Shown piece after piece: positions 1 through 64,000 of a DNA stretch of 64,000 nucleotides. The translations under genes were made by a program, and so were the position numbers. Every line of letters starts with the position of its first letter. Within the stretch, counting starts at the first letter, position 1. The notes under the pieces are model-generated. The model made no database searches. It was not told the DNA's origin and saw only the letters and a list, made by a program, of their open reading frames with translations. Location: assembly GCA_001574975.1 (NCBI GenBank), contig KQ965819.1:45636-109635 (forward strand). The letters run 5' to 3'. The DNA comes from Gonapodya prolifera JEL478 (taxonomy: Eukaryota; Monoblepharomycota; Monoblepharidomycetes; Monoblepharidales; Gonapodyaceae).

Positions 1-923
1 CTCCCGTCATATCTCAAATGGCTTGGTCTTGGGTCGCTCTTGTCCACGCTATTCGCTTCCGTAACCTCAATCGCCTCGAACTTGAGTGCCTGTGATACCC
101 TTTTCGTGTGAGTTGCTTTTCTCATTGGAACGGTGTGATGTTTCACCGACAAACGATTGCGGTATGCAATAGGTTTGGATGCTACTTCTACCAATTCGGA
201 AAACTTTTAGGCTGGATTACATAACTTATGCGCATATGGTCTCTCTCGGGACGAAACCGGGCTCTTCTCCTTTATCAACATGCTTCGCCGTGTTTACATT
301 TACACTCAACGTCTCGTAAGTGCGGTGACCGCTTCCTCTTCTCCTTCCCTTACAATGCTTGTTAGTTTTTGTGCACTAATGGTTGGTGTTCGATCATTGC
401 CTCGGCTATGCTCGCCGGGACTTTTCGCTTCATAGGAATGGATCCGCTTCTTGTACTACGTTGCGCCATTCTCGACGGTCTTATTCCCGTTGTATCTCGC
501 AGAAATTTATGTGGTGTACCTGCGAAAGCTCTTCAGGTCAAGCAAAGCCATGGCACGACCAGGTATGGACGGGACGAAGATGAAGGTACAATCGTTCATG
601 AACATGTTTGGCCGGAGCGTTTTCGTTCTTGTCCTAGAAGCAGTGCTTTTGGGAGCAAAGTACCTTACCTTTTGGTGGGTTCGTCTGAATTCTTGTCCAA
701 AGCGACCCTGAGAATTACGTGCTGACCAACAATCCACGCCAAAAAAAAGCCTGGGACCAACAATGACCTTCTCTTTTTCATTTTCATGAGGGGTGGTCAA
801 GCTTTCCTCGACCTCGCCTACGTTCTCTACATTCGGAGCTTTGCATTGGATCTCCGGCGGGGAACTGCTGGTATGAATTCGCGCTCGGACGCGGACGTAT
901 ACCCGGAAAACCGAGCAACATAG
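1..923 (+). pseudogene. Tandem membrane-protein paralog 1, 5'-truncated and degenerate
   Basis: The window opens inside this gene. Bases 1-107 read LPSYLKWLGLGSLL and end at a GTGAGT donor. Paralogs 3 and 4 have the same segment (LPAQLKWLPLGSL, LPHQLKWLPFSAL) with the same downstream donor. The next exon (from about 171, after an AATAG acceptor) reads GCYFYQFGKLLGWIT and hits TAA at 222-224, then continues as RIWSLSGRN, a motif shared by the paralogs. A later exon (SLPRLCSPG...) has a second in-frame TAG at 433-435. The last exon gives LDLAYVLYIRSFALDLRR and stops at 921-923. Hydrophobic segments alternate with short charged loops, so the family is a multi-pass membrane protein. I do not recognise it. 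Two nonsense codons make this copy most likely a pseudogene. Confidence 0.6.
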
Positions 924-954
924 CCATCTAAATACAGTCCAGAATTATTTCTCA

Positions 955-1242
955 TATTATATGGGGAGGGCAAATCCCTCTGGACATTTGCTATGTCATC
1001 TACATCAAGAGCTTTGCGCGGGACTTGCACCCAGCAGCTGGGAAGTCCTCAAGCATATCCACTACTGTTGAAGGAGGTTTCGAGCAGCCAAGAAAGAAGT
1101 AAAAGGTGGACGACGTCCGGTCGCCTCGGCGTTTCCTGAAGCTATCACAGGATTCCAGCATGTGGATTTCCGGGCGGAGCGAAACGTCATTGCTACTGCT
1201 GATATGTCGCGGGCATTAGAGTCTGCGCTGGGGGATGACTAA
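955..1242 (+). pseudogene. Paralog fragment: C-terminal end of the same membrane family
   Basis: A second, partial copy directly follows paralog 1. It starts abruptly with GQIPLDICYVIYIKSFARDL, which matches the last membrane segment and basic tail of the other paralogs. It then stops, and in another frame ends with ITGFQHVDF and TADMSRALESALGDD before TAA at 1240-1242. Paralog 4 ends with the close equivalent VTGFQPVG...TADMSRAFRSAFDPSE. Nothing upstream of the last membrane segment is present, so this is a leftover of unequal exchange or deletion in the tandem array. No function is expected. Confidence 0.55.
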
Positions 1243-1403
1243 AAAAGTACCATAACTTATCGTCTGTGTTTGCATAAATCAGGTTTATAACATACGCCCC
1301 GGAGTGGCAGATGTACTGGAGTGTAACATCCACGAATAAGTTACCAAGGGCAGGTCCAGAAGGCGTATGGGCAGTTAACCAAGTCTGGGCTCGAACCATC
1401 ACA

Positions 1404-2875
1404 CTATTTTTTCATGGGAATTCCTCTTTCCTCCGCAGCTCTCCTTGCACTCCTCCCCAATCTATCCACAACATCAGCATCTGTCCCTTGCTGCAGCAGA
1501 AAGGCGGCAAGCTGGGCATCTTGTCGTTCTACGGCAAAGAACAGAGGCGTAGCGCCACCTATGAGAATGGCGACTGTTTACTTTCGCACCTAAAAATCCA
1601 CGAGGATTTGAGCAACTTCCACTGTCCACGCGTAGTGCAGTGTGCTGTGATGTGGCATAACCTCTTGTCCAGCGTCAACACATGCTTTTCGTTCGATGAG
1701 CAGCTTAAAGAGTTACTTGTTCTTCATTTTACATGCGACATGCAGAGCACTTCCCACACCCGCAAAGTCAATATCTGCACCACTGTCCAAAAGAAACAGC
1801 AGAATATCCAGGTTACCGCTCTCGCACGCACAAAGGAGCGGCGTGGGTACGTTGTGAAACAAAATATTGTTTGGTCTGGCCCTGTTCACCAAGGCGCCGT
1901 TCTGAACCAACAGGCGTACGGCTTCAAGGTGACCGCTCGAGCATGCCACCATGAGGGGAGTAAGAACGGGCTTGGTGCTGTTGAAGGGGGCCTCGATGCT
2001 GAACCCAGCCTTCACCAGTAGCACAATAACGGCACGACTACCACTTTTTGCAAGCCACGGAGACAAGAGCGTCATCGCTTTCATACGTGCCAAGCGAGGC
2101 GCTCCTTTTTGTCCAGGTTTTCAAGTCACGAGGAGACGCGTGATCCAGGAGAAGGTGGACAGTCCCTGCGCGACCCTCTTGACAAGCCTTCTGAAGAGAG
2201 CCCGCAGTTGGACGCGCCCAGCATGAGAGCAGGGTCTCTAGAACATCGTTGTGACAGCTGTTCGCAACGGCTTCGACCACAGGGTGTATCAAACACGCGT
2301 CTTCGTTTGTGTTCACTCCTTTCTCACAAAGGAACCGCACCGCCGCGTTCGAGCGGGCTTTGCACGCCAGTATGAGGGCCGTTGTGTGGAAGAGGTACTG
2401 GCGCGGAGTCGTATTCGTCTGACTCTCTGAATCCTCGTCGAAACGGTCGACGTATGGGTCACGTACGCGTATGCGTCTGGGTCGGAGTTGTCGGTCGGTA
2501 CTGACTGGCCCTGCTGCCGCAACAAGATCGGGAATAATTCACAATCTCGTTTATCCACAAACCAAATGTTGTTCGTTGTATGGATGTCTGCGTTGAGAAC
2601 TGTACGGTGCCGGACGAGGAGAGTGTTCACATCAGCCCCCATCCGCAAGAGGGCATCCAGAACACTGGTGTCTTCCGTCCTTACGGCTCGCAGCAGCTCC
2701 GTCGCAAATGCCTCATGTGTCAAGCCAAATCGCACCATGGCCCGTTTAGCAACTGGAACTGGATCGTCGGAGAAAAGGCGGTAGAGACCCCGATTGAGCG
2801 CATTGGTGGGTAGACAGAGAGGATGATTGGTCCAGCACTTTGAAATGCGGAGGGTGAGTTCGGGTTTGTCTGCGC
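1404..2875 (-). pseudogene. Ankyrin-repeat protein, interrupted by frameshifts and in-frame stops
   Basis: The - strand encodes several ankyrin repeats: TPLMVACSSGHLEAVRLLV, TPLLCACESGNLDILLFLL, ALHVACKMKNK, and near the C-terminus GATPLFFAVERQDAQLAAFLL. Ankyrin repeats are protein-binding modules and the partner is unknown. The frame is broken: a one-base excess in an A5 run (+ strand T5 at 2045-2049) shifts it, another shift lies near 2455, and stops fall in frame at 1713-1715 (TAA), 1590-1592 (TAG) and 1578-1580 (TAA), after which ankyrin-like sequence continues to a TAG at 1404-1406. A 31-nt GTGCGA...ATAG stretch could be spliced out but is too short for a normal intron. The 5' exon seems to begin after an ATTAG acceptor at 2876, and the true start was not found. 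It sits inside the tandem membrane-protein array, on the opposite strand. Confidence 0.6.
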
Positions 2876-3282
2876 CTAATCATGCGGTAATGATGCCTGC
2901 CTGGCGAAACCCGACCCACCTCTTGGGGCCTCTATTCGAAGACCCTTACTAACTCGTTCCGTTCTCCACATAGCGCACCCTCGAATGGATGTGGCGGACC
3001 TACCTCGCCCAGTCAATGGGACCAAGCACCAGATCTGCAGGGCCATCTGTATTCCGGCCTAAAGGAATCAAAATCATCCACACATATCATTTTTCTTGAC
3101 TCCAGCACAAAAACAACGTGCCGAATGCCTGCAGTTATTCCACCAGCGGTTCTCTGCCACCTACTTCTCAACCAAGAGTAAGATGATCGGAGAAGAATCC
3201 CGTTCCCTGGATCCACACCAAGTTACTTTCGCAAGCGGAACTTGATAACTTAAAAGCTCACATTCCCAAGCAATTCGGTTGA
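2876..3282. other. Intergenic or unassigned first exon(s) of the ankyrin gene
   Basis: No convincing product here. The upstream exon or exons and promoter of the - strand ankyrin gene should lie in this stretch, but no start codon followed by a good donor could be chosen. The only open frame (67 codons, - strand, 3013-3216) has no recognisable feature. Confidence 0.3.
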
Positions 3283-4143
3283 TGGCAAGTGATGGGTCGA
3301 TCTTTGCTCCGCCGGACACCCTGTTGGACTTGCAGATTCATACGAACGGAACTCTTTTGGCGACGTTCGTATTCGTAAGCGGACACATTCCTAAATTCTT
3401 TGTTGCAACTTGCTCCGTGCTCACGTGATCTATTCCGCCCACTGGATACTCCATTGGTCCGTCATCGCCAACACCAGTGCTTTCGCCCAACTACTCATCA
3501 TCTTAACCTTCCTCCAAGAATGGCGCATAATAACGGCGCAGCTCAGATACATTGGCTTGCTGTTACTCGTGTCGACATTTATCTCATGCGTGCTCGCAAT
3601 GACTGGGAATTGCTTGCAATGCTTTCCATTTGTGGAGTGAGTATCAATGGGGACGACAGTGGGAATGATGGCGAAAGGCGTGATGGTACTTGTTGTAGAC
3701 GCCGCCATGCAGGTTTTTGGGAAGCTCACTGTGAGTCCGTTGTTACGGTGGTGCTTTTGCTTTTTGGAGATTGAGTATCCTCCAAATACTCTCATACTTC
3801 CTCCCGTCGACCTCATTTGATTCCACGTCGTCATCAGTCTCTCATTTCCCAGTCATACTTCTTCATCACATTCTGGTCCGGTCAACTCCTTATCGACATT
3901 CTCTACCTCCTCTACATCAAGTCCTTTGCTGTCGAACTCCGTGGGTGCACGCGCAACTCTGAGCTTAATTCGTCCACACCCGCCGGGGACTGTGGCGACA
4001 CCCCACCTCGCCCAGGAATAGGATCTCCAGAGAGTCCCGTCAAATTTGGGTTCCCTCCTGTGGTGACAGGGTTTGAGCCGCTCGGTGGTGTCACGGCGTT
4101 GGGACGTGGTCGAGACGGGGTGAGTACGTTGCAAATGTTATAG
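3283..4143 (+). pseudogene. Tandem membrane-protein paralog 2 with internal deletion
   Basis: It begins with ATG at 3283 (MASDGSIFAPPDTLLDLQIHTNG), aligned with LDLQIWTNG near the start of paralogs 3 and 4. A later exon carries a first hydrophobic block and ends NCLQCFPFVE at a GTGAGT donor, the equivalent of CYPFIE and CNPFVE in the others. The whole middle of the protein (the GCYLFQIGRF, LSGRN and LPRLC segments) is missing. The next family sequence is the late segment MAKGVMVLVVDAAMQVFGKLT, followed by the final membrane segment FFITFWSGQLLIDILYLLYIK. The tail (VTGFEPLGG) stays open to 4143, unlike the tails of paralogs 3 and 4. It is most likely an internally deleted, non-functional copy. 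Confidence 0.5.
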
Positions 4144-4353
4144 GTTATCATGTCCGCGATGGGAGAGAATGATTCATAAGTAATCGATTGAAATTTAGTC
4201 TCATTATATGTTCTGAATGTGATGTCATAGCCGTTCTGTTGCGCTGTAATTCCCCATCCTTTGATCACGCAAGTCGAGGGTGTGTCCCGATCGGCGAATG
4301 GAGCCTTCATCATGTAATCACCGACTTTGCAGCGCAGCTATTCTTCACAAAGA

Positions 4354-5465
4354 ATGTCTCTTCTTGTGGTTGCTCCCCGAGACAAAGCCCTTGATCTCCA
4401 AATATGGACAAATGGGGTCGCACTCTACAGGCAGGCGTCAATTTCCCGCTCACACCATCAAAATTCCACCGACCTGCTCACACTACCTGGCCTTCTCGAG
4501 CGATACAACGCAGTGGCCCAAACCCTCATCCTCTTCATATTCACGCAAGAGTGGAACGTCCTCCCTGCGCAGTTAAAGTGGCTCCCGCTCGGCTCCCTTG
4601 TGATCGTGCTTGCTTCAAACATCAGCGCGCTTCTTGGAAACGTTTACGCTTGCTACCCCTTTATTGAGTAAGTCAGCAAGATGGCGCTGCCTTTCAAGTT
4701 TTGCACAAATGTTTATAATCCCCGACATTCCTGGTGCAATCATGTTTCAAATGTCCCAATCCCACTAGAGCAGGCTGCTACCTCTTCCAAATAGGAAGAT
4801 TTTGTGGCGCGCTCACATAGATTCTTCGAGTTTGGATGCTCTCGGGTCGAAATCTATATCTCGCAGGTGTTGGGCTTGTCATCCTCATTGGATCCACAGC
4901 AATCTCCATTGGGTAAGAGAAAATCATCACCTCCAGGATTGACCAAGCAGCGCGAGCTCTTTTAATGATGTCCACTTACTGCAGGTACTGTGTTACTTTG
5001 ACTTCATTTCGTGGTTTGCCGAGAATGTGCATCCCGATCCCATTGTACTCGGTCAATAACGATCTGTTCCTGGAGACGGCGTGTACCACAACATTAACCT
5101 ACACGTATCTTGCTCTCTCGCTCACGTGAACTGTCTCCGGCAGGTCAAGGCATCTGGGCGCTAAGCGTCAAACATGAAGCTTCGTAGCTTCTTTGATATG
5201 TTTGCCAAAAGCGTATTGGTCATCTTCCTCGAAGGATTCAGGATACTTGCACAGAGAGTGGCGGTGAGTCACAATCTGTGGATTCTTGCCTGGCCATAGG
5301 CAGCCCGATGACCGTGCCCTGTAACGCTGATCTCCGCCAACTTCCATGACTGCCAGCCTTCCTCAGCACTTCTTTGTGGCACTTTGGGCTGGCCACATTG
5401 TTCTTGATCTTGCCTACGTAGTTTACATCAAAGGCTTTGCTATCGATCTTCGGCAATGTGCCTGA
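4354..5465 (+). pseudogene. Tandem membrane-protein paralog 3, full length but with an in-frame TAG
   Basis: This is the most complete copy of the N-terminal half. It has ATG at 4354 (MSLLVVAPRDKALDLQIWTNG) and an open exon to about 4669 ending NVYACYPFIE at a GTAAGT donor. The second exon starts after CACTAG with GCYLFQIGRFCGALT, then meets TAG at 4818-4820. The frame continues with LRVWMLSGRNLYLAGVGL to a donor near 4911. Paralog 4 has TAC (Tyr) at the homologous codon. Later exons carry FFDMFAKSVLVIFLEGF and the final FFVALWAGHIVLDLAYVVYIK, ending in TGA at 5463-5465. About seven hydrophobic segments are predicted by eye. The family is unknown. The gene would work only if the stop is read through or edited. 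Confidence 0.55.
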
Positions 5466-5934
5466 TTATCGCTTGCATGACTTCGTATGTTGCCTGCGTC
5501 CATGATTTGCTGCTCGTTTTGTCCGTCTGACCATCTGGCCGGCAGAATCGCTGAACTAGTTTATCCACTCCGACCGCAGCCCAACTGCACGAATAGCGCC
5601 GAATATGACGAGCTCGCCACACTCCACAGTCGAAATTTATTTGGGCCTGGCCCCAAATAGTTTTCGGTTTTTGTCACGGATACCTTGCACCAATTTCTTC
5701 ACATATATATCACAAATTCAAACTGAGGAACTACGATCCCAGTGTTTGATCCGTAGCTAGCACTAGCACAGCACCGATTAGAGCCAGCCCAGCTCAGGCG
5801 AGCTTTGGGCGTGATCACACCCAATTTTTGCTACTCCCAAACAATTCTTGGACCTAGCGAGAGGGAGCATTCCGATCGGCGAATGCTGCCTCATCGAGTA
5901 ATCACCGACTTTACATCGCAGCTGTTTACATTAA
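5466..5934. other. Spacer between paralogs 3 and 4
   Basis: No coding segment of the family is visible. The last 60 bases before paralog 4 (...cgatcggcgaatg...cctcatcgagtaatcaccgac) resemble the bases just upstream of paralog 3 (about 4290-4345), so the promoter region was duplicated along with the gene. Confidence 0.4.
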
Positions 5935-7247
5935 ATGTCTCTCCCAGCGGTTGCGCCCCGAGACAATGCTCTTGATCTTCAAATATGGACCAACGGGGGC
6001 GGACTCGCAAGGCAAGTGTGGTCAACCTTTCACACAGGAGCAATCCCGGGACATGCTCACACTCCCTGTCCCACCTGGGCGACACAGCGCAGTAACCCGA
6101 ACTCTTACACTCTTTATATTTATGCAGGAGTGGAGCGTTCTCCCTCACCAGTTGAAGTGGCTCCCCTTCAGCGCACTTGCGATTATGCTTGCTGCAAACA
6201 TCAGTGGGCTTCTTGGAAATGTTTATGCTTGCAACCCATTTGTCGAGTAAGTCAATTCAACGCCCAAGTCTTGGCGTCTTTGACTTTTCCAATATTTTGT
6301 TCATCTCTCACCTTTCCAACTTTACTTGACATTGTTAAGGGCCGGATGCTTTCTCTTCCAAATCGGAAAATTTTGCGAGGCACTTACGTACATTTTTCGA
6401 ATCTGGAAGCTTTCAGGTCGAAATATATATCTCACAGGTGCAGGATTTGCTCTTCACATTGGATCTGCTGCAACCGTTTTGGGGTATGTGTGACACTTGG
6501 CGACAATTATAGGCAGGGTTAACCCGGCAGTACGTCCCTTTTGAATACGGCAGGTTCTGCGCCACGGGGACTTCGTTTCGTGCTCTGCCACGACTTTGCA
6601 TTCCTATCCCGCGGCTCCCTGTCAATAATGACCTGTTCTCGGCGATAGCGTACACCACGCCATTGACCTATATATATCTCGCTCTAGCTCATGTCTACTG
6701 CCTCCGACAGTACAAGGTGTCAGCGACCGCGTCAAATCGAAAGCTTCGAAGCTTCCTTGATATGCTGGCCAAAAGCGTTTTGGTAATTATCCTGGAAGCC
6801 CTGAGCGCACTTGTTATGAGAGTAGTGGTGAGTCACATTTTCCTGAACGTTGGCGGGCTATGCGCCCCCGATTACCTTGGTCTGAAGTGCTTGACCGTGT
6901 GAACAAAGGGCGCATATAACCCCCAATCGTTCTTTGTTTCCCTTTGGGTTGGACAAGTCGTTCTTGATCTTGCTTATGTTGTTTACATCAAAGGCTTTGC
7001 CGTCGATCTTAGTTAAGCATCCCAACAGGAAGGAGACCCTACGAAAATTGATCCTTCGTTGACAGCGCATCAGGCAGGGCACGGTGTTAACGGGTTTCAA
7101 AAGGACACTATGAAAACGGACAACCACCATAAATTTCCCCTCGTGACCGGTTTCCAACCTGTCGGTACTCCAGATCGCCCTGTTCTCATGACGGCCGATA
7201 TGTCCAGAGCGTTTCGCTCAGCCTTCGACCCTTCCGAGGTAAAATAA
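5935..7247 (+). pseudogene. Tandem membrane-protein paralog 4, near-complete with frame damage
   Basis: It starts MSLPAVAPRDNALDLQIWTNG (ATG 5935), matching paralog 3. Relative to that copy it has lost two bases in the segment just after AGGCA (about 6020-6070), so the rest of exon 1 (SAVTRTLTLFIFMQEWSVLP...NVYACNPFVE) reads in another frame. Later exons are intact: GCFLFQIGKFCEALTYIF, LSGRNIYL, LPRLCIPIPRLP, FLDMLAKSVLVIILEALSAL and FFVSLWVGQVVLDLAYVVYIK. TAA at 7014-7016 then precedes an open tail (ASQQEGDPTK...VTGFQPVG...TADMSRAFRSAF) that paralog 2 has in frame. The true C-terminus therefore was either at 7014 or at 7247. Function unknown. Confidence 0.5.
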
Positions 7248-7355
7248 TTAACGATTCACTTAACATTAATATTATTTCTTTGGAAGTACGATGTACGATT
7301 TGGCAATTGCAGTAAAATGAATGTTCCGTGTCCGGTTTCTGACCCGAGTGTGATC

Positions 7356-7895
7356 TCAGCTACCGCCCGACATCGCCGAGTCCACTTTGCTCGCTCCTGT
7401 TTTGATTGCCTCTAGCAATATTTGAGACGAGTTCAATATCTGTGGGGCAAACACCGGGCGCTATTGATCCCACTAGTCAGAGAAATGTACTGCAGGTCAG
7501 TCGCCCACCTTCCGGTACACATCCTCCGCCTCAGTCAGTAGCTTTTCCGCTTCCGCGAGCGCCTCCTTCCTACGAGCCTTGCCCCTCTCCACGGCAGCCA
7601 AGCGCGCTCGAAGCTTTTCGATTTCATCTTCCAGAGCGGTTTGGGTCAAATCATCGTCACGAAGGAGGCGAAGAAGACTGTCATCGCGTGGCCAGAGGAA
7701 AGAGCAAATCGTGAGTCCAAGAATCACTCGACGTCGGCGACTGGGCGGGAATGCTCTGTAACTTCACTTTTCACGTTGCTCGCGGAGTTGGTCGATTGAT
7801 TTGGCAAGCTCGTTGTTGAATGATTGCAAAGAAGAGTAGGGTAGAATACCCTGGGAGGCGGAAGACGATCGAGGTCCGCTGGGGAAAGACGACAT
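7356..7895 (-). CDS. SSNA1: SSNA1/DIP13-like basal-body coiled-coil protein
   Basis: Spliced - strand model: exons 7895-7768, 7677-7509 and 7439-7356, 381 nt, 126 residues (human SSNA1 is about 119). The ATG at 7895 opens a short Ser-rich lead. LQSFNNELAKSIDQLREQRE follows, matching the LQNYNNEL...CIEEL start of the SSNA1 family. A continuous coiled coil follows (TALEDEIEKLRARLAAVERG, KRKEALAEAEK-type heptads), then VYRK joined to ILNSSQILLEAIKTG, the family's YLKILESSQ block. Both introns have GT..AG ends and keep phase. SSNA1 family proteins form microtubule-associated fibrils at centrioles and basal bodies (Chlamydomonas DIP13). In fungi this fits species with flagellate zoospores. The stop (TGA, 7356-7358) is followed by the ALG8-bearing - strand block on the other side. 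Confidence 0.85.
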
Positions 7896-7953
7896 GATTC
7901 TGTTCGCTGTGGTCACTCGCTCAATTCTGACGATTTCCAAAGCTACATTTCCA

Positions 7954-10356
7954 CTACGCAGTTTTGTTTTTCAGGTGTTTGGAAGCATCCGATACGGTAT
8001 TCGTCGTCATTTGGACCCACAGTCCGAGAAGACCAACTGCACACCACACCGACGTCAAAGCGAGTGGCGCGAACGCCCATGCAGGAGCGAACAGGGGGAG
8101 AATGAACTCAGAGAGCGTGATTACGATGGGGAATGCCCGGGTATGGAGACGAGTGAGGAGAGGGGGTTGTGCGGTAGTCGGTGCACCTCTGTAATTCCAA
8201 GATTGATATTGACACCGATAGTAGAGCTTGGCAAAAACTCACTTTGCAAACAGGTCTTGTGTGAGAAGCATGTATGCGGCTAGAATCGTGAACTTGATCA
8301 GGGTTTCTAAGTAAGTGGCGAAAGAGCACATCGTTAGGTCGACTGCTCGGTATGAAATTCTCTTTGACAAGGCTCTCACCATTCGACCGATGAAGTAACG
8401 GAAACAAACTGTAGTAGGATATGAGATTCATCGGTTGCACGAAACTCTGGTAACCCGGATCGATCGAAGCAAGTAACCTGAATATCGGAGGGTACAAATC
8501 TCCATGTCGAGCCGTGACACTTGTCCCAAAGATCTCACGCACTCACAACAGCGGTACCGTTACCAGTATGACTGCCTTTTCGTGAACGTGCCACCCCAAC
8601 AGGAAGGAAGCAAATGCGCACGAGACCAGTGACGCCAGAAAAACGACCTGCGGGCGCTGTGGACTCGGCGTGGACGAACTATTTTTCGAGCGACCTGAAG
8701 AAAAGTAGAGATGGACAAGGGACGGCTGTCACACCGAGCCTTATTAATCATCGAACAAGCATATTTGGTGGTGCTTGGATTCTCACCAACATTGCCAACA
8801 ATGTCGCCCCCACCGTGACGCCAGGTCTCACGTCTGCCAGAACCGCGAACCTGACGTCCTCCACCACCCCTCGTGTCGCACTCCGCATGGCTTCCGCGTC
8901 GATTGGGAGTCGCAGCAGTCTGAACGCAAGGGCTAGTGCTCTGTCCAACGCCACGTAGAGCGCCCAGAAGTTTGGGGCCCAGTAGGCGTGGACAAGACCG
9001 CGCCGGAAGGGGAACAGACGTGAGATGATTTGTGAGAGGTGGGCGAGTGGTGCCGATGGAGTCGATGCAAGGAATGGGAGGAAGGAAATGCAAAATATGG
9101 AGAGGACGGAAGAAGCGAGGAGAACAAAGTTTGGGTAATCAAAAGTCGAGAGGAGGGCTTTTAAGGATGTGAGAGGATCTGGAAGCGCTTCAGTTTACAG
9201 GTACACAATCCCCACGCCACATTCCAAGAGACGAACGTACCTTTGCTTGCGACTCGGAGCCCCTTTGTCCCATTTTTCGTAGAGTCCGCCTGAAAGCAGA
9301 AGTGCCGCAGTAAATAAATGAAGTAAGCGGGTGCAAGGTACAGGAATATGTGCTTCAAGTTGAGCAGCACCGCGAAAATTGCTCCACCCAGTAAGTCATT
9401 CCCCTAATATAGAAGTACAATTTGGAGGGCTCGCTCACGTCCCGTCGGTAATCGTCGCGATCGCTCACCTCCATAATCTCAGCAACACTCCACAGGAGTA
9501 CTCCAAAGAGGAATCCGTTGTATTGGAAGTGTATCGAGTCAACAATGAGAAACCCCGGGTTCAGGAACGTCGCTCCGAGAAGGAGATTACGCTTGGCGGA
9601 CGTTGTTTCCAAAGGCAAGACTTTCGGGGAATAATACAGCCTTCAAAAATAGCCCCCAAAGACTTCAGAAAGCGGTGAGGTGAAGAGCATACACCACAAC
9701 GCACTTTATCAGCGCTCTCAGAAGCACGACCTCGCTCATGATTACAGTCGTCCGGTGCACCACGACGGTCATCCAGCTGTCGTACCCGTCGGCGAACAGC
9801 TCGAGCATCCTCCAGTCCCCCGTGAGCCACGCCGCGGGAGCCACGATTGCGTGGGCGAGTATCCATTCGAAGAAGGCAAAGAAGGGTGGGTAGTCGAGGG
9901 TCCATTGAGAGGTTTCCTGATTCGGATCAAAGTGCGTACGGTTACGAGCGATCGGAAGGGAACGCGAACACGACAATTACATCATAGTACCACGATTTGA
10001 GAGGAAGATTGTATGTAATTGCCAGCCAGTTGCGGTGAACCTCAAAATCCGTAGACCGACTGTACTTCGGACATGGGTGTTAGAACGGGAACGGCCCGGC
10101 GTCGCGGTCTTTTGTCAGGTCGAAAGCATGAAACGTACTATGCGGGAAAGAGGAGGACCTTGATGGCGGTGCTGACACCGAAGAGCGTGGCAATGAAGGT
10201 CCAGTCTGGTTTGACGGTAGGAAGTGGCGATTTCTGAGACGATGAGCTGAAGGGATCGAAATCGGGAATTGAAGCGATCGCACGTGAGTGCTTTTCTGGC
10301 GTGGAGACGTACAATTCACCGGAGGAACGAGGTGGAGATGTTGATGTGCGTGCCAT
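7954..10356 (-). CDS. ALG8: Dolichyl-P-Glc:Glc1Man9GlcNAc2-PP-dolichol alpha-1,3-glucosyltransferase
   Basis: Ten exons (10356-10139, 10059-9981, 9916-9705, 9640-9469, 9403-9241, 9187-8787, 8656-8547, 8477-8380, 8306-8243, 8188-7954) total 1752 nt and close in frame, giving 583 residues. The enzyme adds the second glucose to the lipid-linked oligosaccharide in the ER lumen. Diagnostic motifs are [37 protein letters not shown] (ALG8 type, not the ALG6 LDYPPLTAY), [77 protein letters not shown] and [10 protein letters not shown]. Many hydrophobic spans fit a GT-C multi-pass enzyme. The start codon gives a 60-residue cytosolic Ser/Pro-rich lead before the first membrane span; a longer upstream start is possible. 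The exon 7 acceptor has two in-frame options 9 nt apart. Confidence 0.92.
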
Positions 10357-10479
10357 GAACGATTGGCCTTCATTTACCCGGTTAGTTACAGCAGCAAATC
10401 GTCTAAAGTCTGTGTGTCTATTCACTTCTAGAAAGACTCTGTCTCTACTGTTAATGCGAGATGGTGGCATCAATACTGT

Positions 10480-11360
10480 TCGAATTCCTCCCGTCACTCA
10501 ACCGTCCTCGTGACCTCACAACAGCCTTCCAAATTTGTGTCACCTTCCACAAACCACCCCGCCTGAGACTTTGGGGAGGTATCCTTGCTCGGGGAAGCTC
10601 CAACTGACCGAATCCTCCTCCTGCGCAGCGAGAACCTCCGTAATACTTAGGCAAACACCTGCAGTGGAGCCCGTCTTGGGACCCGTCACTTATCGATCCT
10701 GAAAAGGGGAGTAGAAGCGACAGTCGCACCTCGGGCAGTATACGCTGCCGTCTTCGGAGTTTGGGTCTAGGTATGAGGCAAGGTCAATTGTGAAGTTTGA
10801 CGATCGTCTTTGAGTCCAAGAAGATTCCACTTGGCGCGCTTCGGTAGTGCGAGAACGTGATTGAGTCGGAAAGAGCGCCAGGAAATGTGACTGTGGGTGA
10901 CTCACCCACAATCTTCACGACACAGAAGGGACACGCGAAGTCGGGAGTCAAGCGAACGACTCCTGACAGAATAGGTCTGCGAAGAGCCGCTGTAAAAGAC
11001 TCTGCAGCGAGGAATCTTTGACGGCTCCACCTTATTTATTACACACCGATTTCTCCGCTTGTCCAGTCACGATCAACGCTCCGCTCTTCACGAGCTCCGG
11101 GTAGTAATGTCCCTCTACCACTCTCTTCCGCTGTGTCTGGTGACAAACTTGTTGCTTGCGGAGGCGTGTACGTGACGGGAAGCGTGTTTCCCATTTTGAG
11201 TCACTTCCCCCAGAAACGGACAGGAAAAGCCGATTAGACGCGATCGACGTTCAGTGATGAGTGACTGAAGTTTTTTGATGTGAACTTTCGCCGTATCGCA
11301 GCGATCGGATGCAGATGGTCTTGAAGGGGGTGCGAGGCAGGTTGAGGGCTCAATCACCAC
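10480..11360 (-). CDS. Unidentified gene with CxxC pairs (exon series uncertain)
   Basis: Between ALG8 and the lysyl-oxidase-like gene the - strand holds open pieces with zinc-binding-style cysteine pairs. One reads LTPDFACPFCVVKIV and ends at a GTGAGT donor near 10907. Another reads NFTIDLASYLDPNSEDGS then VYCPRCDCRF (about 10690-10800). Further down is LHCRCLPKYYGGSRCAGGGFG. An ATG at 11360 opens an 81-codon frame upstream. The pieces could be exons of one small Cys-rich protein, but I could not build a model that closes in frame and do not recognise a family. Confidence 0.25.
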
Positions 11361-11468
11361 GTTTCACAATTCTGAGGCGATTTACAAGCTCGTAAACAAA
11401 ATTGATTATCTCGACCTTATTGTATCCCAACTTTTCTCTTTACTTCATTTACATTGCACGAATCCCAT

Positions 11469-13237
11469 TCACCTCCTCTGACACCCACGCTTGCCCCTCA
11501 CAACGCCGTTCGACCCACCACCCCTACTCGCCACGCCGACTCGTCCCGCGAGGCCTCCCAAATCCAAGTCCGTGGGACTACCGCTGTTGAGCTGGCCGAG
11601 GGAAGAGATCCGCTCCTCGTGGTGCAACTTCATGAGGTAGAGATCGTCGCCGTTCTTGTTGACGACGCCGAACTTTCGAGAGAGGGAGCCGATGGGGTCG
11701 TTGCGTGAGTGGGCGGCGAAGGCGGCTTGGGAGACTGGATCTGCGCCGACGGGTCTGCACGTGCGAGGAAAAGTGTGTCGAATGAAAACTCTTTCTGGTG
11801 ATCAACGGGATCTGCACTCACAAGTCCCACGCATTAGTGGCTTTGACCTGTCGAAACAAAGCAAAACTGGTCATTACCACCCAAAACGTCCATAATCATC
11901 ATAACTCACCGCCAACTGAGAAATCTTGAACTTCACGACCGCTCGGTTGTTGGAGTAATCGGTTTCCGGAATGGCCTTCTCTGGATTCAAGATAACCGAG
12001 ATGAGATACTCTGTGTTGGGAGAGTACCCGGGTAAAGTCGGTAAGTGCGTGATGTCAATCCTGTCGACGGAAACGAAGGGGTTTTGAAAATCATGAAGGG
12101 GACGTCTGACGGCATGAGTTTCGTTTCAAACGTACCATTGACACCCCAACCCAGCATCGTAAAGATCCGCGCACTGCGCATGAATTCCTTGATCGTTGCA
12201 GTCGTACGGATTCGCAACACCCGGAGGACAGAGCGAGTCCATCAGACAGAAGCCGTTCTGGGAAGAAACAGTTGTGAATAGGTACCCCGTCGTCGCGAAG
12301 CGGGGTAAGTATCAAGAGACCCACCTTGTGCCCTTGTGCGACAACTTCAGATCCGTTTACGTTCAGTACTTGGTAGTTTGCGTACGCAATAAAATGCCAG
12401 TGGTGGTGACAGGTGTCTTTAGGTGTGGTAGTGGAATGAAACGTCAATCGTCGGGAGAGCTCAAGTGGTCAGGATGTGGACGTACCGTAGTAATACCACC
12501 TGTAGTTGAGTTGATACCAACGCAAAAACGTGAGTTTCCGTGCCCCCGATCTTCGTACCAGACGTAACTTACGGTGGAATGTTGGAAGAGTTGGGCGACG
12601 CAGGAGGCTCACCGATGTGAGCGGGACCCGGACCGTTGTTGTGGACCAACGTGTCAAATCTGTGTCGAGTGATGGAGGGTAAAGGCGATACAAGTTCAAA
12701 TCTATGTACCTTTGAGCGACCATTCGATTAACTCACCGAAGCACAGTCCGGTTCCCCGGTCCATCAACACACCCCTCATAGAAGAAGACGAAGCGAAACT
12801 AGTCGCGGTGTGGTTTCCCTTATCTCGAGAGTCACTCACCTCCTTTATGAGACAGGGGTCCTTTGTCCCGTCGATGTGGTCAATGTGGAGCGTCTTGGCA
12901 AGCCAGTCGGCGTCGGGTTGGAAGTCAGGAAGGGGGCCCTAGTAGCAGAGAAAAACGTAATGGGAGGTAAGAAATAATTTGTTCGTCACCGCTGATACGA
13001 CAGTGGATCGCTCCGCGAAACGTCATCACCGCCCACACCACCGCAACTCACGGTAACGGGAACCGTAAACGCGGCCGTTGGAGTCCTTCCCTGCTGGGAC
13101 GTTTGGGTGTACGCGGGCGCAACCGTCGGGGAGGGTCCGTCGGAGCGAACCGCTGCTGTAAGGGCCATCGAAACTGCGACAGCGAGGAGGCCAGGAAGGG
13201 AGCGAACACTCCAGCCTGCACGTCGGGGGGAGATCAT
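11469..13237 (-). CDS. Secreted lysyl-oxidase-like copper amine oxidase
   Basis: Ten exons (13237-13052, 12938-12840, 12774-12737, 12659-12573, 12499-12486, 12416-12325, 12257-12136, 12060-11910, 11847-11822, 11754-11469) total 1101 nt and stay in frame: 366 residues. The N-terminus has a signal peptide (basic MISPRRAGWSVR, then LPGLLAVAVSMALTAAV). The core matches the lysyl oxidase family: VLRFDTLVHNNGPGPAHIGEPP, then PWYYYDTCHHHWHFIAYANYQ (copper-binding His cluster), VVAQGHKNGFCLMD, Cys-rich CPPGVANPYDCNDQGIHAQC, LGCQW, and a DITHLPTLPGYSPNTEYLISV strand followed by NPEKAIPETDYSNNRAVVKF. Family members oxidise lysine side chains or other amines using a Lys-derived tyrosylquinone cofactor. 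Exon 5 is only 14 nt. The last 95 residues (Gly/Arg-rich) lie outside the conserved domain, and an alternative stop at 11818 would remove them. Confidence 0.85.
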
Positions 13238-14199
13238 GGTTCCGAGAGACGGCGGGAGGGTAAGCTGAAGCGGTAAAGTAGAGAGGTGCGAGAAGCCCTT
13301 TATAGGGGGCGTGTGATTAATGTGGCAGTGCTGCAAGGGCTGAGTGTGAGCGGCAGTGGTGACGTCAACCACTTTGGCATGCGACAAAAGAAATTGGATC
13401 GTATCCGCGTTTTACACAAGGCGAATGTTCCAAAAGAGAATAACCGTCTCGGCACGAAATACAAATAAGAGCCTAATGTTCGCCCTTCCCATATAAATGC
13501 ACCATGACCTTCAACGCCGCCCAAATCTCCTCTCCGGTGGGTACAATCTGCGCCGGGGGAAGTACGAAACTCTGTCAAAAATATGTTGTCAAAATCTTCG
13601 AAACAACCACAAGGGAGTCCGCAGCACACTCAACCGCCCAGCTGCTCCTATCCGCCGTCCAGGTATATTCATACCAGACCGGATGGCGCACTCTGTTGTA
13701 TCGAATGTCCTGACCGCCGACCGCCCACGCGTGGTGCGGGCTCAATGCGTCGGCGAACGGTCAGCCGAGTGGGTTATTTAGGTTCTCTACGGTTGACCCC
13801 GTGACCCACTCGCTGGCCGGGCGGGCGTGGATGAGGCAATGACACACTTCATGATGGCGCCAAACGGCGCCGGGTTCATGCCAGGAGGTGGCGGTCCCGG
13901 TCCCGATGGGGGGGATGAAGACGTCGCCCCTAGACCCTCGCGAGATTTGACGGTGAGCCGCCTTGAAGGGAGAGTGAGAGGGGTATACATACGGTGAACC
14001 ATGTCTTGGACTCGTGTTGTTCAGTTTGCCTTTTCGATAATAGGATATCTGGACAGGTGTGTGTGAATTAGGACGTTAGATTTCATTGTTCACGCATAGA
14101 AGGGTCGGGGCAGCAGACACGCCCCACGCGCACGAACAGCGCAGCAATGGATCAACCGATTCTCATGTGCACAGCAGGCGGCGCCGATCGTGTGCGGGG
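13238..14199. other. Intergenic region upstream of the lysyl-oxidase-like gene
   Basis: It contains the promoter side of the lysyl-oxidase-like gene and several overlapping short open frames on both strands (up to 133 codons). None shows a domain or a consistent exon pattern. A + strand ATG at 14000 (MSWTRVVQFAFSIIGYLDR) followed by a GTGTGT donor-like site is the only hint of a first exon, and I could not extend it. Confidence 0.3.
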
Positions 14200-14210
14200 G
14201 CGAAGACAGC

Positions 14211-14760
14211 GGAGCTACTAATTTTGGGAACCCTGGGAACGTTGGGAATGCTGGCAATGGTTGAGAACGCACTAAGGTTAGGTCCTATCTCCGACTTCAC
14301 TTACAAATCTCGCGACGTCGAGGTCGGGAATCTTGTTTTGCAGAGGCACATGTCTGTTGTTCAGGCATCGTTTTAACTTACAACAGTCCCATTGGCCCTG
14401 CTTCCCATCCGCCACTCCCCGGATGGTTTTACGCAACGATTTATATAACTGGGGTGGGGCGGTGAAATACGATAGAGACATGAGAACGAAGTAGTCGAGA
14501 TACGACGTTCTTCCGAGGAATTACACTTTGGTTCTTCACTTGGACAACCTCCAAATCGGTTGTTGGCGCAACCAGTTAGTTTGCAAGGTTGTCGATCACG
14601 CTGGAAGTTCGTTGAGACAAAAACTATCTCTGTTTCCTTGCGTATATTGGAAGTACATTGAAGTGGCGTTGTAGTGGAAATGTCCTCCAGGACGTTCCCA
14701 ACCATTCCCATCCTTCCCAACGTTCGCATCAATCTCAGCGTTCCCAAGATTAGTAGCTCC
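14211..14760. mobile_element. MULE-like non-autonomous element (MITE) with long terminal inverted repeats
   Basis: Bases 14211-14268 (ggagctactaattttgggaa...) are repeated as an imperfect inverse at about 14692-14760 (...ttcccaagattagtagctcc). The arms are about 60 bp and rich in GGGAAC/GTTCCC words. The element is flanked by gcgaagacagc (14200-14210) and gcgaagacagt (14761-14771), a 10-of-11 match. Such 9-11 bp target duplications with long inverted repeats are typical of Mutator-like elements. No transposase is encoded in the 550 bp, so movement would need an enzyme supplied elsewhere. Confidence 0.7.
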
Positions 14761-14771
14761 GCGAAGACAGT

Positions 14772-15193
14772 ACCAGCTCACCGGCTAATCTCAGGTGGAA
14801 TCAAAGGGCGAGATCGCAAACCTGTCGCGGGTTTCCTGACGCGATTCAGACTTGAATTATGAGATGAAAAAGAAGCATGGTAGACACGGACTATAAGTGT
14901 TTCTCTCCCACCGTAACAGCGTTACAAGCTGTTGTTATGAGCGGATTCAAAAATACATGTCACAACAGTAACATCATTTTAACGTCAGTCCGCTGCTGTA
15001 AAAGCGTGTCTTCTTCATTGAATCTCTCTCTTCCACTTGTCTTATACCACCTGCGGACCGACCCTGGAATTAATGAAAGTTTGACAGTTGGGGTGCTTCA
15101 GGTCACATCCCTCCACCTGTTATCGCGTCAAAACAACGCAAAAATGCGGATTCGACGGTATTTTAAGACCGTTTCCCGCGATTTGGTCCTATC
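14772..15193. other. Intergenic, upstream of the carboxypeptidase gene
   Basis: No gene seen. It holds the 5' flank of the carboxypeptidase gene; several short + strand frames lack any domain. Confidence 0.3.
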
Positions 15194-17210
15194 ATGGTCA
15201 ATATGGCCATCTCTATGATGAGGATCGGTCTTCTCGTTGCACTTATCGCCGTTCTTGCTTGGCAAACTATTGCCTCGCCGATTCAAGGTAGGCCGACAGC
15301 ATTTTCTCGCTACATGCAATGTAATCCGCAAAAAACTAAACCGATCCACCCCTCATCGCTCCAGCCCGCGCCCCCGGCGTCCGCTACGACAACCAAGTCC
15401 TTGCCCGTGTCACCATCCCCTCCACTGTCGGCAACCCCGACGGCGTCCGGTCATCCCTGGTCGTCGAGTTCCGTCACACGTACGGCCTGGACGTGTGGGG
15501 CGTCGTGGACCTCGCTGACGAGACCCGCGCAATCGACGTTCGCCTGCCCACACCTGATGATCTCGAAGCCGTGAAGGAAGCCGTCGCGGCGGTCGCGCCT
15601 GGCGGGACCGTGACGATTGTGAATAGCAATATTCAATCCGATATTGATACCGAGGCGCAGGAGAATGAGCAAGCTCTCCAGGTACGCGTCCGTTGTTGTT
15701 CAGGTATCCATGTCCCCCACAGGCTGAGCATGCGCATTTACTGTTGAAAATAGATCGCAGGCTTGGTGAAGCGCCAAACTGGCGTCTACGACCCCGCAAC
15801 ATGGTTCACCGCCTACCGTGAGTATCTCAATGGAACTTGCGCCGGTCACTACCATCCACAACATTTTACTGAACACCAACACCCCTCACCAATACAGACC
15901 GCTTCACCGACATCCTCGGCTTCTTCAACTCCCTCGCCTCGTCGTACCCCTCCCTCGTCTCCGTGAATGCCTCAATCGGCAAATCCTTCCAAGGCCGCGA
16001 CCTCTTCCAAGTCCGCATCGGCACACGCACAAACCCATCTGTCAAGCAAGTGTACATCCAGGGGCTAATTCACGCGCGCGAGTGGGTCGCAGGGTCTACC
16101 GTGCAGTACATCGCGTACAAGCTCGCTTCGGCGTACTCGAACCCTGCCGACCCCGACAATGCGTGGGCTGTGAGGACGTTGAACGCGACGGAGTTCTATA
16201 TTGTGCCCGTGGTGAACCCCGACGGGTATGAGTATAGTTGGACGACTGATCGGCTGTGGAGGAAGAATAGGAGACGGGCTGTGACGACGTCGAGTGCTGT
16301 TGGCGTTGATCTTAACAGGTGAGTAATCTTCAGCTTTCTGAGATTGTTAAATGGTGCCGACGTGCTTCTGCTTTCGAAGGAACTATCCCAAAGGATGGGG
16401 AGCTGTAAGTCACCCCCTTTTGTTCATTCTCGCAAACGCTTGTCCAACAACCCCCGCAAAACCAAATCAGGACCCCAACGGTGCCTCCACCACTCCCTCT
16501 GCACAAGACTACAAAGGCCCCTCCCCGCTCTCCGAACCCGAATCCCGCGTGATCACGTCCAACTTCGTCAACACCCTTCGCTCCGCCATCCTATCCATCG
16601 ACTACCACTCCTACTCGCAGCTCATCCTTCGGCCGCCCGGGTACAACTACGCAATCCCGGCGGCGCAGGTCACAAAGCTCAAGGCTGCCGGGGATGCGGG
16701 CGCGGCGGCGATTGCAGCGAGGTCGGGGCGGACATATACGAGTCAGAGTGAGTTGATGGGTGCCGGGACGTAGTTGTTTGTTTGTTGTGTATTAATGATG
16801 CCGATTGTTAATATATTCGCTTCTCGCAGCCGCCTTACAACGTAAGTCATTATACTTCTATTTGATTCTACCTCACCCCACGATCTAAACCCCCTCGCAA
16901 TTTTTTCCAGTATACCCCGCCACCGGAACCGCCGTTGACTACGCCTGGGATGAATCCGTGAATGCTCAAGTGACCAAAGATCGAACCAACGGGCGGGTGT
17001 ACTCGTACACGATCGAGCTAAGACCTTCCTCATCGGACACTGCCACGGTATGTTTGCCATCATGTTGAGTTACCGTGATGAGTGGTGATGACCGATGGGG
17101 TTTGTCAACAGGGTTTCGTGCTCCCGCCGTCCCAGATTGTAGCGACGGGGGAGGAGAATTGGGCAGGGTTCAAGGCGATTTTGGATTATGTGAGGTCCAA
17201 CATTATCTAA
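15194..17210 (+). CDS. Secreted M14A metallocarboxypeptidase (carboxypeptidase A-like zymogen)
   Basis: Nine exons (15194-15287, 15365-15681, 15754-15817, 15898-16318, 16380-16404, 16471-16747, 16830-16841, 16911-17047, 17112-17210) total 1446 nt: 481 residues. A signal peptide (LLVALIAVLAWQTIAS) is followed by an activation propeptide (YDNQVLARVTIPS...LADETRAIDVRLPTPDDLE), then the catalytic domain. Zinc ligands are visible: GLIHAREWV (His and Glu) and SIDYHSYSQ (His). Substrate and catalytic motifs include NPDGYEYSWTTDRLWRKNRR, GVDLNRNYPKGWGA and YSYTIELRP (catalytic Glu). It cleaves C-terminal residues from extracellular peptides after the propeptide is removed. Exon 7 is only 12 nt (TALQ) and all splice phases agree. 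Start: the ATG at 15194 puts the hydrophobic signal 11 residues in; the ATGs at 15221/15224 (MMRIG) are possible alternatives. Confidence 0.93.
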
Positions 17211-18099
17211 AGGAACTTTTGAGTTTTGTCGTCGAGATGTTTATGTGGTTATGTATCTATTGCAAGTTGTGAAGAATTGGTAATGACTGCGCTCCCTGAA
17301 ATATGATGCGTGTCGCTTTTTGGCTCAGAATCAAAGAGATCCGATGAATGAGATCTGATGAGAAGTCATAAAAGTTGAACTGGAGCTTCCAGAGGGTCTT
17401 CCAGTCATGTTACTCGACCAAAACAAAAATACTGTGTGCGTTCCTATCCCACGAAACTCCTTGGGCACTCAAATAAAATCGAGGGGTTGGTGCTGCTCTC
17501 TCAAACAGTGTTGAGATCGAATCGAATTAACGATAATGATATCATCACATGCACGAATACTAAAACAAAAGATGCGATGATCAAAAAACTTGTTAATGGA
17601 GTATAAAGTCCTCGACGGCATCATAAATAATTCTCTCTTTCTGAGTGTGTGGAAAAGATGATCAACAATATGTCGGTGGTAGGGTGAAGTATGATGTGAA
17701 ACGCCTTCTCTTCAGAAACAGTGCCCACCGAGACTTCCAAAACAATGAGTACATAGCACTGTCACCCGTCAATCACACTCAAATTTGAAGCACTAAAACG
17801 AAAAACCGAGTAACGGTAGAAGAGAATCTACTTCAAACACGTCGTGATATGAGAGGATATGATCTGAAACGCCATGTGAGATCACATTTACTAACTGTAC
17901 TCAAACATGCTCCCAAACAAAATATTCATAGTGGATATCAATTAGGGTACCCAGCATATTGAGACAACCCGCCAGTGAAGCTTGATTTGAGATGTCACCC
18001 GCTCAAAGGGAATTCACAACTAAACTTCCAAAAAGAATACATATATCGCGATAACTCGATAAGTGGGTCGCCCGAAGGCCCTGACAAATAGAGGACTTT
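17211..18099. other. Gene-free region, AT-rich relative to genes
   Basis: No open frame with a domain on either strand. Short words such as tgaaacgcc recur (about 17697, 17867). Nothing else is recognised. Confidence 0.4.
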
Positions 18100-18199
18100 G
18101 ACGCCAGCCCGCAGTATGTAGAATATACTAGCTACATCTGTGACAGAACCCAAAGCAAGCACAAGGATACCCTGTCCAGCTCTCTCAACGACAGATAGA

Positions 18200-18293
18200 A
18201 TGACATATAGAAACTCTATCGGAGATACTTCCAGTCAGAAATATAGAGCAGCTGATACTACACTTCATCTTAGCCAAGAGCCAGAGTGGTGAT
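18200..18293 (-). ncRNA. U2 snRNA-like sequence (5' end conserved; probable pseudogene)
   Basis: Read on the - strand from 18293, the sequence starts ATCACCACTCTGGCTCTTGG, continues CTAAGATGAAGTGTAGTATC and then diverges. The first 40 nt match the 5' end of U2 snRNA at about 33 positions, including the GTGTAGTA branch-point-pairing core. A C-to-G change sits in the normally invariant GATCAAG segment, and after nt 40 the stem IIa and Sm-site (AUUUUUG) features expected of U2 are not seen. So this is probably a U2 pseudogene or truncated retrocopy, less likely a divergent working copy. The 3' limit is arbitrary. Confidence 0.45.
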
Positions 18294-18419
18294 CACGCTT
18301 GATTTTTTCCCTTGCACAGGTACTTGGGCTGTGTCACGGTTTGTGGTGACGGCTTCCGGCAGAGACGCTTGCTTCAATCAACAGAAGCCAACCATAGTCT
18401 GTCTCGACAGAACTCTCAA

Positions 18420-18690
18420 AGTGACGATACTTTAGGGGACGCACTTTGATGTTGGTAGTCCTCCGTGGTCAAGGCGTCCCGTGTTGTTGATTAAACCTTT
18501 TCCGGAACATGACTTGCTTCCGCGGTCACACAGATAATAAGTAAACGCATACATTACGAGTCACGCTTCATAACTGCGTTGGATGATGCCGGGCTCTGCA
18601 ACCGTGTTTTGGAATTGGTGACGTCACGGGGTGATGGGAGAGATCAAATTCCCCTTCGTCATTGATAAAAGAACAGCTCTTTTGTTGCAA
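18420..18690 (+). repeat. Dispersed repeat, copy 1
   Basis: The words gggacgcactttgatgttgg, gtcctccgtggtcaaggcgt and tttggaattggtgacgtcac recur, in the same order and at similar spacing, near 22490-22670 and 23090-23275. Identity is patchy, so copies are old. No coding content; class unknown. Confidence 0.45.
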
Positions 18691-19429
18691 AGTCGGAATT
18701 TTATCTGATATTTGGTCGCCAGGTACTCGATGGTGCTTGAATCCACCTAGTTAACTCCAAAGGGAGTTAATATGCCCCATTTACATCTTCACAACGTACT
18801 TAAGCAGCTGAAAAAGGCGGAACGGCTGTCACACTGTTTGTTTGTCCCCGTGATGTTTTTCTAATGTGGCTTGATGTTGGTGATTGTCCCTAGAGGACAT
18901 GGAGCCGCAAACGTATCACCACAGGTGTCCGCTCAGACGAGTTGCGAGTCTCGGCTAATCCCTAGGTAAAATCTTGTTTAGGTTTTTCTGCAGAGCATAT
19001 TCTTATTTTGTATCCAGCTTCGGCATGTGTCTTTTAGTGCTTTGTCAGGTGGTTGAGCATTAACCCGCATTATCCGACCAACGTAGTCAGTTATGCACTT
19101 TTTGAGAAGCGAGAAACATTCCACATAGTGGAATATAGAAAGGACGGAGTGCAAAGATCTCGCATTCCTGATGAAGTCGCCCTTTTTGCGAGATGGGGCA
19201 TTTGCAGCAGTTGCGACATTGTCCTACAATTCAACCAGCGTTGCTTGGAGGGATTCGTCTTCGATGGTGCACATACACTTTATCGCGAGAGCAGGAGTAC
19301 GTGTGCATGTCCTCATGACGCACTTTTTGTGACTCGGGGACATTCCGTGATTCAAGTGGGGGTCCTGCATGACGGTGTGAATGTGTGTGGAGGGGGCCGG
19401 GCGAGGGTGATTGAGTGGGTGCAAGGGCG
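18691..19429. other. Intergenic, no gene recognised
   Basis: A 236-codon + strand frame (19053-19763) runs through here but is dominated by low-complexity sequence and has no domain, so I do not treat it as a gene. Confidence 0.35.
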
Positions 19430-19565
19430 CGTGGAGGGCGAGCGAGATATAGGCGGAGCAAGAGCAGAGCAGAGCAAGAGAGCCGAGAGGTCAAACCAAA
19501 TGACCTGGGAAGCGAGCGAGGCGAGCGGAGCAAGAGCAGAGCAAGAGCACAGCAGAGCGAGAGAC
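19430..19565 (+). repeat. Purine-rich low-complexity tract (GAGCA/AGAGCAGAGCA units)
   Basis: Imperfect repetition of gagcaagagcagagca and gcgagcgaggcgagc words over about 135 bp, strongly purine-biased on the + strand. Simple-sequence DNA, no coding role seen. Confidence 0.6.
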
Positions 19566-20065
19566 GAGTGTACGAAGACTAGCTTCTTGATGAAGAACTA
19601 CAGTGTTTATAAATCGGTTAAATCTAGTTTTACGCTAGGCCACAAATGGATTCGGAGTGTGGCCTGTTCGTCGGTGGCCATGCCCACAGGTCACGTGACC
19701 AGTCCATGCCCGAGCCCCCTCACATGTGCACAAGTTCCATACTTCCATCATTACACAGAGTGATGTCACCTAGGGGCCCGGCACGAGCGGAAAAATCAGT
19801 TTGTAGTAGTATTTTCGGACCTCTCTAGTGATCAGGATTTCATGCAAGTCTCCTGCACGAGAGACGTTACAAGCCCCAATATGATGCATTTTAGGGGATG
19901 TGGACTTTGCGGTAGTCGCGGCCTCGTTCAACGACTCAAGTTTAACACGACAACGCTTCGAATGTGCACTATATCCATATTACCATCATTTCATCAAATA
20001 ACACATGAACACCACGTGAAGTTAAATACCTTTCTCAAACTACCCCGAGACACCTCAGCCCCCCC

Positions 20066-21741
20066 TCAAAACCCAACAGCTCCACCCTTGAATCCCCTCG
20101 CCACCAAATCCTCAAACTGGCCCTTACTGTTCGGGTCATAGAAAGGCGCCTCAGCGTGCGGGGTGACACGGACGCCGTGTCGGCGGGCGGGGAAGTAGTC
20201 GTTGATGGCGTAGTGGATCGTCTGTTTTCAATTTTGGTGGCGTCGGGGGCTCGTCAGCAACGGCGGTGCAACAACAACGCAGTCACGAGAAAAGTGAGAA
20301 ACTCACGTTGCGGTTATCCCACACTGCGACCGTATTCTGCTGCCACCTCAACCTAACCTTGAAATCCTCCCCGTTCGAGATATGGTCATACAAGAACTTC
20401 AATACACGCTCGGAGACGTCCGCGGGCAGGCCGACGATCCCCGTGGTGAACTGGGGGTTGACGTACAGGGCCTTCCATCCCGTGACCGGGTGCGTGCGGA
20501 CGATGGGGTGTTCGTGTTCCACGGCGGCACGTTTGAGTGGGTTTCCAACGCGGACGGCGTTGTTGGATTGTTCCTGGATGTCAAGGGAGGATAGTATTGG
20601 CGTGTCATAAAAAAAATGGTTTGGTGCAAAAATGCTAGACTCACCACCCCGCTATGAATCGCCGTCCTTCCCTCGATCAAATCCTTGTACTCGGCGGGCA
20701 AGGTCTCGTACGCCTGGTACGTGTTGACCCACAGCGTGTCTCCACCGACATGCGGGACCGTGACCTGCTTGAGTGTGGTGACACCCGGTGGCTGGCGCTC
20801 GTAGGACACGTCGGTGTGCCACGCGCGTTGGCGGGGGTAGCCGGTTGCGAAATGGTCTCGCGTGCTGTGGCGGGTGTATGAGGGGGAGGGGGAGATTAGG
20901 AGGGCGACGAGAAAAGGGGAGGGTGGGATCAGAGAACGTACTTTTCGTCAGCGTACACAACGTGCACTTCGGGGAAGTCCTTGGGCGCTCCCGTGGTGTG
21001 GTGGATGTGGAGCGGACCGTAGTAGCGGCCGAGGTCGAGTTGTTCCTCGACGGTGATGTCTTGGTCTGTGAGGAGTATGCAATCGCGAATGATGAGATTG
21101 TGGAAGTGGGATGTCAGATGCAGAAGGAACGAACCTCGGAAGAATACGACACCACGCTCGGCAGCAAGCAGGGCGAGTTCGTCCTTTTGCTGCGGAGTGA
21201 GTTTGCTGAGTTGCAGACCGTGGAGTTCGGTACCGATGGTTGGCGTGATGTGGATGATCTTCAGTTTGGGTATGTACGAGGGCAGTACGATCAGGAGTCA
21301 GGGGTTAGAAGGATGAAACGCATCAATGAAAATGGCGCACCTTGGTTGCAGCTCCGATCAGTGCACTCTTCTTGGGGTCGGCCAATTTCGCACCTGCAGT
21401 CAACATCGTCGGCACAAATTTCCCAAATGAGTACCCAGCACACGCAGCACACGCAGCACACGCATTTGCACAGAAACGCGTCAAAACTCACGATCATTGA
21501 CCTCGACAACAGGAATGGGCGGGTAGCTCGCGTCAATGAACCTGGGGAAGAGCTTTTCCTCGTTATCCTTTTGTGCGACGTCGCTCAACGCGGCAGACTC
21601 CTCCCTTGTCACGGTCGGTCTCGGACGCGTGCGAGGGATGGAAGGAGCGAGGGAGAGTTTGGCCAGGGCAGGTGCGAGCTTTGATTCAGCAGCTGCAGCG
21701 AGCTGAGCGTGGCCGTTAGTTTCGGTTGCGACGGGGGGCAT
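20066..21741 (-). CDS. TauD/TfdA-family Fe(II)/2-oxoglutarate dioxygenase
   Basis: Seven exons (21741-21492, 21393-21341, 21258-21135, 21065-20942, 20864-20645, 20573-20307, 20221-20066) sum to 1194 nt in frame: 397 residues. The fold's facial triad is visible: AWHTDVSYE gives His and Asp, RTHPVTGWKALYVN gives the distal His, and RLRWQQNTVAVWDNR carries the 2-oxoglutarate-binding Arg. Other family blocks are IGTELHGLQLSKLT, LALLAAERGVVFFRDQD and VGGDTLWVNTYQAYETLP. Yeast relatives (JLP1 type) oxidise sulfonates to release sulfite, and bacterial relatives act on taurine or 2,4-D. The substrate here cannot be told from sequence. There is no signal peptide, so it is probably cytosolic. It is isolated: flanks of about 2 and 3 kb have no gene. 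Confidence 0.9.
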
Positions 21742-22479
21742 CTGCGGTTTGAATCGCCGTGGTTGAGTGGCAAAAGAGTTGATTTTCGATGGAGATTGAG
21801 AGGAAAACGGCGGAAGTTTATAGTGCGTTGATTTCTGGTGCGATCGAGCTCAGGGTGTGATGACACCATCTCATCGGAACCTAATATGCGTCACTGGCGG
21901 AATTATAAGACAAGAAACACAAAGTTTACTCACATTAGGCGCAAAACTAATAACGCGATCTGGTGTCATCGGAGTGCTGTGTTATTTGGGCTTGTACTGA
22001 CCCGGATCCGATGTGTCTCAAAGAAGATATGACCTACCTTTGGTTTGTACTTACGTTAGCTCTGTCGCAGAAAGAGATCAATTGATGCGATTCGAACATT
22101 TTCGTCAGTCCTCCCAAAGTGCCAAACAAGAGTAAGGCGAGAGGAAGGCGTTTCAATGCTCTCCCTGAGCTGTGGAAAATATCAGACCCCAACACACTGA
22201 GGAGACAAATTCTATATTTTATTTTGAGGCAGCCCCGTTTCAGCTATTTTGCGGTTGATGTTGAAGGCAAAAGTGAACGAATTGGGGCTCGTCCAGAGCT
22301 GTGGTAAAGCCCGCTGGATCAGATCTCCGTTTCCGGTTCTGGATATGAGGTTACTTACCAACACGCTCCGTCTGTATTTTATTCAACCTCTTCTCTTTAT
22401 GGACTCCCGCGGGTCCCAGTGCGCGATGGCCAGCGCGTCACCCCTAGAATCACATCACCTCATTCACGCGTATGTAAGC
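21742..22479. other. Intergenic 5' flank of the TauD-like gene
   Basis: No gene recognised; short open frames only. Confidence 0.35.
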
Positions 22480-22760
22480 CATCCGAGGACGCAATTTGAT
22501 GGTGGCAGTCGGCCGTGGTCAAAGCGTTCGCGGCTGCTGCTCGAATTCGAAGTCGCTTGCGAGGGCTTGCTTTCACTTTCACAAAAATTCGGAGTCAACT
22601 CACATCACACTCTGATTAAAAGCCGATGTGTGTGATGAGGCTGCGCTAGGTATCTTGAGGTTTTGAATTGGTATGCACGTCACCGGAGAGATAACATGGC
22701 CATACTTCTGCAATTACTTCAGACCCCCGGACCTTACCGTCAGAAACTTGGAGCTGAAGC
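22480..22760 (+). repeat. Dispersed repeat, copy 2
   Basis: It carries gaggacgcaatttgatggtg, gcagtcggccgtggtcaaag and ttttgaattggtatgcacgt, then ttctgcaattacttcag. The flank just 5' (gcgcgtcacccctagaat...cgcgtatgtaagccatcc) also matches that of copy 3. Copies 2 and 3 form a tandem pair about 0.6 kb apart. Confidence 0.5.
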
Positions 22761-23039
22761 CAAAGCTTAATCACGTCGGGTATCCGCGTTGATTGAATCC
22801 GCCATGTCAAGGAAGTCAATGCATCAAAACGTCACGGGCCACGAACTGCCCCTTTGAAATTTATAAAAATAGTCTAGAAGAGTTAACTAGACACAGAGCA
22901 TCGTGCACAAGCGCAATGAATGCACTCGACACCTTCTGCTTAAGAGCGCTCGCAATGCCCGGGCCGCCGCACCTTTCTTGGACTTTGGCGGGTCCCCGTG
23001 TGCAAAGTACGCGTCACCAGCATCTGCTCACTCGTATGC

Positions 23040-23345
23040 AAGTCATTCGAGACCCGCCCGAGAGCGTTCTCAAGGTGGCAGTATTTTGGTGACGCAATTT
23101 TATGGTTGCATCGGCCATGGTGAAGGCAGCCCATCGCGAGGTCTTGGCTGGCGCTTGCGACGGCTTGCATACACTCTCCCACAGATGTCGGTCAGCGCAC
23201 TCTTACACCCCTGGAGCTCAAGTTTGTTTGATGACGCTCCGTCCTGCGCCTTGAATTTTTGAATTGGTGACGTCAGGGGATCGCTCACATTCCTCTGCGT
23301 CTGCAATTATTCTTTCGTCACCCCTTCAGTTGCAAACTTATGACC
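23040..23345 (+). repeat. Dispersed repeat, copy 3
   Basis: Same order of words as copies 1 and 2: ctcgtatgcaagtcattcga, ggtgacgcaattttatggtt, tttgaattggtgacgtcagg, tctgcaattattctttcg. Non-coding. Confidence 0.5.
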
Positions 23346-25027
23346 AAAACTTCAGGCTTGAGATGGTGTGCTACTACAGCAGGAGAGGTAAAGTCGCAAG
23401 TGCATTCGTATTAATACCCATGTGCTTGTCCCTCGAGCTGCAGAGTTAACCTTTCCTTTGAATCGGGAGTGTTACAGACAACGCCGGGCGCATAGATCTG
23501 TCGACTCTCGCTATGGCGATCATGATGATATGTGCTGACCATTTTCAACTGCTTGAGAAACAGCTTTGGTGTTTCGGGATAGCATCTTCAGCAGTTTGAT
23601 ACTTTAGAAATCTGAACTGTCCATTTTTGAATCAACCGATGGGAGTGCAAATGTCAGCCGCTCTGTTTGGTGCAGATTAACCAACCGATAGTCCAAATTC
23701 TCCCACATCGGACATGAAGACCATCATTTATCCCTGGTTACGTTAATGCAGCCACGTCTTGTCCATAAAAGCAGACACGGATTTGTGAAATGATTATTTT
23801 GGGTGGCGATTTGAAGATACTTAGGACCAACCACCATCACAAAAAACTCGTCTGTCCTCTCTCGCACACGCGACGGCTGTTCAATTCTCACACCGTCAAT
23901 TCCTAGCGGGCTTGGTGGCACCAGGTCTGGTTTTGATTTTATTATTATCGTATGAACGCCGTGACTTTATGCCAGATATTGGACGGTCCACTCCCGGGCC
24001 TCGATCCGTGACAATCTTGCGCCGCCCTCACTGGCCCCTATTGTGGTGATCTGGGCCATGTTTTGATTGCTTTGCTCTACTTGTATGACAATGAAAGCCT
24101 GACTTTCATCTGTTTGACGATGAGTTATACAATGAACTCACGTGCCACCAGTGACATTCAGAGAGCATTATTCATTCTGATTAGCCGTGTAGCATACAAA
24201 ATTGAATGGGGAGTCAACGCAAAAATGGACAAAATTAAGCATGTGACGAGTGATCCCGATTCCCAAAGGACCAGTCACCAGACGGCAGATGCGTCAGGGA
24301 GAGGGATAGTGGAAACTACCACCATAATGTCGCTGGGAGCTGGAGCTGATGATGCACTGACAAGACTCCTGAACTGAACTTTTAGATGACCGTCTGATCA
24401 AAATAAAGTTTCGTCCAAACCTGTTCTCTCGACTATCAGTATATTTCATCAAATTACCAGGAACCATTGATGGTCTATGAACCACGTACGGCGTAGTCAT
24501 GACTTTGCTGTGCGTTTGACCACGCCGTGATTGATGACCTTTTGACCATGACTTTACTAGTGGTGATCACGACGCAAATCACGTGGGAGTGGATTTGCAC
24601 AAAGTGACATTCCCCAAGTTGCCCGTGCAAAATATAAACGCCGAATCAACGCCAATGCGCGGCATGTGACGTTCGATCTTGCCCTTTCCCTTGTGTTGAC
24701 CTGTCGGGCAGGACAATGAAGCAGGGGCCGAAAACGACCGGCTATAATCTTCCAATTCAGCCGCCACTCCATCCGCAATCTCTGACACGCGGGGACACAG
24801 CGATTGATTCCACTCGAGTGAGCGCGCAAACAGACGTGAGCACGCGCTGGGGGACGGTGTACGCTTTGGCGGGAGAAGGGTTTATGCGCGGTTACCTCCT
24901 CCGCGACAACGGACGCTGACACGCTGCGAAACCCGTTCAGCCACGCTGCGCCATCCGACACGACGAGTCGCTTCCACGCCTGCACTCCCACACTCCGCAG
25001 CTCACTCGCCAGTCGCCCATCACCGCG
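23346..25027. other. Intergenic region before the acyl-CoA synthetase gene
   Basis: A 104-codon + strand frame (24063-24377) has no domain. The stretch 24500-25027 would contain the promoter and 5' untranslated region of the acyl-CoA synthetase gene. No other feature recognised. Confidence 0.3.
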
Positions 25028-28000
25028 ATGCCNNNNNNNNNNNNNNNNNNNNNNNNNNNNNNNNNNNNNNNNNNNNNNNNNNNNACGTTCGACCCGGAGT
25101 ACCCGCCCGAGTCGGCCAACAGGAACAGAGAGGTCTATGGCAAGTTGAAGCACCAGGGTGTGCTGCTGCCCGGGTCAGGAACCGACTCCACCACGCGTGA
25201 GTAGGCCGGACGTGTCTCCCGCCCGACTGCGCACACCGCGATTGACTCCGCCGGTCTCGGATACCGTTCCGATTTTGATCCCGATTGCATCTTCTCCGGC
25301 TCCGATTCCTCAACGGCCAATGCCTTCCGCTCCAATTGAATTCGCTTGTTGCCCAACTAAGCAATCATCCGGAACGGAATGTACCCAGACGCACTCGTCC
25401 GCGGCTGGCCAGACATCCGCACGCTCTACGACGTCTTCCAGAAGGGCGGGGTGACCATCTGTCCCGTGAGTTGGTCTCTTCTTCGTTTGCGGTTGAGGAG
25501 GTTGAGGTGAAGATGTTCAAGGATATGTGTATCCAGGGCTGATTTCGATGGAATCGAGCTGCTATTTTTCAGAGACGATAGGAACGAGGACCCGGATTGG
25601 TATTCCATTGTGCTCTGTGGTCCTGCCTCCTACTGATGGAGCATGATTCCTAACCCTCTTCTTCCTTCCTCCTGTCTCCTTTCACCCATCTCCTCTTCTC
25701 TTCCCTTCCCACCTCCACCTCTCCTCACACCCAGAACAACCCCTACCTCGGCCACCGCACCTCCACCCTCGTCACCTCTCCCACTGACCCTTCCCAGACC
25801 GTCAAGCAATGGTCCGGCTACATATGGCGCACATACCGCCAAACCGCCGACGAAGCCACGCTTATTGGGTCTGCTCTGATCCACCTGCGTGAGAAACTCA
25901 CGGGGAAGAGGGGCGGACAGTGGTGCTTTGGGATTTACGCGCAGAATAGGCCAGAGTGGTTGGTGGCGGAGCAGGCGAGTTATGCGTATAATGCGATTAC
26001 GACAGTGTTGTGAGTATGGTTGGCGGTGGGAGGGGAGAGGGAGGGGGGTGGGGTGGGGGGTGGGTGGCTCGGGGTGCTCGGGGGGCGGACGGAGGCCAGG
26101 GGGCCGAATGAGCGGGAAGGTAGCGCAGCGAGCAGTAAGAGCGGAGCGAGGAAACGGAGCATAAGCGGGAGGCGTGGTATCAGCTTCCTAGCGGAGCGGA
26201 ACACTCGTCGTCCATGTACCTCTTTCACCTCACACCCACCGCGGCCCCCTCACCGCAGATACGACACCCTGGGCCCGGACGTTGTCGAGTACATCGTGAA
26301 CCACGCCGAAGCCGAGATCGTCGTGACGAGCGCGGACAAGGTCGCCGGGTTGTTGAAGTTGGCGGGCAAGATGCCGGTTATGAGGGTGAGTGCTGGCCAG
26401 TTTGGTCGGCGCGTTTATGGGGCGATGCTTGAAACATCACACACCCACACACCCCGCCCCCATCCTACTTCTTATCCCCCCCCCCCCTCCCGACCGCACC
26501 CCCTCCCCCACCATCAGGCCATCATCTCCATGGACCCCCTCGACGGCACCGCCGGCGCCGCACTCCGCGGATGGGCGGCCGAGAAGGACGTCGCGTTGCT
26601 GGACTGGGTCGAGGCGATTGCGTTGGGGAAGGCGAATCGGTGCGTTTTTTTTTTGGAGGAGGGGTTTGTGGCGTTCTGGGGGGTGTTGGTTGTGACAATC
26701 ATTGACGTTTGTTGTGGGGAAATGTAGGGCCCCCCACACCCCACCGTCTGCGCAGGACATCGTGACGATTTGTTACACTTCCGGTGTAAGTCCTGTGCCC
26801 TCTTCTCCCGTCGCCTCCTGTCTCCCCTCACCTCCTACCTCCCTCCCCCTTCTCACCGGTAAATAGACAACCGGCATGCCCAAAGGCGCGATCCTCACAC
26901 ACGAGAACATCGTGTCGGCTCTACGCGCGATGGCGTTGGGCGGGACTGGGTTCACGAAGGATGATGTGTATGTTAGTTATGTGAGTGATTTGGGTCGCAG
27001 TTGTGTTGTCCGTTTCGGCGGTATCAACGGTCGAGCGTGTCCTCATTGTATCTTGTTCCGACGCCAACTACCCTCCCCTTCGACTAGCTCCCTCTTGCTC
27101 ACATTGTAAGTATCCCGCGCCCCATTTCCGCCGCTTTTCGTAGCTGATTGCTATCCTTCCCATCCCATAGTACGAGCGCCAGGTCATTCAGAACGTCGCC
27201 CGCGTTGGTGCCAGGATCGGATTCTTCAGAGGCGATGGTGAGATTGTGGCGGCTCTCTATTTCGGTTGGCCGTCGTTCCCGACGAAACTGATACGGCGCT
27301 CCTCCCCACTCTGCCTCCAGTCCTCCTCCTCATCGAAGACCTCCAAGTCCTGCAACCCACCATCTTCTGCTCCGTCCCTCGCCTGCTCAACCGTATCTAC
27401 GACAAGATCATCGCGGGCGCCACGGGCGGATCTCCCATCCGCGCGGCCTTGTTCCGCACCGCGCTCGAGACCAAGATCCAGAACCTCAAGACCTCGGGCA
27501 CTCTCACGCACCCACTGTGGGACCGCCTGGTGTTCAAGAAAGTCCAGCAGGTCGTTGGTGGACGTGTGAGGCTGATCGCGTCTGGGAGCGCGCCGATCAG
27601 TCCGGATGTGATGACGTTCTTGAGGGTGGCGTTTGCGTGTGATGTCGTTGAAGGGTGAGTGTGGGGCTGTAGGTCACGTAACCAATGTTGTGTTTGCTAA
27701 TGTGTACACTCATTGACTAGGTACGGACAGACCGAGACCTCGGCCATGGGTCACATCACCTGGCCAACGGACATGACGGCGGGACACCTCGGCCCACCGG
27801 GACCGTGCCTGGAGACAAAGCTCATTTCGATTCCGGAGATGAACTACAACGTTACGGACAAGGTGAGCCAGTCGGTGGCAGAACGAGGGGCCTTTTTGAA
27901 TAACCAAACTGATATAAACCTCTTACTCTCTCATCACCCGTGGTCCACTGAAAGCCCTTCCCCCGCGGAGAAATAGCCATGCGCGGATACAACAACACCA

Positions 28001-28833
28001 AGGGGTACTGGAAAGACGAGAAGAAGACCCGCGAGCTCTTCACTGAGGACGGGTTCCTCCTCACTGGTGATGTCGGCGTGCTGGATGACCGCGGTCGTGT
28101 GTCTATTGTGGACAGGAAGAAGAAGTGAGTTCGGGTCGGTGCGGCTAGCTCTGTGGGTGGAGTTCTGACAGTGTGGGTGTGTTATATCTCGTTTAGCATC
28201 TTCAAGTTGTCCCAGGGAGAATATGTGAGTTTATGGTGTGGTTGAATTAAGGCATTCGGGCATCTGACATGTGGCCTGTCGCTAGGTTGCCCCCGAGAAA
28301 ATCGAGCAAACCTACCAGAAGAGTGACTTCGTCGCCCAGATCTTCGTCCACGGAGACTCTTTGAAGGTGAGAGTTCGAGAACTTCGGCCCGCTTCAATTC
28401 ACTGGCTGACGATCTCAACGACCCCACCAGAGCGAGCTCGTCGCCATCGTCGTGCCCGACTTCGAAGTCGTGGTTCCTCTCGCCGCCAAGCGTGGATGGG
28501 GTTCCACTCCCGAGGAGATCTCGCGCAACAAGGCCTTCCGCAAGGCCGTGCTGGAGGACATGGACAAGGTCGGCAAGAAGTCCAAGCTGCGCGGGTTCGA
28601 GTTCGTCAAGGCCATCCACATTGAGCCTGAGCTCTTCACGATCGACAACGGCATGTTGACCCCGACGCAGAAGGTGAAGCGCCCTGAGGCAAAGGTCAGT
28701 GATACGTACGTTATGACCTTCACTGGCTTGAATTCTAACTCTTTGCGCGAACTTTTAGGACAAATACTCCAAGGAGATCGCCGTTCTGTACGCCGAAATC
28801 GACGCCCAACCCAAAGCCCCCTCTAAACTGTGA
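25028..28833 (+). CDS. Peroxisomal long-chain acyl-CoA synthetase (PTS1 SKL)
   Basis: Sixteen exons: about 25028-25196 (with a gap of Ns), 25362-25465, 25735-26009, 26259-26385, 26518-26639, 26728-26785, 26867-26980, 27088-27105 (18 nt), 27171-27237, 27322-27654, 27721-27862, 27955-28124, 28197-28224, 28286-28366, 28431-28694, 28759-28833. It activates fatty acids to acyl-CoA with ATP. Family motifs are WSGYIWRTYRQTADEA, the AMP-binding P-loop YTSGTTGMPKGAILTHENI, LPLAHIYERQVI, QPTIFCSVPRLLNRIYDKI, YGQTETSAMG, GYWKDEKKTRELFTEDGFLLTGD and [23 protein letters not shown]. The protein ends APSKL, a canonical peroxisomal type 1 signal, so it probably feeds beta-oxidation like yeast Faa2 or plant LACS6/7. 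The start (ATG 25028) directly abuts the gap, so residues 3-20 or so are unknown and the start is provisional. Confidence 0.9.
25033..25084. other. Assembly gap (52 Ns)
   Basis: A run of 52 Ns falls in the first exon of the acyl-CoA synthetase gene, hiding part of its N-terminus. Its true length is unknown. Confidence 0.99.
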
Positions 28834-28945
28834 AGGAGATGCAAAGGTCAACAGGGCACGACGACTCAATTCTCGATGTCTAAAAAGCAGTTGCAGCTGT
28901 ACACAATAGATAATAATACGCCTTCCATTCCTCGACCATTAATTT

Positions 28946-31255
28946 TTACATCCTGAACACACCAAACGTGGTTTCCTCTGCAGGCTTGTTCATCGCGATG
29001 GACATGGCCAGTGCGAGGACCTTTCGGGTGTCGGCAGGGTCGATGACACCGTCATCCCACAATCTGAATGAACAGGGGGAGCCGGTCAGATACCGGGACT
29101 CCTTTCACAAGCAAGTACGAATGCTCGCAGTCTCACCTGGCACTGGCGTAGTACGGGTGGGCTTCTGACTCATATCGCTCTCGGATAGGCCCCTTGAACT
29201 TCTCTTCAGCCTCGACGGCCCAATCCTCGCCGCGCTTGGTCTTAGCGTCTCGTGTCACTGAAATGATGTACCTCGAATTCAGCTCTGGCAAAAAGCATTA
29301 AAAGGGTGAATTTGCTCCTTACCTTGGGCGAGTACACCGGCAGCCTGCTCACCACCCATGACACCAATCCGTCCGTTGGGCCACATCCACATGAACCGTG
29401 GTCCAAACGCCCGTCCACACATGCCGTAGTTTCCGGCACCGAACGAATTTCCAATGATGACGGTGAACTTGGGAATCTTTGCGGTGGACACGGCAGTCAC
29501 GAGCTTCGCTCCGTGTTTGGCGATACCAGAGGCTTCGGCTGCTTTGCCGACCATGAATCCGGTGATGTTCTGGAGGAAGAGAAGAGGGATGTTCCGCTGT
29601 GAGCAGAGCTCGATGAAGTGTGCGCCTTTGACGGCGGCCTCGGAGAAGAGAATACCATCGTTGGCGATGATACCGATGGGCATGCCGTGGATTCGGGCAA
29701 AGCCTGAGGGCAAAAGTCATGCGTTCAAAGGTGTTCTAAAGTGGCGGTGGCATCAGAAGTTGGAACTTACCACACTTCAACGTCGGGCCGTAAAACTCCT
29801 TGAACTCAGTCCATCGACTTCCATCAACCAAACGTGCAATAACCTGCTTGACATCAAACCCTCTTCGGCCATCCCCACCAACAATTCCTCCTAGTTCGTT
29901 GATGTCGTACAAAGGCTCCACTGGCGGGGCCAAGGACGTCTCCGATCCCAAGGGAATAAAGTGGGAGTGCGCGCTGGGATACGGTGGTCGCCTACGGTTC
30001 AACGAGGCTACGATACGCCTGGTTTTCGCGAGAGCGTCCTGGTCCGAGGATGCGAGATGGTCTGTGACTCCGGAGATTTTGGAGTGAACGTCACCACCGC
30101 CTAGTTCCTCGGCTGTGACGACTTCTCCGGTAGCGGCGCGGACAAGGGGAGGGCCGCCGAGGAAAATGGTTCCTTGATTGCGCACAATGACGGCTTCATC
30201 GGACATGGCAGGGACGTAAGCACCACCAGCTGTGCAAGATCCCAAAACAACGGCAATTTGAGGAATGAACAGGGAGGAAAGGTTCGCCTTTCACGACAAA
30301 ATTATGTCATTGGCGCCCGGATGTTAAATAATTGCGTGAAAACATATCTTATAAAGCAGCTCACCTGATTGAAGAAAATACGACCAAAGTGAAGCTTGTC
30401 CGGGAAAACGTCACTCTGAAGAGGAAGGAAGGCACCTCCAGAATCGACAAGGTAAATGCAAGGCAGATTGTTCTCCATCGCAATTTCCTGAGCTCGAACG
30501 TGCTTTTTGACCGTTATGGGATAGTAGGTACCACCTTTGACGGTGGAGTCTATGGAAACAAGTGATATCGAGGGTAAGTGACGTTCCATGGTGATCCAAT
30601 ATCAAATATGGTCTACACGCGTGACTCCATTAAGACCCCACCGTTCGCGACGATCATGCAGTCGACACCACTGACCCTTCCGATACCAGTGATGATTCCA
30701 CCTGCTGGAACATCGTCGTATTCGTCGGTTTTCCCGTCCTTTTTATAGAGTTTGTGACCTGCGAGTTGCGAAAGCTCCAGAAAAGGTGACCCTGGGTCGA
30801 GTAATTGGGCTATACGATCACGCGGTAGAAGTTTCTTTCGAGATAGATGTCGCTTTCGAGCTTCTGCCCCTCCTCCCAGAGAAATTTTCGATATGAGCGA
30901 GCGAAGGTCCCCAGTGAGTCCTGCCATCCGGTTTGCCGCGTCCTAAGAGGAAAACATCTCGCAGAGTCTGATATGGAAACTGATGTTGCGTGGAGAGAGG
31001 GCTCACCTTGAATTCCGCTGCATCAATGTCCACAGTGTTTTCAATGATAAGGCCCGCGTCCTCGGGGTCCACTGGCGCCAACGCCGGGGAGTATGACCCT
31101 TGGGCAAAGGAAAATGACGAACTCGGTTGGTTTAGAGTGGGAGATGCTAGCCGAAGCGGTGCAGCGAGGTGGAATCGTCGTATTGCGGCGACGGACGATG
31201 CCGAGGTTCGCGACGGCCACGAGCGCAGAGCAGTGAGGGAGTGTGAGGCGAGCAT
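28946..31255 (-). CDS. MCCC2: Methylcrotonoyl-CoA carboxylase beta subunit, mitochondrial
   Basis: This is the carboxyltransferase half of the biotin enzyme in leucine breakdown. ATG at 31255 opens a basic, Ser-rich mitochondrial presequence ([20 protein letters not shown]...). Then come [52 protein letters not shown], a splice giving [117 protein letters not shown] and [19 protein letters not shown]. It ends TFGVFRM then TAA at 28946-28948, the family's usual C-terminus. The oxyanion and acyl-CoA binding Gly-rich blocks are intact. The biotin-bearing alpha subunit is not in this window. It is convergent with the acyl-CoA synthetase gene, 112 bp apart. Not all exon ends were fixed. Confidence 0.93.
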
Positions 31256-31435
31256 GGGATGAGAAAGTGCTAGAGGGAGTTTGAATCAGAATTCCAGTGT
31301 CGGCTGATGTCTCCCTGTGGTCGGTTGCGTTGGTTGCAAGGAACACATCCGGGCAGATCCCGCGTTTGACGTCATTTCAAATCACGAGTGCAATGATTAC
31401 AATGAAAAAAAAAAATAGATTCATATCTAGCCTTC

Positions 31436-33458
31436 TTATTTGCTGGTTCGCCCCTCATGCTGGTCAATTATGTCTCGGGCTGTTGTCGAGCGAATAACAG
31501 CCAGACCTTGCAGGAATTCCTCATACGAAGCTGTTTCGGGTTTCTACGAGAAGGGTTTGTGGGTTGCGGATTGAATTTATGGTGAGGAAAACTAATCCAT
31601 GTTCCAAACGCACCTTAGCGTCTGCACCATTCTCCGTTGAAAGGTGCTCCTTCTTCCGTTCTCCTGCCCAGCCACCGAGCATTCCCATGAAAGCTTCCAT
31701 GAACGCGGGCATTTTGTCACACTCAGACGCTTTTCGTCGCTCGATTGCGCCAGGCAACCAGAATTTTACAGCTTCAATGCGAGCCGAAGAAGTTGGATGG
31801 TCGGACAGGTAGGCGCTCTTCTCCAGTCCTCCAAGCTCAGAGTTGAAACGCGTCCACAGTGTTGGTGCCGCCGATGGGTCTTTGAGTGGAACGTCATCCG
31901 GGTGCAAGATGATGGTGTGGGCGCCGTACGCGAAGTAGAAATCGACCGCTTGTCATCGACATAATCGTGCGAATGAGATTAAAACGTACCATAGCACGCA
32001 GCCGCAGCTAAATGCAGTCCAATGTAGTCAGCTTCTGCTTCACTGGTTGGTTGGAGAGAAGAACACGAAAGTAGTCAGTTGCAAAGAAAAATACTCTGTG
32101 AAATACGAAGCAAATTTGCAGTACCAACATTTGTCGACTGAAAGGTAAACTGACAACTGCGAGAGAGAGAAGCAAGATTAACCACAGGTTGTGGTGCTAA
32201 CGCGGAATGTGCTCGCGTACAGTAATGGGAAGCGGCAATTTGAAGCACCAGCCACTCGATTCCGAACACCCAGCAGAGCCCCGCTGTGAGAATTCGCATC
32301 TTGTTAAAGGATAATTTCTCGCTTGTGTGTCGCGCCACTTGATGGGCAATTTCGTGTCCAAGCACAATCGCCAGCTCGTCAACACTTCGTACAATTTCAA
32401 AAAGTCCCGTGTTTACGAATATTTTGCCTCCAGGTCTAGTGAAAGGCAATCGAGGAATGGTTAATAACGAAAATCGTTGTGGTTGTTGAATCAAAGAGCC
32501 ACGGTTGGCGAAAAATATGTAGCTAGAGTTGGCAGCGCGTACTCACAAGACAAATGCGTTAGGTTCCGGATTTTCTATAACGTGGACTCTCCAGTCCAGG
32601 TTTGTTAGTCCTGAAACGGGTATGAGCCGCTTCGCCTGGTCAACGATGGGTTATAATCAACCTGGGGTTGAGTGTACGCCGAATATCAGACCCACCACGC
32701 CTGCAACCATCAACGTGAGAGGGTTCCATTCACTTAGTAGTTTGTCTTGGTTGTCAGAAATCAGCTCGTTGTAAAGTACTTCGGGTATATGTGTGCGATA
32801 AGTCAAATTCAACGTCGAAAGCATTGACGTGAATGACATTTTTCTCACCATCAGCAAGCCACTGCTCTTCCTGTGGTGTCACATCCAGAAAACGAATTCG
32901 TCCTGGGCAATTTTTGGAATGAAATCAGGGCGAGCAATTCGTATTGAACCTTTGAAAACATTTGCCCACCGGAGATTGGCACAGTATCCAAGTACATGAG
33001 GTAGTACCCAGCAGAAAGCGCAAGTACGCTGGCGGAAATATAAGTTGCAAATCGTCGCCTCTTTGACCGTCGCTCTTGCTATGAAGCAATATTGGCAGTT
33101 GAAATAGCAAACAGCTGTCAGAGGTACAAGGGGGTCCAGCGTGATCGGTCATTACATTATGCTCACGAATGACACTTCGTGCTTCCTCCAGAGATGGCTT
33201 CGAGGCACTTGGAAGAGTTGTGGGGGCCTGGCATCGATTGTGAAGACCCAGACTTCCACGGTGGGAGGACATTTCGGGCGATAGACGATAAGATCGTGAT
33301 ATCAAAGTGCCTGGAGTGGAGGAGTGGAGTCCTGGGGTTGGTATTGGCGGATCTTTCCGTGATATGAAAGACCGAAACGGAATATATCTTCGGCCAAGGA
33401 GTCCTGAAAGAGTTCCAGTGGATCTCGAGATGCTTTTAAGAATGCCGAGAGGAAGCAT
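31436..33458 (-). CDS. OMA1: OMA1-like mitochondrial M48 metalloprotease
   Basis: This is a peptidase of the M48C (OMA1) group. The catalytic block is GKIFVNTGLFEIVRSVDELA then IVLGHEIAHQVARHTSEKLS, with the zinc-binding HExxH. The third ligand Glu lies in EAEADYIGLHLAAAACY. C-terminal family sequence: LSDHPTSSARIEAVKFWLPGAIERR, then KPETASYEEFLQGLAVIRST, ending TAA at 31436-31438. Upstream exons carry a basic presequence (MLPLGILKSISRSTGTLSGLLGRRY, ATG 33458; an alternative ATG is at 33524) and a membrane span (TYISASVLALSAGYYLMYL). OMA1 sits in the mitochondrial inner membrane and degrades misfolded membrane proteins under stress. It lies 153 bp from the TatD-like stop, same strand. Exact internal exon ends were not all determined. 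Confidence 0.85.
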
Positions 33459-33610
33459 CGTGTCACTTGAGGCGATCGAAACCTGGGACGTTGGTGGATG
33501 TCTTTGAGAAGCGGAGTGCGGCAAAATTCAGTAAGAAGGATTTTCCGTCAGCACAAAAGCAAAGAGCCGGCGAAGTGATAAGACTGGCAATGCGATAGTA
33601 TATCTGATGT

Positions 33611-34655
33611 TTATTCGCTCTTCGTCCTCGCTAGCCATTTGATGTCAAGGTCTCTGAACACTTTCCTGCTGTTCTCCAACATCAACGCTTCTACCTCCTC
33701 TTTCGCGACTCCTTTTCGTTTCACCACTTCTTCGAGTGAGATAATTATTTGACTAGGCTCGTTCTGTGCCCCTGCCACAGCGGCAAGAGCGGGAGAGTCC
33801 GTTTCCAACAGCAAGTTCGTCAAAGGAATGGCAGTTACCAGGGTTTGCTTCTGCGGAGAGCGGACCACAGAGGGTGGCACTGAGAGGAAGTAGCCAAGCG
33901 ATACAGCAGCAAGAGCGTTGGGAACGGAGCCATCGAAAGCGTGTAGAATTGCACGATACGGTGGGACGTTTAGTTCTCTATTCAGTCGCACGAGAGCCAA
34001 TAGTCAATGACTCTTGCAGGAATGAGCAGCTTGTCGGTATCACTCACCGAAGAATGTCAATGGTATACTTCCCTGCGCTTCGTGAGTGGCAGTTTACAGG
34101 TAAGTCTGCATCCATTGCGCATCGTACAAGTTGTCGAAAAACTTCTTTCTGCTCTTCCTTCACCTCGAGCTCCCGAGCCTCTACCGCTTCCTTCTTTGCA
34201 CTGTCCTTCTTCAGTTCTCGCACTTGACTCGCGGTGAATCCAGGATGAATTACATGAGGGGTGAAGTCAAGGCCCACTTCCCCGACTGCGATGAGTTTCT
34301 CCTTGTGCTTGTGAATGAATTCTAGAGCTGGTGGCACGTCGGAGAGACGGGCTGCTCGTTCTCGAGTTGTCGCAACATCTTCAATTTGGTTTGGTTGTCC
34401 AGAGACATCATTTCTGGGCGCTGACCCAGACACAATCTCCTTCTGAACTGGATGCAGTCCCGCGCATGGCCATATTTCCGGATACGACCCAGATTCGGCC
34501 AGCAAAAGGACTTCTTCACATTCCTCAACAGTTTCGGGAACAGTGACGATGCCACGCACCCCCACAGCGCGAGCCCGATCCAAAGCTGCAGGCAGGTCGG
34601 TGCCTGCGAAATTCGGTGGGTACAGATGGGCGTGAACGTCGACGAGGGGGTGCAT
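33611..34655 (-). CDS. TatD-family metal-dependent hydrolase (TATDN3-like)
   Basis: Two exons (34655-34048, 33977-33611), 975 nt: 324 residues. TatD enzymes are metal-dependent deoxyribonucleases of the amidohydrolase TIM-barrel superfamily. Metal ligands are visible in order: VDVHAHLYPP (HxH), GEVGLDF (Glu), PVNCHSRSAG (His), ILHAFDGS (His) and LLETDSPAL (Asp). A charged, Lys/Glu-rich stretch (about residues 165-185) forms a helical insertion between the Glu and the first later His. ATG at 34655 is immediately followed by the first metal motif, as usual. No targeting signal is seen, so it is cytosolic or nuclear. The start is 152 bp from the stop of the SH3 membrane protein gene, same strand. 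Confidence 0.92.
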
Positions 34656-34807
34656 GCCACAATTTGTGAGAGGGCTTTGTTTCCAAAGAAATTGCACGAA
34701 ACTCTTCTCTAAATAACGATTGAAAATCAGCATACATTGCGCTATTGGTATTGTACTCGTAGATTTGAATATACATTGACACGGTAGGTGGACATGCTGC
34801 TGCAGGC

Positions 34808-37800
34808 TCATTGACCTTGGAGGAGGATAGCCGAGCGGTCGAAGTACGTGAATGGAACGAAGCCCGTAGCATTCGTCCGTAAATTCTTGGCGTAGCACCA
34901 CCCGTCTGGGAAGACTCGAGAGACGTAGGCTGGGAAGGTATTCGAGTGCTCAGAGACACTTCAGAAGGACAATTCCGCATTATCAACTCACCCTCGTCGC
35001 CAGCGACAAGTGCCATTTCGTCTTGGTTCGAGGGTTCGTGCGTGACTCTGAAGAGTAGCGAACGAATGATTATGTAAACATCAAAATATTCGAAAACTCA
35101 GTCGGGCAACAACTCCAGTAACTTACGTGGCAGTCAGTGTCGAATTGATCGCAACACCATCCTCGGAGCTCGGGTCCCCACCAAGCGCGAGATACGCCGG
35201 GCTAATTGCCGACAACGTTGCACTTCCCGACGGGGACACTAGGTTTGTGGAATCCAACAGCGGGCGTCCTCTAAACTCGGTAGCAGTCGGGGTCTGTGTT
35301 ACTGGAGTTTTGAGCGCATCGACCACGGCATTCTGAGCTGCCAGACGATCCACGACGCTCATGCGATCTCCGGCACCCGCTCCTATTCCACTTCGAGGTC
35401 TTGAACCACTTCGACTTTCGGGTCGGACATCCGTGCGAGACTTTCGCTTTTCGGAACGGCTTTCAGGACGAGAATCGGGTCGTTGCTTAGGGCGGTCTCC
35501 TTCCCGAGATTTGCGCTTCTCTCGTGTGTCGATTTGAGGCGAGCGAGGTGCGGGTCTAAATACCACGGGGAGTGACTCAGCGGGATGGACGTCAGCCATG
35601 CTCTGTAAGATAACATACTCGATATCTGCCATTCGAGGGGGTCCAACATTATACTGGCCGTCGGTCGAGGTTCCTCGAGGCAGGAGCGGAATTTGCGACA
35701 TCGTGGAATAATAACTTGAAGGGTCGTAGCTATGAACTTCAGTCTGCCGCTGCTGCAGCGTTTGTTTCGATGTCGTTACTCACCTCCTGGAATCCATAGT
35801 AGGCGAATGCGGGTGCTCCAACTCGGCAGATGCACGACTCCTGACGGAGCTGATCGCAAACGGAGAGAAACTCTTCGACAACGGTTTTACAAACGTGATT
35901 ATTCGCACATACTCACCCTTTTCTACTGATGGGGGATGACGGAGGAACAGATCGAAGCTTCTCGTGAAGTCTGGAAGGATCCAATGCCTATAACACACCA
36001 AATTGACCCACACTTTGGTTCAAAGGGGCCGTTCCAAGAGGGATAACCTTCACCACAACTCACCGCCATCGGGAAGAACCCAGTCTGGTTCCCCGTGGTA
36101 ACATTACTCCCCAACGCCCACCCATCGGGGTACATCTCCTTGACAAAAACCTCATCTCCTTCCCTGATCGAAATCTCGTCCGGGTTCGTCGCGCGGTACC
36201 CGGCGATGGCAGCGAGGACGATGTTGGGGTACTTGATCTCGCTCTGGTCGAGCTTTTCGTCCTTTTGGCCGCTGAGCGCCGCCAGCGCAGCGTTGGGGAG
36301 CGAGCCCTGATTCTTCATGACCGCCGACTGGGGAGTGCCGTCTTCGGGGGATCGGAACGGGACGGGGGCGAGGAGGTTTTGGTAGGGGTACTCTAACGAC
36401 GGGGGGAGCTGCTTGAACCCAGGGATGACGGGGGAGAAGCCGTCGTTCTGGCCGGGCGGATTCGACCCGCCCCCAGTGTACGCGGGGGCGGGTTTCGCCA
36501 GGGACCCCTTCTTGGACCCTTGGCTCCGAGGGAGGCGGTCGGACATGTCCGTTCCGTCGTCGAACTGTTGAGCGTTGCGGGCTCGACGACGGTACGCCCA
36601 GATGCTGGCAGCGATCACGGCGACAAGAGCGACGACCCCGCCGACGGCGCTTGCGATGATGGGGATCAATGGTGGGTCGTTGTTTTGGGTTCCGCCACCC
36701 CCACCGCTACCGGAATCAAATAGGTTTTGCCGAAATGGAAAGAAACTCTGGGTTTGGCAGTTTCACGTACACGTTGTTTGCACCAGCTCCGGCAGACGTG
36801 GTTGCGACGCTTTGTTGGACCGACGCAGGCGACGTTGCTTCGACAGGTGAGGGAGCAGCGGCAGTGGTTGGAGCAACTGAGGGCGCCGAGGACGCGAGCA
36901 TGGAAGACGAGGGAGCTGAGATAAATGGACGGACGTGTTAATAATGGATAAGCGTCAATGGGGAGTTAGGGTGAGACGCGCACCAGGTATAGTGGTCGTG
37001 GAGACGGCGACTGGTACAGATATGTGGTAAGAATTTTATTTTTGGGTGAGTGGTGAGGCATGGTTACTGACCGCAAGTGGTTCCTTGAAGGGTATATCCC
37101 GAAAGACATTCTAGGTAACACGGAATGTTGAACCACTACGTTTGTTGGGGCAAGTTCGTGGGAGCACTCACGGATCTTGCAGGTTCCGTTGGAGCAGAAT
37201 CCAACTCCAGTTCCTGTGTTTCCTGTGCAATTGGGCCCACATCCACCGCTATTTATGGATGTGGATCGACGATTCAATGACACTTGTATCATGGAGGAAT
37301 CACAATCACGCGGAAGCGTACCAGAGTGTACCGCACTGTCCGCAGTTGTCATAGTCCGAGAGAAAGCTGGTTGTGGTGCCGCGGAGGTGTCAGGCAAGAT
37401 GTAGCGTTGAAACTTGGGGAGACAGAAGACTCACTTTGCACAAACGCCATTACACGAATTCGCGCATCCGATACAAGCACCCGCCGTCACGTTGGAGCAC
37501 GTTGCACCTTCAGAGCACCTGTCAAGTCGTTCGAAGTGTCAACAGTGATTCTTTCATTTTTCCACAATCATGGGTGAATGCCAAGCCCACGCACCATCCA
37601 CTCGTAGCGGTGCAGCAGATGGCCTGCTGCGGGATACATCCGTTCACGCCCCAGACACAGGCCTTGAGCTGGGGGATTCCACATGACCCCGATTGGCGAC
37701 GGTGAAGGGTGGTGTTGGATCCGTGGGATAGTTGGATGCCCGGCGCAAGTTCTTCGGAGGGGAATCAGTCGCATCTGTCGATTTTTGTTCGAGGATAGAC

Positions 37801-37919
37801 CGCGATAAAACCAACAACGTACTGAGTGGTTCTGCAAGTCCTCTGAGCGACCCTTCCGTCCAGCTGGGAGAAGCCGCGAGGAGGAAGAGGAGGGCGACAA
37901 GGTCGCGGAGAGTGGGCAT
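34808..37919 (-). CDS. Single-pass membrane protein with Cys-rich ectodomain and two cytoplasmic SH3 domains
   Basis: ATG at 37919 gives a signal peptide (MPTLRDLVALLFLLAASPSW). The ectodomain exons are Cys-rich and EGF-like (CIPQQAICCTATSGWC; CSNVTAGACIGCANSCNGVC; CGPNCTGNTGTGVGFCSNG; CYLECLSGYTLQG), followed by a Ser/Thr/Pro/Ala mucin-like stalk. The membrane span is IIASAVGGVVALVAVIAASIWAY, then basic RRRAR. The cytoplasmic part holds SH3 domain 1 (AGYRATNPDEISIREGDEVF, MYPDGWALGSN, TGFFPM). A long charged, Arg/Ser-rich linker (35123-35700) follows. SH3 domain 2, joined across an intron at about 34978, reads NQDEMALVAGDE, YVSRVFPDGWCYAKN and GFVPFTYF, ending TGA at 34808. Similar architecture occurs in fungal surface sensors that recruit proline-rich partners. 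Ligand and partners unknown. It is divergent from the K+ channel gene, with 394 bp between starts. Confidence 0.8.
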
Positions 37920-38313
37920 CGCTGGACTGACTCCGCTCGGTGTCCCGTCTTCGAGGTGGGCTTGTCCGTGCAAGTGGCAATTGGGGCGGGGAGGGTCGGT
38001 CGCTTGATCCACAAAAATAGTGTGGCGTTGCTCAACTCTGGCGTTGGCCGAATTTGGCAATGTGGACCTTTCAGTGAAAAAACTAGAAAGAAAGTTTGCG
38101 CTTCCAATATCGATTTTTTCGTTTGGGGTCTTGTCGTACATATCCGGGTCAAATCTTCGCCCCCGACGAATATAAGCTCAAATGAGAAAAAATATTAATT
38201 AAATTTCTGATTCATTTTCGTTCACTCTTTCTAAGAATCGCTGGTGTGGGGCATTTGCGCGCTTTGGCCGTGTTCTTCGCCACAAGCATCACCTTGTTTT
38301 TCATCCCCTTGGA

Positions 38314-40584
38314 ATGTACGCTCTGCAGCTCTTCGGGCTCAACAACCTCGTCAATCGTCCATCCAAACCGGGTGCAGAGACCCCTGGGAACGATGACCCC
38401 GATTCTCCCGATTCAAGACCATACAGCTCATTCTTCGGTGGCCGAAGGAGCGAGGCGAATCCCAATCGACCGTGGGCTCCGATTGCACCCATAATCGATG
38501 TCTTTGATCAGATGATGCCCGTACACTGGAGGCTGCCCATTCCGAGACTGGGAAGCCTGATACATCTCGAGGATGGACCAAATACTCACAGGCCCCTGGG
38601 TCCCGCCGAGCTGCTCTTCCACGGTGACGAATCCGAAATGAAGGGAAATATTCCTTTGTGGAGGAAACAGATCCGACGGTATGGAGTTTCGAGCAGAAGC
38701 TTATGGAGAACGACAACTCACCCTTCGCTTCAGGATGATCACCGATCCAGAATCCAGCAAACTTGCATACGGACTACACGTCTTTTTCACAGCTGTGATC
38801 CTCATATCCATCGTGGACATGTGTCTGCTCAGCGTTCCGCATTTGGACCAGTATCAGTGGGCCCAGGTTTGTAAATACTTACCGAATTGTTTCGACCCCT
38901 TGCAGTCATCTAACATTCCAGCGAATATCCAGTTGACTCTATTTGCGACAGAATGCTTCGTCGGGGTCACATTTTTCGTTGAAATGGTTCTACGATGGAT
39001 GGGATTCGCCTCGTGGAAAGAAATACTCCAGCCCATGAAGTGCGTAGCACTAGCATTGCACTTCTCCATCTCTTTATCCACAAACCTTCCATTTTTAGCA
39101 TGATCGACCTTCTCGCATGCATGCCCTTCGTCCTCGAAGCAGCTGTGCTCGGGATCATGGGCTTCGATTTCATCGCCACATCGACGAACGAGGCCACGTT
39201 CGCCTTGGTCAAGATCTTCCGTCTTCTCAGAGTGTTCAGGTTGTTCCGGCTTGCGAGTAAATCGGATAAGATCCAACTCATGGCTGGTGAGTCTGTGGTG
39301 CACTTCGGATGGTATTTTTCACCTTGAAACAAATCCTCTGACGACGTTCTTTCAAGTCGCCCTGTGGGAATCGCGCGAGGGTATTCTTGCGTTGCTCTAT
39401 GTGATCCCTCTCACTGTGATCTTTTTTGCGACCATTGTTTATTACGCCGAACAGGTACGCATACACCACCGTTGATCATTATATATCTTACTCACCAATG
39501 TGACGTCCTTCCCCAAGACTGGAGAATACTACAACGACGGTGTCTGGTACTACGTCGCCGACAACCAGATATCCGCCTTCCAATCCATACCAGGCACATT
39601 CTGGTTCATTCTCGTCACGCTGACCACCGTTGGGGTAAGCCATCTTCGTCTTCCGTACCCACCCCCTCCTCCCACCAATCACTGCCGTCTTGCTCCTCCC
39701 AGTACGGCGACGACACGCCCCACACCACCCTAGGCCGCCTCGCGACATCAAGCGCCCTCGTGACATCCATGTTCCTGATCGCATTCCCACTGACCATGAT
39801 CCAACTTCAATACGGCGCGGCAGCCCGAAAATGGGCCGCGGGCAAAGCGGCGCGCATCGCACGGATCCAAGAAGAACGAAACAATGAAAAGCTCGCTGCA
39901 AAGGTTGATTTCACTAAGGGCAACTTGGGCCAGACGGTCAGGAAGACAGGAAACGACATGACGGAGTTTGTTTGGGCGGACGGGGATCATGACGCGCTGG
40001 TCACGCAGGCCGATACGGTGGGGCTCAGTGTGGAGTCGTTGGGGTCTCGGGACCTTCCGCATGCAGGTCCAGGTCCGAGGAAGGCAAGAGGCTCAATTTC
40101 AGGAGCGGAGCAAGCCAAGTCCGGGATCCATAGCCGAATGAACAGTGTGGGGAGTGGGAAGAAAGCGTCCCATTCTCACCTGGCCCAAGACTCCCCGAAT
40201 GCACTCGTAGCGAAAACGAACGTGGTGTCGCCCGTGAAAGTGGCTTCTGTGGCGACTCCAGTCGCCGGAACTGGAACCCTGCAAGATAACGCCATTCTCG
40301 TCGCGGCACCTCTCGACGCCATCCACTCGGCCAACTCTTTGGCGTGGGAGGTCGACGAACTGCAAAGATCAGGTGGGGCGTTGTCGAATCCAGACTTGAT
40401 ACGCACAGTGGGGCTTCCGAAGATGCCGTCAAACGCGAGCTTGATCTTCGTGAATGAACAGCCATGTAATAATTTGGAGTTGACGGTGACAGATAATGCT
40501 TCGGGGGAGGATGTGGTGAGTCGTGATTACGTGTTGGATTTCCATTGCGATCCGGTAATTTATATCTTCCAACGCCATAGTTGA
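38314..40584 (+). CDS. Voltage-gated potassium channel (Kv type, six membrane segments)
   Basis: It contains a full six-segment channel. S1 is LHVFFTAVILISIVDMCLL, S2 LFATECFVGVTFFVEMVLRW, S3 IDLLACMPFVLEAAVLG, S4 VKIFRLLRVFRLFRLASK (Arg every third residue: voltage sensor) and S5 LALLYVIPLTVIFFATIVYY. The pore helix and selectivity filter are TFWFILVTLTTVGYGDDTP, spliced across an intron inside TVG|YGD, and S6 is SALVTSMFLIAFPLTMIQL. The filter TVGYGD marks K+ selectivity. Start: ATG 38314, whose first exon ends KQIRR at a GTATGG donor and joins MITDPESSKLAYGL. The C-terminal tail of about 240 residues is Ser/Ala-rich and ends TGA at 40582-40584. No T1 or cyclic-nucleotide domain was recognised. 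Confidence 0.88.
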
Positions 40585-40825
40585 GTATGAAGTTGACAGT
40601 GCGCAATCGGACCGAATTGACGAGGCTCCTCAAGACTCTCGCAAGAAACAATTTCCTTGAATAGAGCATATATTTTTCGCTCACATAAAACATAATTTCG
40701 ATTTATTATGACTTCATACTTTCATTTATTCATACTTTCTGTTTTCTGTTTCACATTTCAGCGCGGGAGGAGCAAAACGTCACACTACCATCATCGCATA
40801 ATTAGCCCGGGAGTTTCCCCGCACC

Positions 40826-43800
40826 ATGTCACCCGCCGACAAAGTCCGCAACGAGGCACACATCGCTCACGATGCTGCACACGGCGCATTCCACCGCGTC
40901 GACCACGATGTGAAGCATTCCGCTGGTGGTGCTCCGTCTCCTGCCATAGGTCTTGAAGACATTCCCTACGACGTCGTCGGCCCGTTTCTTCGATTTTCTG
41001 GTGTTGATTTGGCTACTTCCACGTGGAAAGGATCGTGTCTTCTCCTGGTGCGGCTTCCTGGCGAGGGAAATGATGGTGTGACTCGACGTCACCGCGGAAA
41101 GGCGTCGAGCCCACGCGAAAAGGAGCCACTGGAGACTTCCTCGACACGAAACCAGCTTCGGGAGCAAAGAATTGTTGATGGGACGATACTGCCGATTATG
41201 GGTTCTGGTGTGTCTTCGATCAAAAGGTCGACGCATCAGACAACAGACCTGGATCAGTGGGATGAGTTCGGAGTGCCTCTCCCACCAAGGGGAAGGCTTC
41301 CGCTGCTAGGTTCATCTATCGGACTCGGCTGGAATGAAGCAACACGAGTGAACTCCCAGCAACCGCGCCTCATTCTTCGAGAGAGAGAGTTGAATCAATG
41401 GAACCAAACAACGTCCCCGAGCGGCTCCTCTACTGCAGGAGATACTTTCCAAATTGATCCGACTATTCTGGTTGAGGATATTTTTGGATTTAGAGTGTGG
41501 AGATTTGACATAGCGATCCGACAGGTGCGTCGACCATCTCCGAACATTTGTTGAGGACGCTCTGCTGCAGTTTCTCACAAGGTGTCCAACCGAATTAGAA
41601 TCAAGAGTACGGCAAAATCATAGACTATCGTATCGACATTCCATCCTTGGGTGCTACGGAATTATCACCTGAAATTGCGATTGACGATCTGCCAATGGGG
41701 CCAAACCATGGATCCACAGGATCACGTCACAGCCCTCCGTTAACCACAAAGGAATGGAACGCGTGGCATTCATTTGTTGTTCCTGGGCTGGAAACAAAGA
41801 TGCGGGCGGCGTTCTTTTCTTGCAATGGTTTCGAGGTGTGTTCGAAATTCTTTGCCCCAAAGTAGTGACGTAACTGATTATTGACACACGATCAACTTTC
41901 CCACATACATAGGCTACGACGCGAGACGCCCCTGAGGGCGTGGGTTTGCCAACCCTGTGGTGAGTGATACTAGAGACTTCGACTTTGCGCCGTAAGCTTG
42001 TCTGAAATGAGAGGTCATTGTTCATTTTGAAGGACGGATGTGCTCAGGTCCCATATGAAGAGTCCATTTCATGTTCTTATCGGGGGAGGAGATCAAGTGA
42101 GAACGTCTGTATAATTGTTCGTTGTTATGCGCTACTGACCGCCGGGCCGCTTGCTAGATCTATAATGACGACGTTTTCAACTCCCCCAACCAACCCATCA
42201 ATGAATGGATGAAAATCGAAAGTCGCTCAGAAAGGGAGAATCATCCTTGGACGAAAGAGATGGACGCCTTCGCCAAAAGTTTCTACTTCAAGAACTATTG
42301 TCGTGAGCTCCAGACGTGCTTAATTCTTGCCTGGAGGAGTAACAACACCCGCATTCGACCGTTTTTTAGTACACTTTATGACAAAACCGTACGCTGATGT
42401 TATTCGAACGATCCCGCACGTGTTTATATGCGGTGAGTCCAAGTGCATCTGTACTGCGGCGCTCATTGCCATTTTCTCTCAACTCTCTTCTCAAAATCCC
42501 AGATGACCATGATATCTTCGATGGGTTTGGAAGTTACCCTTCCCCCCTGCAAAACAGCCCCGTCTTCAAAGGGATTGGCGCAGTGGCGATCCAGGCATTC
42601 CTCTTGTTCCAGCACCACACAACTTCAGATCTAGCCCGCGACCACGGACTGTTCCCGGCTCGTCCTGGTTCTAATGGCATCCAACGTCGGGGATTTAACT
42701 TTGTCGTGAGGGTCAACAGAAGTGTCGCGATTGTTGGACTTGATAACAGGACGGAACGGTCGAAAGACAGAGTTCTCAGTGATGAATCCCGGGAAGCTGT
42801 GAAGGAGGCTATGCGAATGGAGGCAATCAAAGGGGGCTTGGAGCACACCCTCATTTTGAATGGTAAGTACAACTCACATTCCTTGATCCATTACGGAATC
42901 TTGCAATGACACCGTGACCTCAAAAACTTTTTCGAATTTCCATATAAATATAGCGGTTCCCATGATATTCGGTGATATTGGAAGCGTCGAAAAACTTCAA
43001 GAACGACTTAGCGAAGCTTTGAGAAGTGAAGGAGCACTTAACTGGATAGTGAAGAAATTTGGACTTTGGAAGCTGGAGACTTTGAAATTTGGAGAGGTGA
43101 GGTTGTGTACAATTTCACATGAGCCTAATGACTGATATAAGGTCGATGTCCACTTGCACTCTCTCGACGGCCAGCCTCAATTGCTGGACGACTGCATCGT
43201 GGGTAACAGCACTCGATGTGTACGGCTGATTGACTGAACCGAGAAAGCTCATTTTAGGATCACTGGACGTCTCATCACCACCTCACTGAGCGAAACTCCC
43301 TTCTTTGGGAATTCTCTCAATTTGCTGCGAGATATGGCTCCAGGGTGACGATCCTTACCGGAGACGTGCATTGCTGTGGGGTGGGAAGATTAAGGAGTGA
43401 GGGAGTAAAGACAAGGGAGGAAGAAGCAACAGACCCCATGACAATGTACCAGGTGGGCGGAACGTCGTGACATATAACTTTGACAATTGAGAGCACACCC
43501 ACTCGCTTGTTAATTAGATCATCAGCAGTGCGATCTGTAACCAGCCACCTCCTGCAATCGTCGTCCGTTGGCTTTTTGGTGAGTGTAACGGTTCAGGAAT
43601 GAAGAATTGCCGATAATATTTCCCTCTTGTACTGTTAATCAGAGGGCACCGACCACCCGCCTTCTGGTATCTTCAAGCGTCACAAGCATAATGGCCGAAT
43701 TACCGAGATTTCCGGAGATGAGATCATACTTGGACGGGTTGAAGAAGGCCTTGTGAGATTTAAAGAGGTGAGACTTCAAGAGTCACGTGAATGTTGGCCG

Positions 43801-44535
43801 AAAGACGATTTGGTCAGTCGTCGGACGTTCCTGGTCGAATTACTGACGAAGTTAATTTTTGCAACCACGATTAGCTTCACCGTCTTTGGTCGGCTTCCGT
43901 GCGCGGAGACCAAAATGCAAATAGATGGGGTGCTGGCTCGGTTGTCGAAGAGAAACCATTGGTGGGATTCCGTGATGCAGCACACTTGAAGCGTGTGGGG
44001 AAGCGTAAGCTGATTCAACATCGGTGAGTTGCATTTCAAAATTACCCATCTGTTGCCCCCCTTTCATGGCGCTCCACAACCATTACCTCGTCTACAACTC
44101 GCCACCATGACACGACTACTCCCGCCTTGTCACACTACCGCCAGAAACTGGTGTGAAATTACACAACTCCCGGGGCATGTTCCTACACGCCTATCGTTCC
44201 TCCTCCACGTCGAGCGTGCCCACTTTGCCAAATTGTCACGCAAGTTGCGCATGCCAAGGGATCCACACTTGTGGGCTGGGCAGTTGAAGAAACTAGACAA
44301 AGAAATGAAGGAAATGGCGAGAAAGATAGGGCCGGAGACGAATGTTTATGGTGTGGTTGTCGAGGGGCTGGAGGGGTGGCCGAACCGCGATGTCATTACG
44401 CCATTAGAGCAAAGCAAAGGATTGGGGAGGATTGAAGCTCAGCTGCCGAGGAGCTCAGCTGCCGAGGAGAAGATGGTAGACATGATAGGGTTGGGAAGTT
44501 TGGCGCCCCAGTACATTGGGCAATTGGAGGAGTGA
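40826..44535 (+). CDS. PhoD-like metallophosphatase family protein
   Basis: Exons spread over 3.7 kb (in-frame pieces at 40826-40965, about 41000-41075, 41600-41840, 41915-42300, 42340-42430, 42500-42865, 42955-43100, 43140-43200, 43260-43440, 43520-43780 and 44090-44535). Phosphatase motifs are LIGGGDQIYNDDVF (Asp and Asn metal ligands), FICDDHDIFDGFGSYP (the PhoD-type HDxxDG block), and TILTGDVHCCGVGRL (late Asp-His). The N-terminal GPFLRFSGVDLATSTWKGS fits the beta-sandwich region of fungal PhoD-like proteins. These fungal proteins lack a clear signal peptide and their substrate is unknown. The final exon (LPGHVPTRLSFLLHVERAHF) ends TGA at 44533-44535. Some splice sites near 43780-44090 are unresolved, so a damaged 3' end is possible. 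Confidence 0.75.
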
Positions 44536-44749
44536 CACTTCTGTTGAAGGATCGAAGTCTCGAATTGACTTTATTGCTCTAATGAAGGAATCATGATCGC
44601 ATACATAGTGACAGATCTTCACCAGTACTGCAAATGCACTTACAAGCACGACAGATTACTATATCAATCGTAATCATATGTAGTTCACAAATAAATCATA
44701 AATAATACGATATATAGTGAATATCATGTTGCGAATAACCTAGGGTAGA

Positions 44750-45960
44750 TCATGCTAGTCGTTCCATGATGCTCCAGAGTTCGTCTTGGAGCTCTTCGAT
44801 CGTTGGGCGTTTGGTGGGGATTGGGGAGAGGCAGGATACGATGAGGGACCGGACTACAGGAAAAAGTGCAGTGCAGAACGTCACCGATAAGATAGATTAC
44901 AACGACGGTAAAGGACGTAGAGATCAGCTTACTCTGAGGGTCAACCGTCATCCATTCAGGGCCCCAACGAGGCGTCCATTGGCGCTGGTAATTTGCCAAC
45001 CAGATCTCCTCGCCCCGTGGCGTAAGAACGGCTGGGCGTTCGGGTCATGGGAGCTCGCTGAAAACCTGAAGGATTGAGTAAAAGTAAAAGTTACAACCCT
45101 ACTGATAACGTCGTTTGAACGCCCCCGTAGGGTACATACATTTGATGCAAAATAAGACCGGGGGCGAAAACATCCAGCTGGCTTGCCATGTGCCAGCCCC
45201 ATCAGCTGCTCGGCTGGGTTGTAATTGAAAGTTCCTGAGAACTACCCCGTGCCCAAGAGAACTGGGTCTCCAGCCTGCGCCTAATTCAAGAAGCAAGCAG
45301 AGATGGAAATGCTTAAAATTACCGAGTCGGAGAAAATGTAAATCATGACGATCAACTCACGGCATGCCCAAAATCCGCAAGGACAATCCCCCCGGGTCGC
45401 GTTGCCGGGTCCGAGTACAAAACCTGACCGGGTTTGAGGTCGCGGTGGACGACGTTGCGCTTGTGGGACGGCGTTCACAAGCGAAGTGCCACAGGGCAAG
45501 AATACAGTTCCGCCCGAGGCCATCAACCATTGCGTAGATGGCCTCGTGGAGGTTCCAACAGTGTAGAATTTCATTACGAGCGCCACTATTCGTAAGAGAT
45601 GGCATGTTATGCTCTACCGAGATGGGAAATTAACCATGATCCAATGGACTCACCGCACCCTGGTTCGTGGCACTGTGCTATGTAAAGAAACTCGACAAGG
45701 TTGTCTTTGCGGAGCGGACTCCGCGTCTTGGCCAGCTCCCGAGCAATTTCTAACTCCACGCTGCTGATGTGGACTGCTTTGTCCACAACATGCAGGCCAC
45801 CCTGTCAACAGACAAAACAATGAATGAGTGTGCAAGAATTACTAAGATGCGGCAGCAGAGTTTACCCGCTTGACGACGCGAACTTCGCCGAGTTTCTAGC
45901 CCTGGAACTCCTGCACAAGCTCCTCGGCGATGGGGATACCTTGTTGAGGTCCACGGCATG
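44750..45960 (-). pseudogene. Protein kinase domain, apparently degenerate
   Basis: Kinase signatures appear on the - strand: NLVEFLYIAQCHEPGC (hinge region), VVHRDLKPGQVLYSDPATRG (catalytic loop HRDLKPxxV), GGIVLADFGHA (DFG), LDVFAPGLILHQM (where LDVWSFGxxL is usual) and a C-terminal LSPIPTKRPTIEELQDELW ending TGA at 44750. The catalytic-loop Asn is Gln or Val-shifted and no glycine-rich loop is visible. The likely N-lobe strand (EFQG-stop-KLGEVRVVKRG) is interrupted by TAG at 45896-45898. It could be a pseudokinase or a pseudogene. TKL-like by overall feel only. Confidence 0.55.
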
Positions 45961-46039
45961 AAGTGCGGGTGATGGGGTCGGCGGGGGTGTGGAAGTGTTG
46001 ACGGCAGTGTCAACGAGCAGCATGTCGTGGTTTCAGCTG

Positions 46040-47394
46040 CATTGCATCAAACAGAAGATGTTGATGATAAGATTGTTATAACAGAATCATTTGGCGTCAC
46101 GATACCTTTAGATTCCTCCGTTGGTGTGCATTTACAGAGATCTGCAGTCTCCTCCACCAGATTGTGGACGTCGGTGCGCTCAGAAATGTCTTTGTTGCGG
46201 TCGTCCCCATCGGCGTTTAGCCTATCCTTCAAATTGCCGATGGTCAACTGAAGCTCCCAGATCAACGCCAGGTACTTCCACCCCTCGTCTTGCTGCTCTC
46301 TCTGCTGGTCGCGGAGCTGGGACGTTAGCTGCTAAGCGAGATCTTTTAGCGAGCAGATCGTTGCTTCATCTTCCCGCTTCTGAGCTCGAAGCCCAGAGAT
46401 TTCGTTGCGATAGGCTTGTTCAGTCCAAACCAAGCCGCTTTTGCCACCAATCAGATGGGGATCGCGGATGTTTGTTAGAAGTTTCATTCGGAAGATAACT
46501 TTGGGCTCTACACACTTGTTTGCCACAGCTTGCGAAGGCGAATGATCAGAACGAGCGTTCGTGGACTGCCTGAGAAGAGGCTTCGGGCTTGCCGTCCACC
46601 TTCGGGAGGCAGTCCACTCTTGAAAGCCACGTGGGTTGTTCATTGGTGGATGGTGAGCGTTCGCATACCATTCCTTGGGATCTGCGGTTTAGATTGATTG
46701 GTTGTGGTAAAGCAATTAAAAGATTCGTGGTGTAGGATCTGCTATTCAGCAAATCTGAACAACTCACATCGTTAGCGATCACGATCGTATTCAAAAGATA
46801 GATAGTCTTCCAACGCAGAACGATGATCGAGCAGCGACGGTGGGCTTAGGTTGTCTTCCAGCGCAGTACAATAATCGAGTAGCGATGGTGGGCTGGAATG
46901 AATTCAGTACGATGAGACTGGGCAGGACAGGCGACGAGCGAGAGTTCCATGAACTCCCTCCGATCATTCGATTCAAGTCACCAAGTCTTCCACAGAGCAG
47001 CGCTCGCTGTTCCGCTAACAATCTTGATGATATTCACCTTGTGTCGCAAGTAATTGCAAGTGTTTCGAACTCGAATGTGCTCCAGCTTCCGCTCCGAAGA
47101 CGGTGCTGTAAAGCACAGATCAACTCGACGAAGGCGTCCAATCCACGATATCCCAGTCAGTGTCCCCGATTCCTCATTTTGAAATTTTAAATATCGTGCT
47201 TTCCAAACGTTGAGGTTTTGAGGCGGAATCTCCATTTCGTTTAAGTTGTATTGCGCGCGCCAATTTACGACCTCCGGTGGCTCCGAGAAAAAACGGCTTG
47301 TGTCAAACAAATGTCGATAATCCCGTAGTACTTCCTCATCCGAATCCATCACCATGCCTTCCGCTGTGTTCGAAATGGCGAGAGGGTGGGCCAA
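46040..47394 (-). pseudogene. Coiled-coil region upstream of the kinase domain (same gene?)
   Basis: On the same strand, just upstream of the kinase piece, the frame reads EISGLRAQKREDEATICSLK, stop (TAG 46332-46334), then QLTSQLRDQQREQQDEGWKY and LIWELQLTIGNLKDRLN: a heptad coiled coil with one nonsense codon. Further upstream, from an ATG at 47356 (MDSDEEVLRDYRHLFDTSRF), is a 126-codon frame, SEPPEVVNWRAQYNLNEMEI..., of unknown family. These may be the N-terminal half of one coiled-coil kinase gene. The exon structure was not resolved. Confidence 0.35.
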
Positions 47395-48181
47395 CGAGAA
47401 CAGTTGTTATCGGACCGCAATTGTAGCGAGGACCTTCGTTTGCTGTATATCGTTGCCCGTTTTCCACAGTCTCGATATGGCGCGTCGAATCGATCGAAGT
47501 GGCAGGCAGCAAAAATGCGGTTTTGGATTTCGCCGGTTTCAAACGATACGATTGCAGGCAGAACCCGAGGCACGTCGGTACTGACAGCGCAAAGCATGCG
47601 AGAGGAGACCCGCTATCAGTCTAGGCTGTGTAAGTCTCATAAGATCTGCTTACGCGGATCTTGTTGCCCCAAAAGTCTCCCAGAGAATAATGTGGGAAAT
47701 TCTTTTGTTATGCCTTGATAAAGTGTGTTTCTCTCGCCGAGGCGAGTGATTCCATTCCAAACCAATCAACGACCCAGCAAAAGAAAGCCTCGACGAAGTT
47801 CGGCTCAAAGAATGTTTTGGTTTTGAGAAAGACATAGAATGCCATTAACCCTCAGAACAAGATAAGAAAAAAAAACTAAAGCTGCCCTCCAGCACATGTA
47901 GTACGAGTCTCGTCCCTCCCCTTCGATATCATCGAATGTCAGTCCCAAATTATGTCTTCGTAAACCCGCCTCGTCGCAACAAAGAAAGAAAATCCTGGGG
48001 GAAGAGCCCTCTTCATTCCCGCGCAATACCGCCCATCGTCGTCCCACGATGTTTCCCCGTAGCGTCTCAAACTCTTCGGTGTTCCCTTCCTCTCGCCCGT
48101 TCCCAACTGACGTCGACCACTTCCTTCAACTCCAATCCCATCAGCAGTCACCTCTCCACCACCTCCAAACACCAACCCTCC
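47395..48181. other. Intergenic
   Basis: No gene recognised. It lies between the start of the kinase-like gene and the 3' end of the C2H2 gene; the latter's 3' untranslated region must lie in 47.9-48.18 kb. Confidence 0.35.
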
Positions 48182-50400
48182 TCACTCCTCCGAAATCGCA
48201 CACTCACTCCTCACATGCGCCCTGTACCGATCCTGTCTTGCGAAAGCCGCTCCGCACGCACTGTTTCCATGAAATAAAATAGTCAGTCCGTAATCCATTC
48301 ATGTCCAGAACGAAATCGATCAGGGGAAGTACTCACTCGCACTGGTACGGCTTGGCCCCCGTATGCACCCTTGCGTGCCGGTCGAGGTCGTACGGCCTTG
48401 TGAACTTCAAGGGAGGATCAGTTTTAGTCTTCACGTTTCAACACTTGGCCCCACGTGACCCAAACTCACAGTCTTGGAGCACCCCTCAACACCACACGCC
48501 CACTTCCCTCCACCCTCATGGGTCTTTGCATGGTTTGACAGATTATGCGCACGCTTAAACGCCCACCCGCACGTCTCGCACACATAGGTCCTGCCCGTGG
48601 TCGGCGAGGGTGGCTTGATGTGGGCCCGGGAGAGGCGGAGCGGGCCTCCTCCGGGAGTGCTGGGCGGAGGTGTGGGCGTGGGACGGGTCCGAGGACGCCC
48701 GCGACCCCGACGACCCGAAGGAGGCGGCGACGGAGACGGCGATGGCGCGAATACGGAATCTTCGGAGTGCGTCGGCGACGGGGGGGCGATGGGGTCGAAC
48801 TCGGTCGGCGAGCGTGGAGCATCCTTGTCGTGTGTATCGTCGTCCACGGCAGCATGTGCATCTTGAGGAGCCCACGTGGCGGCCTCACCCACAACTTTGA
48901 CAACGGAAGGAGCCGCCAGGCCCAACCATCCAAGCGCGACCGAGGCGGCGTCCTTGTCGAAGCCCATCTCGGCCGCCATTTGCGAGAGGAGGGCGTACTC
49001 GGCGTGGGGGTCGAGGTCCGAGGGCGGGGCTCGGGGTTGATGCGGAAGCTGCCCGAGGCTGGGGGCAGGGGCGGAATGAGCGGAGGCCCCCTCGACTTCA
49101 CCGATGTCGGCAGGGGCGAGGGAGCCGAGAAGGGCTTGGAGCGAGGCCGGGTCGAGTTGGGAAATGAGTTCAAGAAGAGACGGGTCGACTTCGCCTTGCC
49201 CGTCGGCGTACTCGGGCTCCTTGCCCTTCCCCATCTGGTGCATGGGAGCGGGGAACGCCGGAGCCGGGGGGTCGAGTGGGAACACGCCCTCGTCCACGTC
49301 GTCGTCAAAGGTGAACTCCATGAGCGCCGGGTTGTCGAAAAAGTCGCCGTGGAAGTCGTCGAGGAACGCCGTCGCGAGAGGAAGCTCGAACGTGGAGAGG
49401 TCGTGCAATTGCGCAGGGTCGTCGACGTGGGCCTGTGCGTCCAAGTCGAATGCAGGGGGGACCGGAAAGGGGAACGCCGGCGTAGCGGAGCGCGAGAACG
49501 TGTCCAGGAGGGGCGAATCGACTTCGAGGGTCGTGAAGGACTCAAAGAGCGTCTTGAGCGTCGCGACCGCCAGTTGGCCGGTATCCTGGTGCGTGCCGGT
49601 AGGGGTACCGAAGTTGCCAGGAGTGCTACTTGAGTGCGCGCTGGTGAGCCGGCCGGCGTGCAGAGTGTCCGTGAGTGTGGAAGAGCCAGAGTGCGGAGTT
49701 GTACCGGGGGCGGGGTGGGCGTGCGGAGTGGTGGGAAGGGCTTCTGTTGGGTGGCACGGGTGGGTCAGTGCTCAGCCCGGGAGCGAAGAAGGATAGGAAA
49801 CGATGCGACGCAAAAATCCGTAGAGTAAGGTCTGAAGTGATTTTCTTCGTTTGGATGCAACTGTGCCACTCGATGATGCACCACGTTGACCTCCCCATGT
49901 CGACATCCTCCGACACCATCCAACGCAGAAACCACCCCGTCGTGTTTTACCCGTCGTCAAAGGTAAAAAAAAGCTCACCTTGCCTTCCCGCCACACCTTC
50001 CAACCCCGCTGTAACGTCTACAACCTTAGAATCAACGACCCCTTGATACGCGCGGTCGAGGTGGTCAGCCTTGCGGTCGCACGTGCGACGCTCGAGCGCG
50101 ATCGCGTCGCAGAGAACTGCGAGCGCGCGGAGAGACGCGGAGATGAGACGAGGATTGGAGTGCAGAGAAGAGGAGTGGAGGAGGTGCGAGAGGAGAGAGG
50201 AGACCGGGTGCGGGTGAGAGGAGCGAGCGGGGAGATGCGGAGGCATTGTTGACGGTGCGAGTGTAGGGGTCGTCGTTGTTGTGGGGGGGGTAGTGGTGGT
50301 ACTAAGTCCATATCGAAACTCGTCTGTGAACCTATTCCCTGACTGATTGCCTTGCCCTCTTCGCAAATAGCCTTGGCGATGAAGTATGCCATGCTGCAGT
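48182..50400 (-). CDS. C2H2 zinc-finger transcription factor with AT-hook-like motif
   Basis: A long GC-rich exon (about 49750-48480) encodes an acidic, Pro/Ala-rich N-terminal region (FTFDDDVDEGVFPLDPPAPA; LSQMAAEMGFDKDAASVALG), an AT-hook-like GRRGRGRPRTRP, and zinc finger 1 (YVCETCGWAFKRAHNLSNHA). Finger 2 begins WACGVEGCSKT and is completed by the next exon (FTRPYDLDRHARVHTGAKPY). A third, C2HC-type finger follows in the last exon (CGAAFARQDRYRAHVRSEC), ending TGA at 48182-48184. DNA-binding regulator, nuclear. The acceptor of the long exon is CCAACAG near 49747. An upstream exon (about 50250-49980: LRALAVLCDAIALERRTCDR) probably belongs to it. The start is unsettled (ATG near 50390 or 50465). 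The large + strand frame over this exon is a shadow. Confidence 0.82.
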
Positions 50401-50465
50401 TGGTTGTGAATGTTGGCGTAGGTGAGTGTGCGTGCGTGTGAGTCTCGACGCCTGCGCTGTGTCAA

Positions 50466-51397
50466 GCGTCGGTTGTTGTCGTCCTATCGCACTCGATTGT
50501 GCGCAGGATGTTGTGCCGGTTGTCTCTCGTCAGCGTCTTCCGCTGTCTGTCTCGCTCTCGCTGTCGTCGTCGTCGTCTCGTCGTCTGGTCTGCGCAGTCG
50601 TGTTACCGCGGCCACTCGCCCAACCAATCCGCCACTCACCCCCCCCCCCACTCACGTCTCCGCTGCTCGATCGTGTCGCTGATGATGTCGCTGGATGCGC
50701 GTGCGGACGTCGGCGGTGTCTGATGATGCGAGTGTGGGTAATGTCTGATTTTCTGTCCGGGCGAGTGGTCGCAGCTTTTATCTAAGCACTTAGCCGTGGC
50801 CTGGCCTCCGGCGAACCTCTGCCTCTGACATCATTCTCCCGTGCCAGCAGGGACGAACAATCTCTACGTCATTTATTCGCTTTAATTGCTAAGCGAATCT
50901 GGCTCAAAAGAGATGCGGGAATGGGATTATGTTACCTAGATTGATAATGAAATAAAAGCAAGCATTTCTGTATTTGGTTGCTGTCGTCTTGGGTGTTTTG
51001 AATTGAGTGGTATAAATAACTCTGGCAAATACGACAACGCTCGACCCACCCTTCATTACCATTGAATCAATCCACACTCTCAACCCACACACAGACCCTC
51101 TCCCCATTCCTTTTCCCCCAATCATCGACCCTCGCGCGGATGTATCACGGTTGATGCGGTGCTTTTTTTTTGGAAGTCGAGTGTCCTCTGTCACTGGCAA
51201 CCACTGACTTTTGACGCCCCACTGCTTTAGGAATTCAGTGCGGAAAGAAGACTTGAGTCTAAATCTTGAGTCGTTCTGATTTCATACCTCTTGTAGAAAC
51301 TCGCGTGACCAACAGTGATGTATAAACCTTTAATACATCTGCAGAAGCCAATGACTATCGTGTTTTATACCACCAACGATATTGGCCTGCTTTTTTC

Positions 51398-51398
<1 letters not shown>
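50466..51398. other. Intergenic flank between the C2H2 gene and the AT-rich island
   Basis: TCG/CTC-rich sequence near 50520-50600 and a C10-type run near 50640, then AT-rich sequence from about 50880. No gene seen. Confidence 0.35.

Positions 51399-51433
<35 letters not shown>
51399..51433. repeat. Poly-T tract (35 T)
   Basis: An uninterrupted run of 35 T, preceded by TTTTTTCG. On the - strand it is a poly-A tail-like tract, bordering the AT-rich island to its right. Confidence 0.95.
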
Positions 51434-51434
<1 letters not shown>

Positions 51435-51599
51435 GTTGTTCACCTGTGCGTGCAGAACTCTATTTTCCTCGCAGAGGTGCTTGGCAAGTCAAACATTTCA
51501 TCATTGCAAACTACTCGCAAATTTGGTCACTGACCAATCCTGCGACGTGACTTCAAGTCAATCAAAGTAGCCTAAGACTTTCATGTTTTTCTTTTTTCT

Positions 51600-52230
51600 T
51601 TCTTTTTTGTGGAGACATATTCTGATTGCATCCAGCCTTGAGTTACACCAGTGGAAGTGCATGTCTCTGCAAACATTGTCAGGCGGACATTTACTTTGAG
51701 TCACTGCGCACCAATTCTGTTAATGTTCATGAAGCATGAAGAACCTGTCAGGATATTTGAAATGGCCAGTGGATGTTCATCAGCTCTCATTACAATCACC
51801 ATGAAATGCTATTCAAAAGTTGTTATATCATCATGGTGACATCTGGTACCATTTTGGCACTATACATGTAGCGCCTCCACAAAAATTTGTTGGTATTTGG
51901 GATGTGTAAGTCTTTTAAAGATGTTGATTGTTGATAAGGGCCATTGCAATGTCAGACAAAAGCTTCTGTGCCTGCACACACAACATATTAAGAACTCTGA
52001 GCCACATTTGATAGTGATTCAATAACAAATTTGGATTAGCATTGTAGTCTTTAGTAAGTTTGTTCAAGGTGTCTCAATCATTATGCATTCTTGATGAAGA
52101 CATTTTTGAAATTGTAGTCTCAGAGTATCAGTGATACCTTCATCCTGTATGTTGCAAATAAGGCTAATTAAAGTCACAATTATGTTCCTCAAACATTGTC
52201 TAAAAATGTACCCAGATTCCAGGCAGTGTG
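51600..52230 (+). repeat. Diverged direct repeat, copy A
   Basis: Collinear with 53070-53640 at an offset of about 1.40-1.42 kb. Shared anchors are gcaccaattct (51708 and 53122), aaatttgttg...tttggga, gggccattg (about 51940 and 53361), acaacatatt/acagaacatatg, caacaaatttggatt/cacaacagatttggat, and cttcatcctgtatgttgcaaa/cttcatccttcatgttgcaaa (52150 and 53552). Confidence 0.65.
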
Positions 52231-53069
52231 TTATGTTTGATTAGTGTATTTTGCTCTCTCATTGAGCTCAGGAGACTGTGAAAATGATACTTCCAAGCAA
52301 AGTGGAAAGCAATTTTTTATCTCCACCTTCTTGGATCCACAAACAGCTACTGTTGTTAGCTCTCGAAGGCCTTATGCTTCCATCTGTTGCTTTTCAATGC
52401 CGAAATGTTCTCGGTGAACATACCCAGATTCCTGGATAGCACAAGACCTGTAACATTTTATTTTGTGCCTCTCCTATTTTCAATGTCACGTCTTCCCCTG
52501 AGGGGTTTGGAAGCTGAGTGATGATGTCAATGAGCTTTGGTCATATTTTTTGGGAGTAGAACTGAGCAAAGCATGAAGGATTGTATCAGTCACTATTACA
52601 CTTTTTACAAGCATGTATTGGTACTTTCCTGCAAAGTGATGTCTTTTTTGCTTGTTTAGGCGCCTATTGTTTTTGTCTGGACTTTTTCATCTTAGCTTTA
52701 CCAGGGGAATGCTTCTTGAGGATATGCTATTTTGCTTACATGGCTGGGTGGGGCATCAAAGTCACATCACTGTACAGCAAGCAGAGAGATGCCAGACATC
52801 TGCAATACAAAACATAATTGCTGTTATTAAATAAGTCAGTGTGTGCCCTCCCCTCTTTTATCATCACATCTTTGACTTTAGAACATTGGATAGTAAGCAT
52901 TACTCTGACAACTGTCTAGCACAAAAAACATCTTGCAGCAATCAATATCACCATCAAAAGTTAATTTAAATCTGGTTGGTACAGCAAAATGTGAGATTAT
53001 AGCCATATTTATGTTCCACATGTCATTTTTGTGACATTTTGAGCTTGGGCCAAACCATGATGTCCAGTC

Positions 53070-53640
53070 ATACATTTTTCTGCAAAAAGAGATCACATAT
53101 TGCAATTGCTTAAGTTGCCTGGCACCAATTCTTTTTGGTGTTCACATAGCATCTATCATTACATTTTGTGAGATAGCTTGGTCTTGATCAGCTCTTGTCA
53201 CAAATATCAATGGTCTATGTGTGATTTAAAAGTGGTACCATGATCCAGTTCAAAGGTGCCATCTTGTACTACTATTTTTGCACTCTGTGTAATACCTCCA
53301 TGCAAATTTGTTGTAGTTTGGGATGAGTGAGTTTTGGAAGATGACAGCTGTTGATTCCAAGGCCATTGTGATGCAAACATTTGTGTGCCCACAGAACATA
53401 TGTAGCACTCTAAGCAACATCTTATGGTGATTCCACAACAGATTTGGATCATCATAGTAGTCTTTTGAAAGTTTATTCCAGGTGTGTCAATCATCATGCC
53501 TCCTTGATAATGATATTTTTCAAGTTATCATTACCATACCTTCATCCTTCATGTTGCAAAAAGTTGTTGTTGAAGTTGGAATGGTGTACCCAAAATGAAG
53601 TTATCTTAAAGTTATCCAGATTTTCAGGTATCATGTGACA
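53070..53640 (+). repeat. Diverged direct repeat, copy B
   Basis: Second copy of the unit at 51600-52230; order of shared words is preserved, with many substitutions and small indels. No coding capacity. Confidence 0.65.
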
Positions 53641-54500
53641 TGGGATCATATTTTGCAGATCTCAATCAGCAGATGATGACATCTGGTCAATGACTGTCAC
53701 TGTGTTGACAAGTGTGAAACATTGGTGACCCTGAAAACTATCTTGGCTAAAAAAATAGTATTCCATAAGGTGTAATTCCTTGGAGAGTCCTCTGGCCTTT
53801 GTGTGCTCTTGTAATGTCTGGTGATGCAAGTTGACATCACATCATCCTTGACAAGTCTATGCGAAAGCCTCACTCAATGACAGGATACACATATTCACTA
53901 GCAATATCTGCTCACCTCAGGCTGTCACAACTGACACTAGTTTACCCACGTCAAACCAAATTAAGATGATAGTACTATAAGATGACATTTCAAGCAAGCC
54001 CAAAAGAGACACTGAAGTGAACAGAGCATTGTAGTGCACAGAGATGGAGATGGGTACCACAAAGAGCTGTAAAGTAGTTTGGAGGTGACAACTGAGGAGA
54101 AGAGACAGGGCCTGGCAGAGTAGGAATGATGATGACTTCATAGCTACTGACACCAATACATTCGGCATTCATCTACCTGAGTTACAAACAGAAGGGACAA
54201 GAGCTGCTGAAAAAATGAGATTTGGGCACAATTCACCTCTGATTGGCATGATAGGGCACAGAAGCTGACGGCATAATTCAACACAGGAGCAATAGCTAAA
54301 GTCTTTGCAACTGAATAAGCACTACATTCACATACACAAAACATAAGTACTCTTGTATTTGGACCATTGGTTCTGACTGGACTTGAGAAAGGCCACTCAA
54401 TACAGAAAAAGAAATGAGTGTCAGTGCCTGGCAATGGACACGCAAAATTCACTTGAGAGTCTTTTGTGGGAGTCGTGCAACCATGACTTTCCCTGAGTAG

Positions 54501-55369
54501 CAATTGGACTTTTGAAGGGTCAACTGCAATGGCGGCAGATTCCCCAGCAGAACCTTTGCTGCGGTGTTCCTTTCCATTCCTGCGCACCTGAGTAAGCGAC
54601 TGGCAACTCCGCCACATCGGCACTCATCATTGCAGTGACATTGCAGAATGCAGCAAAGTTAAGGGCGGTAAAGACGGCATGCAAGAAGATCTTTGCTCCA
54701 AGGTCGGTCGACGTTGTGGGGACGTCGGTGGGTGTGGCTGGCGAGAGCAACTTTCCAACGTTCCTAAGTTGATGCAATTGCTCTTCGCTTTGGACCTCTG
54801 ATGGACCCTTGCTGCTGGTTTCATCTGAGGTCTCTGACCAGCCCCTGAGCAACCAAGAGGCCATGAAGGGAGCAATCAATCAGGCAAATAGTGCCCTCGA
54901 TGCCACAGAGGGGGCCAAGTACGGTGAGTGTCTTGGTTAGGAAATGGACACTTGGAACTCCTATCAATAACCCCGCCCTCTTGCCCTGCATTGGCGGCCT
55001 CTGATCTGAATGGAACTCCTTACGTGCCCAGGCGTTGGTTTGGAAGGAGTTGTTCACCAAATTGGGTTTTGTTGGTTCAAGGTAAGTCTTGCCAGCGCCC
55101 AGCAGCACGTTGTCAGGGTGCAAACAGATTTCTCAAACACATGTTTCCTCCCCCACCCATCCCAAACCTCCACTTGACCCTCGAACTGTGGCTGGATTGC
55201 TGTCATTGACCCCTCTGGTCAACTTGGTCTCGGCACATCTGCCTGCTTCAAACTCTTGCCCAGAATCTTGCGCCGAATCCTCTCGGGGACAAAGGATGTC
55301 AGGAATAATATGGACGCAATGGGGTTGTTGACCAATGGGCATGTAGATAGGGACGTTGCGTATATCAAG
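54501..55369. other. Possible short exon series, unidentified
   Basis: On the + strand, SNQEAMKGAINQANSALDATE ends at a GTGAGT donor (about 54925). After a CCCAG acceptor (about 55032) comes ALVWKELFTKLGFVGS with a GTAAGT donor (about 55083). Later, GTKDVRNNMDAMGLLTNGHV ends at a GTGAGC donor (about 55370). The pieces could be exons of one small gene but do not match a family I know. On the - strand a 119-codon frame (54520-54879) competes. Confidence 0.25.
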
Positions 55370-55860
55370 GTGAGCCGAGCAACGGAGGCAGGCAAACGGA
55401 GTGAGCAGGCTGGTGGTGCGAGACGCAAGCGCAGCAAGTGTGTCTGCCGGAGGCAAATTCCCGTGAAGTGGAATACTCTTGTGGATTGTTGGCTGAGGAG
55501 TCCGTAGGAGGGGAATTCCAGCAGAGCAGAATAATCTTGGCTCTTGCGGAGCAAGCATAGAGGCGTAAGTGCCACTAGACTGACCTAGGCTGTCGAGCAA
55601 AGTGAGGCGTCCACGGGGGCCAATTCCCACGAGGCAAATACTCTTGCGGAGCGTGGAGGCCAAAGTGCCAGAAGGGGCTGACTTAGGCGTCCACCGGAGG
55701 CGAGGGATCCGCAAAGCGGAATAAAAGGTTGCGGTGCGAGTTCAAGCAAAGGGCTGATCGAGGAGTCCGCCGGAGGCGACATATGCTGCGCGAGAGGGAA
55801 TATACTCTTGCGGCAAACCCAAGGCCTAAGCGCCACTAGGCGCTGACCGAGGCTGTTGGA
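55370..55860 (+). repeat. Degenerate minisatellite
   Basis: At least four imperfect units share the words gtccgccggaggc, aattccc(g/a)...aaatactcttgcgga and ctgac(c/t)(g/t)aggc. Examples are tctgccggaggcaaattccc (55442), gcgtccacgggggccaattc (55608), gcgtccaccggaggcgaggg (55687) and gagtccgccggaggcgacat (55763). Unit length is irregular, about 75-165 bp. Non-coding. Confidence 0.6.
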
Positions 55861-56084
55861 GTGGGAGCGGGGGATAACCAGTCGCTCAAGTGTTTGCCAA
55901 TCGTCTATTTAATAACCATTTCTGTCTGGTGTTCACTTTGCGTTTGCGCCGTTTGTATCAGATCCCACATATTGGGTCTAAACGCTTCCAACGACCACTA
56001 TTTCATTAAAATTCAACAACTACATCTTTAGAAAAAACAACTAGAAAAAAAAACTACAATGAATTAGCCTGAGCAACATGTGCC

Positions 56085-57566
56085 ATGCATTCCTTGTACC
56101 GATTTTTTCTTTTGTTGATCATGATGCGCATTTCAGACCGCAAACAATTGTACGCGAGCTGCCGTCACCTACGCTTGAATAAAGAGTTTTCTGTACCTGA
56201 ACTCATGAAAACGTTTGGTGTTTCACAACAAACGGTGTTCAATTGGCTTGCAACCAAACCTGGAGACTGATCTCAACCCAAAAAGAGACCTCCTGGAAGA
56301 TCTCCAAAGTGTTCCGTCGATGTCAAAGATGAAGTGTGCAGGTGGATGACTGAGGATGTGGGAAGGCGACAGGTGGATTGTGTCGACATGGTCAAGGAGC
56401 AGTACGGCATCAACATATCACAGAGAATGGTCACAAACATTCTCAAATGGCACAACGTAACCTGTAAGACCGTCTTGCACTCCTACTGCAAGCAAGAGGG
56501 TCAGCAGGCCAATGTCGAGCATTTCCAAACCACAATGCAGTTGTTGCCCAAGAAGACTTGGGCCATGGACGAGTGTGGTTTCTACCTTAACAAATCACCC
56601 CGCTTTGGCTACTTGAAACGGGGCACACCCATGGTGGCTGACAGGCCAAAAGGCCGTGGTGATCACTATGTCCTCTTTCTGTGCATCTGGTACACGCCCC
56701 CAGGTGCGGAGATACGTGCCCCAGTCGTAGTGTGGACGCTTTATCCAAAGTACGCCAACGCTCAGAGGTTCCAGACGTTTCTCGAACGTGGAGTAAGATT
56801 GCCCTACAACAGGGGCATACTGGCAACCAACGGAGGTGGAGACGCCCTGTTGAATTTGGCTCTCGACAATGCGAGATTCCCCTATGCCACCAATGCTTGC
56901 GTTCAAAACAGAATACCCACGATTGCAGAGACGGCGCGATCAGCAGGCGTCAGCCTTTGTTTCACAGCCAGGTACACTCCACAGCTGAACCCTACCAAGA
57001 ACGCCTTCAAAGTCATTAAGGAAAACCACATTCGTCGCCTTCAACCGAGGACCTACTCACAGCTTGTAGGGGCCATTTCGCAAGGACTGGAAGCGCTCAC
57101 CATCAAAAAGGTCAACAACATGTTTGAGCACTGTTTTTTGAGAAGTCGTCTCATGAGACCAGAGCCAGTTAGATCTACCTCGTGGCTTCCAGCGGAACCT
57201 TGCACTGTTCCAATTCAATTTCTGTTGTGGTGGACTTCATCGGTGAGCTACGCCGTGAAGGCTCAAGAGATCACAATTCAGGCGTGGTCACGTGATGTGG
57301 CACAGCCGCATAAAATCGCTGGAAATTTAGCCTTTTATTTTCAACCGACACACTCACGTCGAATGGTGCCTTCGTCCGGTGGCCCTCCAAGCGGCAAGGA
57401 CGACTGCGGATTGACAGAGGACAAAGACTTTTGCAAGGAGAGAGGTCGGTCGCAACTCGCAAGCATTGGTACTCGCGAGGAGTGGTCAACTCACCATTCC
57501 TCCTCCTCGTCCAGCAGCCATGTGAAACAAGGGAAAGGAGAAAGCACACAACGGATATCGCGTTGA
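56085..57566 (+). pseudogene. IS630/Tc1-like DDE transposase, inactivated
   Basis: One frame from ATG 56085 to TGA 57564-57566, broken once by TGA at 56268-56270. The N-terminus has a helix-turn-helix (FSVPELMKTFGVSQQTVFNW). After the stop come a linker KKRPPGRSPK and a second DNA-binding region (CVDMVKEQYGINISQRMVTN). The catalytic domain follows: WAMDECGF (first Asp, codon 56568-56570) and LALDNARFP (second Asp, 56865-56867). Then comes TPQLNPTKNAFKVIKENHIR, where the third acidic residue expected in LNPxEN is Lys (AAG, 56997-56999), 44 residues after the second Asp. The fold follows the IS630/Tc1/mariner superfamily (DDE_3). The missing Glu and the stop predict no activity. Trailing sequence to 57566 is low-complexity. 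Confidence 0.8.
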
Positions 57567-57633
57567 GGACAGCTCTGGAGGGCAGAGCAGACCTTCGAAC
57601 TTGATCATTCCCGTGTCTCAATTGGCGGTCGCC

Positions 57634-58264
57634 ATGGAGTTCAACCAAGAGCTGGCATACGAACTCGATTGGGCAATAAACGGAGACGTCCACACCGTCA
57701 AACATTCAACAAAGGACCGGCCAGAAGAAGTGGAAACAACCAAAATCAAACAAGGACGATGACAAGTACGAAGTCGGAAGCGAAACGACATGGACCTCCA
57801 CTGACGACATGGACATTGACGAACATCAACCTCCTCCCTGATCAACCGTCTTGAGGACCCTCAAAAAGACAGCCACTATCCTCACGTCAGAGGCTTCCCC
57901 GTTCCCGACTCCCCAACTGGAAATCACAGACAGCGTCCCTTGGACCTGTAAGGACTGTGGACTACCTCTAACAAGGGGTGTTACAGGGATCTCTTTCTGC
58001 AATCAGCGATGTGAGAACAAGCAAAAACGGACAACAATGGCCAAGTGTTTGTCAACGGACCCTACACCATGCTCGCAGTCCGGTCTCGCAAAGTACACGG
58101 GCTACTGCACGAAGCACGTGCACTTGGGAGGATACGCCACGCTGTGTACGTGTGAGATCTACGGACCAAACAAGAGCATGTGCTACTGGTGCAATATGAG
58201 AAGGAGAGCTCAAGAGAAGAAAGGTGCAGTCCAGAGTGGCAAACGTGTCAAGACATCTGGTTGA
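57634..58264 (+). pseudogene. Zinc-ribbon-like ORF of the mobile block (frame-shifted)
   Basis: It begins MEFNQELAYELDWAINGDVH (ATG 57634). After a frame change it continues as an acidic stretch (NKDDDKYEVGSETTWTSTDD), then in a third frame (57851-58264) as a Cys-rich domain: WTCKDCGLPL, ISFCNQRCENK, CLSTDPTPCSQSG, YTGYCTKHVHLGGY, TLCTCEIYGPNK and MCYWCNMRRR. The spacing suggests two or more zinc sites. Family not recognised. It lies between the transposase and the helical ORFs below and may be the N-terminal part of the same protein. Confidence 0.4.
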
Positions 58265-59549
58265 AACAGTGCCTGCCGAACAGGTCCCGCGACCAAGGGG
58301 AGAGGAGAGAAGACGTGACGCCCAAGAAGAAGCCCAAGAAAAGCAACCTGCCTCAGTTCTCCGAGAATGAGATGGCAGTGGCAAGGTCTTTTACAGTGAC
58401 CAACCCAAGAGAGATCTTCGCGTCCATTGCCGTGTTGCGCAACCGCGGCCTTCCCCTCTCCATGGACTTGCAGGAAGTGACTCCGGCTAGTGCGGTCAAC
58501 TTGCAGCTGACTGCCCTCACCAACCTGTATGGCGTCGGACCCCACTTGGGAAGAGCAGCTGCAAAAGTAATTATGGACACGTACCTTGTGGAGCCTTCCG
58601 CCAACTTTGTTGCAAGGGCCAGATTCCGTGACCTGGGGTTTTTGGACCACACTATTTGTCATTTTCTTGGAGCAGTCAGGCTGTTGGCTGAGCTGCTTGT
58701 CTTGCCTGACGTCGCGGCAACAAATTGGCTCCGTCCGAGGCAGCGTGCTCTGCCCAGCTTGGAGCAGATTGTCAATCATGCGGGTGTTCACAGACAGTTT
58801 CAAGAGGCGTTGACAAGAGAGCTCCGCTCTCCACAACTGGTCCTCGGGAGAGATGGTCCAGAGCTTTTCAAGGGGCGGTGAATGCCGTCATTCCCACTCG
58901 AACCGGAGCTCTCAGAACTGCGACGCTTAAGCTTCTACTTGCTTCTCAAGAGTGGTATCGGGAGGCGTATCTGAGCTCCTTCAACATAGACAGTTCCACT
59001 GGCACTGCTCTTTTGGTTGGTGGTACGATTGGACCGACGAAGAGGAGCAGGACTTCAAAGACCAGAGTGGCTGCAGAGGCTTGCTTGGCTCAAGCCAGAC
59101 CCATTGTGGACGTGTTGCATGAGTGTATGAGGAAGGGACAGTACGAACATGTTGGAGGGACAGACGCCAAGACCCTAGCGCAGCTGTCTTTGATCCCCTT
59201 TGTGTCCGAAAGGGACAAAGTGTTCGAGCTACACCCCGCTCCTAAAACTCAACCTCAAAAGGGCAAACAAGCAACAGGGAAAGATGACGGAGGGAAGAAG
59301 ACAAAGAAAGGCAGGGGCAAAACAATGGCGGACAGCAAGTTCCGACAGTGGTTCTATCTGGCGATCGTGCAGAACACGCCGGTTCCCAACATCCCCCCCA
59401 AAGGAGTCATGCTGGCAGAGTACCGCTGCCGATTTTGCAATCAGGCGTACCACCCAACCAACTCTCCCACTTCCAACAGTAACGTGATCGCTGGGACAAA
59501 CTACGCAGAGTGTTTGGAGTTTTCGGACCTTGTCTCATGGACTCGTTGA
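58265..59549 (+). pseudogene. Helical ORF of the mobile block, one frameshift
   Basis: Frame 1 runs from KKPKKSNLPQFSENEMAVAR to TGA at 58881. Frame 3 takes over near 58870 and continues (NAVIPTRTGALRTATLKLLL ... KSRTSKTRVAAEACLAQARP) to TGA at 59549. The later part has a Lys-rich linker (KGKQATGKDDGGKKTKKGRG) and another Cys pair (YRCRFCNQAYHP). The overlap and the natural continuation suggest a single original ORF with a small indel. No known domain. Basic residues fit nucleic-acid binding, by inference only. Confidence 0.4.
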
Positions 59550-59591
59550 TACATTGTCCAGTGAACAAACGAGGGCTTTCTTCTTCAAGGG

Positions 59592-61529
59592 GGTATAAGG
59601 GACCAGTCTGGACTATCTGAAAGCGCGGGAGAGGACGTAAACGGACAAGAGAGCAGAGACGACAAAAGCGGTGATGACAGCAACAAAAGCGACGGTGACA
59701 ATGGAGAGGGAGAAGGAGCGCCTGACGCATCTCGCAGGAAGAAGAGAACGACTGTTGTCACATTGCTCACGGAGAGACTTGCCTATTCTGGGAGGGACAT
59801 TCCAGACTTTCCGGTAGTCATCCGTCAGACGCATCAAAACGTACGGCTCGTCAAGGACATGGCCTACCTCTGCCTCAAGTACATTGTGATCGAACACTTG
59901 GAGAATTGACAGTTCCCAGAGCTGTCGGATAAGGCCGTTTGCAACATTGCGCATGCTGGTGAGTGTTTTCTTTTGCTCAACAGCAAGCGTGGTGTTGGAG
60001 GACAGAACGGTCCATTGACCACGGTCTCTTTCAACCCCCAGTGTGCGTTGCCAGGTTCAAGCTGTGCCCTGCAGGGGACAGGTTCAATACGGAAGCGTGG
60101 GACCAGGTGCCGGACTTCAAAGATTTGGGACTCCAGTTTCAGAGCGACCTTGGGTGGATGACCCCAGACGACTTTGCCCACCACCCGCGGATCAAGCAGA
60201 TCCTACCGTCATGGTTCTCGCCATTGGCAAAAAGGTGGAGACAGGACGAATGCAACCTCGTCCGAAAACACCTCTTCGCCGTCGTCTGCGTTCAGATGCA
60301 GACGGCTCTGAACTCGGCGTCCGTTCCACATGCCTATCACGTCGTGCTCAAACGCTGGCTCACGGATAGGCTTCTCACACAGGAAGCGGACTTTTTTGGG
60401 GAGCCAAAGTACCATGGCGTTCCCTTAGTCATCAACTCAGTGCTCAAGAGGACGTTGGCACGGCACGTTGCAAGAGGGAAAACTGACCTGGGCCTCACAA
60501 ACAACCTGCCGTTGTGGAAAAAGGTCAAAAACCACCTCCATCAATACATTCCCGTCCTCCGAAGGGCGTCAAAGCTCTACAACTCAACCGTGCACATCGT
60601 CGCGGGGCATGGAGCCACCATCCGTGCCGCAAAGGGGACCATATTGCTCAGTTTCAAGTTGTTTGTGCGTGGTAGTGATGAGGATGGGAGAGGAAAGGTG
60701 TTTGACGGATCTGGGAAGCTGCTGGAGAGGGTCGCCAGGTTCCTCGGCTGGGAGCTTGCGCGGTTCGTTGCAGAGACGACCCGACCCATGACATTGAACA
60801 AGTTTTCTCAGCTTGAGGATACCCTATCTCAGGATCTCGCCAACAGAGCAAGGCTTCGCTTTGTGCGGGAGCTCATGCGCAGAGTGGCGGAACTCACTGC
60901 GTCTCAGACAACGAGAACGTCCCGCGTTGCGCTGCTCGTCGTCAGCTTTCTCGACATGACCTTTAAGGTGCTAGTGGAAGAAGGAGGGCTGTTTGCAATG
61001 CAGCCGCCTGTTGAACAGCCGGTTGGAGAGCCGATGCCCCTCTACCTGGAGGAGGTGTGCAAGAGAATGACGGCCATTGTGAGGAGGGACAATCCAACAA
61101 AGAAGACAACAAAAAAGAAGCGGAACATGACCGTTTATGGCAGTGACATCAACAACCACTGAGAGCGGCTCCGCCGAGCCGTATTTGACTGCTTCAGTGC
61201 GCAGCAAGGCCAGCAGAGCTACGTACAGACTGTCAACAACCACTGCCGTCGTGGCCTTGAGAGCGTTTCAAGCACATTCAGAAGGATGACGATTGGAGCC
61301 GGCTTTTGCTTTGCGAACGGTCGACAAGACGTCCGGTGCGGAGAATCAGAAGCTCGTGAGGAGCGTCCAGCAACTGTGCTCGCCTGAGAGGATGGGGTCT
61401 CTGGCTGCTGACATTGACATTGACTGGATCCTTGCGACATTTGCGAACTGCAGGGTCTCAGCTGACGCGCTCATGGACGGAAGTTGCCCCGGATGGGAAG
61501 ACCTGGTGGTGCTCTCCAGTTACAAGGAG
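59592..61529 (+). pseudogene. ORF preceding the Fanzor-like frame, with stops and frame changes
   Basis: After an acidic lead (ESRDDKSGDDSNKSDGDNGE), the helical stretch VVIRQTHQNVRLVKDMAYLC runs to TGA at 59907-59909. The frame continues QFPELSDKAVCNIAHA into a good intron (GTGAGT 59959 to CAG 60041, phase kept) and on to a long exon: VARFKLCPAGDRFNTEAWDQ ... HIVAGHGATIRAAKGTILLS ... LELARFVAETTR-type helices. TGA at 61160-61162 interrupts it, with NNH-stop-ERLRRAVFDCFSAQQ following. Near 61290 the frame changes again and reads ADIDIDWILATFANCRVSAD up to YKE, exactly where the MITE inserts. Helical 'VRLVKDMAYLCLKYIVIEHL' sequence resembles N-terminal helices of Fanzor proteins; this is an inference. 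Confidence 0.4.
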
Positions 61530-62020
61530 TAAGGCCCTGGACGAGTGGGTAACTCGTCACTTTATTGTCAACTTGTACTCACCTAGTGTATTGTGATACT
61601 GTACTCGTCACTTGTCTAAAAGTTCGATGCAAACTTGCAACTCGCGAGTATACTTGCGAGTATACTTGCCAATATATGTTCAAAAAAAAACATTCAAACC
61701 TTGCCCACAGAGCAGGTACCAAAAGCAGAGCACCAAACATTTTTATCATGTATTTTTTACATGTAGTTATTGTTATTTTGCACCTTCATTGCTTTCAAAA
61801 CATCAAAATTCCTGAGTTGGACGGTGTGAGAGACAGGCTAAAAGCATGCAGCGGGCAAGTAGACCCGGCTAAATCATTTTAAGCAAACTCACAAGTGTAC
61901 TCGCGAGTTTGAAAATTTGTACTCGCAACTCACCAAAATTTATTAGCATCAACTCAACTCGTACTCGCGAGTTTATACTCGGCAAGTAGGCAAGTTTATA
62001 CTCACTCGTCCGGGGCCTTA
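61530..62020. mobile_element. hAT-like MITE, 491 bp, inserted in the Fanzor-bearing block
   Basis: The left end taaggccctggacgagtg (61530) and the right end cactcgtccggggcctta (62020) are inverted repeats with two mismatches in about 18 bp. TAAGG fits the YARNG terminus of hAT elements. Flanks are acaaggag (61522-61529) and acgaggag (62021-62028), an 8-bp target duplication with one mismatch, the hAT length. The interior is AT-rich with many actcgcgagt/gtactcg words (subterminal repeats typical of transposase binding). No ORF of its own. Removing the element and one flank copy joins YKE to VWDALRRKRTAIIAARKKK in one frame. Confidence 0.85.
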
Positions 62021-62028
62021 ACGAGGAG

Positions 62029-64000
62029 GTGTGGGACGCGCTAAGGAGAAAACGGACTGCCATCATCGCCGCGCGGAAGAAAAAGGAAGACGTGGTGAAA
62101 GTTGAAGGAGCAGTACAAGCGAGCAGGAAGCCCACTCCATATAGACGCATAAAGAGGACATTGACCGGTTTCGTGCGAGACGGCGTAGCGGAAATCTTCG
62201 ACAGACACCTTTGCAAGCAGAAGAGCAGTTCTGGACACGTTTGGATCAGGCAAACACCTCATCAGCAACAATTGACGACTCGAACTCCAAAACTTTGTCA
62301 GGAAGCTCCGAGCGTTGGTCGATCCAGCCCGCCAGTGCATGGTCGCCAAATCAGCGACCCAGGACGCCTCCAACACGTTCCTCCGCAACGTCCGATTGGC
62401 GCGGATTCGACTCAACCTGCGACCCAGACAGGTGGATTCGGAGGACGTTTCGGACGGGGCATCCGCGTCGAGCGAATCCGGCCGGGATCTCCAGCCCACC
62501 GAGAATTCGGCACCTTCAGACGGAGACGTCAACAAGAAGACGCAGAAGAAGAGGGAGAGGAAAGACCGGTTCGCGGTGGCACCCAATCCTGGAAACGGCT
62601 TCGGAGCGCTCAGGATTGACTCAGTGACAGAGCTCTGGATGCTCAAGAAGATGGCCTACTTTCAAAATCTGTTGGCTGGAATGTACACGGCCTACAAGGG
62701 AATCTTGAGGTCGTACCTGTGGAACTGCGGCAAGCTGGTGACGAACACTCATCTACCTGGAAGCGATACTGCACCACGCCCTTTCAAGAGCGTGGTCGTC
62801 ACCAACGCAGAGTGGCAGATCACCTTTGCCAATAGAGAGAGCTTGGCAGTCGCCCGCGCTCCTCCCGACGCGACGGACACGGACTTTGATTGTCCCTCGA
62901 AGAAGGTGCCTCAACATCGATACCACCCGTCGAGCATGCTCAGAGCTCAGGAGCGTCAGATGCACGCTCTGCGTCGACCCATGACAGCTTCGAGGGAGAT
63001 GATCTTTTACTTTGACCCGAATCAAGGGTTGTCCAACCACAAGCACAACCGTCCCACGGTGGGGTTGGATCTCCTTCCCGAAACTGCGACCGGACGCTCC
63101 GCGGGGAGGACGAACAAGAAGTGGGCGGTGGAACGGAACGTGCGGTACATGGACACTGGGAGAGCTGCGGATGACCAGGAGATCACCAACCCAAAGTCGC
63201 GAGACGTGGAGGTCCACGGGAGAATCACCACGAGGGGTTTCCACCACAACAGGGGGCACCACTACGCCATGTGGGTCGCGGACGTTATGCGGACCCTCTC
63301 GCGGATGGGTGACAGCACGTCCATGGACGACGCTGCTGTGCAGTTTGTGGCAGAACTGATACTCGATCAGCCTCCTAGGACGTTCCAAAGGGTAAGTAGC
63401 AGTATGGGACAGGTTAGGATGGGACAGGTGGAGAGATGTGAGATGTTTTAGAGAGATGTGTATTGGTCTAGCTAGATGAGGCTCTGAACATATAAATAGT
63501 GGTGCCTGAGGCTACCTTTTAGCCCCATCCGACTCAAGGCTATAGTAGTATTCACTAACCCCTTTCGAGTGTTAGTTCCACTACAAGTTACGCACCGGTC
63601 AAGTGAAGGCAGAAGGGTGGAAGACGGTCAAGAAAGCCATTCTCCTGGAGGACGAGCGAACGCAGACTCTGCCACGAGGTGACACATCCGTGTCTGGGCG
63701 ACCGAGGGTGGAAGCGTGGGACTCTGGCGCGACTCTTCAACGAGCGGTCGGAGAGGGGACGATGCGCGAGTACGTAAGAGCCGTCTCGCGGGACTGGACG
63801 TGGAGGCGACTGTTTGCCGATCACGACATCTTCCACGAACTCAAGTTCCGGACGTACTCGCAGAGCCAACGGGTCGTCATGGAGACGGTCAGGAAGCACG
63901 TCCTCGCTCCCGTCAAGGAAACCATCCGCAGCGGCATCCCAGTAAACACGGTCACGCTGGTGTACGGCGGAGCGTCGTTCAATCCCACCTCCCGAGGTCA
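62029..64000 (+). pseudogene. Fanzor-like (eukaryotic TnpB/OrfB-type RuvC) protein, 3'-truncated by window end
   Basis: It continues the upstream ORF (VWDALRRKRTAIIAARKKKE...RTLTGFVRDGVAEIF). The frame shifts near 62211-62280, where TGA 62273-62275 lies in the downstream frame. The main frame is 62276-63390: LELQNFVRKLRALVDPARQ, ELWMLKKMAYFQNLLAGMY, VVVTNAEWQITFANRE, REMIFYFDPNQG (a RuvC-I-like DPN, Asp codon 63014-63016) and RITTRGFHHNRGHHYAMW. An intron (GTAAGT 63391 to TTAG 63573) keeps frame into FHYKLRTGQ ... DWTWRRLFADHDIFHELKFR, TYSQSQRVVMETVRKHV and VTLVYGGASFNPTSRG, open to the window end. The RxRTYxxxQR block followed by a YG-ASFxPTxRG strand is characteristic of Fanzor C-terminal halves. 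The zinc-finger/RuvC-III part would lie past 64000. Assignment by eye only. Confidence 0.5.

Follow-up and report, generated by a model that had tools for sequence, protein, structure and literature searches.

We interpret the last 8 kb of a 64,000-nucleotide stretch of the Gonapodya prolifera genome (contig C89, positions 45636–109635; hereafter the window), with a probability of roughly 0.6, as the readable part of a decayed transposon of the Tc1/mariner-IS630 type that carries a DDE transposase and one long spliced Fanzor1 gene (Table 1). Searches of the genome (47.6 Mb, 207 contigs) with single proteins brought up a further unit built of these parts, on contig C12 (locus L013, whose coordinates are used below for this copy), which is colinear with 56.1–64.0 kb of the window from the transposase to the Fanzor and has a complete 3′ end. 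Both copies are broken: the window copy has stops immediately ahead of 56271 and at 59907 and 61160, along with further frame breaks, and the C12 copy has an incomplete transposase match and frame breaks in its Fanzor gene.

Table 1. Features of the transposon in the window (positions counted from the first base of the window).
Feature	Position	Strand	Basis and remarks
TA at the left end of the element	56065–56066		Window and C48 fragment alike inward, unrelated outward
Tc1/mariner-IS630-type DDE transposase, decayed	56106–57230 (open frame 56271–57566)	+	Pfam DDE_3; protein match to C12
Cys-rich domain, probable N-terminal portion of the second gene	57842–58223	+	47% (E 8e-37) and 52% (E 1.5e-28) identity to C12
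Predicted intron, phase 1	58224–58297	+	74 nt in window and C12; 5′ site GTGCAG poor; sites hand-chosen
M1–M3 with acidic linker, no known domain	58298–59958	+	Colinear matches to C12, E 5e-24 to 5e-7
Predicted intron, phase 1	59959–60074	+	116 nt (109 nt in C12); sites hand-chosen
M4–M5, no known domain	60075–61528	+	M4 47% identical to C12 (E 2.7e-58); in-frame stop at 61160
MITE-like insert	61530–62020		About 0.5 kb, interrupting the Fanzor unit midway; terminal inverted repeats of 22 nt (91%), a TA at each end
Fanzor1 region extending past RuvC-I	62021–63391	+	Protein matches to C12; RuvC-I Asp (D-P-N) at 63014
Predicted intron GTAAGT...TTAG, phase 0	63392–63575	+	C12 continues through in one frame
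Fanzor1 linker and RuvC-II region	63576–64000	+	FRTYSQSQR and VYGGASFNPTSRG; ended by a run of N

The open frame of the transposase matches the Pfam family DDE_3 (E 1.3e-7, 32 bits, cut-off 28.6) and lies 4.7 kb upstream of the ORF that starts at 62276, on the same strand, much as in an earlier note on this DNA, which had placed a DDE transposase about 5 kb upstream of a Fanzor-like ORF; the tie that the note drew between the Fanzor and a Tc1/IS630-type transposase is now backed by the C12 paralogue and by Pfam. The protein match to C12 spans 56106–56810, with 62% identity over the first half of the transposase, and stops in C12 ahead of the second Asp; the catalytic blocks of the window copy are at 56562, 56862 and 56988. 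Its third catalytic acid is replaced by Lys (NPTKNAF vs. NP.EH.F in loci L014, L025, L026, and L029), and the triad is not intact.

The element begins at a TA. A fragment on contig C48 (locus L024) is 94% identical to window 56065–56851 (746 of 787 aligned bases), the likeness ending at position 1796 of a locus that reads N from 1955, and the sequences outside the shared TA (window 56065, C48:172807) are unrelated; the left end is fixed at this TA because the second, fragmentary insertion has different flanks. The first 20 bases of the element occur exactly at two places in the genome, the window and C48, and with three mismatches at six further places, compared with five for a reversed control pattern. 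No inverted copy of the left end was found in the window or in locus L005, and the best TA-flanked inverted pair in C12 (12 of 24 bases) is unconvincing as a terminal inverted repeat (TIR). The right end of the window element probably lies within the run of N that starts exactly after 64000 and is 1,846 bases long. The short ORF just past this run weakly resembles a caspase domain (E 0.0027, below the cut-off) and is taken as a host gene. The predicted introns and an ORF with an SH3 domain are in keeping with eukaryotic DNA.

The ORFs 62276–63391 and 63576–64000 belong to a Fanzor1, one of the eukaryotic proteins related to CRISPR enzymes, an assignment that is well supported, as a matter of sequence, through the C12 paralogue. 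The first exon is 42% identical to C12 (E 4.3e-54, with one internal stop) and the second matches in two pieces with 52 and 62% identity (E 2.9e-15 and 1.8e-14); because both exons have a paralogue on C12, these ORFs are not chance open frames. The Asp codon of the RuvC-I motif FYFDPNQG, which is of the D-P-N form, is at 63014, FRTYSQSQR begins at 63846, and VYGGASFNPTSRG, in the RuvC-II region, begins at 63960. The motif positions given in the earlier note hold; the predicted intron between the exons is at 63392–63575. Searched alone, the window exons matched no family in Pfam, NCBIfam or PHROGs, and exon 2 had no PDB match at E ≤10; structure models of the window ORFs 62276–63388 and 59963–61159, made without an alignment, had pLDDT values of 37.5 and 32.6. 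RuvC-III and the zinc ribbon of the window copy are unreadable because the sequence is N after 64000. The earlier note had made its Fanzor reading depend on these downstream parts, which are present in the C12 copy.

In C12, RuvC-I has its Asp at 7076 (within YWDANRG), followed by Glu 7882, CxxC pairs at 7903 and 8002, Asp 8032 and a stop at 8149; the distal residues are arranged as E-x6-CxxC-x29-CxxC-x6-D, and about 271 residues separate the RuvC-I Asp from an SS pair, across one frame change. The Fanzor1 motif as given by Bao and Jurka (2013; PMC3627910), D-X(125,275)-[TS][TS]-X-X-C4 zinc finger-X(5,50)-RD, is matched in its D to SS spacing, its C4 finger and its RD, here NRD. The alternative RuvC Glu, which PMC10711439 places six residues ahead of the first CxxC, corresponds to Glu 7882, ahead of the CxxC at 7903; the 29 residues between the CxxC pairs of C12 fall outside the 12–18 of the TnpB search pattern quoted there. 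In the Fanzor1 protein SpuFz1, the metal ligands are E541, D383, N385, and D606, of which D383 and N385 coordinate Mg (PMC10432273). The zinc-ribbon family PF07282 scores 33.3 bits in C12 (curated cut-off 26.3) and 19.4 bits, below that cut-off, in the relative L016.

 A three-row profile of the C12, L016, and window sequences, run on 177,635 PDB sequences, placed SpuFz1 (8gkh, E 0.0022) and P. parasitica Fanzor1 (9cf0, E 0.019) on top, followed by two unrelated proteins (E 0.28 and 1.1); single stretches were weak (i-E 2.7, 9.7, and 0.039). L016 alone found 8gkh at E 0.004, again with weak single stretches (i-E 1.9 and 77), which comprise the block aligned to RVEAW...FRTYSQSQR of the window and the block with the Glu and the zinc ribbon. 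Searched singly, neither the C-terminal part of C12 (seven unrelated matches, best E 0.36) nor the compact Fanzor1 of locus L029 found a Fanzor in the PDB. Because these two alone find none and the stretches are weak, it is the C12 motif, PF07282 and the PDB ranking together that make the case for Fanzor1, and not any single E-value. Within the genome, the C-terminal part of C12 is similar to the compact Fanzor1 in L029 (E 3e-8), and the zinc-ribbon part has at least 10 relatives at E 8e-10 or better besides the window and C12, plus weaker ones.

Upstream of this core, the Cys-rich part, M1, M2, M3, and M4 match C12 in order (E 2.7e-58 to 5e-7), the middle ORF in two pieces of 47 and 41% identity. 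Between the two phase-1 introns, wherever the frame of one copy is broken, the other has an open frame that bridges the break: the window frame at 58156 corresponds to C12 2375 and 2752, that at 58710 to 2752 and 3344, and that at 59565 to 3344 and 3871; past the second intron, the window frame at 59963 corresponds to C12 3968 and 4147. The introns themselves are predictions, of the GT-AG type in both copies and with sites picked by hand to keep the frame; the 5′ sites between M3 and M4 (GTGAGT and GTATGT) are good and stand at the same place of the alignment in both copies, and the 3′ site of C12 (AGGAAG) is poor. The extra Cys-rich part expected by the earlier note does exist, at 57842–58261, outside the stretch in which the note had put it; no start codon was identified for it in the window, and its C12 copy resembles PLATZ and zf-FLZ, both below their cut-offs. 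The REC part of the Fanzor may lie within the M4–M5 region.

Among the matches obtained, the Cys-rich domain occurs at two places in the genome and the M4 ORF likewise in the window and C12 only, a count in which a missing match does not equal absence. When two-row profiles of the modules were run on the other Fanzor loci compared (all but L024, which is mostly N), no relative on the same strand came up at E <0.01. A match of the Cys profile in L022 (E 0.0014) was discounted, being on the strand opposite to the L022 Fanzor, and a match of the acidic linker of the window to C12 6208 (E 0.005) is out of order and was taken as chance. Because the Cys-rich and M4 modules were found in these two units only, while the zinc-ribbon part has at least 10 other relatives, the window and C12 copies seem to make up a subfamily of their own.

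Judged from sequence, the parts from the Cys-rich domain to the Fanzor core probably form one protein of about 1,870–2,000 residues, some three times the usual size, most Fanzor1 proteins having 600–700 residues (PMC11423790). The estimates are arithmetic on broken copies: in C12, the distance from the ATG at 1959 to the stop at 8149, minus two introns, gives about 2,000 codons; for the window family, counting from 57884 and borrowing the 3′ part of C12 gives about 1,870. The layout is longer than that of compact Fanzors, as the earlier note had proposed, in that the long upstream part is backed by C12; that it is all one protein is likely, with a thin stretch across 61.1–62.5 kb. Between 61103 and 62519, C12 is matched weakly or not at all, and M5 is unconvincing (best E 0.023); the PTPYRR block matches C12 at E 1e-4, and later pieces match at 0.007, 1e-5, and 8e-9 in changing frames. 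This is where a boundary would fall if the transposase were followed by two genes, one for an accessory protein of about 1,150 residues (Cys-rich domain to M5) and one for a Fanzor1 of ordinary size starting near 61.3–62.3 kb. Such an arrangement has a parallel in the Mariner element PGv-1, with transposase, endonuclease and Fanzor1 as three proteins (PMC3627910), and would bring the nuclease into the usual size range cited above. In C12, however, a single frame of 573 residues crosses from M4 to M5 and runs to 5868, the window frame 61990–62619 holds a block that aligns with the following frame of C12 (E 1e-4), and, judged by eye, the two copies share no start codon at a matching place. We regard two genes as possible but doubtful. 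The fuller form of the one-protein reading, in which a single Fanzor1 of about 2,000 residues gains from its Cys-rich and domain-less half a second nucleic-acid or partner-binding module of its own, we put at even odds.

The upstream ORFs might also be another mobile element, which a Mariner-Fanzor element adjoins or has entered by chance. The lack of same-strand module relatives in the other Fanzor loci compared (at E <0.01) fits this, as does L027, where retrotransposon-like frames do stand between transposase and Fanzor remnants; the recurrence of the module order on two contigs, at about 30–60% protein identity and with matching predicted introns, makes it very unlikely. It is hardly credible that the core is some other transposon protein with a zinc ribbon by chance: the window part alone matches no family, the E-values against the PDB are just 0.002–0.02 and two single-sequence searches (C12 and L029) came back without a Fanzor, but C12 holds the whole Fanzor/TnpB motif in order with PF07282 above its cut-off, two Fanzor1 structures head the profile ranking, and the C-terminal part of C12 resembles the Fanzor1 of L029, which itself exceeds the PF07282 cut-off. 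The Fanzor identity proposed in the earlier note is thereby borne out by the C12 paralogue, Pfam and the PDB searches.

In the reading that we prefer, a transposon with one long Fanzor1 gene, the product would start with a Cys-rich, probably zinc-binding domain, continue with about 1,000 domain-less residues that include the acidic linker, and end with a Fanzor1 core of WED, split RuvC and C4 zinc ribbon. If it works like the Fanzor1 proteins that have been tested, an omega-RNA would arise from the 3′ end of the element, and the core would cut DNA matched by this guide; such cutting may preserve the element at its site upon excision at TA by the transposase. The added half could help to bind RNA or DNA, to localise the protein or to contact the transposase. 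The guide RNA that the earlier note expected past the 3′ end was not detected in C12, where 8090–8340 folds like its shuffles (z −0.03); the 3′ end in the window reads N. Rfam found nothing in the window at the gathering threshold, and ARAGORN found no tRNA there.

With SpuFz1 and the P. parasitica Fanzor1, the family shares the RuvC-I D-x-N, the linker block, the alternative Glu, the C4 ribbon and the final Asp; it differs from both in its added Cys-rich and domain-less N-terminal half and in its length, if it is one protein. The Mariner-Fanzor1 elements PUl-1 and PGv-1 (Bao and Jurka, 2013; PMC3627910) likewise combine a Mariner-type transposase with a Fanzor1 and have TA at the end, whereas in the element described here no TIR is demonstrable; PGv-1 has a GIY-YIG endonuclease of 291 residues between its two genes, where the present element has the long Cys-rich coding region. 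A compact unit in the same genome (L029, C114:32801–37300) also pairs an IS630-type transposase (339 residues, DDE_3 E 1.5e-17, D, D, and E blocks all present) with a PF07282-positive Fanzor open frame of 480 residues, but its coding unit is only about 3.4 kb and no relative of the Cys-rich part or of the M modules was detected in it.

Known Fanzor1 proteins are mostly compact. If the reading is right, a natural Fanzor1 lengthened in this way would illustrate how an RNA-guided nuclease is enlarged by transposons of eukaryotes, the extension perhaps helping it to find targets, to enter the nucleus or to couple with the transposase. No Fanzor that has a Cys-rich extension or reaches about 2,000 residues appeared in the titles and abstract openings among the open-access literature matches listed, Fanzor supplement lists apart. 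The same host genome also carries the compact Fanzor1 of L029 and Fanzor2-like loci, so that variants could be compared within one host; the Fanzor2-like ORFs, in L002 (C165) and L001 (C37), match PF07282 at E 5e-13 and 9e-14. A further ORF in L002 is presumably an IS607-type serine recombinase.

Across the genome, a DDE relative lies within 10 kb of 11 of 30 Fanzor places (both lists being lower bounds), always on the 5′ side, and on the same strand in 9 of the 11. Uniform placement gave a mean of 0.33 and a maximum of 4 in 10,000 trials, a contrast that is overstated because the control ignores the clustering of transposons. Carriage by a eukaryotic transposon other than IS607 is seen in the window, by its DDE_3 match, and at these 11 places. 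A DDE-Fanzor spacing of 6.7–7.9 kb at 6 of the 30 places was considered as a shared long layout and rejected: retrotransposon-like frames fill the interval on C38 (L027), and the N-terminal modules of the window were undetected on C127, C17, and C1 (L014, L026, and L028). In L027 (C38:241001–249200), the frames between the transposase remnant and the Fanzor remnant are, by eye, Ty3/gypsy gag-pol-like. Locus L026 (C17:309201–319000) holds a frame of 570 residues that reads as a transposase with D, D, and E blocks and a Cys-rich tail, and the DPNRG motif of a likely Fanzor lies about 7.5 kb downstream of it. Scans of viral contigs with queries A4, A2, A1, and L016 found no relative, and the one match of a tblastn search with the C-terminal part of C12 against phage records (E 0.3) was taken as chance.

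The MITE-like insert of the window has no counterpart in the colinear C12 unit. Of the 41 differences between the window and its C48 counterpart, 28 are CpG sites that the window has lost and 2 are the reverse. The observed/expected ratio of CpG is 0.05–0.41 at 52001–55000 and about 1.0 in most of the window; stretches at 0.0–0.2 occur in L014, L019, L022, L023, L027, and L028, and L013 (C12) and L026 (C17) are near 1.0. These ratios suggest CpG-directed decay of repeats, by methylation or a RIP-like process.
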